Assembly: GCF_000003815.2 (NCBI RefSeq)
Contig: NW_023365704.1
Location: 181,742-245,741, forward strand
DNA: 64,000 bases
Origin: Branchiostoma floridae
Taxonomy: Eukaryota; Chordata; Leptocardii; Amphioxiformes; Branchiostomatidae
Direction: 5' to 3'
Part shown: positions 1 to 64,000 of the stretch, one piece after another
How the letters are laid out: every line of letters starts with the position of its first letter
Numbering within the stretch: position 1 is the first letter of the stretch
Position numbers and translations under genes: made by a program
The notes under the pieces: generated by a model
Seen by the model: only the letters and a program-made list of their open reading frames with translations
Told to the model about the DNA's origin: nothing
Database searches by the model: none

Positions 1-46
1 AATCAAAAGGACGTAAACGTTTTCTTCGTCCATATCGATCTTACAG

Positions 47-1558
47 CTGAAGCAACGAGGTTTCACCAACATCGATGCCTTGGACGCCTGCCAAGAGATG
101 CTGAACGTGGCTGGAAGTAAAGACGTGTACCAGTCCCTGATCTGTGAGGATGTGGTGGACAAGCCTCTCCAAATAGAAAACGGTAAGTGACTTCTTTTTC
201 CAGTCCGTGATGAGGACATGTATTTTTTGAGCAAGTTGAATTTTTTTGGTGTTGTTAGAAGTCATTCAAGATCTAAGTTGAATTATAATTGCCGACACAA
301 AAAAATAGACTAGTCCACATTTACGAGTGATCAACTCCAGTCAAGGAATGAGCAATTCATAAATCCCTCAAAAGACACGGGGGCGAGATAGACTTTCTGC
401 AACTTATGATCCACTGCTCGCCAAGTCACGTGTTCTATTTGCATAACGGGACGTCATAGCAGTGGATCGCTCATTTATTTACATGGAGTACAGTTGATCA
501 GTATGTGGACAATTTGGATACTGTTTTTTTACATTGGAAAAATAATAGATAAGTAGATTATTAAATGTTGAAAACATCAACATTGTACATAATTTCCGTT
601 TGGGGTCGCATCTTCCAGCAGCGACACCTATAGTTGCAGTACAATGTGAACTAGTCAGAGTTGCCCGGAGGAAGGTGACAGTCGCGATCGGTCGCCAAAA
701 ACGTCGGCTGTGCGTTTAATAACATTGGATGTGAATAAAGGACCTTTATCCGTCCATCATTAGATGTTTATTGCTTCACTGAATGTTATCGTGAAAAATA
801 ATTCTGATAGTAATTTTCTTTCAATCTACTTCAAATCGTTGCCCAGACACGTACGATGCACTCCTCTGCGTGGAAGGATTTATTGACGGCCACATCAAGT
901 GTGACGCCCTGCCTCACCTGCTGAAGGTCGTCAAACCAGGTGAGAATACTTCGACGTCTTTTCAAGCATCGTCAGATCGCAAATAGAGATAGAATTGTTG
1001 TTAACTAGCACTTTCCTCTTTATTGCCGCTCGACAATATCAACAGTGTATATAAGGCAATGCGTTTGTGGCGGCATTGTAAGCAGCGACGCCTAGCTGCA
1101 GTGCGAACTAGAGCTTTTAAGGATTGCTCTGAAAGGTGACAGAAGGTCACCGAAGCGTCGGTTGTGATTGAATGATATTTGATTTGCTAGCTTCACCTTT
1201 AATATTCGGCATTTTTTTCTTCATTTTTTTTTTGGGGGGGGGGAGGTCTTGATTTTATTAACTGGGGTTAATTACCCATCCCGAGATGGTGGCAACTGCA
1301 AGGTCGGCCGCTAGGAGCGCGATTTCAGTCAGGCTACTGATTCACCTAATATTGATCATTTTTCCCACCTTATAAGGGGGAACGGTGGTCCTCACCGTTC
1401 GGGAGGAGTTCCTCCACATCACCGCCGAGTACCGGAAGTTGGACCCGCTGATAGTGCGCCTGCGCGAGGAGGGATTGTGGGAATACGTCATCCGTTACAT
1501 CACGCCACACTACTTCGGCGACAAAGATGGCGTTATCTATGTCTACAGGCGCAAGTAG
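47..1558 (+). CDS. METTL27: METTL27-like methyltransferase, 3' exons only
   Basis: Three coding exons are visible at 47-182, 847-939 and 1377-1558, joined by GT-AG introns in phase 1, with a TAG stop at 1556-1558. The 5' exons lie outside the window. The protein reads LKQRGFTNIDALDACQEML (end of a Rossmann-fold SAM site), then DTYDALLCVEGFIDGHIK, then the post-motif helix and strand ALPHLLKVVKPGGTVVLTVR, and ends in YVYRRK. The order 'GF.N+D.LD.S..ML' followed by 'G.+...ALPELL+V+KPGG.V..T+R' is characteristic of the METTL27 (WBSCR27) family of class I SAM-dependent methyltransferases. The substrate of this family is not well established, so none is assigned. Both visible introns contain copies of the same short dispersed repeat. 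The assignment rests on remembered family sequence; another small class I methyltransferase is the alternative. Confidence 0.8.
583..722 (+). repeat. short dispersed repeat, copy 1 (METTL27-like intron)
   Basis: Contains CATCTTCCAGCAGCGACACC, then a TTGCAGTACAATGTGAACTAG-like stretch, a GGTGACAG block and AACGTCGGCTGTG. The same order of blocks recurs in the next intron at 1034-1172, and its first part recurs near 46108-46180. It is probably a short interspersed element or a decayed MITE. No target-site duplication was identified. Confidence 0.6.
1034..1172 (+). repeat. short dispersed repeat, copy 2
   Basis: Matches copy 1 block by block (GCATTGTAAGCAGCGACGCC, CTGCAGTGCGAACTAG, GGTGACAG, GCGTCGGTTGTG) in the next METTL27-like intron. 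Similarity is roughly 70% by eye. Confidence 0.6.
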
Positions 1559-2948
1559 TAACGTTAAATGTTTCTGAATTTTTGAAACAGATCGTAACTT
1601 GAGATTGTGCTTGATATTGCTATAAGCACCTTCACCGTTTTGAGTACGCATGTGCAGCGACAGGAATTGTGGGTAACATGTCAAAGGTTAAGGCCCCTAA
1701 CTTGTAAACAGTTCTCGCCTCGACCATTAGCTACGTCTCAGGGGTCTTCACCCTTGACAAATTACCCATAACTCCTGTTGCTTCGCATGCGCACTTGAAA
1801 CGGCGAACATACTATAACCGAAAAGATACCGTTATTGTAATGACCAAATGTTGTTTTAAGATAATAAGATAAATTTATTTGGCGGCCAATGGCACAGTTT
1901 GTGATAGACTATCAAACCATAACGAACGGCCACCTAGTCTGTTCAAACAATACATATCATAAATCGTTTAGAATGATAGTTTTGTACTAGAATTCACTCA
2001 TCATACGAATTTTTGACAGTTGAAAAATCACAACACATGTATTACAAACAAGGAAAAGGCAGAGGTGTTTGGGTGATAGATATCCAGCTCAGAATATATC
2101 CATTATGAAGGAACCATTTATGTATACCATCCATATTACTTTGAATCCAGGTAGCAAAGAGGCGTTCATACACAGATCTACATAGATCTATGAACAATCA
2201 ACTTTAACTTTATTCAAATTGCACAGGTACAATACAATGTGGACACTAGGCAGCTACCTAGCTATAGCTAGCCGATATTGTGACCATATACGATCAACAT
2301 ATACATATACAGTACAGCAATGGCAGCAAGAAACATTAAATATTGGGTTAAAAAACTGTTATACATCTTAAAACAGTGGCAGCTAGAATAATATATGAAA
2401 ATCTTACAGACCACAACTTACTAGATGGAGGAAGGGAACAGCTGGAAGATAATCTTTTAGTAGATGTCACATTCTCATGGAGTACATCTGATAGTTGACT
2501 GTTGATTGCAAAGCCGTATGCGTGGTTTGGTGGTCTATGAACAATAGTACGAACGAACAATAGTACTTTTTCGATATTTTCTTGTGGTGAAATGTATTCA
2601 CGTGTGTATTGAAAGGAATAGATGTACAAATATTGTACAGAGTATGACGTGTATAACAATAGTGTGGTACAAAAGATTTATGTGAATAGCTATGTTCGAA
2701 TATACGTTCTATCAAAATTAAGACCAATGATATGGGTTTGCGTGCAATTCAATGTAATTGCGCGTATAATGTGTTTTTATTGATAAATGATTTTTGATTA
2801 GAGTTCTTAGGAAATATATAAACTATAATCAAATGGTGCTTCTTGGTTTTCCCTAATAAAATGAAATAACGGGCATATGAGAGAAGGTGACTTATGTGTC
2901 GTGTATCATTGAAGTATACTGTGCGCCAGATGGTTACTTATTTAGGAG
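1559..2948. other. 3' flank of METTL27-like gene, no gene seen
   Basis: AT-rich DNA without a supported coding exon. The nearest canonical AATAAA on the + strand is at 2855-2860, far from the stop, so the real poly(A) site of the upstream gene is uncertain. Confidence 0.4.
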
Positions 2949-3123
2949 TGCCTACGCATTTGCACGTACGAATGGTCTCAAAATCATGCCTTCTCCCTGG
3001 CTGCCCTTTTTGCATAAGGTTCGTGCAAATCTCATAAGGTTTGTGCGTTTTCGCATAGTATTTCGTGCGTATCACAAAATATTCAGTACGAATTTCATAG
3101 GGTTCGTGCAAATGCTTAGGCAC
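2949..3123. mobile_element. 175-bp MITE-like hairpin element
   Basis: The left end GTGCCTACGCATTTGCACG and the right end, read on the opposite strand, GTGCCTAAGCATTTGCACG form terminal inverted repeats of about 25 bp with one or two mismatches. The interior has no coding potential and several short inverted motifs (TTCGTGCG). The superfamily cannot be assigned. Confidence 0.65.
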
Positions 3124-3223
3124 CCATGGTATCAGGAATACAGAGGCAGGTCAATAACACATGTTATCGAATGTAGTAGGTGAGTAGCACACGTTGAGCA
3201 TAACAGGTTATCGAATATAGAAT

Positions 3224-3646
3224 GTTAGTTCACCTTTATCTGTAGGGTTACCTTTATCCGTTGTGTCAAAAACAGAGTACAAGTATCTAGGGATATCAAG
3301 TCCACGAACGGTGGTTCAAATTGGTTTGTAAATGCAGAAATGTTCGCGGTGGATTAATGTTCGCGGATTTCGCGGCGGCCGCTTCACCGCGAATTTAAAA
3401 CCACCGCGAACATTTTTCCATAACAGTAAGAGACTACAGTGCATGGTGCTACCGCGAAATTAAAACCACCGCGAAAAGTCCATTTTCCCGCTACCGCGAA
3501 ATTAGATCCCGCGAAATTAAATGCATTTAAAGTATTTTTTTTAGAATATTGCAGTTTGAAAGTCCGGCGACTTGTTATCCCTAAATACCCCGTTTTTAAA
3601 TGTATCGGATATAGGTTACCCTGCGGTTAAAGGTTTAGCTAGCGTT
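3224..3646. mobile_element. MITE family A, copy 1, interrupted by MITE B
   Basis: The left end GTTAGTTCACCTTTATC continues through a GGTTACCTTTATCCG block to TAGGGATATCAAG. The right end carries the inverse (TTATCCCTAAATA, CGGATATAGGTTACCCT, TTAAAGG, GCTAGCGTT), giving ~75-bp imperfect inverted repeats. A second copy at 36630-36890 has the same ends. The middle is occupied by a different MITE at 3329-3530, which shows the order of insertion. Confidence 0.65.
3329..3530. mobile_element. MITE family B, copy 1 (nested)
   Basis: The ends are TAAATGCAGAAATGTTCGCGG-like on the left and CGCGAAATTAAATGCATTTA on the right. The interior repeats CCGCGAA(C/A) motifs on both strands, so the element can fold back. 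A second copy at 6801-7006 matches it along its length, including 'AAAACCACCGCGAA' and 'TCCATTTTCCCGCT'. Confidence 0.65.
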
Positions 3647-6600
3647 ACATATCAGACATAAGGATTCGACTCAGTCTCGGTTAATTTCTTCAAATTCTTG
3701 CACCTTTTACAACGTCTTTTACTCCAAAATGCTGTGGCTAAAAAGATTAATAAAGAGTAAATTAACGCTGAGACGAAAGTCCGGATCCTTACATCTTCTT
3801 GAAGATCATTCAAATTATCCTTGATTCGCTTATTCGCAGCCACTCTCTCATTGGTCGCGAGCCAGTAATTGTCAGCCTACGATTGGTTGAGCCGCTAATC
3901 CCTTTATCTTGGTGCACGCAGCCAAGCCGGTTCTTGCGTCACTCTTGTTTCAGTGGTAACAGAAACAGCAGGCAGCAAAACACGTCCTCAGCGAGTTCTG
4001 AACGATTAATTCCATCCAGATGGGCGACCTTTTGCTAACACCAGCCAAGAGGCAGCCAACACGGCGTTACCCCTCGAGGTGTTCTAACTCCATTTCCGCC
4101 AAACTATCCAAGTTTTCACGGTGTTTTGCGTCCCGAAACACCACAGAAAACATCCATAAATGTTCAACGCTTGTAACATTTCATTGGGACTTATGAATGC
4201 TGCATGTCTCGACAGTTTTGAACAGTGTGCCCGCTAGAGTCCCCCCTTTCTATACATTGGGCAGGCCCGTTCCAAGACCTCGATAATTTGAGTGAAGCCG
4301 TTCTTCCTACTACGTTCTTCCTAGCGCCATGCTAGGATGATAAGTACGTTGTTTGTGTAGTTTGGCTCAGACAGGGTTTCCCCCGGCTATTGTCCGTATG
4401 TATAAAGAGTCAACAAACTACGCCTGTCTCTGTCAACAAACTCAGGGAAACTTGCATCAACTGGACTACACTAGACAAGAGGACTGGATGTAACAAAGGT
4501 AAGGATGAGTGACTCTATAGGTTGTCTAAAAGGTCCTAAAAGTCTATGATCTGAGACAATTTGGGGGAAGTATATGGCGTTTTTCACGAAAAAGATCAGG
4601 CCTATCCTTATTAAAGTAGCATATCCTATGATGTGAATGACTAGTGGAAAATGAACTCTATGCCAAACAGGTTGGGTAACTTCCCGGCGAATTTCTGTAG
4701 AATTTTCTAATGTTTCATTTTATGAATTTGCAACGTTCATGCTCCAGGCCTTGTCTATAGGAGTGTTACAATAGTAGATGTGATCAAATAAAACTCATTT
4801 GTAGATTTGGAATCAGTTCTGCTCAGATACTGAGGCTCACACTGGTAGCTGAGAATTTTCACCTTGAAATGACCTTTGACACGACGATCCATGCGACATC
4901 TTTTTGAAATGCAAGCAGCGATTGCTGAAATTACTGGCATCCAAACAAATCGCTACAGGCCAATTTCAGACGATATTGTCGCCGATAGAGTCACATATGC
5001 AAACATTTTTCAAAATATTTTCTGTTTCATCAACGAAGAAATTTGATGCGGTTTTTACTATAGTATGCAGTAGTATGTGATTTGCTGTGTGGGAGAAGGA
5101 CACATCTGTTTCTCATCCGGCCTTGAAGGCCTTGAAAGCCAAGAGAGGATCAAGTAGCAAAGAAGCAAAGGGAAAGAACAAGGAAATAGAGAACAAAGGC
5201 TACTTGCCAGGTCTGGCTAATTGCCAAGACAAACAACGTTTTTGTCTTACGACCACGCAAGGTTCTAACGATTATAACGGCGATCCTAGCGGGACCTGAC
5301 CTAGTTTGCAAGCCTTCACGGTAAACCAACATGTGACAATTCACATGTGTATTAAATTTGCCATAGATTGCATAGCATAATTATACTTCTTTCATGATTT
5401 CGTCTTATGTAAGCCACCCGCATACAGTATATTGCGTAGGTGCTTTGCGGTAACACACCAGAGGAAAATTAGTATATGCAATGGAATAGGAAGTCCGTCA
5501 GAGGAAGTGAAGGGTTCGTGTCGGTTTAATTAATATATATATAAAATATATAATTAATATATATATGAAATATATATATATGAAATATATATATATATAT
5601 ATATATATGTATAGATATAAACGTATATACAAATCACAAAAGAGCAGAATAAATATCATTCAACTACAAACATGTCTAATATGCAGTGTACATGGGGCAA
5701 TAACTTTATGCGACGCTCGGGATATATTCTCCATGCAAAAAAGAAACACACAGAAACTGAGAAAGTAAGAATTTAGCTCTTTTCTTCAAGTTATTCCATT
5801 CGTTTCAAGAGAATATTCTAGCAGCCATATTGGATCGTCATTTTTGCTGTCTGCATACAGCACGGGAATTTTTTTTAATCATTATCATTCTATCAAGATC
5901 ATAATACAATGTGATAGTTTTAATACGTTTAGAAACAGTGTTTTTTAGCTTCTATCGTGTTGAAACAAACGTTTTGTAAAAGAAAAAGGACGCATTTTTG
6001 TCTTTCCTGGCTTTCACAAAAAAATATCGCTCAGGTTAAATTCATTATTGTATTAATAACAAAATTTGTTCATTATGAATCATAGTATTATAAGGTAACA
6101 TGTCCAATGACAAATATCAATCTGTATGAAAGTTTTCATTACCACATGGACAAATGAACACTTCGAAAGCACAGAAACTTTTCACTTTCCATTGCACAAC
6201 GTAGTAGACCATATGACTTCGTTTATGATATGTCGTATTCACTCTCTACATTGAAAAATAATTAGAAGGGGCATGGTGGTACAATTTGCGTTTCGCTTTG
6301 ACGACCCCCTCCCATTAACTTTCCTGATTTTTATTTTTCTTACCCACCTTATTACAAAAAATGACTGTATGCAACCAAAGTTTAACATATCATTTTTTAA
6401 ATATTCTACAACCATATTATTCCATTTACATGCACGTAAACGTACGAATTGCACCAGCAAATATACACACTTCTCCTGTAATTCAATATTGCGCTATCAA
6501 AAATAATGATTTGATCATAGACTCAAGAATTTTGTCGACGTCGCAAGGAAATCTAATTGTGACTACTGTATCAAGGACGTCACATGTTTAACGTCACAAC

Positions 6601-6770
6601 ACGAAGTATACATGCATTGGGAAAATTGTATTGTGCACGTACATTATTGGTCTCCTTGGAAAGGTATTCCAAGCGTATACTGTACATGTTGCCACTCTTT
6701 CGCATATGTTGCTGGTTACGTGGCCAAGTTGGATCTTTTAACTGAAACAACCTCAAGATGGCAACTGCTA
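3647..6770. other. intergenic DNA, no supported gene
   Basis: Only short open frames without conserved motifs or convincing splice signals were seen. It holds one AT microsatellite at 5530-5612. Confidence 0.4.
5530..5612. repeat. (AT)n microsatellite
   Basis: Long runs of alternating A and T interrupted by GAAAT units. It is low complexity and the short frames within it are artefacts. Confidence 0.9.
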
Positions 6771-6800
6771 TTCTCCAAGCAGAGGTTTAGAACGGAAGAT

Positions 6801-7006
6801 GTAAATGCAGAAATGTTCGCGGTACTGTAATGCTCGCGGTTTTTGCGATGGCCACTTCACCGCGAATTTAAAACTACCGCGAATACTTATTCCATTTATA
6901 TCATGTGACTACAGTATATGACACTACCGCGAACTTAAAACCACCGCGAAAACTCCATTTTCCCGCTGCCGTAAAATTAAATTCTCGCGAACATAAATGC
7001 ACTTAC
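6801..7006. mobile_element. MITE family B, copy 2
   Basis: Begins GTAAATGCAGAAATGTTCGC and ends with ATAAATGCACTTAC, inverse of the start. The interior has the same CCGCGAA palindromic motifs as copy 1. A solo end of another family (TTCTCCAAGCAGAGGTTT, 6774-6791) lies just upstream. Confidence 0.65.
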
Positions 7007-8498
7007 AATAGTAGTAGCCGGGACTGAAAATCAAAGACCGGTCATAAACGCCTCCTTGTGGATTTTGTTGTTGATGCAAGAGTTGAAGAGAATTAAGAAA
7101 ACATGTTTTCAAATTACCAAATTCGCCCCTAGTCTTTAAATTGGACAAAGGAACAACATTAAGTTTTGAGAGGACCTCGAAACGCAAAGTAGTAGACGAT
7201 CCACAACTTTAGTTACTGAACGGTCCCGTGGTTTGCTTGCATACTGTTTCCGGCTATACAAAATGTTTCAGTGTTCTGTGGGATTTGTACAGATAACGAT
7301 CTCGTATTCAAACCATGCCGGATTTTCAAACTGAAAAAGGCGTATACACAGACTATAAACAATTCCCTTCCTTTTGAACTGACATAATTTTGAGGTGTTT
7401 GACATAATTATGATAAAGACCGTTGTCCTCCAGAGTCCTGGGTGCAAAGTTGGCAGGGTACTGGTTTGTAGCTTGTGTGCTGTGGCGGTGTCCGTATGTC
7501 CGAAGCCTTTTGTCCCGTGTGACCCAAGGATAATAATAGGGTGTACCCCTCATTACTACGTCGTTACCAGCTGTTACTTGTTGCCTCCATTTTGGCAACA
7601 GTCTGATTCTTTTCACACTTGAGACACGACTACAAAGACAGCGTGCATTGGTGGTTCATGTTGTTTTGACTGGAACTAGTGGAAGACTCTTCTCTACTAA
7701 GCTGGATGTCTACTTGTCTAGCGTTATAAACTATGGATTGGACGCTTCGTCCTGACTGAATCTTCAACACAATCACGGTTTGTTTAGCTACAAAGTGGCG
7801 GGAGTTCGCAATCAGAATACTGTTGTTGTGGATCAAAAGGTGGGCACCATATTAATTCCTGTACTACTAGTCGTATGTTTTCCCTGCGACAATGCAACGT
7901 TCGTAGATATGTCTTACGGACAACATACGAGGTGGGTAGCTAGATAGCAATCTCATTCTGTAAAGTATAAAGGACGTTAAATAGACATTTACACGTGCCA
8001 GTAACTACATAGTGTGTATGTGTGTGTGTGTGTGGGGGGGGGGGGGTCACTTCCTTGCTGCATTCCACTTGATGTTACTGTAAAAGAACAAATCTTTGCT
8101 TTATTGTGAATCCGAAACTGTAGTGTTTGTTGAAACTGTCGTTTATGCGTCTAGTCTGCCAAAGAATAAATGTTTCCTGTGGTTTCAAAAAGTTCTTAGT
8201 GACATTTTTAAGTCCATTGCGAACATAATACCATCACATTTCCCATTTACAGTATAAAGTCTACAATACTACCTACAGTACAGTACGTGACGCTCGTGTT
8301 TTGCACTACGAGGGTTACAACGTTAACCCTTCGGTCTGTAGGACTTTTTTTTTTTTGTTGTTGTTGTTAAATGCAGATCATGCCTTTTATGTTTAGGGAA
8401 GCTAGCGGCTAATTATGTTCAGTAGGATTAACATTCCTGTTTCCAAAGTTGATAACAGTAACCTCTACTAGGCTCTAGACCAAACCAGGAAGCTAGTC
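7007..8498. other. intergenic DNA with a (GT)n(G)n tract
   Basis: No supported gene was seen. A GT repeat running into a poly-G tract lies at 8011-8047. The rest is unremarkable AT-rich sequence. Confidence 0.4.
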
Positions 8499-8790
8499 AT
8501 TGATGTTGCTATTGGCAACATAAGTCGTAACAAACATTATTATTCTGTTATATGCACTTGCTGTTACATTTTTGGAGCAAAACGTGAAGTTTTCTGAGAA
8601 TACCCTTTTTTCATGGGTCCGGCCAATACAATCAAATTAATGACGTCATAATTACGTCATATTACGTCAACGTGAAGTCAAACGTTTTATACTTGTAAGA
8701 TATTATGTCCAAATCATTTTCTGAAAATTTGGTGGCCACACGACACGTCGTTCAAGAGTTATAGGACTTAGAAGTGGAGGGCCTCAAAAT
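8499..8790 (+). repeat. ~290-bp dispersed repeat, copy 1
   Basis: Starts CATTGATGTTGCTATTGGCAA and ends TTAGAAGTGGAGGGCCTCAAAA. It matches 59873-60164 at roughly 85% throughout, including 'GGGTCCGGCCAAT' and several TGACGTCAT-type motifs. It is non-coding and of unknown class. Confidence 0.75.
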
Positions 8791-9146
8791 TGCTTTCTTT
8801 GACTCAAAGATTTGCAGCGTCTTTGCAGACTTTGTTTACTGTCTGACTCTGACAGTCGTATTTGAATGATAGCATACTAATACAGTATCTAAAGTAGAGT
8901 ACAGTGGTTTCAGCCAGGTAGCAGTTTAATTGTTTCATCTAGAGCCTTTCAATTGATAAGTAAAAATGTAAATCTTGAAAGCGTTTAGTCCATTTCCGCT
9001 CGTCTTGGCCTTTTGATTGGAAAGAATCTTCAACAAATAATTTAAATTTTTCTTGAGCAAATTATTTCTTCGTGTCGTTTAAATTTCAGAAGCCATTTTG
9101 TTTTATTTTTCATGTTTCTTTATTGTTTTACTCCAGATATTCCACC

Positions 9147-12100
9147 ATGGGTCATCTGAACTGGACAGTCCAGCTCCTGTCTGTCCTTGCCGTGTCCACC
9201 CTCCTGTGTGTCCGTGCCCAGGACATATCAGTGTTCGATGAATTCCCCGATGACCTTGGGTTTGATGACCTTGGGTCCGCCATTGGGCCAATCTTCCCTC
9301 GTCCCGCAGTCTTCCCAGAGTGCACTGCGGGGAGCTCGTGTGTGCTGAGCTGCCGTTACACTGACGATAAGGGTATTTATTATCTCCATTTAAATTTGCA
9401 TGTGTACTTCGTTATTTTGGAACTGCAGGGGCGTTTTTGTCAAAACATTCCAAGGAGGATAACTGAAGAAAGTAACGACGGATTTCCACTATTTGGGGCT
9501 TGCAGGTAGCTTAGGCAAAGATGTACACAATGATGCAAGATGTTTAAAAATATGCATGTTATTATGTAAATAGCAACTTAATTTACATAATTGATGGTGA
9601 ACTTGTTTCAATTCCATTGTTTCCACCCAGGACTGAATGCAAACTGATAGACGTGAAAATGCAAATATTTCAGGACCACCTTGTCATTGGTCGAACCCAT
9701 AATTGCCATTGTCACATTGGTTGGATCGCTAAATGTGATTGACAGGGAGGGTTGGTCTATCCATACATGTCCTTCATCTTGTCTCCCTCTAATTGTATAG
9801 GTAACGTCCTACACCGAACAGGGCGCTCGTCCGACTGACATGCAGCCAGTACTCTCTCATTGGTTGAAGCAATAATTGCTATTCTATCATTGGTTGAAAG
9901 GCTAATTGTATTGGCAGTTAGGATCATGTCTCTCTCTCTGTCGTAAAGGTGGCGTCTTTCCGAACAGCTCACCCGTCCGACTGAAATGCAGCCACTCTCT
10001 CATTGGTTGAACCAAAAATTACCGTTCTCTCATTGGTTGAAAGGATAACTGTTTACAGGAAGGATAATGCTTCTCTCTATCATAGATGTAACGTACTTCC
10101 GAACAGGGTGCCCGTCCTACTGACATGCAACTACTCTCTCATTGGTTGAAGCAATAATTGCTTAATTGCTAACTGTATTGGCGGGGTCATGTCTCTCTCT
10201 GTCGTATAGGTATTTCCGAACAGGGCGCCCGTCGACTGACATGCTGCCACTTTCCCATTGGTCAAATCGATAATTGGCAAAAAATGTCATTCTCTCATTG
10301 GTTGAAAGGCTAATTGTATCAGTATTCAGCATCATGTCTTTCTCTATCGTACAGGTAACGTCCTTCCGAACAGGGCGCCCGTCCGACTGACCATGGACAA
10401 GCAGGAGGAACGCCTGAGGGCGCTGGTTTCCCGCCAAGAGGAGGTCATCTACCAACAAGGGCTGCTGGAACAACAGCAACAGCAGCTGGTCAACCTTCTA
10501 CAGGCGTCCACTGCAGACCAACAGCTGGCAGCACTCGACAGCGAGGTGGGGGGCTAGGGAGTTCGTAGAATAGCCGCTATATGCCATATATGGTTATGTC
10601 GGGCCAAAAAAGCCATATATGGTCATAAGTGGCTGTTTTACTACTTCTGAAAAGCAGCATTCTGTCACGTTTTGGCATAATATTATCGCCTTCGAAAAAT
10701 AGGAGAAGGTACAAACCTACTAGTACAACATTATACAACCATAAGTAGCTCTCACAAGAAGGCAAAAGTGTGCTTTACTTCTTAAGTCTACTGCTGTTGT
10801 TTCTCACTTTGGTGGGGAACCCTCTCCCATGTCTCCGGCCCTGTTAACTTATATTCGGCATTTCTACAGTGCTGAGGATCAGAGAGCCGACGTGCGAAGG
10901 CATCAATAAACAATGAGGTTTGGCCCTGAGGATAAGGCTGGCGGGTTATCCGAGCTAAATCTGTGACATAGGACATATACAGAGGGTATATAGAATGGGC
11001 CTTGCGTGGAGCTAGGCCTGCCTCTAGACGTGATCTAAAGTCTTGGTCAATTTCATGATCCATGGCTGCCTTAGAGGGAAGACTTATGCTACCATCCAAG
11101 ACCCCTAAAGCATACTTAATTTGGAGCTGAAACAAAGCAACTGGGACTTTGGGCATATCGACTTCCAAAAACCTTTGACACATTGCTGACGTCACACTAG
11201 TCTGTGTAACACAAACTCCGCTGTCCAGGGCTGTAATTGGCCCCTCCCCGGATGTTTGGCGGGCTGCTATAAGCGAGATTTAATCAGGCTAACGTCACAC
11301 GTGCAAAAAATCATTGTCATTGTTTTAGTTAATATTTGATATTGTTTTAATTGTTCCGTAAAATAACATTTTAATTGCTTAATTGTTTGTCCCTTCAGAC
11401 TTGCCTGTCGTGCAGCCCGACCCAGTGGTGTGAGCGGGAGGGGAAGACGCAGTGCCGGGACTGCACCGTCTGCCAGGGCGGCTACAGGGCGCGGTCCGAC
11501 TGCACCAAATTCTCGGACGCCACCTGCATCGACATCGACGAGTGTCGAGAGGGCACGGACACCTGCAAGGCCGACCAGCTGTGCGTCAACACCCAGGGCA
11601 CCTTCGTCTGCGTCGAGAGCGTCGGAAGATGCCCCAAGGACAGCTACTTCGACTTGAAGACGAAGAAGTGCGAGAGTTGCAGCGTCTGTACGGAAGGGAT
11701 CAGCTTCTTGTACCTCCCGTGCGGCGTCGTGAACGATTCAGTCTGTACCCCCTCCGTAGGTGCCACGTTATCCTCTCTCTGGATGGGTAAAATAAACGAT
11801 CCCAGCTTAGTCACCAGAGCTGAAAACCTCGCCAACGGCATCAAAGTAGACCTCAACTCATTCCACTCTCAAAACAATTCCTACTTCCAGAACATGCCAA
11901 GAAAGGGGATGGTCAAATTTCGCAAGCACGGATTCGTAACCGTGACGTTTAACTTCGCGGCTCGCCATTCTTGTAACGACTTCTTGCAGTTCGGCGTCAG
12001 GACTTCAGAACTGGGCGGGTTGGCTGCGGCACGGTTGACTGAGCTAAGCGGAAAATACTTCCAAGGTTCGACGATTTCTACCACGGTCGAGGTAGACCCG

Positions 12101-13117
12101 CAAGACGAGCTGTCTTTAGATGTCAAAAGTGGTACGTACTACTGTTTCAAGAACTCGAACGACGCTCGCTACTCGACGACGTTTGAAGAAATCGCGGCGG
12201 ACAACTTGGCGGGACCTATGAGTCTACTGTGGCTCTCACACGAAAGTGCCGCGGTATTCCTTCGTGCAGAAACCCGACAGACTACCTACGAAACCGGCTG
12301 GCGGGCAACCTTCAACATGAAGGAGACATCCGACCATTACATCCTTCGTTTGGACTCGTACACGTACTTTAACATCAGGGAGGGAGGGAACCTAAGGTTT
12401 TCCTTCATGCAGGCGTACTTTTTAAGCGGACAAGCTTGCCGAAGCAACGGTTTAGTCGTCATACCGAAACTCTTAAAACGGGACGGGCAAGTTATAGACT
12501 TGTTTGAGAACTACCAAAGAGGGGTACCGCTGCAGTATAACTCGATTCTCACCGCTGGTAGCGTGCCTGTTGAATACAACGACAAACTGTTCTTCGACGT
12601 GGAAACCGCTAGGAGTTGTAAGATGTACTTTTACGGTAACAACGAAGGTGTAGGTACCGTAAGTTTGCTGTGGGTGCCGTTTCGACAATCGGCGTTGTAT
12701 GCAGGAATGCTTGTGAATGGTGAGGACCTTTTTGGTGTAGGGGAAGAGACTCAGCTTCGGTTTCAGGAGGTAAACAACACGGACACACGCACGCTTCGTC
12801 AGCTACGCAATGGGAAACTCAAGTTCAAACGCAGCGGCCGCATCCTAGTGGACTATCACGGCGTGCTCATGCACTCCTGCGCCTACGCGAAAGTCACGGT
12901 GTACTACGAGAACCGTCCAGGAGCGACCCCTATCCCTTTTGCCCAGCAAGTGCAGGGGAAGACGGACTCGGAGAAGGAGGGGTTAGTGCTGAGCGGGGCG
13001 TACACGGTCAAGGCTAACTCGAGGATATACTTGACCTTGACCTGTGCTGAGGGAAGAGTGAACGAAGTCTTTAACGGGAGAGTCAATGCTGTATCTGTAT
13101 TATGGTTTCCTCCATAA
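9147..13117 (+). CDS. secreted TNFR/EGF-like protein with three ~147-aa tandem repeats
   Basis: Exons are 9147-9372, 10355-10545 and 11399-13117 (stop 13115-13117), giving 711 residues. The ATG sits in a good Kozak context (CCACCATGG). Residues 1-24 are a signal peptide ending near VRAQ. An acidic stretch and a small Cys cluster follow. Residues 77-139 are a Gln/Glu-rich probable coiled coil. Residues 141-182 are a TNFR-like Cys module, 184-212 a short DIDEC calcium-EGF-like module, and 217-257 a second Cys module. Residues ~268-711 are three repeats ending SLLWL (414), SLLWV (561) and SVLWF (705). Each repeat has two cysteines (HSC/YYC, QAC/RSC, HSC/LTC) and alternating hydrophobic strands. 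I do not recognise this repeat; a C1q/TNF-type jelly roll is a guess. No transmembrane segment was seen, so it is probably extracellular. The gene converges on MRPS26. Confidence 0.85.
9676..10354 (+). repeat. tandem repeat carrying copies of the exon-2 splice acceptor
   Basis: About five units of 122-148 bp run up to the second exon of the secreted-protein gene. Each unit has CTCATTGGTTGAA-type motifs, a pyrimidine tract, an AG, and then a sequence like the start of the real exon (GTAACGTCCTTCCGAACAGG). Exon-like starts are at 9801, 9949, 10088 and 10210, with the real one at 10355. The copies diverge from the exon after about 35 bases (GACTGACATGCAGCC instead of GACTGACCATGGAC). They are therefore decoy acceptors or failed exon duplicates. 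Confidence 0.8.
10788..11208 (-). pseudogene. orphan 3' exon of a flavin-containing monooxygenase-like gene
   Basis: On the minus strand an open frame of about 135 codons ends in TAG at 10788-10790. Its core (VPVALFQLQIKYALGVLDGS, LPSKAAM, RSRLEAGLAPRKAHS, EYKLTGPETW) resembles the C-terminal region of animal flavin-containing monooxygenases, especially the N-oxygenase-like group with PFPLF..Q..Y.LA.LDGS and Y.LTGPE.W. A possible acceptor (GTGTTACACAG, minus strand) precedes it near 11209. No FAD- or NADP-binding exons are present: the next DNA upstream is the large exon of the host gene on the other strand. It is therefore a partial duplicate or relic lying antisense inside intron 2. The frame is intact, so recent origin or use as an alternative exon cannot be excluded. 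Confidence 0.65.
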
Positions 13118-14401
13118 CGTCTACAGTTATTTCTTGCAGTCTACTTTTCATCAATTCAGTCACTACACATTAGTACTATCTATACACTAAATTTTTGGCG
13201 ACGCCTCAAGTGCTAGCATACCATGCGCCAGTATGTAATTGTCATTTTGTCCATGCCTAAAATGTCCATGTGTTTCTTTTAGGCAATGTTAAACGTTACG
13301 TTTTTTTTTTTAAATTTTGATTACTTGTATACTACTTGATATCAAAACTATAACTTTTCTGTGTATGTATCCTTCAGTTTTCTGCTTCTGTGGGCATGGC
13401 CTATAACCAACTGTGTCAGCTAATCAGGAAATCAGCATTACCTAAAGAAAACATGTAGACAATTCTCTGATTGGCTGACAGCCGGTCAAAAGCAAAGCCC
13501 ACAAAAAGTGGAAACTTCAACCTGATAAGCAGAGCCTCCACAAGGTATAATTTATAGGCTTTGGGAAAGGCTCTGTATAGGGGAATGCCGATTACTAATA
13601 CTAAGCTATTTGTTTAGTGTATTTGTCACTGTTTTTGTGGAAGAGAACAAAGTTGTTCGCCGTTGGAGGTTTCATTCAACATAAAGAAAGTATTGTTCCA
13701 TAGGTTTCCTTAATTGTTTTCCACGTATTTAGGAAGAAATTATTTTAATCAAGGTAAATGTATTGTTTTCTATCTAGGGTAGACTCACTAGGAATGTGGA
13801 TAGGAAATGTATAATGAGATTGAATAAGAACATTGTTACACTAACTTTCAACTCAGAGCCTCCACCAGACTTCAGAGGTTGCTGGAAATATAGGAGAACC
13901 AGGTCAAATACTGTAGAAATGGTATTAATTATTTGCGGGGAAGTCATTGCGTAAAAGCACAAACATAAAACCTTCGCAAAGTTACTGCATTTACAGTAAT
14001 ACTTCAGAGGAGACGAATTTGTATCCTATGACCCACTCCTCTGGAGTAATATCTAGTGCATATGTCATATTTCTACTATCTTCCTCTTAGTCTAGGGTGT
14101 CCGTTAGAGACTATACAGCTCAATGACTGATAATGTGATCATGGAAAATAAACTATCATGACATTTATCTACTGTTTGGTGACTCACTCAATGTTTAATT
14201 GTGATATTCAAATTCACATGCATACATGATAGTACATGTATATTTACCATTGGTCATTTGAGAAGGCTTCTTAGGGAACCCCATAAGTCATTAAGTGCAA
14301 CATTTTGTCAAAATGATACATGTATCTTTGCTGAAATGACAATCCTTGTCCAAAGTATAAAAGACATTATTGGGTAACAGAAAAGTCATCGACTCTTACA
14401 A

Positions 14402-14407
14402 AATAAA
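14402..14407 (+). terminator. candidate poly(A) signal AATAAA, + strand
   Basis: An AATAAA hexamer downstream of the secreted-protein gene. An earlier AATAAA at 14147-14152 is an alternative. It lies within 25 bases of the candidate signal of the opposing MRPS26 gene. Confidence 0.35.
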
Positions 14408-14420
14408 GCCATCAAGGATT

Positions 14421-14426
14421 TTTATT
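14421..14426 (-). terminator. candidate poly(A) signal of MRPS26, - strand
   Basis: TTTATT on the plus strand (AATAAA on the minus strand), about 475 bases downstream of the MRPS26 stop. This would give a 3' UTR of normal length. Confidence 0.4.
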
Positions 14427-14534
14427 CAAAGTATGTGATAACATGGGCCAAACATGGCCAGTTTGACAACTGTCTGTTACCATGGTTTGGGAGGCTGGGA
14501 TGACCAAGTACCATGGTGACAGAGTTCTGAGCTC

Positions 14535-14690
14535 CGATTGGGCAGATTTATAAAGTGATTAAAAATCCTGCGCTCCTATTGGACAGATTCTTAAAGTGAT
14601 GAAAAATTCTGCGCTCCTATTGGACAGATTTTCAGTGATCACGAATCCTGTCTTACTATTGGTGAGTCTAGGAAAGGTAAAGGTTCCATT
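14535..14690. repeat. short tandem repeat with CCAAT-type motifs
   Basis: Three to four units of about 50 bp share CCTGCGCTCCTATTGGACAG and TAAAGTGAT. Each unit contains ATTGG, the reverse of CCAAT. It lies in the 3' region shared by two convergent genes. Confidence 0.7.
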
Positions 14691-14900
14691 GGGTAGAAGG
14701 GCAAATCATCCCCCACAGCAAGAGATCAAGTATTAAACACAGACTACATACTAGTACATGTATTCACGCATCCCCTCACGATTTGTGTTGCTAATTTCAC
14801 AATCCAGTCTGCTTTGTAAGTCCTTGAAAAGTCCTTGAAATGTCCTTTGAACAACTCTGTACACACAAATGAGAAAATAGACATCCAGAAATGAGGGTTG

Positions 14901-17900
14901 TCATCCAGCGAAGGGTGTCTTCTGAACTATTTTGCCCTCTCTGTCCACCGCAAAGTTGTAGTTCTTAGGATCGGCGAGCGCACTTTCAATGGCTTCCTCC
15001 ACATTGTCTAATGTTATGAAGTGCTTACTGGCTTCCTATAACATAAGGCAGAGAGAGAGAAAAAGTTATTATCAATAGATTATTTCTTTAGTTGTAAAGT
15101 TTGAGCTTTGTTCCAAAACAAAAGAAACACTAGAATAAAGAAGTACTATGTTTAGTACAGTTTACTACACATTCTTATGAAATAAACACCAACTATCTGA
15201 AGTCATAATCTGTTATTGTTAATAGTATAGAACACAGGAAATCATTTTCGAAATGTCATCACTCAGTTGTTGCATCTAAATTATTACGTCTCTTAGCAGT
15301 GGCTGACAAAAAATGCTACGGTCAGCAGGTTTTTGCTTGGGTCAGTTTGGTAGCCCGACATACACTTTTTGGGGCTAGGTCTAGCAAGTTCTAAAAGTAA
15401 AGACCTACCTTTTCCTGTCTGACTAGTTCATCCATCCGTTCCACCATCTCTTGTTCCCTCTGTTCATTCTGTATTGACATCTCCAGATCTGCCTGTTCTC
15501 TCTCCAGGGCTTGTCTTTGTTCTCGAACCAACCTGTCAACAAACAAACAAACAAAGAAACAAACAGTCATTACACACGTATTAACACCTTGGGGTATTTG
15601 TTTCAATGTTTGTGTTGTATAACCAGTAAAATGTATCATGTCATAACATACATGGATTCTACTGAAGAGTATAGGTTGCATTTTCAGACAGAAGGACCCC
15701 TATATCTACTCTTTTTTACTGTGCAGGGTTCTTTTACATGCTGGAGGCGTGGCTTTCCTCAGACACCAGTATTTGAGTAGTTTCTTTTTATGAAAATGCT
15801 CATTGTCTATTGTTATATGTTACATTGTCTATTGTCCACTATGTTTCTACCATGTACTTGCAATTGCCTCCAGACATAAACTTAAATACAGTCAAACCTG
15901 TCTAAAGCGACCACTCAAGGGACTGGAGAAATATGGCCCCTATAGACAGGTGGCCACTATAGAGAAAATGTTGATCAATTGACCATGAGCAAGCTACACA
16001 TGATTTAGTTCCCACTAATCTTTCTCACCAAGAAACATTGTCTCGATCGATGTCTCACCGACAAAGACTTGCACTTTAATGCTTAAGGCATGCATACCGT
16101 CTGCTACCGCCAAAATGACCCTGTCAGTGTCAGGAACTCCAAATCCTCGCAAACTACAATTTCAAACTCGATGCAGGGTGACATAATGCTGCAGTGTGGT
16201 CGCAATAGGCAGTGTTTCTGTATCAACGGGATCGGAAATTGTGTGGCCGTGGCCGCGTTGGACAGGTGGCCGCTAAGCCTATTTCTTAATCATTACGAAT
16301 CCAAGGGACCGACAAAAAGTGGCCACTATAGCCAGGTGGCCGGTATGCAAAGGTGGCCGCTAATACAGGTTTGACTGTATAGCAAATTCCACTAGAAAAA
16401 ATCGATAATGTACTGTGCATCAATTATGCTTTACAGCTGTAACAGCTAGGCAGCACCATAGACAGTGTTACATATGCTAAATGCCTGCCACCGAAAACAC
16501 CAAAAAACAATCACTGGACTTAGATTAGATGGACAAACAGCTCGAAGCACTGTATAAGCTGTGCAACAAACGTACAAGCCTCACTGTCAACAAAAAGTGG
16601 AACATGCTAGTTTTTTCATGTCTGGACACTACAGTGTCTACACACCTGCACAACAGGCTTTAGGATTTGCCTTGATAGGATATAAGAAATCCAGAAAAGG
16701 AAGACACTGCAAGAACGTTCTAAAGGCCGACCTCAAAGACAGAGGACTAGGACCGTTGCTGTCAGGAAGAAAACTATGGGAGCTAATAAGGAAGCTCGTG
16801 ATGAACATGATGAAGTGGATAGAGTTGAAGAAAGACTGATTGCAGATGCAGGGTGTCCAGACCACTGCAGCAGCAGAACATGTAGTGGATTCCTACTACT
16901 GGAACACTTACCTTTCCTGGTGCATCCGTTCGTTCTCTCTCCTGTTGAACTCCATCAGTTTGAAGTGTTCCTCATCCTCCTCCTTCTCTCTCTTAGCTGT
17001 GTCTGCTCCCTCCTCCTGACGCTTCCTGGCGAGGTATTCTTCCTGGAACAAACTCCTGGAAAGGTATGGAGAGTTCTAGTGTAACTGTAAGGTAGCAGCT
17101 GCAGGATACAGTATTTATCCATGACCCCCGGAGTATTGACGTAGGGGTTAAAAAGTAGTGCGGCAGAAATCTGGAAGTGTCTGTAAACACTAATGTGAAA
17201 GATGGCGGGACATGAACCTTGCTATATGGTAATGTAATGAGTGGACTTTCAGATCGTATGTCCGATCGTGCTGAAGTATCCACAAGCACTGGCAAATCCA
17301 GTGCTGAAGGTGAGGTTTTTGTAATTCAGCACTCGGTTCCAGTGCTGACGGCGATTTTGGCACTGGAGAACCAGTGCTGAATGACATTTGACCTGGCCCG
17401 GCCCCGCTGTCCCCGGATTTCAGCACTGGTAACAAGAGTGCTGACGGCAGTTCAGCACTAGAAAACGAGTGCTAAAAGATATTCAGCACTGGAAAACCAG
17501 CACTGAGGGAGCTTCAGCACTGGAACAAGGCCGATCAGCACAGGAAAACCAGTGCTGAGACAGTTTAGACAATAGAGTTAATTCCAGTTGTGGCGGCCAT
17601 GTTGGATTTCTGGGGTCATCCGGGGTCATGGCACCAGAACGAGACTGCAGGTGGTACCAGCTGGGCATTCTACTATATAGGCTGTATTGCAGACATAAGT
17701 ATGCCATCTTCGGGAGTGCATTTCACCCCTCTAAGGTTAACAACTGCACACTATATGCCTGTTATCTATAGAAAATATTGTTTTAGACATTTGAACTTGA
17801 TTTTGGTGATATTTTTTATTAATTTTTCACATTTTTTGACGGGTGACCTGAGAACAACTAATGTCAGTATTAATATCCTCCATGTGCGCTGTGTATTGGT

Positions 17901-20900
17901 AACTGTGATTAAACCATACAAAAACATGGAAATATCGGACTGACAGACCTTTGGGTAGAAAATTAGAAGACATTTGGCTGTTATTCTGATGATTTCTCGA
18001 TGCCAAGAACTGTTCTGCAAACTACACTCTATGGGAAAATCCTGCGGCACTCAATGGGGAAGGCGGTGTATGTACCTGGTGTGCTCCTCTACTTGTTTCC
18101 CAATTTATTTGACAGTGTTTTTTTTTTGTTTCATTTTATTTTAGTTTAAACAACATGCCCCGTAACAAAAATGTCCACATGTTGCATAACATTGTGGGAT
18201 ACAATGTAGCAGATTGTTTACTGTTGTTTTTGCAATTTTTCAATGCCAAGGTGGAAAAAAAACATAACTTTGATCATAAGTGCCAGCGGAGGAGGGATTG
18301 TAGCCTGAGTGTCATCCTAGGTAGCTTACCGGGCTCCCATACTCACCCCTCACAAACCAGAGGGGTGAGAATGAGAGCCTCGGTAACCAACTAGGATGAC
18401 ACTCAGGCTAGAGTCGGCCCTCACATTACTCTAAAAACCGGGCTTCATGCCAGTTTCAGATCAGTGTGGGTGGAATGTGATAGAATTTTCACAGATGCTG
18501 CGAAGATCTGTTCATAAAACTATGTATTACTAAGTTCTATCACCAATTTACCCCTGTAGCTCTTCAAGTGGGATTAACCCCACATATGTAAAATGTTACA
18601 AGGGACAAAGTGATATGCTATGTCTAGTCTACTATTTCTACACTCAGGCAACAATTCCTCTTCCACAGACGATAAAATTGACGTTGGCATTGAAAAATCC
18701 CTAACAGAAAAAATCTGCTACATTTCATCCCACAATTTTATGGACCCAACATGTGGACTTTGTTGTGTAGGGTTATGTTGTTTAAACTAGAATAAAACAA
18801 TGAAAACATGAATTGGAAAGAAAGTAAAGGAGCACAACCGGCATGATATTCCCATGGAGCATAGTTTGCAGAACGGATCAATAAATCATCAGAACAACTG
18901 CCAAATGTCTTCTAAATTTCTACCCGCAAAGATGTTATCCGCATATTTTATGTATTTGTAGGGTTTAATTCCAATAGTAAACCTACTATATCACAGTTAC
19001 CAATACAAAGCACTCATGGATGATATATACACTGACACTAATTGTTCTTAGGTCACCCATTAAAAAATGTGAAAAATTGATAAAAAAATATCACCAAAAT
19101 CAAATTCAAATGTCCCAAACAATATTTTCTATATATAACAGGCATACATTGTGAAGTTGTTAACCTTAGAGGGGTGAAATGCACTCCCGAAGATGGCATA
19201 CTTGTGTCTGCAATACAGCCTATAAAGTAGAATGCCCAGCTGGCACCACCTGCAGTCTCGTTCTGGTGCCATGACCCCGGATGACCCCGGAAATCCAACA
19301 TGGCCGCCACAACTGGAATTAAGGTAGCAGAACACAGTTTTTCTCCTATGGGGATTTCTATAGTTAAGGACCCCAAAGTGAGGTGGTTCGACGACTCAAA
19401 AGATATATCAGGGTGCAAAAGTAATTAACAAGAATTCAATATGTTGGAGTTCAGGGTAGAATCTACAACATATGTGAAAATGAGCATAAGTTTGTCGGCT
19501 CGTTTTCCCAGAAAGAACACTTTGAAATGACCCCCAGCGGAGGTCACCATACTGCAGCCGACACACGGAAGTAGCGGGAACCGGATTCGTGCGCGAAATT
19601 CTACCCAGCCAAAAAAGCATCGTAACCCAACTCATACAGCCTCAAAACTTACGTATTCCTCTACTATCCACCACAGTTTCCGACTCGCTGACGTGCACAG
19701 AAAAATTTCTATGGCTTTTCAAGAACTGCGACGACCTATTTTGTGCCCGGCCTATTTATGTCCACGGGGGTCGCCCATAAATACTGTGTTATGCGACCTT
19801 AAGCAAACTTGAACTGTCATTTCTTTTAATTCATACAAGAGAACAACTCTTGCTGAACATGTGTACCAAATATGGTTTTGTTCCAATGGACTTTCGCTGA
19901 GATATTGCGAACTTTGTACTTTGTTATCTCGCCGTCTGCCACGTGGGTACTGTCCTTGGTACTGTGCGTGCCATGTACAGGACTGTCTTGAAGCTGTGTG
20001 AATAAAATGTTTGCGATACAAACCTATTCTGCGCTTTATTGAAATCATTATTGATTGGAAGCTTTAGTTGAGCTAATTTCAAGGCTTTCTTTGTTCTTCT
20101 TTGTTGGAAGAAGGCTAGCAAGGGATTGTTTGTGTGTGTTGAGAGCTTACGTTAGGGGCCAAGAAGAGAGTAGCAGATAGATGGAGACAGACAAGTACTA
20201 AGGACTTTCTCCAGACTGTGGACAGAGAAAAAGTAGCAGAAACTGTAGATCTTGTAACCATTCAGTGCCCTTACGAGTATAGCTTTTATCAAAGTGTCAC
20301 TTTAGCGTGATTTAGGAATATCGCGGGGTTACGTAATGTCGGTCTCCCATGCAGGTGCAGACCTTATCATTGACGGTGGTGGGTGAAATGTGCCTTTATC
20401 TTTAATATTAATCCACTTATTATTGTTCCGTGTCGACGATTAAAAGAGTTTTACACGTTCAGACTAGATCATTTGCATGTGCGCCAGTTGGAAAGGGGAA
20501 GGGGGGTGTAAGGTAGTTCGCACCTCCGCTCTAAAATGCGGTCGCGCTTAGAAGAAACAATAATGTTTATTGCAAGTGAGAAGAAAAGTGCCGACTTGGG
20601 CATTATTCCTACACACTGTCTAGTCTGCAACAACCACGGTCGCTTCCTGACAAAGTTCGTTTACCATGGGTCGTCCAGCCGGTAGCCGAGCTTTGAAAAA
20701 TCGGATGGTTCGCAACAGCAAGTTTCAAGCTGGGAACACCCCCTGGAACAAAGCTTCACTAGCGGAAAGTGTAGAGAATACAGGGACGGAAGAGCCCTCT
20801 GCCTCTACCGTCGCGTCATGTAGCAGCTCGAGCGGCGTGGAGCAGGAGTCACAGTCGGAGCCGACACACACTGCGTCCGCCATCGATGTAAAAAAGAGGC

Positions 20901-23900
20901 TAGATGAAGACACGTACAAGATGCTCTGCAGGCCCAGAGATCGTGTCATCATCCCTAGACTCCGCGTTACCAAGACGAAGTGCTACACAGAGCCGAAGAG
21001 GTCTTACAAGAAGAACCAAGTAAGTGGAAGCAGAATCATCGATTTGCAAAAGATGGAAGATTTGATGAATCTGTTCAATGCCGGGCACCGAAAAGCGAAC
21101 GGCAAAAGGATCTGCAAAGGAGACTGGAAGTTTTCCAGAAAACTAGAAAAGAAGATAGGGTTCGGGTGTATGGAGGCGCTTACCTGCAAGACCTGCGGCT
21201 ACAATACCACACCCGCAGAGCTCTTCCGACACCCGTCGCCCGGGCGCCCGTGGCCCCCTCCCCGTGAAAAGCAACATCCAGGCCGTTACTCCCGGTGCCA
21301 AAGACAGGTACGGTATAAGTGCCATAAAGCCTTTAATGGCTTCGCTTGGCATTCCCGACCCGTGCCGCACAACACTGCAGAGAAAGATGAACGTGGTGGG
21401 TGAAGCCTACGCCGAATTGAATAAGAGACAGATGAAGAAGAGCTGTGAAACCTTGGCGGAGGTGACGCGCCATCGTGTAGAAGCGGGACTGCAAGAAAGC
21501 GCCTCAGTGGCAGTTGAGATGGATGTTGGGTATAACAATCCACCAAAGGGAAAGTCCAGAGGACAACCAGGGACACAAGCGGAATGCCCCATGTTTGATG
21601 GCGTGACGCAGAAGAAGATGCTATTGGCCTTAAGTACAGCAAACCAGCATTGTGTGGATTGCGATAAGCTGGAGGAGCAAGGCCTGCCATTCGGACCCGG
21701 CTCTCATGAAGGGTGTACCCGGACTTTTGAGAAACACATTAAGATGGGTAGCAGTGAGAGAAAGATGGCGAAGGAAAACACAAAGACAGCCTTGAAGAAC
21801 GGTATAATCCCGGGAATTGTCGAAACTGACAATGACTCTAAGATTTCCGGTGGCACCAACGAGGCCCTGCATGAAGCCGGCTTGCCTCCTGCAGAAAAAC
21901 AAGACTGTATGCAACATATGAGCAGAAATCACCGAAGTAAAGCGTACAACCTGTGTCTGGAAGTGTTTGAAGGAGGAAACAACACCAAGGTCACGAAACA
22001 GGAGGCAAGTCGGCGGGTAGGACTATATATTGTCGACAGATGCGTGAGGGCACTGTACACCGCCAGAGCACACCATCCTGATAGTGACGAGGACTTTTTC
22101 CGAGAGGTGGAACGCGGGCGCCCGACAATAGTTAGTTGTGTATCCGGGGAACATTCTGAATGCACTTCTGACTTCGGTTGTCCGGAGTACACCCGAGAGG
22201 GTCGCCGCCCTGCCCCAGACATTCCAGGCGGAGGGAACTTGGCTCTGTCCGACAACGACCGACGCACCCTGCAAAAGTTGGTAGACTATAGACTTGCAGA
22301 AGAATCAGTGAAAAGGCAGCGGACATTCATGAATACCAACAAGAGTGAAGCCTTCCACAATCGTGCTTTGAAGGCCGTCCCTAAGGCCGTAACGTGGAAG
22401 CGAAATTACGAGGGTCGTGTTCATGCAGCCGGACTAGCGGACTCCGTCGGATCGGGTTCCGCCATACTGCGAGCCAACGAATTCCTGGGTGCGGCGCATC
22501 CCCAGGGGAGTTCCGGGACTGCTGCACTTGAAGGCATCGACAAAGAAGAGGAATACCATAAGAAAAGGAAGGGGACTTTTAAATATAAGATGAGGCGCTA
22601 CATTCTGCGCAAAAGGAAGGTAGAACAGAAAGATAGGAAAGGGGTTGGATATGAGACGGACTCTGTACACGCTATGTCTAGGGGAGACCATTGTTACGCG
22701 AAGTAGGCGGACTATAAATCGTCTTATGACAGGAAAAACTGTCTTTAGTGCAAGACGCATCCCTGTCCTGCTTAGGGAAACGTGGAACCCTTTAGGTTTG
22801 GGGGGGGGGGGGGGTTCCGAGCTGGGGTGTGTGGGCTGAGGTGTGGGGAGGGGGGCGATGCTGAGAAGTCACCGTAAGACGCAGTTTCTGTATTCCCCGT
22901 GTTTCTGGCAATGTCCACCTATAAGACACGTCTTTCGCTCATTGTTGACATCATGCGGTTCTAAGGACAGATGTTCTTCTGCTACACATTTCTTTTGATG
23001 ACACAGATGACTTATATCTCTTCCATCAATAAATCCGTTGTACAGAAAATATGCAACCCTCGGTAGTCTTTCATCCCTACATTTAGGTCCAATCTGCACA
23101 CTTATTCTGCCGTAACCATCTCCATCGGTCCTCCCATTCCACAAAACACATCCTTTGTCATCTGTAGACACTTCGGCACGGATTCTTTGTAGCACAGATG
23201 CCTTGTACGCGTCGCTCCACGCGCTGTATCCCGCCATTGCTAATATATAAAACAGATGTGCTGTGGCCCCGTACAAGGCATATCTGGGGGCCGGCAATTG
23301 GTCTCATTATCTAAACAAATTTAATATTCCGGGTGACTTTTTCTTCTACAAGGAGCTTGCCAGACCATAATCTAACGTTCTAAGCGGTGGGGGTTGGGGG
23401 GTTGTCTTTTTTAGGGCGGAAAAGAGGGGTGGGGGTCGAGCGGGCTTGGGGCCACACTAAGTCCTATACTTAAGCATAGGGAGCGGTCTTGGCGGCCGTT
23501 GCCATGGTAACGGCGGGTGTGGCGGTAAAAAAAATGTTACATTTCAAGTCAGCCGACGTCATTCCCTAACATATCAGTCAAATTCAATGCCGTTTACCGT
23601 CCCTAGGGAATTACCACTGTGGTTAAAGGTAGCAGAACACAGTTTTTCGCCTATGGGGATTTCTATAGTTAAGGACCCCAAAGTGAGGTGGTTCGACGAC
23701 TCAAAAGATATATCAGGGTGCAAAAGTAATTAACAAGAATTCAATATGTTGGAGTTCAGGGTAGAATCTACAACATATGTGAAAATGAGCATAAGTTTGT
23801 CGGCTCGTTTTCTCAGAAAGAACACTTTGAAATGACCCCCAGCGGAGGTCACCATACTGCAGCCGACACACGGAAGTAGCGGGAACCGGATTCGTGCGCG

Positions 23901-24591
23901 AAATTCTACCCAGCCAAAAAAGCATCGTAACCCAACTCATACAGCCTCAAAACTTACGTATTCCTCTACTATCCACCACAGTTTCCGACTCGCTGACGTG
24001 CACAGAAAAATTTCTATGGCTTTTCAAGAACTGCGACGACCTATTTTGTGCCCGGCCTATTTATGTCCACGGGGGTCGCCCATAAATACTGTGTTATGCG
24101 ACCTTAACTCTATTGAATCAGCACTGGAACACCAGTGCGGAAGGCGAGGTTTTCGTAGTGCGCCCTGGTATAATTTTATCCGTGTCGATGTCAGTCACCT
24201 TGTAGTCCTTAACTATAGGAATCCCCATAGGCCTAAAACTGTACTATGCTACCGTAACTGCACAAGAAACTTTGCCCCCCTCCCCATCCGTCCCCTCCCA
24301 CAATTTTTAATATTTCCTGACAGTACATGTGTGTTTAGGTCCAAACATCACCCCTTACCTGACAGCCCGGAATTGAGTCCTGTAATGATTGTAAGCCGTC
24401 TTCAAGAACACGTGCTCGTCCGGATCTATGGGCGTGGGTTTCCTTACGTAGTTAGCCTTGGACGGAGCCCTCGGTACGTGTCTGGGTTTTCTACCGCGGA
24501 AGAACTGCAAAACAACCGGCGCTGCAGCTGGAATTCCCGGTGATTTCACTTGTCCGAGACGGCACAAAACGCCCGGAACTTGAGGAAACAT
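14901..24591 (-). CDS. MRPS26: mitochondrial ribosomal protein S26 (mS26)
   Basis: Minus-strand exons are 24591-24359, 17055-16912, 15532-15409 and 15035-14901, with phases that join exactly to give 211 residues (human is about 205). The N-terminus (MFPQVPG) is followed by RGRKPRHVPRAPSKANYVRKP and PIDPDEHVF, matching the mS26 signature 'GRKPRTDPPAKSK...PP.DPAE'. A long charged helix follows (RKRQEEG..., RENERMHQERLVREQR, EREQADLEM). The C-terminal block HFITLDNVEEAIESALADPK then NYNFAVDREG matches 'NFIT.ENLE.R+E.ALDS.KNYNWA+T+EG'. The protein belongs to the small subunit of the mitochondrial ribosome; the N-terminus probably serves as a matrix-targeting region. The first intron (17056-24358) is 7.3 kb and filled with nested mobile elements; the second contains another MITE. 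The gene converges on the secreted-protein gene. Confidence 0.93.
15889..16377. mobile_element. 489-bp pogo-type MITE, copy 1
   Basis: Ends are CAGTCAAACCTGTCTAAAGC and, inverted, CTAATACAGGTTTGACTG, flanked on both sides by TA. The interior repeats 'AGGTGGCCGCTAT'-type motifs. CAGT ends with a TA target duplication fit the Tc1/mariner-pogo (Tigger) group. A full copy is at 63025-63533 and a 5'-truncated one at 26449-26656. It lies in a MRPS26 intron. Confidence 0.75.
17285..17558. repeat. array of short palindromic hairpins (CAGCACTGG/CCAGTGCTG)
   Basis: About seven units are spaced 30-65 bp apart. The consensus is TTCAGCACTGG, then 3-5 bases, then CCAGTGCTGA. Clear units start at 17285, ~17325, ~17358, ~17426, ~17453, ~17482 and ~17513. 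Each can fold as a 9-10-bp stem with a tiny loop. A further unit occurs at ~24116-24140, beyond the transposon in the same intron, followed by the same GAAGG(T/C)GAGGTTTT sequence as the first unit. Confidence 0.8.
17582..19318. mobile_element. TTAA-flanked foldback element with ~700-bp inverted arms
   Basis: The left arm (17582 to ~18310) and the right arm (~18650 to 19318) are imperfect reverse complements (TTCCAGTTGTGGCGGCCATG ... CATGGCCGCCACAACTGGAA). TTAA lies at both borders (17578-17581 and 19319-19322). There is no coding sequence. The short loop region includes another, near-perfect hairpin (~18300-18412, arms TAGCCTGAGTGTCATCCTA). TTAA duplications are typical of piggyBac and Kolobok elements. 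It is non-autonomous. Confidence 0.8.
18300..18412. repeat. ~110-bp palindrome inside the foldback loop
   Basis: TAGCCTGAGTGTCATCCTAG at the left and its exact complement at the right bracket a second inner pair (ACCCCTC / GAGGGGT). Probably a small MITE inserted in the foldback element. Confidence 0.65.
19323..19798. mobile_element. 476-bp TTAA-flanked unit, left copy
   Basis: Starts GGTAGCAGAACACAG and ends CTGTGTTATGCGACC, an imperfect 15-bp inverted repeat. TTAA is on both sides (19319-19322, 19799-19802). It differs from the right copy at only two positions by eye. Confidence 0.8.
20666..22706 (+). pseudogene. Mutator-like transposase, interrupted by one frameshift
   Basis: Two overlapping frames, 20666 to about 21240 and about 21240 to 22706, read as one protein of about 680 residues with a single frame change near 21200-21260. 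The N-terminus starts MGRPAGSRALKNR and has an NTPWNKA box. A TCKTCGY zinc knuckle precedes the frame change. The second frame has the DDE-type core: D in VEMDVGYNN, CVDC...HEGC, ETDNDSK, then the CMQH (C-x2-H) motif common in Mutator-type transposases, then TNKSEAFHNRAL and GRVHAAGLADS. These blocks match the 'Mutator-like transposase domain' proteins abundant in aquatic invertebrates. There is no stop codon other than the frame change, so the copy was recently active or the shift is a sequencing error. A programmed shift is possible but no slippery site was identified. Confidence 0.75.
22869..23237 (-). CDS. I-PpoI-like His-Me finger endonuclease (zinc-binding loop family)
   Basis: An intact minus-strand frame of 122 codons starts at an ATG at 23235-23237, preceded by a TATATA stretch. 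The frame remains open about 20 codons further upstream but without an ATG. Zinc ligands fit the I-PpoI pattern: C30, C79, C84, H89 (site 1) and C104, C110, H113, C119 (site 2). The SHLCH motif places the catalytic base at H77, and the NNERK motif supplies the metal-binding Asn (98 or 99). Spacing between ligands equals that of the Physarum homing enzyme almost exactly. The family cuts DNA through a beta-beta-alpha-metal fold. It lies tail to tail with the transposase, 162 bp away, inside the same TTAA element. Its role could be target cutting or element homing; that is inference. Confidence 0.75.
   Translation of the reverse strand: MAGYSAWSDAYKASVLQRIRAEVSTDDKGCVLWNGRTDGDGYGRISVQIGPKCRDERLPRVAYFLYNGFIDGRDISHLCHQKKCVAEEHLSLEPHDVNNERKTCLIGGHCQKHGEYRNCVLR
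23628..24103. mobile_element. 476-bp TTAA-flanked unit, right copy
   Basis: Same orientation and length as 19323-19798, with two differences seen (TTTCGCC for TTTCTCC, TTTTCTCAG for TTTTCCCAG). It is flanked by TTAAA on the left and TTAA at 24104-24107. Together the pair looks like terminal direct repeats around the transposase region. Confidence 0.8.
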
Positions 24592-25185
24592 GTTTCTGTG
24601 TAAAATGATACCTACAACAGAAAATGTCTTAGGTAAATATCAATTTTAAACGACCTGATATGGAGTCACGGCGGTTTTTTTTCAAACCATGGGCGCGGCC
24701 ATTTTGATTTTCATATAAGAGGGCAGGAAAACGAAAAAAAAACTTTGATAGAGACTTTAAAAATGATAAAAGAAATAATCATATCACAGTACCGAATCTA
24801 TGAGATCTTTTCATATAATTCTATACTGAAAAATTATAACATGTGTTTTTTCTACTTCGTAAACATTCTATAGAAAGTGTTTTGTCGCCCTCAATCCTAT
24901 GACCTTTTGAGTGATTCCAAAATATGACAAGGTAAGATAAGATTTATACAAGTTGCTAGATTGGACATGACGCATTCAAAACGACATGTAAAGCTAAAAG
25001 AGACATATAAAAGAGTACACAATTATATTTTTGGCGTATAAAACGACACAATAGGTAAATTAGTAATTCTTTGAAAAGTGGAAATATAGAAAACCACCCC
25101 TAGCATATTTCGAACAGTCTATTTTCCAAGATTCGTTTGGCAAGAAGTGAAATCAAAACCACCACTGTCCATATGTCCTGAGGTA
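24592..25185. other. upstream region of MRPS26
   Basis: Immediate 5' flank of MRPS26 on the minus strand; AT-rich, with no clear TATA box. An ATGGGCGCGGCCATTTTG motif at ~24689-24706 is YY1-like (GCCATTTT); it may also be part of a repeat. No other gene was seen. Confidence 0.35.
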
Positions 25186-26969
25186 CTCTCATGTCCCTAA
25201 TAAACGTACCGGGACGTTTATTTTTTTCAGCCTCACAATCCACCCGGTACGTTCTTATTTTGGACGGTACGTTTATTTTTTTTTCCTGAAAATTGGGGCT
25301 TTGCTTAGCCAGGACCCTCAAAGAATTGAAGTTTTGGGGGTTTCTGCCCATATTTCCGAGGTATTTTTGCTCAAAATTCCCTATTTTTCGGGCGAAACGG
25401 CGCGGATTTCCATGAGCGTGTACGCGTACGCGGTACTCTTTCGGTCGATCTCGCTATGACGCTATGAAGTAAATGTTGTTTTTGGGGGAAAATAAAACAC
25501 CACACTGACGTTTTGAAATACAATTTTTACATAAATAACTTTTAGTTTTAATTTAGTAGTAGTTTAAAGTCTCTGTTTACATCGTAAACCAGCACCTTGC
25601 ACGAGGAATTTCCGGTCTTGTGGTTCCATGCGCTTTCGGCAGCGAGGCGGAAGAGTGATTCGTTCACATAATAAATGCTGGACGTAAAAATAACAACTAT
25701 AACTTCGTTTCCCTTGTGATATGAGTTTTGACGCCGCAAATTCTCCCAAACGACAGGAATTCGTCGGTAAAAACAGCAAGTTCATAATCACAACTTCCTT
25801 TGTAGATGCATGTGCCATTATGCCGAGGTGGTCACGTCGAAATAAAACTTTCTCTACGTAGGCTTATTTCTTTGACAAAAATCAACCTTAGTCTAGTTCT
25901 CACATAACTAACTTTCATTTAATAGATTTTAATCATTTTTATACCGTAATCACTGTATTTTATGCTACACATCAGAAATCTTGTTGCGATATTTTACCTT
26001 GGTAAAAGTGGAGTCGTCCACTGACCCCTAGTGACCTTGTTTATGCTGCTGCGACGCCATGTTGGAGAATAACGCAAAGACGGAGATTTCCATTTTTGGC
26101 CCGCGGAATACGAAAATTGGGACAGCTTACATGCATTTCAAGAACCTAAAACATCAGATACATGAACGGACGGTCTATTTGTAAAATCTGCCCATGTAGC
26201 CTTCCAGTCTGCACAGAAATGACGATGTAGAGAAGGGTAGAAGTGCAAAGAGTCTGAGATGAGAAAAAAACGCCACGTGAATTCAACAACACTTCGCATA
26301 AAATCACATAATTTTGTATAATGTTTCCTTTCTTCAAATTATGTTTCCTTCATAAAGACTCCAAGTTGAACCGACATTTTGCTGATGTAGTACAGAAAAA
26401 AGAAAAGTGATTCCCTCGTGGATAATTTACTATTTAGCGCAGCGTAATGCGGCCGGCCACGCGACCGTGACGGCAGTGTTGGCATAGCGGCCGGACTGAA
26501 AATCGTCTGGCCGCGACCACATTCGACAGGTGACCGCTATAGACTATTTCTTAATGCTTAGGTCAACGGGAAAAATCCAAGGGACCGACGAAAACTAACC
26601 GCATGGCCAGTTACGTGGCCCCTATACTCAGGTGACCCCTAAGGCAGGTTTCACTGCGAATTTTAACTTACCTTTTATTTAAAAATTGAGAAAACAATGT
26701 TCATGATTCAAACAAGATATCTATAGTTCTTCAGCTCATCATTTATAGAACTAACTGATGTGGTTCTTAGGCATAAATGAATAAAAAGACCTACCTGCTT
26801 ATCATCTCCTTTTCTTTGGACAGAAGTAGCATGGTCACAGTTAAATACATGTCAATTTGGTAATTTTCCGGGGGGTATGTTTATTCCGGGGGGTACGTTT
26901 ATTAGATATTGATGATTTGTCCGGGGGGTATGTTTATTCCGGAGGGTATGTTTATTAGGGACATGAGAG
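25186..26969. mobile_element. DNA element with subterminal GTACGTTTATT repeats
   Basis: The left end ACTCTCATGTCCCTAATAAAC and the right end, inverted, match over about 26 bases, with TA on each side (25184-25185, 26970-26971). Both ends carry repeated CCGGGGGGTA(T/C)GTTTATT units: four at the right end and three degenerate ones at the left. No transposase was recognised inside, and short minus-strand frames at 25548-25818 have no clear motif. A truncated pogo-type MITE is nested near the right end. Confidence 0.6.
26449..26656. mobile_element. pogo-type MITE, truncated copy
   Basis: Matches the right part of 15889-16377 and 63025-63533 (ACAGGTGACCGCTATAGACT, GGGAAAAATCCAAGGGACC) and ends GGCAGGTTTCACTG. 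The left end is missing. Confidence 0.65.
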
Positions 26970-27163
26970 TATGATGTTTTGTGTCCAAATTTCTGTATTA
27001 AAGCCATTTCGATATTCCCTGTATAGCAATTTCATAGGATGATTTGTGAGACCGTAAGAAAGGGTGGGCGTACCGTGGAGGTCCTGCCAAATTTTTCCTG
27101 CACTATTCAATTCTATTGACAGGATATATGTTTGAGTTGATGAGATTATTATGTACTATATAA

Positions 27164-28088
27164 TGTGCTATTGACAGGATGCAGATGTCAATAATATTTT
27201 TCTTACTTGCACTGTTGACAGGATATTTCTGTCAAGAATATTTTGTACCATTGACAGGACAATAATAATTTTCTTTGCACTATTGACAGGATGCAGATGT
27301 CAATAATATTTCTAATTTCTTGCACTATTGGCGGGATATTCCGGTCAAGAATATTTTGTACCATTGACAGGACAATAATAATTTTCTTTGCACTATTGAC
27401 AGGATGCAGATGTCAATAATATTTTAAATTTCTTGTACTATTGACAGGATATTCCTGTCAAGAATATTTTGTACCATTGACAGGACAATAATAATTTTCT
27501 TTGCACTATTGACAGGATGCAGATGTCAATGATATTTTAAATTTCTTGTACTATTGACAGGATATTCCTGTCAAGAATATTTTGTACCATTGACAGGACA
27601 ATAATAATTTTATTTGCACTATTGACAGGATGCAGATGTCAATGATATTTTAAATTTCTTGTACTATTGACAGGATATTCCTGTCAAGAATATTTTGTAC
27701 CATTGACAGGACAATAATAATTTTCTTTGCACTATTGACAGGATGCAGATGTCAATAATATTTTAAATTTCTTGTACTATTGACAGGATATTCCTGTCAA
27801 GAATATTTTGTACCATTGACAGGATGATAATAATTTTCTTTGCACTATTGACAGGATGCAGATGTCAATGATATTTTTCTTGCTTTCACTATTGACAGGA
27901 TATTCTTGTCAAGAATATTTTGTACTATTCACAGGATAATGATAATTTTCTTTGCACTATTGACAGGATGCAGATGTCAATAATATTTTTAATTTCTTGC
28001 ACTATTGACAGGATATTCCTGTCAGGAATATTTTCTACTATTGACAGGATGTTCCTGTCAATGATAATTTTTTTTGTACTATTGAAAG
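27164..28088. repeat. 113-bp satellite, about eight copies
   Basis: Unit starts (GCACTATTGACAGG) are at 27164, 27277, 27390, 27503, 27616, 27729, 27842 and 27953, so the period is 111-113. Each unit is a trimer of ~37-bp subunits, all containing ATTGACAGGA. One subunit holds the palindrome GACAGGATATTCCTGTC and another TATTGACAGG...TGTCAATA. The central copies are almost identical and the outer ones are diverged, as expected for unequal exchange. Confidence 0.92.
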
Positions 28089-31375
<3,287 letters not shown>

Positions 31376-32925
31376 AGGACGTTTACAAGTTACGGTCAAG
31401 GTTGAAGAGGTTTACAAATTTTACAAGGCTTAATTCACCTTGAGTATTCACCTTGAGAGACAGCCAGTAGGTACCCGTTAGAGTAATGAGGCTGTACATA
31501 GTTAAAAGCTCTATTTATATTAATATTATGGTAGAACTGACTCACTGGGACATGCGGCTTTCTGACATCACTAAATACTATCAGTCACATATTTGTCAGC
31601 ACAGCATAGTTTCAAATGGTGGGAGAGCACAGAACTATGACAGATTTATGTAAAACAAGCAAGAACTTGACTTTGGAGTATATTTAACATAGTATGATAT
31701 AGTAGGCTTCTCAAACTCTCCTAGAAAGTTAAACATTATGTTGTGGCAGTTTTTTTATTAAAGTGATTGACAACAGGTCAGTTTACTTTGCTGGAAAGTC
31801 AATTCCATATCACCGCAGGATTTTCAGAGAATACTCAGTGCATTTACCTACATATGCTCATTTTGCAACCGCTTTGTACATTCTACGATCTACAGTATTG
31901 TCATGAAAATCTTTTTTGGGGTAACAGTGTACAGAATACTTTTCTGAGCCAGGTTGCACAGTCTGCAACCTGGGGCAAAAACTAGGTTGCACAACTTAAT
32001 ATCAAGTTGCACCACCTACAATTCACTAATTTCTGAAAAAAAAGGTACAATACATACATTTTTGGTTGATTATGAAACGGAGCTGCCTCAGTCCATTTAT
32101 TTCTTCCAAGTAAATTGACGACAAAATCAAATTCTGAAGCTCAAAATCTTCAAATGTAAGTTGCACCCTGTGCAACCTGAGTTTAGAAGTAAGTTGCACC
32201 AAGCAAAAAGTGGTTGCAGTGTGCAAGTGGGTATTTTGCATGCTGTTGCTGGGTAAACTGATGAAAATTGGTAAGCTTGCTGGTGATAACCATGTACTAG
32301 TATTATGATTGTATCAAAATGGCATAAGTATCCTTATATACTTTGATGATTCAAGAACTTAAACTTGTCACGAACTTGTTACAATTGTTACGTTGATTAC
32401 ATGCAGGGTATTATAAAAAAAAGAAATTCACAAAAAAAAAAAGATACAAATGTAAGCTATCAAATATGTTCGAAAAGAGACATTACAACCTGTGAAAAAT
32501 ATCAGAAATACAGTCACAGGTGTACATTCTTGTAGTTCTGGTATTTCGTAACACTTCTTTGGTGCATGCACTTGTCATTGTAGCCCATAGGGGGATATAC
32601 AATATTGTATTTAATGTGTCAGTGTGTTTGTGGTCAGCATAACTTCAGAACCTGTGGATGGATTGTGAATTTATCTATTAGTTAATTTGAATAACAAGTA
32701 ATATCAAGGTCCTCCCTTTGATCCAAGAGTGGCACCCATCTCCCATTCAATGACCCTTGGGCCACACAAGTTTTATTTGCGCCATCACGACAACAAGGAG
32801 TAGTCCGCTGATAGTGGTGTGTGTTCAAGTACTACATTATTGTGTAGTCCTCTAAACTACTAAATTTCCCAAATGCTGAGTGATAAGCAGAGAAAGGAGT
32901 ACTTTGGTGATTTACGATTTTTCTA
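31376..32925. other. 3' flank of the TRIM gene, with a GTTGCAC-rich block
   Basis: No gene was seen. ATTAAA at ~31757 is a candidate poly(A) signal. Between 31940 and 32245 the motif GGTTGCAC/AAGTTGCACC recurs about eight times in both orientations (CAGGTTGCACAGTCTGCAACCTG is one short palindrome of it), probably part of a foldback repeat. Confidence 0.4.
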
Positions 32926-33145
32926 CTCTCCAAGCACAGGTTTGGCTCCTTCTGTTAGTTGGTTGTTGTTGTTTTTAAACGTTTTGTTTTATGCATTTTT
33001 ATCGGGTCTCCTATTTTGTGCTGTTTTCTTTTGTTTTTGGCTGGAAGACATTTTAGAAAAAAATTTTAAAAAAGCACAAAATAGAAAGCCCGATAAAAAC
33101 TCATAGCTTAAAACACAGCCGTAGCCGAAACTCTGTTTGAAGAAT
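32926..33145. mobile_element. CTCTCCAAGCAGAGG family, diverged copy
   Basis: Left end CTCTCCAAGCACAGGTTTGGC; the right end near CCGAAACTCTGTTTGAAGAA is a decayed inverse. The inner arms pair well (TTTTTATCGGGTCTCCTATTTT against AAATAGAAAGCCCGATAAAAA). Confidence 0.6.
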
Positions 33146-33762
33146 ATAATCTTCAACATATAGGAAAAGGTTGTCTATTTTTGTTTCTTTTACTTAATGA
33201 TCTCCACGTAAACAAGACCTGATTTCAAGGTGGGACCCGAAAGCCACTCAACTTCTCAAGGTTTCGGGTTACATTGTATACTGTAACGGCATCTCTTCTG
33301 CCAAGGTCAGAAACATCATGATGGAGACCAGCTCAATTGCTCACTATGAGCGAAAACTAACTGACCCACTAGGCGAAGCAGGGGTTACATAGGCTATTAG
33401 GGAAATTCCCTACTCCTGGGCTATGCGGGCGAGAAAGAGAGTTTTACCGCAACTACTCCCTTTTTGTCGCATGCAACTCCGAGCCAATGAAAGAACTGGG
33501 CGGGCGGGCAGCACCTTAGCACCGTAGAGACATCTGGAAGCTCACGATGGTATATTTACCACCATCATGCATATCCCACAGGGCTACCATGGTCATGTAT
33601 ACAGAGGTTGTCCCAGAATACCTCCTAGTCACAGTACGAACATGCCCTGTTCACGCAATCACACACAAAGGCGGGCGTGTTCGGTCAATTGCGCAACTGT
33701 GTCACTGTACACAAGTGTATCATGTTCCACTATACCTAACATACAACTGTGTGTCAGAAGTA

Positions 33763-33921
33763 CTCTCCAAGCAGAGGTTTGACTCAGTCTGTTTTTTGAC
33801 GTTTTTAGTCGTTTTTATCCGGCTTTTATTTTTTTACATGGCCGTGAGACATAAACGTTATAAAAACGACTCAAACAACGTAAAAATAAATCCAGCTGGA
33901 GTCTAACCTCTGCTTGGAGAC
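33763..33921. mobile_element. CTCTCCAAGCAGAGG family, clear copy
   Basis: Left CTCTCCAAGCAGAGGTTTGAC and right CTAACCTCTGCTTGGAGAC are inverse. The inner arms share TAGTCGTTTTTAT / ATAAAAACGACT. Length is 159 bp and it is non-coding. Confidence 0.7.
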
Positions 33922-36629
33922 TATGCCCGAAGTACAAATTACTAGTTTCATATAAAGAACTAGTACTATATATAGTTATTGTACTTAGATTATTTAGAAC
34001 TTCCCAGAATTCCTTATCATCCTGACCTGTTCTTAGCTTGTAAGACCAGGAACGTACATTTAAAGTCTTCTCCGTTCATTCATTAGAATCAATTTTAAAT
34101 GTCTTAGTTGTGTCACTTTCAATACTAATAATTCTGAAGTAATATCAAAGACAATAGTGTGTAATACAAATATTATTGAACAACGGATTAATAAGTCCAC
34201 GTAACGTTAGTTTTTATCGTCCAAATCTAACGTTATTTGCATTATATTTAGGTGACCTGGTGACCTGGCTAAGGTTCATAATAATACCCCCCTCCCCCCT
34301 CCCAAACTGTCTTGTGCATGTGAAGAAGACAAGGGCGAGGACTTCGTTCATAACTTAGATCTCAAAAGCCGTATTATATCAAAGATCATATACTGTTTCT
34401 GCACGGGGCGGTACGTTTTAGAAAGTACCGGATATGCAATACAAACAAATATACATATCGTTTCACCTCTCGGCCTTTTCTTTGCTTGCACTGCATCATG
34501 TATTTGTATAAACGTTGATTTATAGGTGGTGTCGGTAACTTGAGTAGGTGCTGCACGTTGAAAAAGGATATACCCCCATGACTCCCATGTTTTACCCCGC
34601 AGAGCTCACACGGACCGCACACACGTGAATCCGCCCCGTCCCACGCGCACGTGTCCCCGCAACGTCACACCAGTAACGCCACCTGATTGGCCGAGGCTAA
34701 TTCGATCACGCAGACGAAAAGGGCTCGCCGAAGGCGGGAACCAATCAAACGCATGTACAGGACACCGGCCCACATGGCTACCACGATACGACCCTCGACG
34801 ATACTGTAAAATGACCGTGATTTGGGCAACTTTATTCTATTTGAGGGGTTTTTCAGTTTTTAGAAATTAAAAAACCTTTACAGTTTAGAGAAACAGTCAA
34901 AAAACTTTATAGCAACTTTTCTAATAAAGTAATAAAGATTCTTATTTCTAACGAAAAAATCAATTTTATAATAACTATATGCTTTTTGTCTCAAAACATG
35001 TGACATAGAAAACCCTTTTTCTGTCCTAAGTGGACTTTACCGTTTCTGGCACATCTTATGAGAACGAATCTTGGCATAGCATACCATCCTCGGAACAGGT
35101 CCAAGAACGCACGTGTGTGTGAGAGCGAACTACATATCCGCCACAGTTTTAATCTATTTATAGGTAAGTGGAATGTTTGTTCATTTGTTTGTTTTTCCCT
35201 CATGTTTATACCTAGATTACAATATAATTATCAGGCGCCCGATGTCTTAAAATTTCATGATCTTTCATTGACCGAAATTTCGGAATATTTTGGTGACACA
35301 TAAACTTTGAAAATATAGATGATGGTATTCACAAGAGAGATGTTTTGCATGTGTTGTGTGTACGTTAGGTCCGATCTTGTGCGCAGTCGTGCGATTGACG
35401 TACGATATATTTTTGTCCTGCAATTGTAATCTTCAGTGACACAAACACACGTACCTTACAGTCTACCAGACTATACTATACCGTAAAGTGGGAAATGTTC
35501 ACTTGTTTTAAATTTCGCAGTGGGTAGAAAATTGAGTGTATACTCTCGGTTATTTTTGCGTGGTTGATACTGCTAAATGCAGAGTTTTACTGTAAATGGC
35601 TTTTATTTCGAGATGAAGCCGTTACCGTGAAAACCTCGAATATAACGTTAAAACAATCACGAATATTTTTCCATTTACAGTAAGACTACTGTCACAAAGT
35701 AGCGCTGAAATGGGCGATTTGTTGCCGTAAACATATACAAAACGGAATGACAGTTGACGTTACATCAAGGAAATTGGCTATGTATTCATACATTTTTTTT
35801 CAGTTGTATTTTCCTCTCTCTCTTTTTTTCTTCTTTTAATCCTATAATTTACCCATTGTGTGTGGTACAATGACCCAACGTATCATGTTGAACACTAGCG
35901 ACATTATACAAAGAACGCAGTTCATGATTTTGTGTTAACGTTATATCTAAATATTTTCCCTGTTTTTTGTTTTGTTTTTTGCTGGTAGGAGTTCGCTTCT
36001 CTTGTTGTTGTTGTTTTAGCAATATTGTAGTTTACTTTGTATGGCTATTTATAGCTTAGCTAAAAGCCGTTAGAAAAATGCATACCTAACCGAAGACTTG
36101 ATGAAGCTTTATACTCTCGTTCGATGTTGACACAAACATATAACGTTATATGTATGTAGCTCAATTCGAATTTTCGGTCTTTTGCTTTTGCATGCGGTCA
36201 TGTATACTAGCATGTGAATAAGACAAGGACGGGGATTTATGGTGGGAAAAACGAGAGAAATAACTACACAAGTGGGATTCGGTTGCCTGGTCCGTAGAAA
36301 ATTTACTGTGATTGTTGAAACTTTAGCGTAATCACTAGGGGTGGCAAAAGACATCTCAGCATAAAAGTCTGCGAACATAAAAATCACCCTACCATGCGCC
36401 CAACGAAGATACGAACGTTAGCACCCTCTTCGTTAGTTAGCCCCATATATATCTAAACCAAAAGTTTCTAAACGTCATCCTGGGAGGCCTTCTTTTGAAA
36501 GCTATCGTCTGTTATTGGTTGCAAGGTCATATGATGCAAGGTAATATGACACACTGTGTCCTTCAATAAGGACGAACGCTGACGATGGAATATAAGAAGG
36601 AGGCCGTTGTTACTTGGGTGGGCAGTAAA
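33922..36629. other. intergenic DNA, no supported gene
   Basis: A GC-richer patch at 34610-34800 has CCAAT-type motifs in both orientations (CTGATTGGCCG, GGAACCAATCAAACG) and resembles an invertebrate promoter, but no exon could be attached to it. A degenerate element with ACTGTAAATGG / CCATTTACAGT ends lies at ~35588-35686. The rest is AT-rich. Confidence 0.35.
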
Positions 36630-36890
36630 GCTAGTTCACCTTTATCCGAGGGGGTATCCTATATCCATTGTTTTAAAAAACAGGGTATTTATTTAGGGAT
36701 ATCAAATCAGCGGAAGCGGTTTCAAACAACGGTACTTTGAAAACATTGCAGTATCAAATTATCATCAGGCTTTCGACTTGATATCCCTAAATACATTTAT
36801 TCAATTCAATTATTTATTTATTTGTTCAGCTGCACATTTTATTTAGACAACGGATATAGGTTACCTCCCAGATAAAGGTGAACCAGCGTT
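36630..36890. mobile_element. MITE family A, copy 2
   Basis: Left GCTAGTTCACCTTTATCCG ... TTTAGGGATATCAA and right TTGATATCCCTAAATA ... GGATATAGGTTACC ... GGTGAACCAGCGTT are inverse and match the ends of copy 1 at 3224-3646. There is no nested insertion here. Confidence 0.7.
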
Positions 36891-37274
36891 AAGGTGGGGA
36901 TGCATTTCGCCTTGACTCTTTTGGTCAGTCGGATTGTCTTAGGAACTCTTAATGAAAATATGCCGACAAACCATTCGAATTGGAAGACCTAGCTACGCAA
37001 CGACAAATGCTATTTATTTGTTTACAAAGTTCGAACTTAGGACGCCAGCATTTGAAGATAAGTTGTTGCTATGCAAGTAACACTATTCGAAGTCAATGCA
37101 TATAGCATGTGCATTAGCATGCATATATATAGTGTACCATTGCAGCTATATGCCGGAAAAGTATATGTCAAACCCTGGTTTATTATACATGTTTAAGCAT
37201 GTATTACACAAACTCTCGCAGCCAGGGACTCGCAATAGGGGGTCAGTTTGAGAAGCCACTAGTAGCGCATGCTA

Positions 37275-37406
37275 TTCTCCAAGAAAAGGTTAGGTTTTGG
37301 CTTGTTTTGAGAATTTTTTTAGATGGCCATATCTATGTAATTTTGTCAGGTTTCCCTGAATTTTTTGTCCGCCGATCAGAGTTAGAGCCTAACCTCAGCT
37401 TGGACG
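37275..37406. mobile_element. CTCTCCAAGCAGAGG family, diverged copy
   Basis: Left TTCTCCAAGAAAAGGTTAGG and right CCTAACCTCAGCTTGGACG are imperfect inverse ends. Length is about 130 bp and it is non-coding. Confidence 0.6.
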
Positions 37407-38255
37407 ACGATTTAGTCGGACTGTTTGGTCAAGTCGTTGAAGTTGACGTGTCGCACAACGGTTTCTGTTAGCACAGGTGTCTGACCAGATCTGGCGACCA
37501 AAAGTACACACGACGTCATTGACACACATACGCCCAGTGTAACGTTATATACTGTCGCCCCAAGTCAAGTGTTCTGTGCACTTTAATTTCAATGGTAGCC
37601 GCAGGTGACATCCAAGGACCACGTGCTGAGGGCGTGTCTACACTTCAGTTTCACGTGATCAATCACGTGACACGTCATGAACATTATTTGTCCCCATACC
37701 CCGTCCCCAGTAGTACTTTAAACAGGGTATAAAGTCACAGTACTTGACAAATTTTGTAGTCAGTATTCTTCTGTGAGGTGGAAGCTGTGTATTGAACGTT
37801 GCTTTGTAATATGACACTCACTTAAAAATCCATGCAGACCCTACCAATGCATTTCCTACACGTGTGCACGCTTCCTTTATCATGTAAAGTTTCGGCATAA
37901 ATGAGGGCAATAATTTATAAGCACACAAAGAAGGCCAATTGTTCACAAGATAATAGATAACACATAAGAAGACGAGTTTGTCTTGTCACCCCTAAAATTA
38001 GTTTTGGAACCTGAATTTTGTCAGACCTTGTCAAACACATTGTTTTCAGCCATTGGCTGAGATTACGCCCGTACTTCATTTGAGTACTAACTTGTTAGTA
38101 CTTTATAGCAGAATACAAAATGCTTTTTGATATTATGTAGGACTAGTGTGTACTTTATCCTATAATGTGAAGTAGCATTTCTTACTTCCTAAAATCAACG
38201 GCCAAATAATGTTCTAATTCACCATCTCATGCGGCTAAAGAATTAGGTAAACTGT

Positions 38256-38328
38256 AGTCTGGTATCCAGCCGTATTATATAGCTCCCGTGTCATTCGGGA
38301 GCTATATAATACGGCTGGATACCAGACT
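38256..38328. repeat. perfect 33-bp inverted repeat with 7-nt loop
   Basis: The left arm 38256-38288 (AGTCTGGTATCCAGCC... to ...CTCCCG) and the right arm 38296-38328 are exact reverse complements around TGTCATT. It lies about 470 bp upstream of the MSP130-like start codon. No other copy was seen in the window. It may be a very young MITE or a transcribed hairpin. Confidence 0.9.
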
Positions 38329-38489
38329 GCAAGTCAACAACACTAACTACAATAACAATTTACCATTCTTATCACAAGACTAGCCTGTGTTTACACAAGA
38401 AACTTTTATCAGATAAAAGCTCAGCGTTGTACACAATCTCTCGCTTACCTCGCTAACTGTGTCAATAGCCCCTTCCCCGACATAGGACG

Positions 38490-38555
38490 GGGGTCATTAA
38501 CCCCAGTGGTCTGCGGTCATTAACCCCTGCGGTCGGCGGCTATTTTAGTCAGACC
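38490..38555 (+). promoter_or_regulatory. repeated GGTCATTAACCCC motif upstream of MSP130-like gene
   Basis: GGTCATTAACCCC occurs twice (38491 and ~38515), 24 bases apart, followed by GCGGTCGGCGG and a CCAAT box (GACCAATTA, ~38550). The cluster is ~150 bp before the acceptor at 38694. Its regulatory role is a guess based on position and duplication. Confidence 0.3.
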
Positions 38556-38728
38556 AATTACTTCTTCACATCTCCTCGGAGATGATTCAACACCTAAAAA
38601 TAACGCCTTTCTCACTACACACTTGGGCAAAACTCCTTCCTATAGTAATAATTTCATGATAGCTGACTTGAGTTCCTTTGTATTTTTTCCTCAGGTTGGT
38701 TTCTTCCGAGATCTTTTCCAAAACAGAG

Positions 38729-41700
38729 ATGTCTACATCCATGTTCTGGTCGGCATTCTTGGTCATGGTGGTCATCCCGAGTGCCTGGAGTGCCGTCACA
38801 CTCCGCCAGGTGTCCTCAGTGTACCTACCGCACGGATTTGAGTTTGACGGTACGCCCCTGTATGCCATGGGAGACCACGGCGCCGTAGAACAAATCACTT
38901 ACGATGCAAGGAACCACCACATATACACCGTAGGTATGTATAAACAAATCGCTTTTTGTTGTTACCCCTGGAACTGTTTATATGGTACTGTTTATAGTTG
39001 TGTTTGTGTTGTGCTTGTGTTTTCTTGTGTAAGTGGGTAGGTACTAAGGTCATTTTTGGTCCCCCTAGCAGCGTTGTCGGGTAGTGCAGCAGTACAGATA
39101 GACTGACACCCCCTTCTTGAAAGTAGTTTGGTACAATCCATGGACAGTCGTCCTGACGAATTTTCCCTTATTTGGAAGACATAGTTGTGATTGATTAAAG
39201 GGTGAAGGGAAAGATCACTACACTAGTAACACTGTGATATCTAGGGCTAATATTAAAGGGCTAATATTAAAGAAATTCGGACGTATATAAGATTTTCTGT
39301 TTCTTGCTTCATAACTTAACTATAGCCATTGTAAATAATTATTCTATTGCCCTATATTTGAAACCTTCTTTTGGTTATTGCTGACTGTGTTCTATAAACA
39401 GTATAAAAGTCCCTAATTGCACACTCCATATATGCCAATGTGCAAATATCCAGATGGTGCAATGAAGCGAAGTTATCCGGGTGGACCGCACCACCGCGGC
39501 ATTTTTGGTGCAATTAACAGAACTGTGCGGTTATCCGTTGTTGCAATTAACTGGTTTCTACCGCATCAGCTAAATATGCTTGCCTCCATCTTACCAAACC
39601 TCCAGGTGACGCGACCATTCTCAACATAATCGACATCCGGTATCCGAGCGCACCGAGGGTGGTGTTCCGGCAGTATCTGCCAGGGCGCGCTACTGACATA
39701 GACTCCTGCGGGAACTACATAGCGGTGGCCTTGCAGGCCGAACCCATCACAAGACCCGGGACGGTGGCCATCTACGAAATGTACGACCCAGTCAATAACG
39801 ACTTGCGTCTGATCCATACAATTCAAGGTAGGAGGCTTACTTTTTCTGAACATTTTTGTCATTTATATCTTGTATGTCATACACTTATGTTTATCCTCAC
39901 TAAGGGAAACATATTTCTATATTGTTTTTGCTCCGTTTTTTTTTTTTTTTTAAACATGGTATATGACCTGAACTATACAGGTGGCTATCACTATGGTTAC
40001 GGGAGGTGTAGCAGACTATGGTGTTTGATTACATAATATGTAGCAAGTGGTAGGACAGAACAAGAGGGGCCGGTCACCATATACATGTATGAATGTGTTT
40101 TGAGCAAGGATAAACCAAGGCATTTTACCTCCTTGGATAAACAAAGCGGTAGTTTGTGATAGTATACCGTCATATAAGGGCAATATCTGCTTGCAAATGT
40201 TACATTTCTAGTTGAAGTCTTATTGCTTGAAAGTTGTATTATCACCACAGAAAAATAGCTTTTTTTGCAATTCAGACAGTATAAAAATTGTGTATCTTAT
40301 TTTATGATTTTCATCCACAGTTGGCCCCCTACCGGATATGCTGAAGTTCACCAAGGACTGCCGAAAGTTGGTCACGTGTAACGAGGGCGAACCCGCGAAC
40401 ACCGAGTCGGGAGACATCGTGGATCCCGAAGGCTCGGCGACGATTATCGAGTTCAGGTCGGGTTTCCTCGCCAACGAGATCGAACCCATCGTCCGGACAG
40501 CAACCTTCCACAAGTTCGAGCAACAGTAAGCAATTTCTCTGTTTGTTTGTTTACTAGTTTGTTTGTTTGCTTTGTTTTGCTGTAGCATTATGACCAATAA
40601 AAACAAGGAAAGTTCCATTTCTAAAATACAGAGAAAGGTATGGAACACAACAATCTCATTAATATCTTTAGTCGGTCATGTTGTCTAAAGTTTCTGTCAA
40701 TCAATTTTGTGGGGGGATGAACCATCTAATATTTTGATGAATACAACATTTCCAAAATAACGTATTATTCGTAGAACGTAGATTTGCGTCGACAATCTGT
40801 TTTGAATCAAATTCTGCCTAAAAAGTAAAGAAACAAGACACAGGCATGACCAGGACAAAAGAAACAAAAAATGTAGTTTCGCTGAAGTACCAAGGTCAGC
40901 CGCATGAGGGCCTTCACCATCGTGCTCACATCACCCCCCCCACACACACACACACACACACCAATTATTATCACAATCCATACAGAGATTCATACGTTAT
41001 TGCTATAGACACACATACACACAAAGAAACAAACCAAAACTTACATTTCATGTAAAATACCTCAAGTTTTCATGGTGGTAAAAAATCTTTTGTTTTGTTT
41101 TTACGCAGTGCTTACAGGTATCAAGCGAAGGGACTAAGGTGGTTGTTCCCGGAAGTGACGCATGGTCCAGAGAACAACACCGGGGTGACCAGGTTCAGCC
41201 TGTCGCAATCCCTGGAGCCGGAATATCTGGCGTTCAGCCACAACGAGACCAAGGCATACGTCGTGCTTCAGGTAAGACCACAAAATGTCGTGTACTCCGG
41301 GAGGGAGGTTCACCTCTGATGGAGGTACTGTTTTTGGTTATGTAGTACTTTGTACCTATGACTCAAGATCATTTTGGTGGGTTTCAATTAATTGTGCTAC
41401 GTCAAAAAAAGGTAGTTACTGAGGTTTGGATGAAGCATGACGATTTGTGTCCCACTTGCAGTAATTTCAGGTACTGTAGTATTATGGGTCGACATCCTTT
41501 TCCTGACCTTAGTGTGGTATACATGACATTTCACCGTGGACATTTTATAGTTCACGGAAAGCTATTATGGGCCGGGATTGATATACTAGTAGCCGGGATT
41601 GAAAAAGAAAGGATGATCAATATAATCTGTTATGGCTAAGGCTATGGCATTTATAAGTGTACAAAAACTTTTGTCTTTGCCTTTAATTTGTTAAAGAGAA

Positions 41701-44700
41701 ATTCACGATTAAGATTGTTTATCAACAAGATGGATGTGGCCCTCGTGCCTTGTGATACAAAATAATGTTGTGCTATTGAGTCTATTGGGAGCTCCTACAA
41801 CTGTTAAAACGTCATTGGGATGTAACCACTGAACGTTAAAATATTGTTAATCTGTGCTACAGGAAAACAACGCCATAGCCGTGCTCGACATGGAGACTGC
41901 GAGTTTTGAAGAAATCTACCCCCTCGGGTCCAAATACTGGGGCACAGCGAGCCTGGACACAAGCGACGAAGATGGAGGTAAAGTTGCAAGGCTGGTTCAA
42001 ACAGGCTCTCGCGTCCTGTTTTCGGTTTCTTTCTCTTCTTCCTCTCCCTCTTCTCCAAACAAATTTTGAATGTCAACAACCATAGTTACTTAAAAATTGC
42101 ACGCCATTCGGTTACATCATGTAGCATTAGAACAGAGCTGGAAGAGGTGGACACTATAGATGAGACATGTGTTTGTTCTTCTTTTCTTAACCTCCTTGGT
42201 TTGAGTACTACAATAAAGAAACCAGCTGTTTGCGTTTGTTAGACTTAGACCATGTGTATAGGTTAGACTACATATTTGCTTGCAAATGTTTTACGTTTTA
42301 GTTACCTTCGGGGTATTGTGTAATATATGCTGACTTTCCTCCCTTACCCCTTGTTACCGTGTAGGAATCAACCTCCGTGAGTGGCCGATCTACAGCATGT
42401 TCCAGCCGGACGGGATGAAGAGCTTCACCCACCGCGACAGACACTACATCCTTACCGCTAACGAGGGCGACAACAAGAAGATCCAGATAGGCGGGGAACG
42501 ATTCACCGACATTGTCAAGGGGAGAGATATAATGAAAGGTATTGAGAGAAACGTACTTATTAACTGTATAATTAGTGCTAGTCGCCAAATTTCATCGGAC
42601 AATTGGCGAATCGGCGCAAATTTCAGCATGATATCACTACTTTTTCCTCAGATGTTTGAAAGATTTGAAAAAACCATGTCCATGACGTTCGAGGCGCGGT
42701 AATTTTGTTTGTAAAAGTCACGTGTTTTTACAGGCCACATGGAAAAATTGGCGCAAATTTGTAAAGTTGGCGCAATTTCATTGCGCAACTCGGCGGAGTC
42801 TGTTAAGATGTCTGCTTTAGTACCTGCTTCCGGATCCATCCATGCATGTGTGTGTGTGTGAGTGTGTGTGTACGTGTGTGTGTGTATGTGTGTGTGTGCG
42901 TGTGTGTTCAAATGTGTGTGTGTGTACATGTGTGACACTGTACGTGTTTCCAGTGTACGAGTGCGCATGTGTGTGTGTGTAATTATAAGTGGGTTCCTGT
43001 GCACGTGTGACTTTGTGTCCTAAGTGTTTGCGAATACAAAATCATAGCCTTATCCTTCTTCACTCAAGAAAAAATGTCTTGTCCTCATCACACAGACTCC
43101 CTTCTCGGAGCCGACTTCACCTCCACCCGCGTGAAAAGAGCTCTGAGCGACGAGACCGAGCTCGCCTGCACCCACTTCAGCACCTTCGACGGGAAGGACC
43201 GATGGAACCACGAAAAGTTCTCGGCACTCCACGCGTTCGGGGGCCGAGGATTCTCCGTGTGGGACGCGGAGGACCTGAGCCTGGTGTGGGACAGCGGAGA
43301 CGACGCAGAGAGGATGATCTCCAACTACCATCCGGACATCTTCAACTCCTACTACAAGGAGTCGGCCCTCGACAAAGACATCAGGAAAAACTTCGACAAG
43401 ACTTCATGTAAAAAGGTGAACACACATTAAAATCATGAAAATAAAAACCTATATACCTAACCAACAATAAAGACATGAAATTAAGTTCATCTGTGACGGT
43501 AGTCAACATGATACACAAAAAAAAGCGCTTACCAACAAGCTTTCGATCAGTCCTCTGATCCTTATCAAGTTAGAATCACCGGAACGGAAGTGTGACGTCA
43601 GCAAATGGTCAAAGTGGGACTTGTTGGGACTTCTGATAAGAACCAAAACTTAACTTGAAGTCGAGGTAAAGACTAAATAAGGTATAACTACAGCCTTCGT
43701 TCCTAACGTCAATGTATAACGTGAATGAAAGATATAATTTTCCCCATATCTTTAGCCTTCACAACTTAAAATCTTGTTTTCTTTCATATTATTTTGGCGA
43801 CGCCTCAGGGGCAAGCCTAAAAGTATGTACACATCTTTTCTAGGGACCAGAAACGGAGGCTGTTGCGATAGGCTCGGTCGGAGACCAGACAGTTTTGTTT
43901 GTAGCAAACGAGCGATCCTCCACCATCATGCTGTACACCCTGCCGGACACGGACCTCATTTCACCGGTCTTCCAGAGCATCTACTGGCCAGGAAAACTTA
44001 CCGGGACCTGGCGGGAAGCGTACGAGTCACGCACGGTCGGCGATGTGGACCCAGAAGACCTTAGGTACATCTAAAATCAAGCACTCTATCTTCGCAATCG
44101 CTCACCGTCAATAGAATTAAAATTAAGTTGATATCTCCATGAATGGTTAATCAAAGTAAACAAACAATCAAATGCGTCGCGAAGCTTATTCAGTGACCTA
44201 GTATCTAGGTACGTATTGAGCACTGGGGCTACTTCTGTGAGTAGGTTGTGATAGAAAAGTGTTTCCAAACTCTTTGTGCTCTATATCTTGCTGTAGCTAG
44301 TTTAGAGATCACAACAGAAGCTTCTTGTCGAATGCTACATCACTCGCATTTTTACCTTCTTTTTTTTCTGTACTACAGATTCGTTTCCTCAGAAGACAGT
44401 CCTAACGGCAGACCGCTTCTCCTGGTGGCCGGCACAGTAAGCGGGACAGTCAGCGTGTACGAGGTCTACGACGACACCGACGTAACGGTATGTTCCCCAC
44501 ATCACTGTTGTTCTAAAACTAAATCATTGGCCATTGGTATATATGTTCTCATAATATTGTACAGGCTATTTTAGAACACAGCATGAAGCGCTTACCAACA
44601 ATTTTTTTTGATCTTCTAAAGTTGAAATGACCTGTTGCTTAATATGTCACCTGACCTGAAAGTAAGTGTGAGTCAAAGGAAGGAAATAGAAATAATTGGT

Positions 44701-45008
44701 ATCGGCCCCCCTACTTGGTTGGGGGATGGTCGATATGAATATCTGTGGCCAATTTTCTCCTCTGCCGGCTAAACTCCTTCCCCAGCTTATGTTATTGTCT
44801 TATGCCACGGAGGAATCTGCTTGGAGATTAATGAATATCCTGTTATATAGTTAGCAATTTTTTCAGATATTATTTCCTTCCTAGTAGATTACTTCACGAT
44901 CACACCAATATTGCTTTGTCTCCATAGGCATCCGCTGGTCTGGTGCTGCCCGGTATCCTAACGACGTACCTCACCGCGATCGCCCTCACCGTGTACACCG
45001 TGCAGTAG
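38729..45008 (+). CDS. MSP130-like GPI-anchored glycoprotein
   Basis: Ten coding exons (38729-38933, 39606-39827, 40321-40525, 41109-41271, 41863-41977, 42365-42538, 43096-43415, 43844-44064, 44379-44487, 44928-45008) join in frame to 604 residues. An acceptor at 38694 puts the ATG in a spliced-in exon, so an untranslated first exon is likely. Residues 1-22 are a signal peptide. The body is a beta-propeller-like region with the family motifs GPLPDMLKFTKDC, CNEGEP, FSLSQSLEPEYLAFS, ENNAIAVLD, QPDGMKSF and TANEGDN, and the late block HALHAFGGRGFSVWD-type sequence. The final hydrophobic segment (GLVLPGILTTYLTAIALTVY) fits a GPI signal. The family (echinoderm MSP130, 'choice-of-anchor I') is linked to biomineral cells in sea urchins and has bacterial relatives. 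A mineral role in this animal is not implied by sequence. Confidence 0.92.
39399..39565. mobile_element. Tigger-like MITE, decayed copy (MSP130 intron 1)
   Basis: Shares GTGCAATTAACAGAACTGTGC, GGTGCAATGAAGCGAAGTTA and AATTAACTGG with the better copy at 46365-46538, in opposite orientation. The ends are degraded. Confidence 0.65.
39960..40245 (+). repeat. MSP130-locus local repeat, copy 1 (intron 2)
   Basis: Blocks ATGACCTGAACTATACAGGTGGC, AGCAGACTATGGTGTT, TGTAGCAAGTGGTAGGAC and CTTGCAAATGTTACATTTCTAG appear in this order, and again at 45545-45840 and, more decayed, at 42030-42305. Confidence 0.6.
42030..42305 (+). repeat. MSP130-locus local repeat, copy 2 (intron 5)
   Basis: TCTCCAAACAAA, ACATCATGTAGCA and TTGCTTGCAAATGTTTTACG correspond to blocks of copies 1 and 3. 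It ends just before exon 6. Confidence 0.5.
42844..42985. repeat. (GT)n microsatellite (MSP130 intron 6)
   Basis: Interrupted TG/TGCA runs. The histidine/threonine-rich minus-strand frame across it is an artefact. Confidence 0.9.
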
Positions 45009-45544
45009 CGACTCCTAGCGAGATGATGACGAAACGTAACCGTCCAAGACGTTGTTGCTGGTCTTCTCCCTCACAGTGCCTTTATGTTAACGGCAACTGC
45101 TCTTGCATTGGGTCCACAAATGTCATGTTTATAAACAGGACAGAGAGAGGGAGAGGAGAGAAACAGAGAATTTACCCCCTATCAAATTTTCACTCGCATA
45201 GCCTATGAAGTGAATATTTTATTATGCACATTCGCACAAATGCAACGCAACAACCGCAATGCATATGATGTTTGCACATACTTTTGTGTGGCATTTTCTT
45301 TAAAAGTTGCTAGAAAATATTGTTCTGAGATCGGGGTGGGTATATTGTATGCTAAATGTTCTTTAGGGCTAAATATGTGTCTATTTCCTTTTTGTTGTCA
45401 GAAGGTCTTTATTTATTAATTTTACAGTGGCCCAAGGTCACTTGTGTTTTTTTGTTGTTGGTTATTTCATATGCATAATACTATTTTCATTTTTTTGTCA
45501 GTTGTCATGTTTACCTTGAAGTTCACAGTAATGTTTTTCCTTCG

Positions 45545-45840
45545 TACTTCTTCTCCTTCTTCTCCAAACAAATACATGAAAGGTCAATGACCTGGGCCAG
45601 ACAGCTGTCACCATGGTGACCGATAGAGTAGCAGACTCCCAGTGGTGTTCAGTTACATAATGTAGCAAGTGGTAGGACTGAGCTGGATGATCTAGTTACC
45701 ATGTATACAATGATGAAGGTGTTAGAGCAAGAATGAAAAACAAAACGTTAACTTGATAGGCTAGACCTTATAAAGGTAATGAATTTGAATTATGAATTTG
45801 CTTACAAGTGGTACCTTTCTACTTTAGCTTTTACTGATTC
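45545..45840 (+). repeat. MSP130-locus local repeat, copy 3 (3' flank)
   Basis: TCTCCAAACAAATACATGAAAGG, CAATGACCTGGGCCAGACAGC, TGTAGCAAGTGGTAGGACTG and GCTTACAAGTGGTACCTTTCTA match copy 1 in the same order. No MSP130-like exon follows it. Confidence 0.6.
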
Positions 45841-46107
45841 TCAACGATCGCAAAGAAACGCTAAAAATACCGTGCTTTGCGCTTAGCAACACATTCCAGT
45901 TTATATTTTCGTTATACAGCTTTATGAATATTTTTATACCAGGATAGAAGTAAGCTGAAGAGCCATTTCAATGCTGTTGTATGTTGAAAACAATCCATCC
46001 AAAGTTAACGAATTTGAGTTACAGTTTTCACCTTACTCTAAGAAGGCTGTAAAAGTTGCATTTGCATTTGTCTTGTGTTTGGATGTAGATAATCAAAGAA
46101 GATAACT

Positions 46108-46180
46108 TTACGTTTGGGACCGCATTGTAAGCAGCGACACCTATACCTGCAATATGGAATAGCACCCAAACTCAGACTGT
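46108..46180 (+). repeat. short dispersed repeat, copy 3 (fragment)
   Basis: CGTTTGGGACCGCATTGTAAGC and AGCGACACCTATACCTGCAAT match the first half of the repeat at 583-722 and 1034-1172. Confidence 0.5.
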
Positions 46181-46303
46181 TGATTGTATATAGTCACTGG
46201 TTGTGAACCAACAATCTTGTTATTAATTCATTTGAATGAAAAATTGCTATAATATGTGCCTGTGGAATAGTGGTACACGCCTGTAGATTGTTTTTGCTGA
46301 AGT

Positions 46304-46309
46304 GAATAA
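46304..46309 (+). terminator. candidate poly(A) signal, MSP130-like gene
   Basis: AATAAA about 1.3 kb after the stop codon, just before a MITE. It would give a long 3' UTR; no nearer canonical hexamer was noted. Confidence 0.35.
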
Positions 46310-46364
46310 AATAGAAAATCACGCACTTTCATTAGTGTTTGTTTTTTCTTTTTCTTTTATATTA

Positions 46365-46538
46365 CAGTAGACGCCAGTTAATTGCACATCGGATAATCGC
46401 ACACTTCTGTTAATTGCACGAAATCCGCAAATCCCACAGCGGTACGGTCCAGCTTAAGAACTTCGCTTTGTTGCACCATTCGGATAATTGCACGAAACAC
46501 ACTGGCAAATGCGATGTGCAATTAAGCGGCTTCCACTG
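46365..46538. mobile_element. 174-bp Tigger/pogo-like MITE
   Basis: Ends CAGTAGACGCCAGTTAATTGC and, inverted, CAGTGGAAGCCGCTTAATTGC, with TA on both sides (46363-46364, 46539-46540). The interior repeats ATAATTGCACGAAA-type units. CAGT termini and TA duplication fit the pogo group. Confidence 0.8.
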
Positions 46539-47741
46539 TATCTCATATAAACCAGCTACATTCCATGATAGAAATTTTAAACACGTACGTGACATATTCA
46601 ACTAAGAAAGAGGAACATTTTAAGTGAAAATTTGCAAAATGAAAAATTTAGGCCTATTTTTCATAATTAATGCAAAATAATGTAATTCCACGAGAATTCC
46701 ATACCTCTGGTATTTATTTCTTGACAGTGATAATCGTTTTATATTGATTATGCAAATAAGCATCCTATTTGCATAATGAATCAGAAAGTGTAAGATAACG
46801 CTTCTCTTTCAAGATATGACCGTCGTACATTCAACAACCTGTGTTATTTGAGAAGAGGAGAAGATTAACTGATATATGAATTAAACTTTAAACCTTTTCA
46901 GATTGACCTACTTATACGTAAGGCCTGGTTGATTCGGCCCATCTTCCTCAATAGGAAACGCCGTACCACCTACTTTTAAAAAAGGTGGCAAATGATCACC
47001 AATGCCATGTTGCCTCACTTACTCAGAGATCAATTCACCTTATCAAGCTCTGTCACATGCTGTTTACTCTGTGGCTACAGTTTAACGCAGCTTGAGATTG
47101 TGCTACAGCAACTGTGAAAAGGGGTGCCCCATCGGGAGTTTACTGGTTTATTTCTAAGTTTTTCGGTGACCGGTGCCCAAATCCAACGTGGCCCTGTGGC
47201 TACGAGCCTATTTATAAGCACGGGTAGCCCCCCGAATTCCTTTTTAAAAAAAATCAACCCAGGACCAGGCGACAAGTAGACAAATGGGACTTACACAGCA
47301 CGAAAACGAATATTTAAGCCTACTTTCCGAAATACTTAAATGTAGCCTAAAGGTGGGAAAATATTTCCGCAGAGTTTACGGTATCGTAAAGACCACGTAA
47401 AAACCATGGTTTTACATTTCCGTAACCTTTCCGTATTCGTTAAGGCAAATTAAATACATGTGATATCTTTACATAACCTTTAAGCATCCTTATATGTGAC
47501 GTATAGATGAAACGGGTATTTCTTATGTACAAAAAACATCTACAGGCTTTGAACCGACTATACGTTCACATGCAATCAGTTGAACTTCGCCTTTTTTTAA
47601 TATTTTCGTAGTTCTCTAAGGTGAAAATTACATATAGAAGATAATATCTTTTCATTGCATTTCCGTTATATTTGATCTCATTTTACATACTCTTATTAGT
47701 ATAGGTCTATGGAGACCGCCCCCCCCCCCCCTTTTATGAAT
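46539..47741. other. intergenic DNA, no supported gene
   Basis: AT-rich, with a poly-C tract at ~47719-47731. No conserved frames or clear repeats were recognised, apart from a diverged relative of the next tandem unit near 47590-47700. Confidence 0.35.
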
Positions 47742-48260
47742 AGGTGAAAAAAAAAAATGTCAGAATGGTAGCGTTTATCTTTATTTTTAAGAAGAGGCAT
47801 TACTTTTACCAAATTAAGAGTATTTTCCGCTCAATATACCACATGCGCCTCTCACTAAAGCAGCGGCTTGAACTGATTAGCTCCTTTTGTGTTAGCGTGT
47901 TAAGTTAAACCAAGAAAAGCAAATCTCCTCCTGTGTGAAACCTACATATAACAGATAAAGTCTTTCCGATGTCATTCCGTTACATTTGAGCTGACTTTAC
48001 ATAATATAGGTGGGAAAAAGATGTCGGAAAGGTAGCGTTTATCATTACTTAAAGAAGAGGCATTGCTTTTACCAAATTATGTGTTTTATCCTCTCAATAT
48101 ACCACATGCGCCTCTCACTAAAGCAGCGGCTTGAACTGATTAGCTCCTTTTGTGTTAGCGTGTTAAGTTTAACCAAGAAAAACAAATCTCCTCCTCTGTG
48201 AAAGCTACATATAATCGATACAATCTTTCCGATGTCTTTCCGTTACAATTGAGCTGGGAT
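47742..48260. repeat. 263-bp tandem duplication
   Basis: Two adjacent copies share GGTAGCGTTTATC, AAGAAGAGGCATT, CACATGCGCCTCTCACTAAAG and CTTGAACTGATTAGCTCC, offset by 263 bases, with about 90% identity. A diverged third piece precedes them. It is non-coding. Confidence 0.8.
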
Positions 48261-48532
48261 GGAATATTAATTACCAACATCTACTTTTTTTCACGTATTG
48301 ATGAATAATATCATACAAATCAGGTCCATATTTGCATAGTCTATATCTAATAATGTTCCTTTACCCTGAATCAAATCTTGTGAAACACATTTCACAAGGA
48401 AGACTAACTTAAGTTGGAATGACCTATTAAATTTACCATTCAACCGATGATATTTTTAACAGTCCACGCTTACACAACATATTTGAATCCACAGTACTAA
48501 CAATTTAGACAAACGTACTATATACACGTACG

Positions 48533-48600
48533 AACGCGCGCGCGCACACACTCACACACACACGCACGCACACACGCACGGACGCACACATACACACTCA
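48533..48600. repeat. (CA)n/(CG)n microsatellite
   Basis: CGCGCGCG followed by interrupted CACACACG runs. Confidence 0.9.
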
Positions 48601-49349
48601 CCAAATGCATAGTTAAGTAGATAACTTTTGAAATGCCGCATCGTAATAGGTTATTTAAACCTCGCCCGCCATATTTTCGTAGCACACGGAAACGCACATT
48701 TCCTTTGCCACCCCTTCTCTGAAGAAAATGTCTGCTGTCAGAGTTTGTGCGAGTGTCAAGGCGACAACACGCAGCGTCTCTATACTGTAGTCAGACAGAC
48801 ATTTCAAGCCCAACTTGTGCGAAGGATTTCAGCCACTTTTGAGAACACACGTGTCCATTGTCTAAGTTTGCTATGTGGCTATAGAGCCCGTGTAAGTTAT
48901 GATCTCTGAACATGTTTTTGTGCATTGTTAACTATATTTTATCTTGTCTTTTTCTCTTTATGTAAAAGTATTATATTGACCGTCCCAGAAGAGCCCAGAA
49001 CACCACCTGTAGATGCCATCTGTTGTGATTACTACAACAGTAGTCTGTGGGTCAATGTCCTTTGCGGATACGTAGTGTGTTTTTGTTGTGCAGTCAGTAT
49101 TTTCAAAGTATTTCTCCTTCGTTCGTTTGCAATTACTCCACTGTAGTTTCAGCTGTCTTTTTGTCTCCATCTATGAGTCTATTTTGAAAATAAAGTTACG
49201 TTTACATTCTACGTGTTTTCTTTGGATGCCAAACAGACATGTTTAATAGCCCGGGGCTTTGACATACTTGGGCAACATCTCTGTTTATGTTCTGCTCAAA
49301 CCAACAGCGGGGGTCACTGACATTCAAACTGCATCAACAGAACATTTGC

Positions 49350-49825
49350 TAAGGCCACAGCAAGTACATTTTGTGGATGATATCCTATACAGAATGCAAA
49401 AATAATGTGATTGAAAAGAATCTAAAAGATGGCTAAATTTTCAAAGTAGACAGCATAAACATCGTAACAAGATTTGAAGTGAGAAAACGTGGCATCAGAA
49501 CTAACAAGACATTCATTCCATACTTTAAAAAGTGAACTAGTCTACAAGTTTGGTGCACTGGTATAACTTGCCAAGCTGGCAACTAAGTACAGTCATGGCT
49601 TCCATATTTATAGTGGCAATTTTACACCAATCCAACAACTTGAAGTTTCAATTCTACAACTTTATTTATGGCTACCTCCCTAGTGTCGCTTCTACAAGTG
49701 TGATTATTAGGCTACAACGCAACATGTTTGCCTATTTTAATGGTCTGTCTGACCATCCCCGAAGAGGAAAAAAATTCTATTTTTCCTGAAATTAATGAGC
49801 GCGATGATGACATCCATAAGAAGTG
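49350..49825 (+). repeat. ~480-bp dispersed repeat, copy 1
   Basis: Begins AAGGCCACAGCAAGTAC, continues with AAGATGGCTAAATTTTCAAA and ACTGGTATAACTTGCCAAG, and ends ATTAATGAGCGCG. It matches 57479-57975 in order at roughly 70%. The class is unknown. Confidence 0.65.
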
Positions 49826-49939
49826 TGGCAATAAAAACTACTGCCATGGCGACGTTTTTTTTAATTGTTTATAAGTATTGATTATTGGACATAAGAATTT
49901 TCTTTTGCACAACCAGTTTTTCTCACCAGTTTGTTGTTG

Positions 49940-50092
49940 TAGGTGGGTTGTATTTGTGTTCTATCCTTTCGAGGAAAGTCGTGTAAAGTGCTTTTCCCAA
50001 GGGCACAAGATCGGTAACACGGCAGCTGCATTCGAACCCACAACCTCTCGGTCACGGGCCGAACACACTGCCGCTGCGCTACGCGGTCCCAT
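49940..50092 (-). mobile_element. tRNA-derived SINE, minus strand
   Basis: On the minus strand GGACCGCGTAGCGCAGCGG (A-box-like), then GTGACCGAGAGG, then GTGGGTTCGAATGC (B box) form a tRNA-like head. The body continues CTTGGGAAAAGCACTTTACAC and ends near a GTTGTTG stretch. The head does not fold into a complete tRNA, so it is a SINE, not a tRNA gene. Confidence 0.7.
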
Positions 50093-50290
50093 GTAAAGCT
50101 GTTGTAGCATTTTCTCATAAATTATGTAAATGAGACCCTAATTTGCACGACTTACGTCCGCATGTTCAACTTAACGTACATGTTGCTATCAAATGTCGCA
50201 AGAATAGAATTTTCGTCAGTTAACACTATAATAACAATTTCTAACTAATTGTGTAAATTAGGTTACAATTTTCCTAATTAACGTCTGTTA

Positions 50291-50510
50291 GCAAATCACC
50301 TCTTGTCTGTACTCTGCTATCTCAACCTTCACGATCAGTTTCTGTGGGCGTCGCCACAAAGTAGCTGTCAGCCAATCAGAGAATAGGCCTTTCAGTTTTC
50401 CAAAGAGATCTCGCATAAATAAGGGTAAGTTCATTAATATTTATTAGCAGGGTGGTTAGGAACTGAGGGTGACGGTTGGGATAGCAGAGTACAGACAAGA
50501 GGTGGTTTGC
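50291..50510. mobile_element. 220-bp MITE with ~50-bp terminal inverted repeats
   Basis: Left GCAAATCACCTCTTGTCTGT through ACTCTGCTATCTCAACC and the right inverse GCAAACCACCTCTTGTCTGT through ACTCTGCTATCCCAACC match with few differences. GTTA/CTAGC-like flanks give no clear target duplication. Confidence 0.75.
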
Positions 50511-51099
50511 TAGCGCCGTCGGATGTCTCTGCGTAGGAGAATGACATCATCATGCATAAATTATGTAAGTGTATTAAATGTATACTACGTATGACTTTGG
50601 CCCCAAAACTGAAATTTTCTCCAGAACAAAACCTTCATGTGAATGGCCTATACAACAACTTTTTAGCATATTTGCATCATTATTTCATATTCCGAGTATT
50701 TGTGAACTGTGCAAAAACAAGCTGCACAAGGTCCGCTGACTAAAAGGATCACCACCAAGAAATAGATCCTCTTGTTTGTGAACAACAAAATGCTGGCCAC
50801 CGTAAGGTCCCGAGGGATGGGGTAATCAGTTAGGCATATGGCAGACTGGTAGGTGTAGTTTGGGTAGAGGGAAGACGTTCGATTGACTTAGAATATTCAA
50901 TCAGATCCTTATTTGCATGATTAATGTGAATACAACAAAGAAAATATTTCTACAACTCTATTTGTCGAAAGTGTGAGGTCGGTGAACTTAGTTTTGTTCG
51001 TTTTCTGAGAATCGGCTCACTTCCGTCACGCATCATGCCTGAAGTGACGTCATGGCGGAAGTTGGTTGCCAGATGACTTTGGTTTCCCCGAAATATTTA

Positions 51100-51290
51100 G
51101 TGCAGCTTGTCGGTTTCCCGTACCCTCACTATCCTTAGCGGAGGTCATGAAACTACAGCCGACGCACAGGCAGTAGTCTGGAACAGTATTAAGACGCAAA
51201 TTTACGCCGCCCGAACAAACATCGTAATCCAACTCATATGCACTCAAAACGTATTCCTTCACCGTCCAGCAAAGTTTCCACCGTGCATAG
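51100..51290 (+). mobile_element. diverged relative of the 476-bp TTAA unit
   Basis: GCTTGTCGG, AGCGGAGGTCATGAAACTACAG, CATCGTAATCCAACTCATA and ACCGTCCAGCAAAGTTTCC follow the order of 19480-19680 at roughly 65-70%. The outer ends are not recognisable. Confidence 0.55.
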
Positions 51291-51530
51291 AAGAACATCT
51301 GTGGGTATCTTACGTCCTATACGGGACAACTTTATACCTGAACTACTATCAGTGTCGCCGAACACAGAATTAGTCCGCGACGCGGATGTAGACGAGTACT
51401 GTAGTGAAGGGCAGAAATCAGTCATCGGAGAGCCATCGCGCCAGCTGGCCGTAGTTTGGTAAGTTTTGTTTTTTCTGTTTCGTTTTGTACAGGCGACAGA
51501 CGTCTCATTGGCACATTCGTAGTACAACCA

Positions 51531-52039
51531 GTAGCGTGCGTAGTTCAGTGGTTAGCGGCCCTGCCTCTGGAACTAGAAGCCGTGAGTTCGATTCCGGCTG
51601 CGTCGCTCACCCGACATACATGCTACCGGAAATGGTTGAAGCCATTATACCCCTGTCACATTATCCACGATCTTCGGGCGTATCTATGGAAGATCGGCCA
51701 TATTTAAAATCGACAGAGGGTTGCGCATATGTTTCACCTGATCATGAAAACCGTCTCTGTCACATATAACCATACTTTGTACTTTGTACAATTGTTGTGC
51801 AATAAAGTAATAATTTTAAGCGATTGAAATTGTCGTCTGATCGATTTTCGCTAAATGTGACAGGGGTATTAGGACGGTACGTTAAGCTGTGGTTCGAATC
51901 ACTGTTCATTGTGCTTGTCGAAAAGAGCTAGGGGAATTTCCCGGTACAATGTACCTGTAAATACTGTACATAACGTCTGTCCTCTCTGTCATGACCAGTG
52001 GAAGACTAGCTCTTCAGTGAGCTAAACACGTTCACTTCA
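51531..52039 (+). mobile_element. tRNA-derived SINE with 16-bp target duplication
   Basis: A tRNA-like head (A box TAGTTCAGTGGTTAGCGG, anticodon-arm-like CTGCCTCTGGA, B box GAGTTCGATTCC) starts at 51531. The direct repeat ATTCGTAGTACAACCA lies at 51515-51530 and again at 52040-52055, exactly bracketing the element. Without the MITE inserted at 51648-51868 the SINE is about 285 bp. The head resembles tRNA-Arg/Gln-type genes but lacks paired arms. Confidence 0.85.
51648..51868. mobile_element. 221-bp MITE nested in the SINE (TTA duplication)
   Basis: Ends TACCCCTGTCACATT and its inverse AATGTGACAGGGGTA, flanked by TTA on both sides (51645-51647, 51869-51871). A 3-bp TTA/TAA duplication is typical of PIF/Harbinger elements. 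It contains an AATAAA-like stretch but no coding sequence. Confidence 0.8.
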
Positions 52040-52111
52040 ATTCGTAGTACAACCATCGTACGATCGCAATGAGGGTATTCCTGAGATAGTCGTGCATGTG
52101 TCGTACACAAT

Positions 52112-52515
52112 TCAGCTGTCTTGTTTTGTCCCTATCGCAATCATGTAGTCCTCCGCTACAGTACAGAAGTACACCGAATACGACGCTTGTAAGATCACCC
52201 CTAGGGCGAATTCAACGACTTCAAGTATTGTTGTCACTATAGGTGGGGGAGGAGGGTTTCGCATGAAGCATATGAGCAGTACTTTGCACTTGGAGGGGTT
52301 CAGTTGCATGTAGTTGGCTTCTGTCCAATGAACGAGGTTATCCACGTCAGTTTGCACCTTGGAGTCATGTGTAACGTGCCTTGCCTGCGACAAGGACATG
52401 TCATTAACATACTTCCAAGTCTCGGCTGAGTCTTCACTCACCGATGACGAGTCGTTTATGAGCGCGAGAAATACAAGGGGACCCAACTTGGTTTCTTGCG
52501 GTACACTTAGGGTTT
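52112..52515 (-). pseudogene. non-LTR retrotransposon reverse-transcriptase fragment
   Basis: The minus-strand frame reads VPQETKLGPLVFLALIND, then WKYVNDMSLSQ, then DVDNLVHWTEANYMQLNPSKC, matching the palm and following region of LINE reverse transcriptases (GVPQG.KLGP, YVDD, W...N.MQLNP.KCK). The catalytic YVDD box is YVND here, so one catalytic aspartate is lost. Upstream and downstream domains are missing and the frame soon decays. Confidence 0.8.
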
Positions 52516-53420
52516 AATTCTTGCCATGCCCCCGACTTTTTTGTTTTTATATCATCTTTATTTTGCACAAAAACACTTTGATGAGTACACGTTTAAAACC
52601 GAATACAAGATGAAGGTTAAAATTACACCTCGGTCGACCCCTTACTCAGACAAACATTTCAGCCTTTCAACATTTCAATTGTATACGTCGGCACAGATTT
52701 CATCAAAATCTACACTATTGCATAATTTATCAGGTGTATAATATTATGATATCATCGGCCGGAAAACAGCCCGGACGGCGACTCCCATACAGGGTTGTTC
52801 CTTGCACAGTATATTTTGCGTATGATGGGCAGAGGGTACAGAGTCCTAACCTGCGCTTCAACTCTCTCACCTCACTGTCTTTCTTACGTACAGGGCATAA
52901 CGATGTCAGCTTTTTGACATTGTCATTGTTCACCCACCCCCATCGGGGGGGGGGGGGCGTTTTCGACCTCCGATTGGTTTTAATTATTAATAATTAATTA
53001 ACAGAAGTCACTCCAGAGGCGCACTGCGACTGGACTGACAATGGGCTACATAAGGGTCAGGTTGAATTAAGTGGGCCATGCAATGTACCAAGAGGGGTGT
53101 GTCTGTATTTCTGGTTAGTCTTCGTGGTGCTTCCAAAGCTATATTGTGTTTAAAGTTCTGCTGTACCCTGTTTGGCAGTCATGGTTAAACAGAAGAAGAT
53201 ACGACATGAGAAATGTATAGAGAGTGAGCGTAAGAGAAAGATATGTGTATGAGAAAGGTACGTGTAAGATGATACGTGTACTTTGTGTCATCATTGCATT
53301 TGCTCACTTTTGTACTACTGGTGGTCAAATTAGATATTGTGTCCTGGGTGTTTTATTTGTATTTTATTTGCGCTATATCTCCCAAACAAAACGTGCTATC
53401 CCGATGACATTTGTTACATG
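52516..53420. other. intergenic DNA, no supported gene
   Basis: Holds a short poly-G tract (~52947-52958) and no recognised element. Confidence 0.35.
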
Positions 53421-53429
53421 CCTTGTTAG

Positions 53430-53850
53430 TGGTAACTTGACGGTCAGGTTTGATTTTGGGCCTCCTGGTGTTAAAACATGACACTACAGGTTGTCTTTTG
53501 TGTGTGCGTGGGGCATTTCTGGTGCTATATGTCTCGACGGTCAGGTTTGATTTTAGGCCCCTCCTTGTGCATGAACTTGATACAGAAGGTTGCCTTTTGT
53601 GTGTAATTGGGGCATTTCCGGCATTATATCTCCAGAACGAAACGTGCGATTGTGATGTTTTTTGGTAACTGGGTTGATGGTGGTGTCTCGCCGGTCAGGT
53701 TTGATTCTGAGCCTCCTTGTGTTCGAACTTGATACTGCGGGTTGCCCCTTTTTTTCTGTGCGGGGGCATTTTGGGCGTTATACATCCAGAAAAAGATATA
53801 TCTTGGACCACCAACTTCCGCCATCATTAAAAACAAACAAATTACACAAC
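53430..53850. repeat. minisatellite-like array, ~120-130-bp units
   Basis: GGTCAGGTTTGATTTTGGGCC recurs at ~53446, ~53540 and ~53692 with variants, each followed by CTTGATAC(T/A)G...GGTTGCC and GGGGCATTT...TTATATCTCC. Three diverged copies are recognisable. Confidence 0.65.
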
Positions 53851-54027
53851 GAGTCTAGAAACACCCAATACACATCATGCAGGTCTGAGGTTTACGAACT
53901 CTTGTTTTGCGAAGGTACGGTGGGTTATGTGTTGTTTAATGCAAGAACAGCTGTCGCGGTAAAGGAATCCCTAATCATAATTGAACAGCTGACGTCGTGG
54001 ACCAACTGTTTGAGGTATCCCTGGTAA

Positions 54028-56092
54028 TTATCTTCGCCAGCGAAGATTATGTTTTTGTCAACTTGGGTCTGTATGTAGGTCAACAGCAAATAACTCGAGA
54101 AATTGAGGTTGGAACTTTGTGTCTAGAGGTTGTCAAAAGACATGCCTAGTTCGAAAATGGTTTACCTGGCGTTTTCCTACGGTACAGTAGCGAAGTTGTT
54201 ATTGTTTTCGAGTTTTTTTTTTGGGAAGCATAAGTCAAAACGCAGCTGGGCGAATTCCACGATATTTGGCAGGTGTGTAGCGGTTGTGGAAAGGATTGTC
54301 ATGTGCGAGATTGGTTTAGCTTTTACCTATGGTGCTGTAGCTGGCTTTGTATGTAAGTGCGTTTGTCTGTATGCAAGATAACTCGAGATGTTCTTGATGG
54401 ATGGTTAATATATTTGGTTGATAGGTAGGAGACACAGAAAGGAAGGTCAAGTTCGATAATGGGCCTCCTGGCGACTTGTTTTGGTACTGCAAATGAGCGT
54501 CAAAGTTTCCGCCTAAATTTTCCAGAAGTGCCAGGCTCATGATTTTTAAGTGGTGGGTAGCTGTTGGGACTAGGAGTAAATGGTGTAATTTTGGGCTCCC
54601 TAGCAGCTTGTTTGGAACTGCAGTGGGTCTTATAGTTTGTAACTTTTGCGAAGGATAACTCCAGAGGGGATTGTAGGATATTCTTTGTTTTTGGTAGGTA
54701 GTTACTTTGGGTGATTATGAACATAATGAGATGCAGATTATGTAAATCACTATCTATTTAATATAATTACTTAGGGAAATTTAATAAACTGCAACAAACT
54801 GCAGAAGCATATAGGGTGGTACATACATGTGCGCCACAGCTGGTGTTTTTAGATGTAGGTCAATAGGCCAATTGGCGAGCATTACAAGAGCATTAATGCT
54901 CTCTGCCACAGCTATTAGTTACGGTTGACCCGTACATTAACAACTGGTACATGGGTTAATCTCCAGCCACCTTAGCATTGTTTTCCTGTTGGGAAACTGG
55001 GAACACAGTGACTACATAGGCACAGGGTATCTGACAATGGGATTGGGAGACAGGAATAAGTAACTATGCAGTTGCATTATACACTTGCTTAAGCGCTTGC
55101 ATGTATGTTTTCCTTGTGGTAACGCTTGACAAATTTGGTCTTAGGAATTACTTACAACCATGGTTCTCTTAGAAACCCCAGGGAGTCTGCAGGTTTGAAA
55201 TGGAGTGCAAGCTTGCAGCTGGCATGGGTTTGTTCAGTACATTATGGTTGATAGATTAGCCAGTCTTACTGTGTCTATTCTTCCCTGATGGAAGAAAACC
55301 CACAAATGCCAGCTTAGCAGAGACTGTGTGGTTTCTTACTTCTGTTCAATTTGTGACACTAGCTGCCTCCCGGAAAATGTGAGTAAAAGGAAAAGCCTGT
55401 CTCTTTTTTAACAAAACCAAGTCAGACCAAATGAAACAGTGCTGCACACTATAATGTACTTACACTCACATCTAAGCTTATCTTTAGACTTATAAAATGT
55501 ACGTCTATTCAAACCACTAATATAAAAAGTTAGCACTTGAAAAATACAAGCTACAGCATGTTACCTGTAAATAAGTCAAACAATAAGATTAATTGTATTA
55601 AAATAAGATCATCCTAAATAAGCATGCTAATTAACTCCAACTTTGCATAATTGACAATTTAAAATGTACATCTCTACCAAAAGTAACAATATGCAAAATA
55701 TCATGGAAATCCAACGTTCCTGCAACCTACCGACAAAAAAGAAAACCATACCATGTCCAAGTAAAAAGATACCACATACCAAATATCACTTCAATCCAGC
55801 CAAAGATACGTAAGTTATGCTGACCACAAAAATGCAAAAAAACACAGACAGACAGACAGACAGACAGACACAGACATACCAAAAGCTGTGCCAGCATTTC
55901 AAATGCAGGCAAAAATACACAAACAATATAAATTCACTGCATTCCAAAACAAGACACATACATTTCAAAAACTCGCATTACAATAGCATTTCATTAAATA
56001 TCTATTTCTCAAAATTAACAACATTTCAAAAACAACAATCTTCATAAAAAATTGTTTATTTGGCGAAGATACGCGTTCGTGGAACTCTAGTT
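54028..56092. mobile_element. large dispersed element bounded by CTTCGCC-type ends (tentative)
   Basis: Left end ATTATCTTCGCCAGCGAAGATTA; right region TATTTGGCGAAGATACGC and AACTCTAGTTTTG is a rough inverse. The interior has repeated 'TCGAGAAATTG', 'GGCCTCCTGGCGACTTGTTTTGG' type phrases and a (GACA)n tract at 55846-55872, but no protein. Related end motifs (GAGGTCKCCGAACTCT) occur at ~53882, ~58405 and ~62057. The boundaries are uncertain. Confidence 0.4.
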
Positions 56093-57285
56093 TTGAATAT
56101 TTTCATTTGGTGTATTTCTGGAGACGCTGATTTTGCTGTTGATGCGTACAGGATTGTGTTTCGATTTTGAGAGTAATAGGTTAGTTGTCTTTTAAGTAAG
56201 TTTTTGGTATAAGTTGATGTGATGTGTTCTGTATGGCACAGTATGCGATATAAACACAATGACACACCACAGAAGACAACACAACCGACCATAATTACGT
56301 CACAGAATATGTTACCTACGGTCGACCGGTTACTTGTTCGGACCTTCATATCGATTGGAATGTTTGGGACAACAGTCAGGAAACAGGTCTGAGGGTGCCT
56401 CTGAGCCTGAGGGTAACGAATTCTTGGTACGAAACCGCATCACTGCAGTAGTTGGGGATAAGTCATCATACATGTATAGAGGTACACTCTCACCGCACTT
56501 GCATCAATCTTGCGTTACTGCGGGCCCGGGGTTCGTTCACTGCGTCACTGTTTTGTTATTTTCTCCGACTTTTATAACTTAGATATTGCGTTACACGTAA
56601 AAGTACGACTTAGAAGACGACAAAATACACAAAAAGTAAGAAAATTTGGTCTTTATTTTTTTTTAAATTCGCCGAGTACCTTAAGCTTCCTAACCCCTTA
56701 GTGACGCAATCGTGACACAGTGAAAGTGCATCTTAAGATAGCCATCTTAAGATAGCAAAGTGAGGACATTTTACATTGTACCAAGCCTCAACCATTCATC
56801 TAAAATGTCTTCATTTTTTGGTCTTATCTACCTGCCCCATGATTCATGTGGCCGGGGTCAATGCCCTATCTCAATAGCACATTGTGCGAACACAGAATAA
56901 GACTGAAGCAAAAGATCAAAATCATAAAAATGTATCACTAGAAAGAGCAACATTTTCGCTAAAATACAGAATGTTTTCTCTGTTGCCTTTTGTTAGCTAC
57001 TCACACAGAATACTATACCATCAGGCTCGCCCTATATATACTATATAGTATTGTATTTGTCCATGAGCAAAAAAAGGTCACCTTAAATATCGTTGGTTTT
57101 TCAGAAGAAGAAATAAGAAAAACACTCCGGCAAAAGCAAGATGTTTTTCCTTCCGAGGAAAACATAATTATCATGCATATGGCGCATTTCTAATTTCAAA
57201 CTACCATGTGTACATCATTGCATATCCAGGTATAGTCCAGTCCCATCAACACAGCTACACAGTGGTGTATCACAGTGCAGAGAAG
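56093..57285. other. upstream region of the discoidin-kringle gene
   Basis: No coding exon is supported. An AT-rich TATATATACTATATAG stretch at ~57033-57048 lies ~240 bp before the start codon and could be a core promoter element, but no transcription start can be fixed. Confidence 0.3.
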
Positions 57286-60200
57286 ATGACGTTGGCGACG
57301 TTTTGTGTCGTGTTCCTGCTCTTCAACCTGCTGACATCGTCCCAGGCCCGCCGAGACGCCGCGGGTTGGAGTGAAAATGTCCCGATACGTGAGGATGTGT
57401 CCGTCGGCAGTACAGTCTACAGTATCTTTCACGGCGCGACAAACGGTATTTAATTATAAACTTTTGTGATATATGCTTTAGGCCACAGCAAGTAAATCTT
57501 ATGGATGGCAACCTAGTCAGACTTCAAAAATAATGAGATAGGGCAAAAAAAAGATGGGTAAAAATACAAGATGGCTAAATTTTCAAAATAGACACCATAA
57601 CGTAGTAACAAGAATTGATGTGACAAAACATGGTATCACAGCTAACAAGTAATCCATTCCTGTATTCAAGAAGTGAACTTTAGTGTAGTAAAAGTAGCAT
57701 AAGACTGGTATCACTTACCAAGTTTGCAACTACACTCATGACTTCCGTAGTGGTGCCACTTTTACAACTATCTAAGTATATCTTCACTTCAATAGCTTTC
57801 AATAGCTACAGTCATACCTACCTCGCTAATGTCACTTATACAAGTACAATCAGTACACACAAACAAAATTTCCCATTTTGATACTTTCTCGTCATGTTGA
57901 CAATCTCCGAAGATGAAAAAAATCTTTTTTTTAAAATCAGGCGAAAATTAATGAGCGCGTGGATGTCATCTATAGAATTTGCTTGCTGCGGCCTTACGTT
58001 TAACTTAAGGCTTTCCTTATTTACATATCGAGACACATCTCATGTAGCATAACAAAACTAAGGATTGGAGCAAATTGTTTAGAAATTGAAAAGGGTCGTC
58101 ACAAAATTGTACCAGCTGAAAGGAAATTGTGTTCCATCTGCAAAGACAGTATTGAAGATTGATATCATTTCCTGTTACATATGTAGTTTGTGGCAGGCGG
58201 AAGTTAAGCAGATACTAATTATGCAAATAAGTCCCTAATGTGCAAAATTAATTTTAAAGTGTCCTAATTCTTCTTAGTACTTGTAGTAAATGATTGGGCT
58301 GTCAACACTGTGACCTGTGTACGTTAGTGAAAGGTGTACATAAGCAAGCATACATTATGCAAATGTGAAAGTCATTTGCATAATCAGAATATTTCATGGA
58401 GGTATGAGGTCTCCGAACTCTTGTTTGAAACTGTTCCTTCTACGATCACGAAAGAAATTAGCGCGTTTAAGAGGCCACTAGATTCCTCCCAAATTACCCC
58501 AAACATGTCACAGATTAGTGCATAATGCAACAAGTGACTAACGGTCGACTTCCTTCTCAATAGAGCTGGCTCTAAAACGTTAACGATTCTATGTTTTCTC
58601 CCCAGTTGTACATGTATGGTTGACACGGGATCCGTCATGGGTTACTGACCCCACCGACACTGGAACCTACTGGAGCCCGCTGATCGGCCCGGACCCACTT
58701 GGTGGCCAGAGCGTCGACAACTGGTACATCGCCCTGGACCTCGCAGCGCCCCGAACTCTGAACAGCATCGCAGTCAACAAGTACGGTGACACCGCCAATG
58801 ACATTGCAGCCTTCACGTTGCAGAAGTCGCATATAGGGAGTCCGTACAACTGGGAGGACGTCACGTCCGTCGATAACGTGCAGGGAGGGACCGCCCAACG
58901 GCAGGAGTTCGGCGGGTTCCAGGGAACAGCGCGGTACTGGAAATTCCTAATCACTCGGACCCACTCGGGCTGGCAACCATATCTCACAGGACTGAACCTC
59001 TATGGCATTGGAATGTCTTCAGGTAAGAAAAAATATCAGTTTTGTAACCTTTACAATTATCAATACAAGGAAGGTACATGATTTGGGGCATCATGTAAAA
59101 TCCAAAATCAAACGTAACGCCGATGATGCTATTATCAGAACGTAGCATGGAAAACAGTATGTTTTCATGGATGCTACAGTACTGCCGTCACATAGTGGCT
59201 ATTCTAAGTGATGACACGTTAAGTATGATCTGGGTATGGCTGAGCAAAACTTCAAAATGATATTTTCCCCCAAAAAATAACTTTCTATATTATTAGTAAT
59301 GTAGTTCCATTTTCATAATCTAACATGCTTTCCTATTAAATGTTGCTATTTGTCTGTGAATTCAAGGTGAAAGTAGCTGTCTCAATTTAGAAGATAGTGC
59401 ACACGAATTTAAAAATCCTCATACTTTTTCATACTTGATATTGTTTCTTGACAGGCAGTTTTGCCAAAAATCACTATTTTTGGTTCTAACAATGTATTTT
59501 TTAAATTTATTTGCTATATTACTGCTATTTTGTTACATAAATAAAATCTTATATTATTAAGCATATCTTTCATAATTATATATGCATAAATTATGCTAAT
59601 TTGATGACGTCATCAGTCCTAAATCCAAGATGGCGGACCGTATGGCCAGATCAAGAATAACAAGCTAATTATCCCTTAAAATGTGTAACTACCTGGTATT
59701 TTTTCATCAAAAACCATCTAAATGAATGAATTTAGTCTATTTTCATTGCCCTTTGTGATTATTTGTTGAAAAAAAATGATTTTTAAAAATTCAACGTGGT
59801 GGATATAATATGGCGGAGCCCAACTCGTATCTTAGATGTGCATAACGTCAATTTATGACGTCATTCTGACGTCATTGATGTTGGTATTGGCAACACAAGT
59901 CGTAATAAACATTATTATTCTGTTATCTGCACTTGTTGTTACATTTTTGTGGCATAACTTGAAGTTTTCTGAGAATACCCTATTTTCATGGGTCCGGCCA
60001 ATATAATCAAATTGATGACGTCATAATTACGTCAACTTACGTTACCGTAACGTCAAACGTCAAATACTTGTCAGATATTATGTTGAAATCATTTCCTGAA
60101 AATTTAGTGACCCTACTGCACGTGGTGTTTGAGTTATAGGACTTAGAAGTGGAGGGCCTCAAAAGACCCCCCCCCCCCGATCCTGGGATGACCAAAAAAG

Positions 60201-62960
60201 CCCGGTCTGAATAGGGTTAAGCTAAGGGCACAACCCGCCGTACGTGCAACTGCGTGGTGTCTACGTGCCGATACGTGGGCAATTTTTTGGGATCCGTAAG
60301 TGGTAAGTACCTCCTCCGAACGAAATCGTACGGAATCCAACGGATTTGGGAGCACGTAGACACGCCGTAAAACTCTACGAGCATGTGAACCTTATCTGCC
60401 ATCGGGCTGCGAATTCACCCCCCGTACGAGCCAGTACGGGCGACGCGCGTGCCTCCTTCAGCGAATAAGGACACCGTACGTGCGCAGCAAGAGCCATAGA
60501 TAACACTAAGTGACATTTTCAAGACATCCCCAGAAGTCCTCAGCCTAACTAGGATCATACCTTGAGGGGGACGCAAGAGTTTAAGCGTGCGCCTAAACCC
60601 ACGCGATAAATATAAAACAAGATTTTAAACCGGTGTGACAGCGTTCTCGCCCCCCCGTGATCTCGCCCCCCCGGGGGCGAAATCACTAGCGATCTCGCCC
60701 TCCCCGGCTAGTGATCTCGCCCCCCTCCCTCGCCCCCCTTTAGCGATTTCGCCCCCCCCCCCCCCCAGAGCAGCTGGTTACTACATATTACAGGTGCGCT
60801 ACCTGGTACTATACTGCACCTGGCTGGGGAGTAACGTATATGGTGTGTTACCTGGTACCTATATGGCACCTTATTACCGTACCGTGAGATGTCATACCTC
60901 GAAAGCCGATACTATATTGTTCGGTGGAAACATGACATTGAAATGAAAAAGACAATTTTTGCAGCTCAGATGGCATAAAAACAGTGCTACTGCGAACGTA
61001 TAAATGAACACCGTCTATGGTACGGAATATGTCAGCTATATGTTTTCAATTCGTCACAGTGTTTTCTTTCTTGTGCTGGAAACATTTCCAAAGCACTAAC
61101 AAAAACACACGTGAATAATAGTTTCTCATTATAAACACTATCTACGCGCAAGTTGATATAGCTGTTGCTAAATGCTACACAAACACTGGTAAAGTACCAG
61201 TCTTAAGAAACACTGGTAAATGCATCAGTTCCTAAATACTAGAAAAAAAAAACAGTCATGTCTGAGGTGAAGATATCCCTTGGCCATTTGCATATACCAA
61301 AATGTGCGTTATTCTAATCAATACCTAATATTTGCATAATTAATAAAGACATTACATAGTTCTTTTGTGGTCACTTCATGGTAGAGACTTCATATTGGAG
61401 ATATATAGGTTGCTTGAGGACAGGTGAATACTATGAAATACATCTTATGTCAAGACTCAGGTATATGCAATAATGGGAATACAAGGGACCCAACCCTCCT
61501 TGTCTGAAACAAGTTCAACTATCTTATTACCATGTAATTACGTTAATATTGATACTATGAATGGAGTTATGTATCAAACTCGTGTACTTATATCATTCTG
61601 AAACTGTATTTTGTGATTTATACCAATCAACTTCTAAAATGTCATGTAAACCCGTTTTTTTTAGTGGGGGGGCGAAATCGCTAAAGGGGGGCGAGGTAGG
61701 GGGGCGAGATCACTAGCCGGGGAGGGCGAGATCACTAGTGATTTCGCCCCGGGGGGGCGAGATCGCTAGTGATTTCGCCCCCGGGGGGGCGAGATCACGG
61801 GGGGGGGGGCTAGATCGCTGTCACACTTGGCATAAAAGTCTTCTTTTGCACAACCAGTTTTTCTCACCTGCTGACGTTTTGATGACTGTCAGACATCTTC
61901 CTCAGAGCTTAAAACTGGAGTTCTTCTTCTCGCCGCTATATGTAGCCGATGTGAGAACGTTATCCCAAACGTGGCACAGCCTGAGCAACGTTTGGGATAG
62001 TGTTCTCGCCGCAAAAGCGCCACCTACACTCTAAATATTTCATAGGGGTATACCGGTATGAGGTCGCCGAACTCTATTTTTTGTCGACGCCGGTGAGTCC
62101 GGTAACCGTATAGTGTGCGTTCGTTTGTCAAGAATGCCCGGAATTGTACAGGCATGTAAGGAATTTATATTCCACGCGTGCGTAGGTACATCTGCTGGAC
62201 TGAACCATTACCTCCATAGGTAGGCTTTTCAGTCGCAGGGCTCACACTGTCATTAGGTGCGCACGGTGGTGTAAGTACTCGCAGCAATTTTTGACTGATC
62301 GTCGTGTAAAACTGAGAAATGGTGTTCAGGAACAGGATGCGACCCACAATTTTGAAAAGAAATGACGTATTTGGTGGAGAAGTCGCCGAGGCAGAGAGGT
62401 AGGACAGCGTCCTATTGTCTGAGTCCCAGGAATCGGGACAGGCATTCCAAGACGTCTGGAATTACACAGGTCCCAGACAGGATAACAAGAGGTCAGAGTT
62501 ACTGGATAGCAGGACAGAGGTCGACAGCCCATCCATCAAGTACCTAGTTAGGACCTTGTTAGCACTTGACAGGCGGTAAACTGAGCCAGTGGAAAGACGA
62601 ATAGTAAAACACACCAACAACAGCAAATGTACAATTCAATATACTAGTATATAAACCATACCTCCGTCGCCATGGCAATGCATTTTCATTGCCACACTTT
62701 TCTTTAATTTTATCTACCAGAATCATGCCGGGTGGGAGATGGAAAATCCTACCGAGGAACAGTGTCTGTGACGGAAACAGGCAGGACGTGTCAACGCTGG
62801 GACCGTTGGAAACCGCATCCACACGACAGGACACCCGCTAAGTATCCGTCATCCGGACTGGAGCGGAACTACTGCCGGAACCCAACCGGTTTGCCCTACG
62901 TTTGGTGCTACACCACGGATCCTAGAAAGAGATGGGAGTATTGTGACGTACCATTATGCG
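57286..62960 (+). CDS. secreted discoidin-kringle protein, 5' part (partial)
   Basis: Exons are 57286-57445, 58606-59022 and 62721-62960, all joined in phase 1; the last donor (GTAAGG at 62961) shows the gene continues beyond the window. Residues 1-21 are a signal peptide (ending SSQA). Residues ~58-190 are an F5/8 type C (discoidin, galactose-binding-like) domain with W..DLAAPRTLNSIAVNKYG, FTLQKS, TARYWKFLITRTHSGW and LNLYG. Residues 195-272 are a complete kringle with six cysteines, RNYCRNP, WCYTTDP and EYCDVPLC. Phase-1 module borders are typical of shuffled extracellular domains. Discoidin plus kringle is found in several metazoan secreted or membrane proteins, but the full architecture and role cannot be told from this part. 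The large intron 2 is filled with repeats. Confidence 0.88.
57479..57975 (+). repeat. ~480-bp dispersed repeat, copy 2
   Basis: TAGGCCACAGCAAGTAAAT, ACAAGATGGCTAAATTTTC, ACTGGTATCACTTACCAAG and AAAATTAATGAGCGCG match 49350-49825 in order. It lies in intron 1 of the discoidin-kringle gene. Confidence 0.65.
59873..60164 (+). repeat. ~290-bp dispersed repeat, copy 2
   Basis: Matches 8499-8790 along its length (CATTGATGTTGGTATTGGCAA ... AAGTGGAGGGCCTCAAAA). It is followed by a CCCCCCCCGATCCTGGGATG tract and a palindromic block (GTGTCTACGTGC at ~60259, GCACGTAGACAC at ~60353). Confidence 0.75.
60633..61826. mobile_element. 1.2-kb foldback element with GC-rich GATCTCGCCCC arms
   Basis: Starts GTGTGACAGCG and ends CGCTGTCACAC. 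Arms of ~135-160 bp on both sides are built from alternating GTGATCTCGCCCC and GGGGCGAAATCACTAG modules, so each arm is itself palindromic and the two arms are inverse to each other. The interior is AT-rich and non-coding. Predicted Pro-rich frames in the left arm are artefacts. Confidence 0.8.
61848..62065. repeat. mixed short repeats
   Basis: CTTCTTTTGCACAACCAGTTTTTCTCACC also occurs at 49900-49926. A hairpin with GAGAACGTTATCCCAAACG / CGTTTGGGATAGTGTTCTC arms lies at ~61951-62009, followed by a GGTATGAGGTCGCCGAACTCT element end. Confidence 0.55.
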
Positions 62961-63024
62961 GTAAGGTTTGATTCTGTAACCTTATATACATGTAGGTGCT
63001 GATGTTGGTTCTGTGTTGATGATA

Positions 63025-63533
63025 CAGTCAAATCTGTCTATAGCGGCCACTCAAGAGACTGGAGAAATGTGGCCACTATAGACAGGTGGCCACTATAAAG
63101 AAAATGCTGATCAATTGACCACGAGCAGTAAGTTACACATGATTTCAGTACTCACAATCTTTCTCACCGAGTAGCATTGTCACGATCGTCTCAAAATTCA
63201 ACTTACCCTGCCAATGTCAAATCTACCGAAATGATTGATATCGCCATGCGGAATGTTTGTAAATTCGCCGACAAAGTCTTGCACTACGGTTTTAACCATA
63301 CGCAGGGTGACATACGGCCGCTATATGACCGCAATATTCATGCATGCGCAGTGTTTCTGTATCTACGCATACGGGATCGGAACTTGTGTAGCCGTAGCCG
63401 CGTTGGACAGGTGGCCGCTATAGACTATTTCGTAATGCCTAGGCTAATGGGAAAAATCCAAGGGACCAAAAAAAGCGACCGCAATGGCCAGGTGGTTGCT
63501 ATGCAAAGGTGGCCGCTAATACAGGTTTGACTG
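63025..63533. mobile_element. 509-bp pogo-type MITE, copy 2
   Basis: CAGTCAAATCTGTCTATAGC at the left and CTAATACAGGTTTGACTG at the right, flanked by TA (63023-63024, 63534-63535). The interior matches 15889-16377 (GTGGCCACTATA, AATCCAAGGGACC). Confidence 0.8.
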
Positions 63534-64000
63534 TACATTAATATCACATGATTCGACATGAATTTAACTTACCGTATTTTCTCGAATAATGTACGCACCC
63601 CTGATTTGGGGCAGGTCTTTGACAGATCTGTGGGACTGAAAGGTAAATTGGAAAAACTCAAATATAGTACTCACCCCTTCTCCACCAATTTTGAATAGAC
63701 ATAAACATTTTCCCCAGGCTATTTTGCATACACCACAACTGTCAGTCTCTACAAAGTGCCTGTTTCAACTTATGAAAATCACTGAGAATGAACTGGTGGA
63801 TCAAATAAGCCAGTACATCTAATTGGAATAAACAGTTGAACAAATTGTCAGTCACTTACTCATAAGGTTTGTATGCAAATATCACTCTTATGTAAATCAT
63901 GTTTAGACAATTCCTTTTGTAAGATAATACCAATGTGTATGTTTTGGATACTTCCTAGAAGTGTATCTACATCTCGCTCCATTTTTAGGCTCTTTTATCA
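63534..64000. other. intron of the discoidin-kringle gene, no exon seen
   Basis: Contains TTACCGTATTTTCTCGAATAATG followed by GCACCCC, resembling the end of another dispersed element. No further kringle or protease exon was found before the window ends. Confidence 0.4.

Follow-up and report, generated by a model that had tools for sequence, protein, structure and literature searches.

A KolobokP-type element of Branchiostoma floridae pairing a Kolobok transposase with an I-PpoI-like nuclease

Structure and ends of the element

The element described here lies in a window of 64,000 nucleotides from Branchiostoma floridae (assembly GCF_000003815.2, contig NW_023365704.1, positions 181,742 to 245,741); "the window" means this whole stretch, and positions are counted from its first base. 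Two long terminal direct repeats (LTDRs) enclose an internal region (INT), with a short duplication outside them and the tip of a second LTDR family close by:

19319..19322, left target site duplication, TTAA, read from the sequence
19323..19798, plus strand, left LTDR, 476 bp, with terminal inverted repeats of its own and the same ends in copies elsewhere
19799..23627, plus strand, INT, 3829 bp, starting TTAAGC and finishing GGTTAAA
23628..24103, plus strand, right LTDR, 476 bp, differing from the left LTDR at 2 bases
24104..24107, right target site duplication, TTAA, read from the sequence
24157..24253, minus strand, tip (97 bp) of a second KolobokP-type LTDR family, inverted beside the element and outside it

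A repeat search of the window found positions 19321-19620 again at 23626-23925 (99%), and direct comparison of 19323-19798 with 23628-24103 counted 2 differences over the 476 bp of each LTDR. Because the repeats differ at only 2 of 476 bases, the element was probably inserted recently. Both LTDRs read GGTAGC at the start and GCGACC at the end (GG..CC, of the RR..YY type), and their tips form inverted repeats with 14 matches in 16 bases, or 15 in 18. TTAA precedes the left LTDR and follows the right one. The initial annotation did not describe the direct repeats.

It had instead drawn a simple transposon running from 19323 to 24253, with an inverted terminus of 47 bases at either end. The left end agrees with the edge of the LTDR, and the match between the two 47-base stretches, with TTAA and GTAA as flanks, is real (40/47), but the right stretch belongs to a different LTDR family that lies inverted beside the element, and we rejected a terminus at 24253. 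In a search with 146 bases of sequence from this inverted neighbour, about the first 95-103 match 39 other places at 88-95% among the best 40 scored rows of 428 candidates, the remaining row being the window itself. Some of the listed matches are spaced about 1001-1005 bp apart, partly in arrays. The annotation had stated that its reading would be refuted if the termini of related full-length elements lay elsewhere, and the right end does lie elsewhere, at 24103. The 476-bp repeats with their inverted tips and the exact TTAA duplication place the element between 19323 and 24103, and the limits of the 476-bp repeat recur in ten solo LTDR copies. A simple transposon reaching to 24253 is thus extremely improbable.

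The transposase and nuclease genes

Within the element, a transposase frame on the plus strand and a nuclease frame on the minus strand are arranged tail to tail with 162 bp between them. This pair had been recognized in the initial annotation, and open reading frame and family searches (PF20700, PF05551) bear it out:

20666..21403, plus strand, frame encoding the transposase N-terminus, matching PF20700 at profile positions 1-65, E 5.4e-06
21264..22706, plus strand, main transposase frame, PF20700 (Mutator-like), profile positions 71-352, E 6.3e-49
21522-21524, plus strand, transposase D
21828-21830, plus strand, transposase D
21906-21917, plus strand, transposase CxxH
22347-22349, plus strand, transposase E
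22869..23297, minus strand, I-PpoI-type His-Cys-box nuclease, open frame of 142 amino acids, PF05551, E 5e-10
23007-23009, minus strand, putative catalytic H of the nuclease
22944-22946, minus strand, putative catalytic N of the nuclease

The N-terminal PF20700 match scores 26.0 bits, marginally below the 26.5-bit cut-off, and this part of the transposase is out of frame with the main frame, the change falling between about 21241 and 21267. Either a mutation or an assembly error could account for it. As read, this copy is probably non-autonomous, since its transposase frame is broken. A CCHC pattern follows the first D, and the DDE residues, the C/DxxH motif and the zinc-finger positions are kept in related transposases that are 22-35% identical to the one in the window; conservation was judged in the rows covering each position, several rows of the alignment being partial.

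In the nuclease, Cys or His is present at the eight positions of the putative zinc ligands, assigned partly after the pattern of I-PpoI. The roles given to its residues also draw in part on the KolobokP study by Kojima and Bao (PMC9587614). On its own, the window nuclease reached I-PpoI at E 0.61, ranked under an unrelated chain at 0.03. A profile built from 12 nucleases recovered five distinct I-PpoI sequences, with 2.3e-08 as the best value and no other entries up to E 1. These 12 were hand-picked from 30 loci, one per group and with frames long enough, leaving out near-duplicates and fragments. Every one of the 12 is recognized by PF05551, and 6 are also recognized by HNH_3. Among the C-terminal ligands C124 alone is invariant in the 12, one of which (L039) is without the C-terminus.

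The nuclease might be a passenger, with no part in the life cycle of the element. The KolobokP families published in PMC9587614 include some that appear nuclease-free, and short-form arrays without a nuclease gene exist (described below), where the nuclease could act in trans. Sequence conservation argues against a passenger: 13 columns are invariant across the twelve divergent nucleases, ten of which adjoin a transposase (C50, W53, Y62, S96, H97, C99, C104, H109, L110, E113, N118, R121 and C124 in window numbering), and dN is lower than dS in 3 of 3 close comparisons, though these comparisons involve no more than 2, 5 and 9 differences and draw on one locus twice. We therefore consider a passenger role unlikely.

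Occurrence of the gene pair in the genome

A PF05551 search gave 32 matching places in B. floridae and none in 14 control genomes. We fetched 30 of these places with about 1.5 kb on each side, L046 having a shorter flank because it lies at a contig end. Setting aside the window locus itself, the tblastn matches have 30-54% identity to the window nuclease. A transposase related to that of the window lies upstream, tail to tail and within 1.5 kb, at 16 of the 30 loci (window included), which by sequence make up about ten families. At the other 14 no transposase was seen over that distance; several of these are fragments that are short or contain stops, and some flanks are interrupted by assembly gaps. 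Two loci with long open nuclease frames (L030 and L053) have no transposase in a further 3.1-3.5 kb upstream either. L030 sits between long inverted repeats. The initial annotation had named occurrence of the nuclease in unrelated contexts among the findings that would speak against its reading; on this point the result is mixed, the 16 paired loci favoring the pairing and the 14 unpaired ones not.

Solo repeats, arrays and scars

A search with the 101 bases at the left end of the element yielded 783 candidates, and among the best 40 scored rows several copies are spaced 980-986 bp apart. Twenty regions were chosen from these rows and fetched, and they hold solo LTDRs as well as arrays of LTDRs with a short interior. 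About 366 bp of this short-form interior match the end of the window INT at 85-89%, and the array units of 980-986 bp belong to this form. All the arrays found for the window LTDR family are short form.

Ten solo LTDRs start and finish at the same bases as the window LTDR, nine of them over the full 476 bp and one (L016) with a small deletion near the right tip. By eye on the flanks, six of the ten are directly bordered by an exact duplication of 4-6 bp, as follows:

L016, TTGT
L022, ATGT
L023, TTAAAA
L024, TTGA
L025, TTAA
L026, ATAAA

In L017 and L018 the duplication is displaced by one or three A, and in L020 and L021 the flanks agree at 3 of 4 bases. The arrays L010, L011 and L012 have identical 4-bp flanks, and those of L014 agree at 3 of 4. 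One region (L028) consists of LTDR-INT with no right LTDR. In L013, two INT-INT junctions read GGTT/TTAAGC, with 3 bp lost and no LTDR between the units, and at a third junction, LTDR-TTAAA-LTDR, two LTDRs stand 5 bp apart; these junctions are beside assembly gaps. The GGTT/TTAAGC scar differs from the product expected of simple TTAA-overhang rejoining.

Tips of other families and possible target sites

Three further nuclease families could be compared at their tips. The direct repeats bounding L035 are 473 bp from tip to tip, the copies being identical over 483 bp, and those bounding L038, an internally short copy, are 480 bp with 0 differences and TAAA on both sides. For L042 a 658-bp repeat was read in a single copy, with presumptive edges set by weak inverted tips (12/16) and by the point where its similarity to L044 stops. 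A blind search for LTDR edges, as inverted tips beside the 30 nucleases, gave convincing pairs at few loci and noise at most, and the LTDR of the window was absent from the four rows listed for that locus. Since its output was mostly noise, the remaining loci were excluded from the tip comparison. The tips read GGTGCA in L035, GGTCTC in L038 and GGTCTC/GGTTCC at the presumptive edges of L042, so that GGT alone is common to these three and the window family. The GGTAGC tip is found in the window family and in one related LTDR family.

At the left junction, TTAA/GGTAGC is identical to a ten-base part of the I-PpoI recognition site, CTCTCTTAAGGTAGC, as printed in PMC6294500, and abutted tips are suggested as a possible target in PMC9587614. 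The nuclease of the window family might recognize TTAA/GGTAGC and cut exactly at the LTDR edge, or where the tips of a circle are joined, the candidate cut sites being TTAAGGTAGC and the joined tips, and the nuclease of each family would have co-evolved with the tips of its element. Against it, L035, L038 and L042 have other tips, and the INT-INT scar is at odds with simple rejoining of overhangs. Because these three families share only GGT with the window family, the half-site is not kept, and we rejected an I-PpoI-like tip target as a general rule. That the nuclease cuts the element's own tips at all is unlikely, and recognition of TTAA/GGTAGC with co-evolution between nucleases and tips is a long shot. 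GGTAGC does not occur in the text of PMC9587614. Joined tips, GCGACC-TTAA-GGTAGC, would form a near palindrome.

A box about 35 bases inside the LTDR, CTATAGTTAAG, is common to the window family, L035/L054 (with one change in L054) and the inverted neighbour. Downstream of the nuclease at other loci it was not found, save for two-mismatch look-alikes in L030 and L039. The box is perhaps a candidate transposase site.

Proposed roles of the two enzymes

The sequence itself shows the architecture and ends, the target duplication, the gene pair, the solo LTDRs and arrays, and the excision scars and INT-INT junctions without an LTDR. Catalysis by both enzymes would be expected from their protein families. 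The transposase would act on the inverted LTDR tips, moving the complete element or one LTDR by itself. The nuclease would make a sequence-specific double-strand break, probably in the LTDR or at its edge, and repair of the break against the other LTDR could add or remove LTDR-INT units and so give rise to tandem arrays. This role of the nuclease was proposed by Kojima and Bao in PMC9587614, where nuclease breaks in or at LTDRs lead to unequal crossover or to integration of circles. We are highly confident that the window element is a KolobokP, of the Kolobok superfamily, inserted at a TTAA site, with a transposase predicted to act on its tips and a nuclease proposed to break its LTDRs.

DDE transposases are not usually paired with nucleases of the homing type, and in PMC9587614 the role of the nuclease is a proposal only. 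With about ten divergent paired families and many arrays, the B. floridae genome is well suited to testing that role.

Comparison with known systems

KolobokP was described by Kojima and Bao in 2022 (PMC9587614) from three Branchiostoma species. The initial annotation was right to see one transposon with two DNA-cutting enzymes, an I-PpoI-type nuclease and a Kolobok-like TTAA target. It knew of no described function for such a pair in animals; the pair has been published under the name KolobokP, with a proposed role for the nuclease. The pairing is thus already known, and the window element is another member of KolobokP.

All KolobokP features that we examined are present in the window element. 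As described in PMC9587614, KolobokP has the order LTDR-INT-LTDR with LTDRs in a class of about 450 or 660 bp (476 bp here), which carry short inverted repeats with RR..YY ends at their own termini, as in the window. The Kolobok DDE transposase lies on the plus strand, with C/DxxH and with CCHC after the first D, and so it does here, in a broken frame; the I-PpoI-like His-Me nuclease likewise follows downstream on the minus strand. The short target duplication is represented by TTAA on both sides. Solo LTDRs and (LTDR-INT)n-LTDR multimers, both part of the description, are both seen in this genome, and the described INT-INT junctions that lose 3-4 bp have counterparts in the L013 junctions, which lose 3 bp. 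Set against this description, the window element showed no essential difference from KolobokP.

Kol0, KolobokE, KolobokD and KolobokH share with the window element the Kolobok transposase type and the TTAA target, but according to PMC9587614 they are set apart by other accessory proteins and by having no LTDRs. I-PpoI, a His-Cys-box homing endonuclease, has the same catalytic and zinc-ligand pattern as the window nuclease; it is carried by a group I intron, whereas the window nuclease is carried by a DNA transposon.

Terminal repeat sequences

Within the long terminal direct repeat (LTDR) of the window element, a short box lies near the tip:

19358-19368: box CTATAGTTAAG, ~35 bases inside the LTDR

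This box is common to the window LTDR, to nuclease locus L035 and to the inverted neighbour, the tip of another KolobokP-type LTDR family beside the window element. Outside the box, the LTDRs of L035 and the inverted neighbour are mostly unlike the window LTDR or diverged from it. By direct sequence comparison, positions 51137-51279 of the window are a relic with 74% identity to LTDR positions 214-359.

Nuclease copies elsewhere in the genome

The nuclease copies of three loci (L046, L052 and L053) are close relatives of one another, and no transposase was found with them within the DNA read at each locus. Because the sequence of L046 and L052 diverges from that of L053 at an apparent 3' splice site, two of these copies may contain an intron. 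Beyond L053, region L070 contains the apparent end of a plastin gene.

Other nuclease regions lie on the following contigs:

G000:C9, from 3110400: nuclease locus L030, with L071
G000:C10, about 11448500-11458076: apparent tandem array (L031, L032 and L061)

The L030 nuclease, with an open frame of 152 codons, is enclosed by long, almost identical inverted repeats; no transposase was found near it in ~1.5 kb on either side and 3.1-3.5 kb further upstream. The apparent array, with a unit of ~3.95 kb, belongs to a nuclease-bearing family other than that of the window element.
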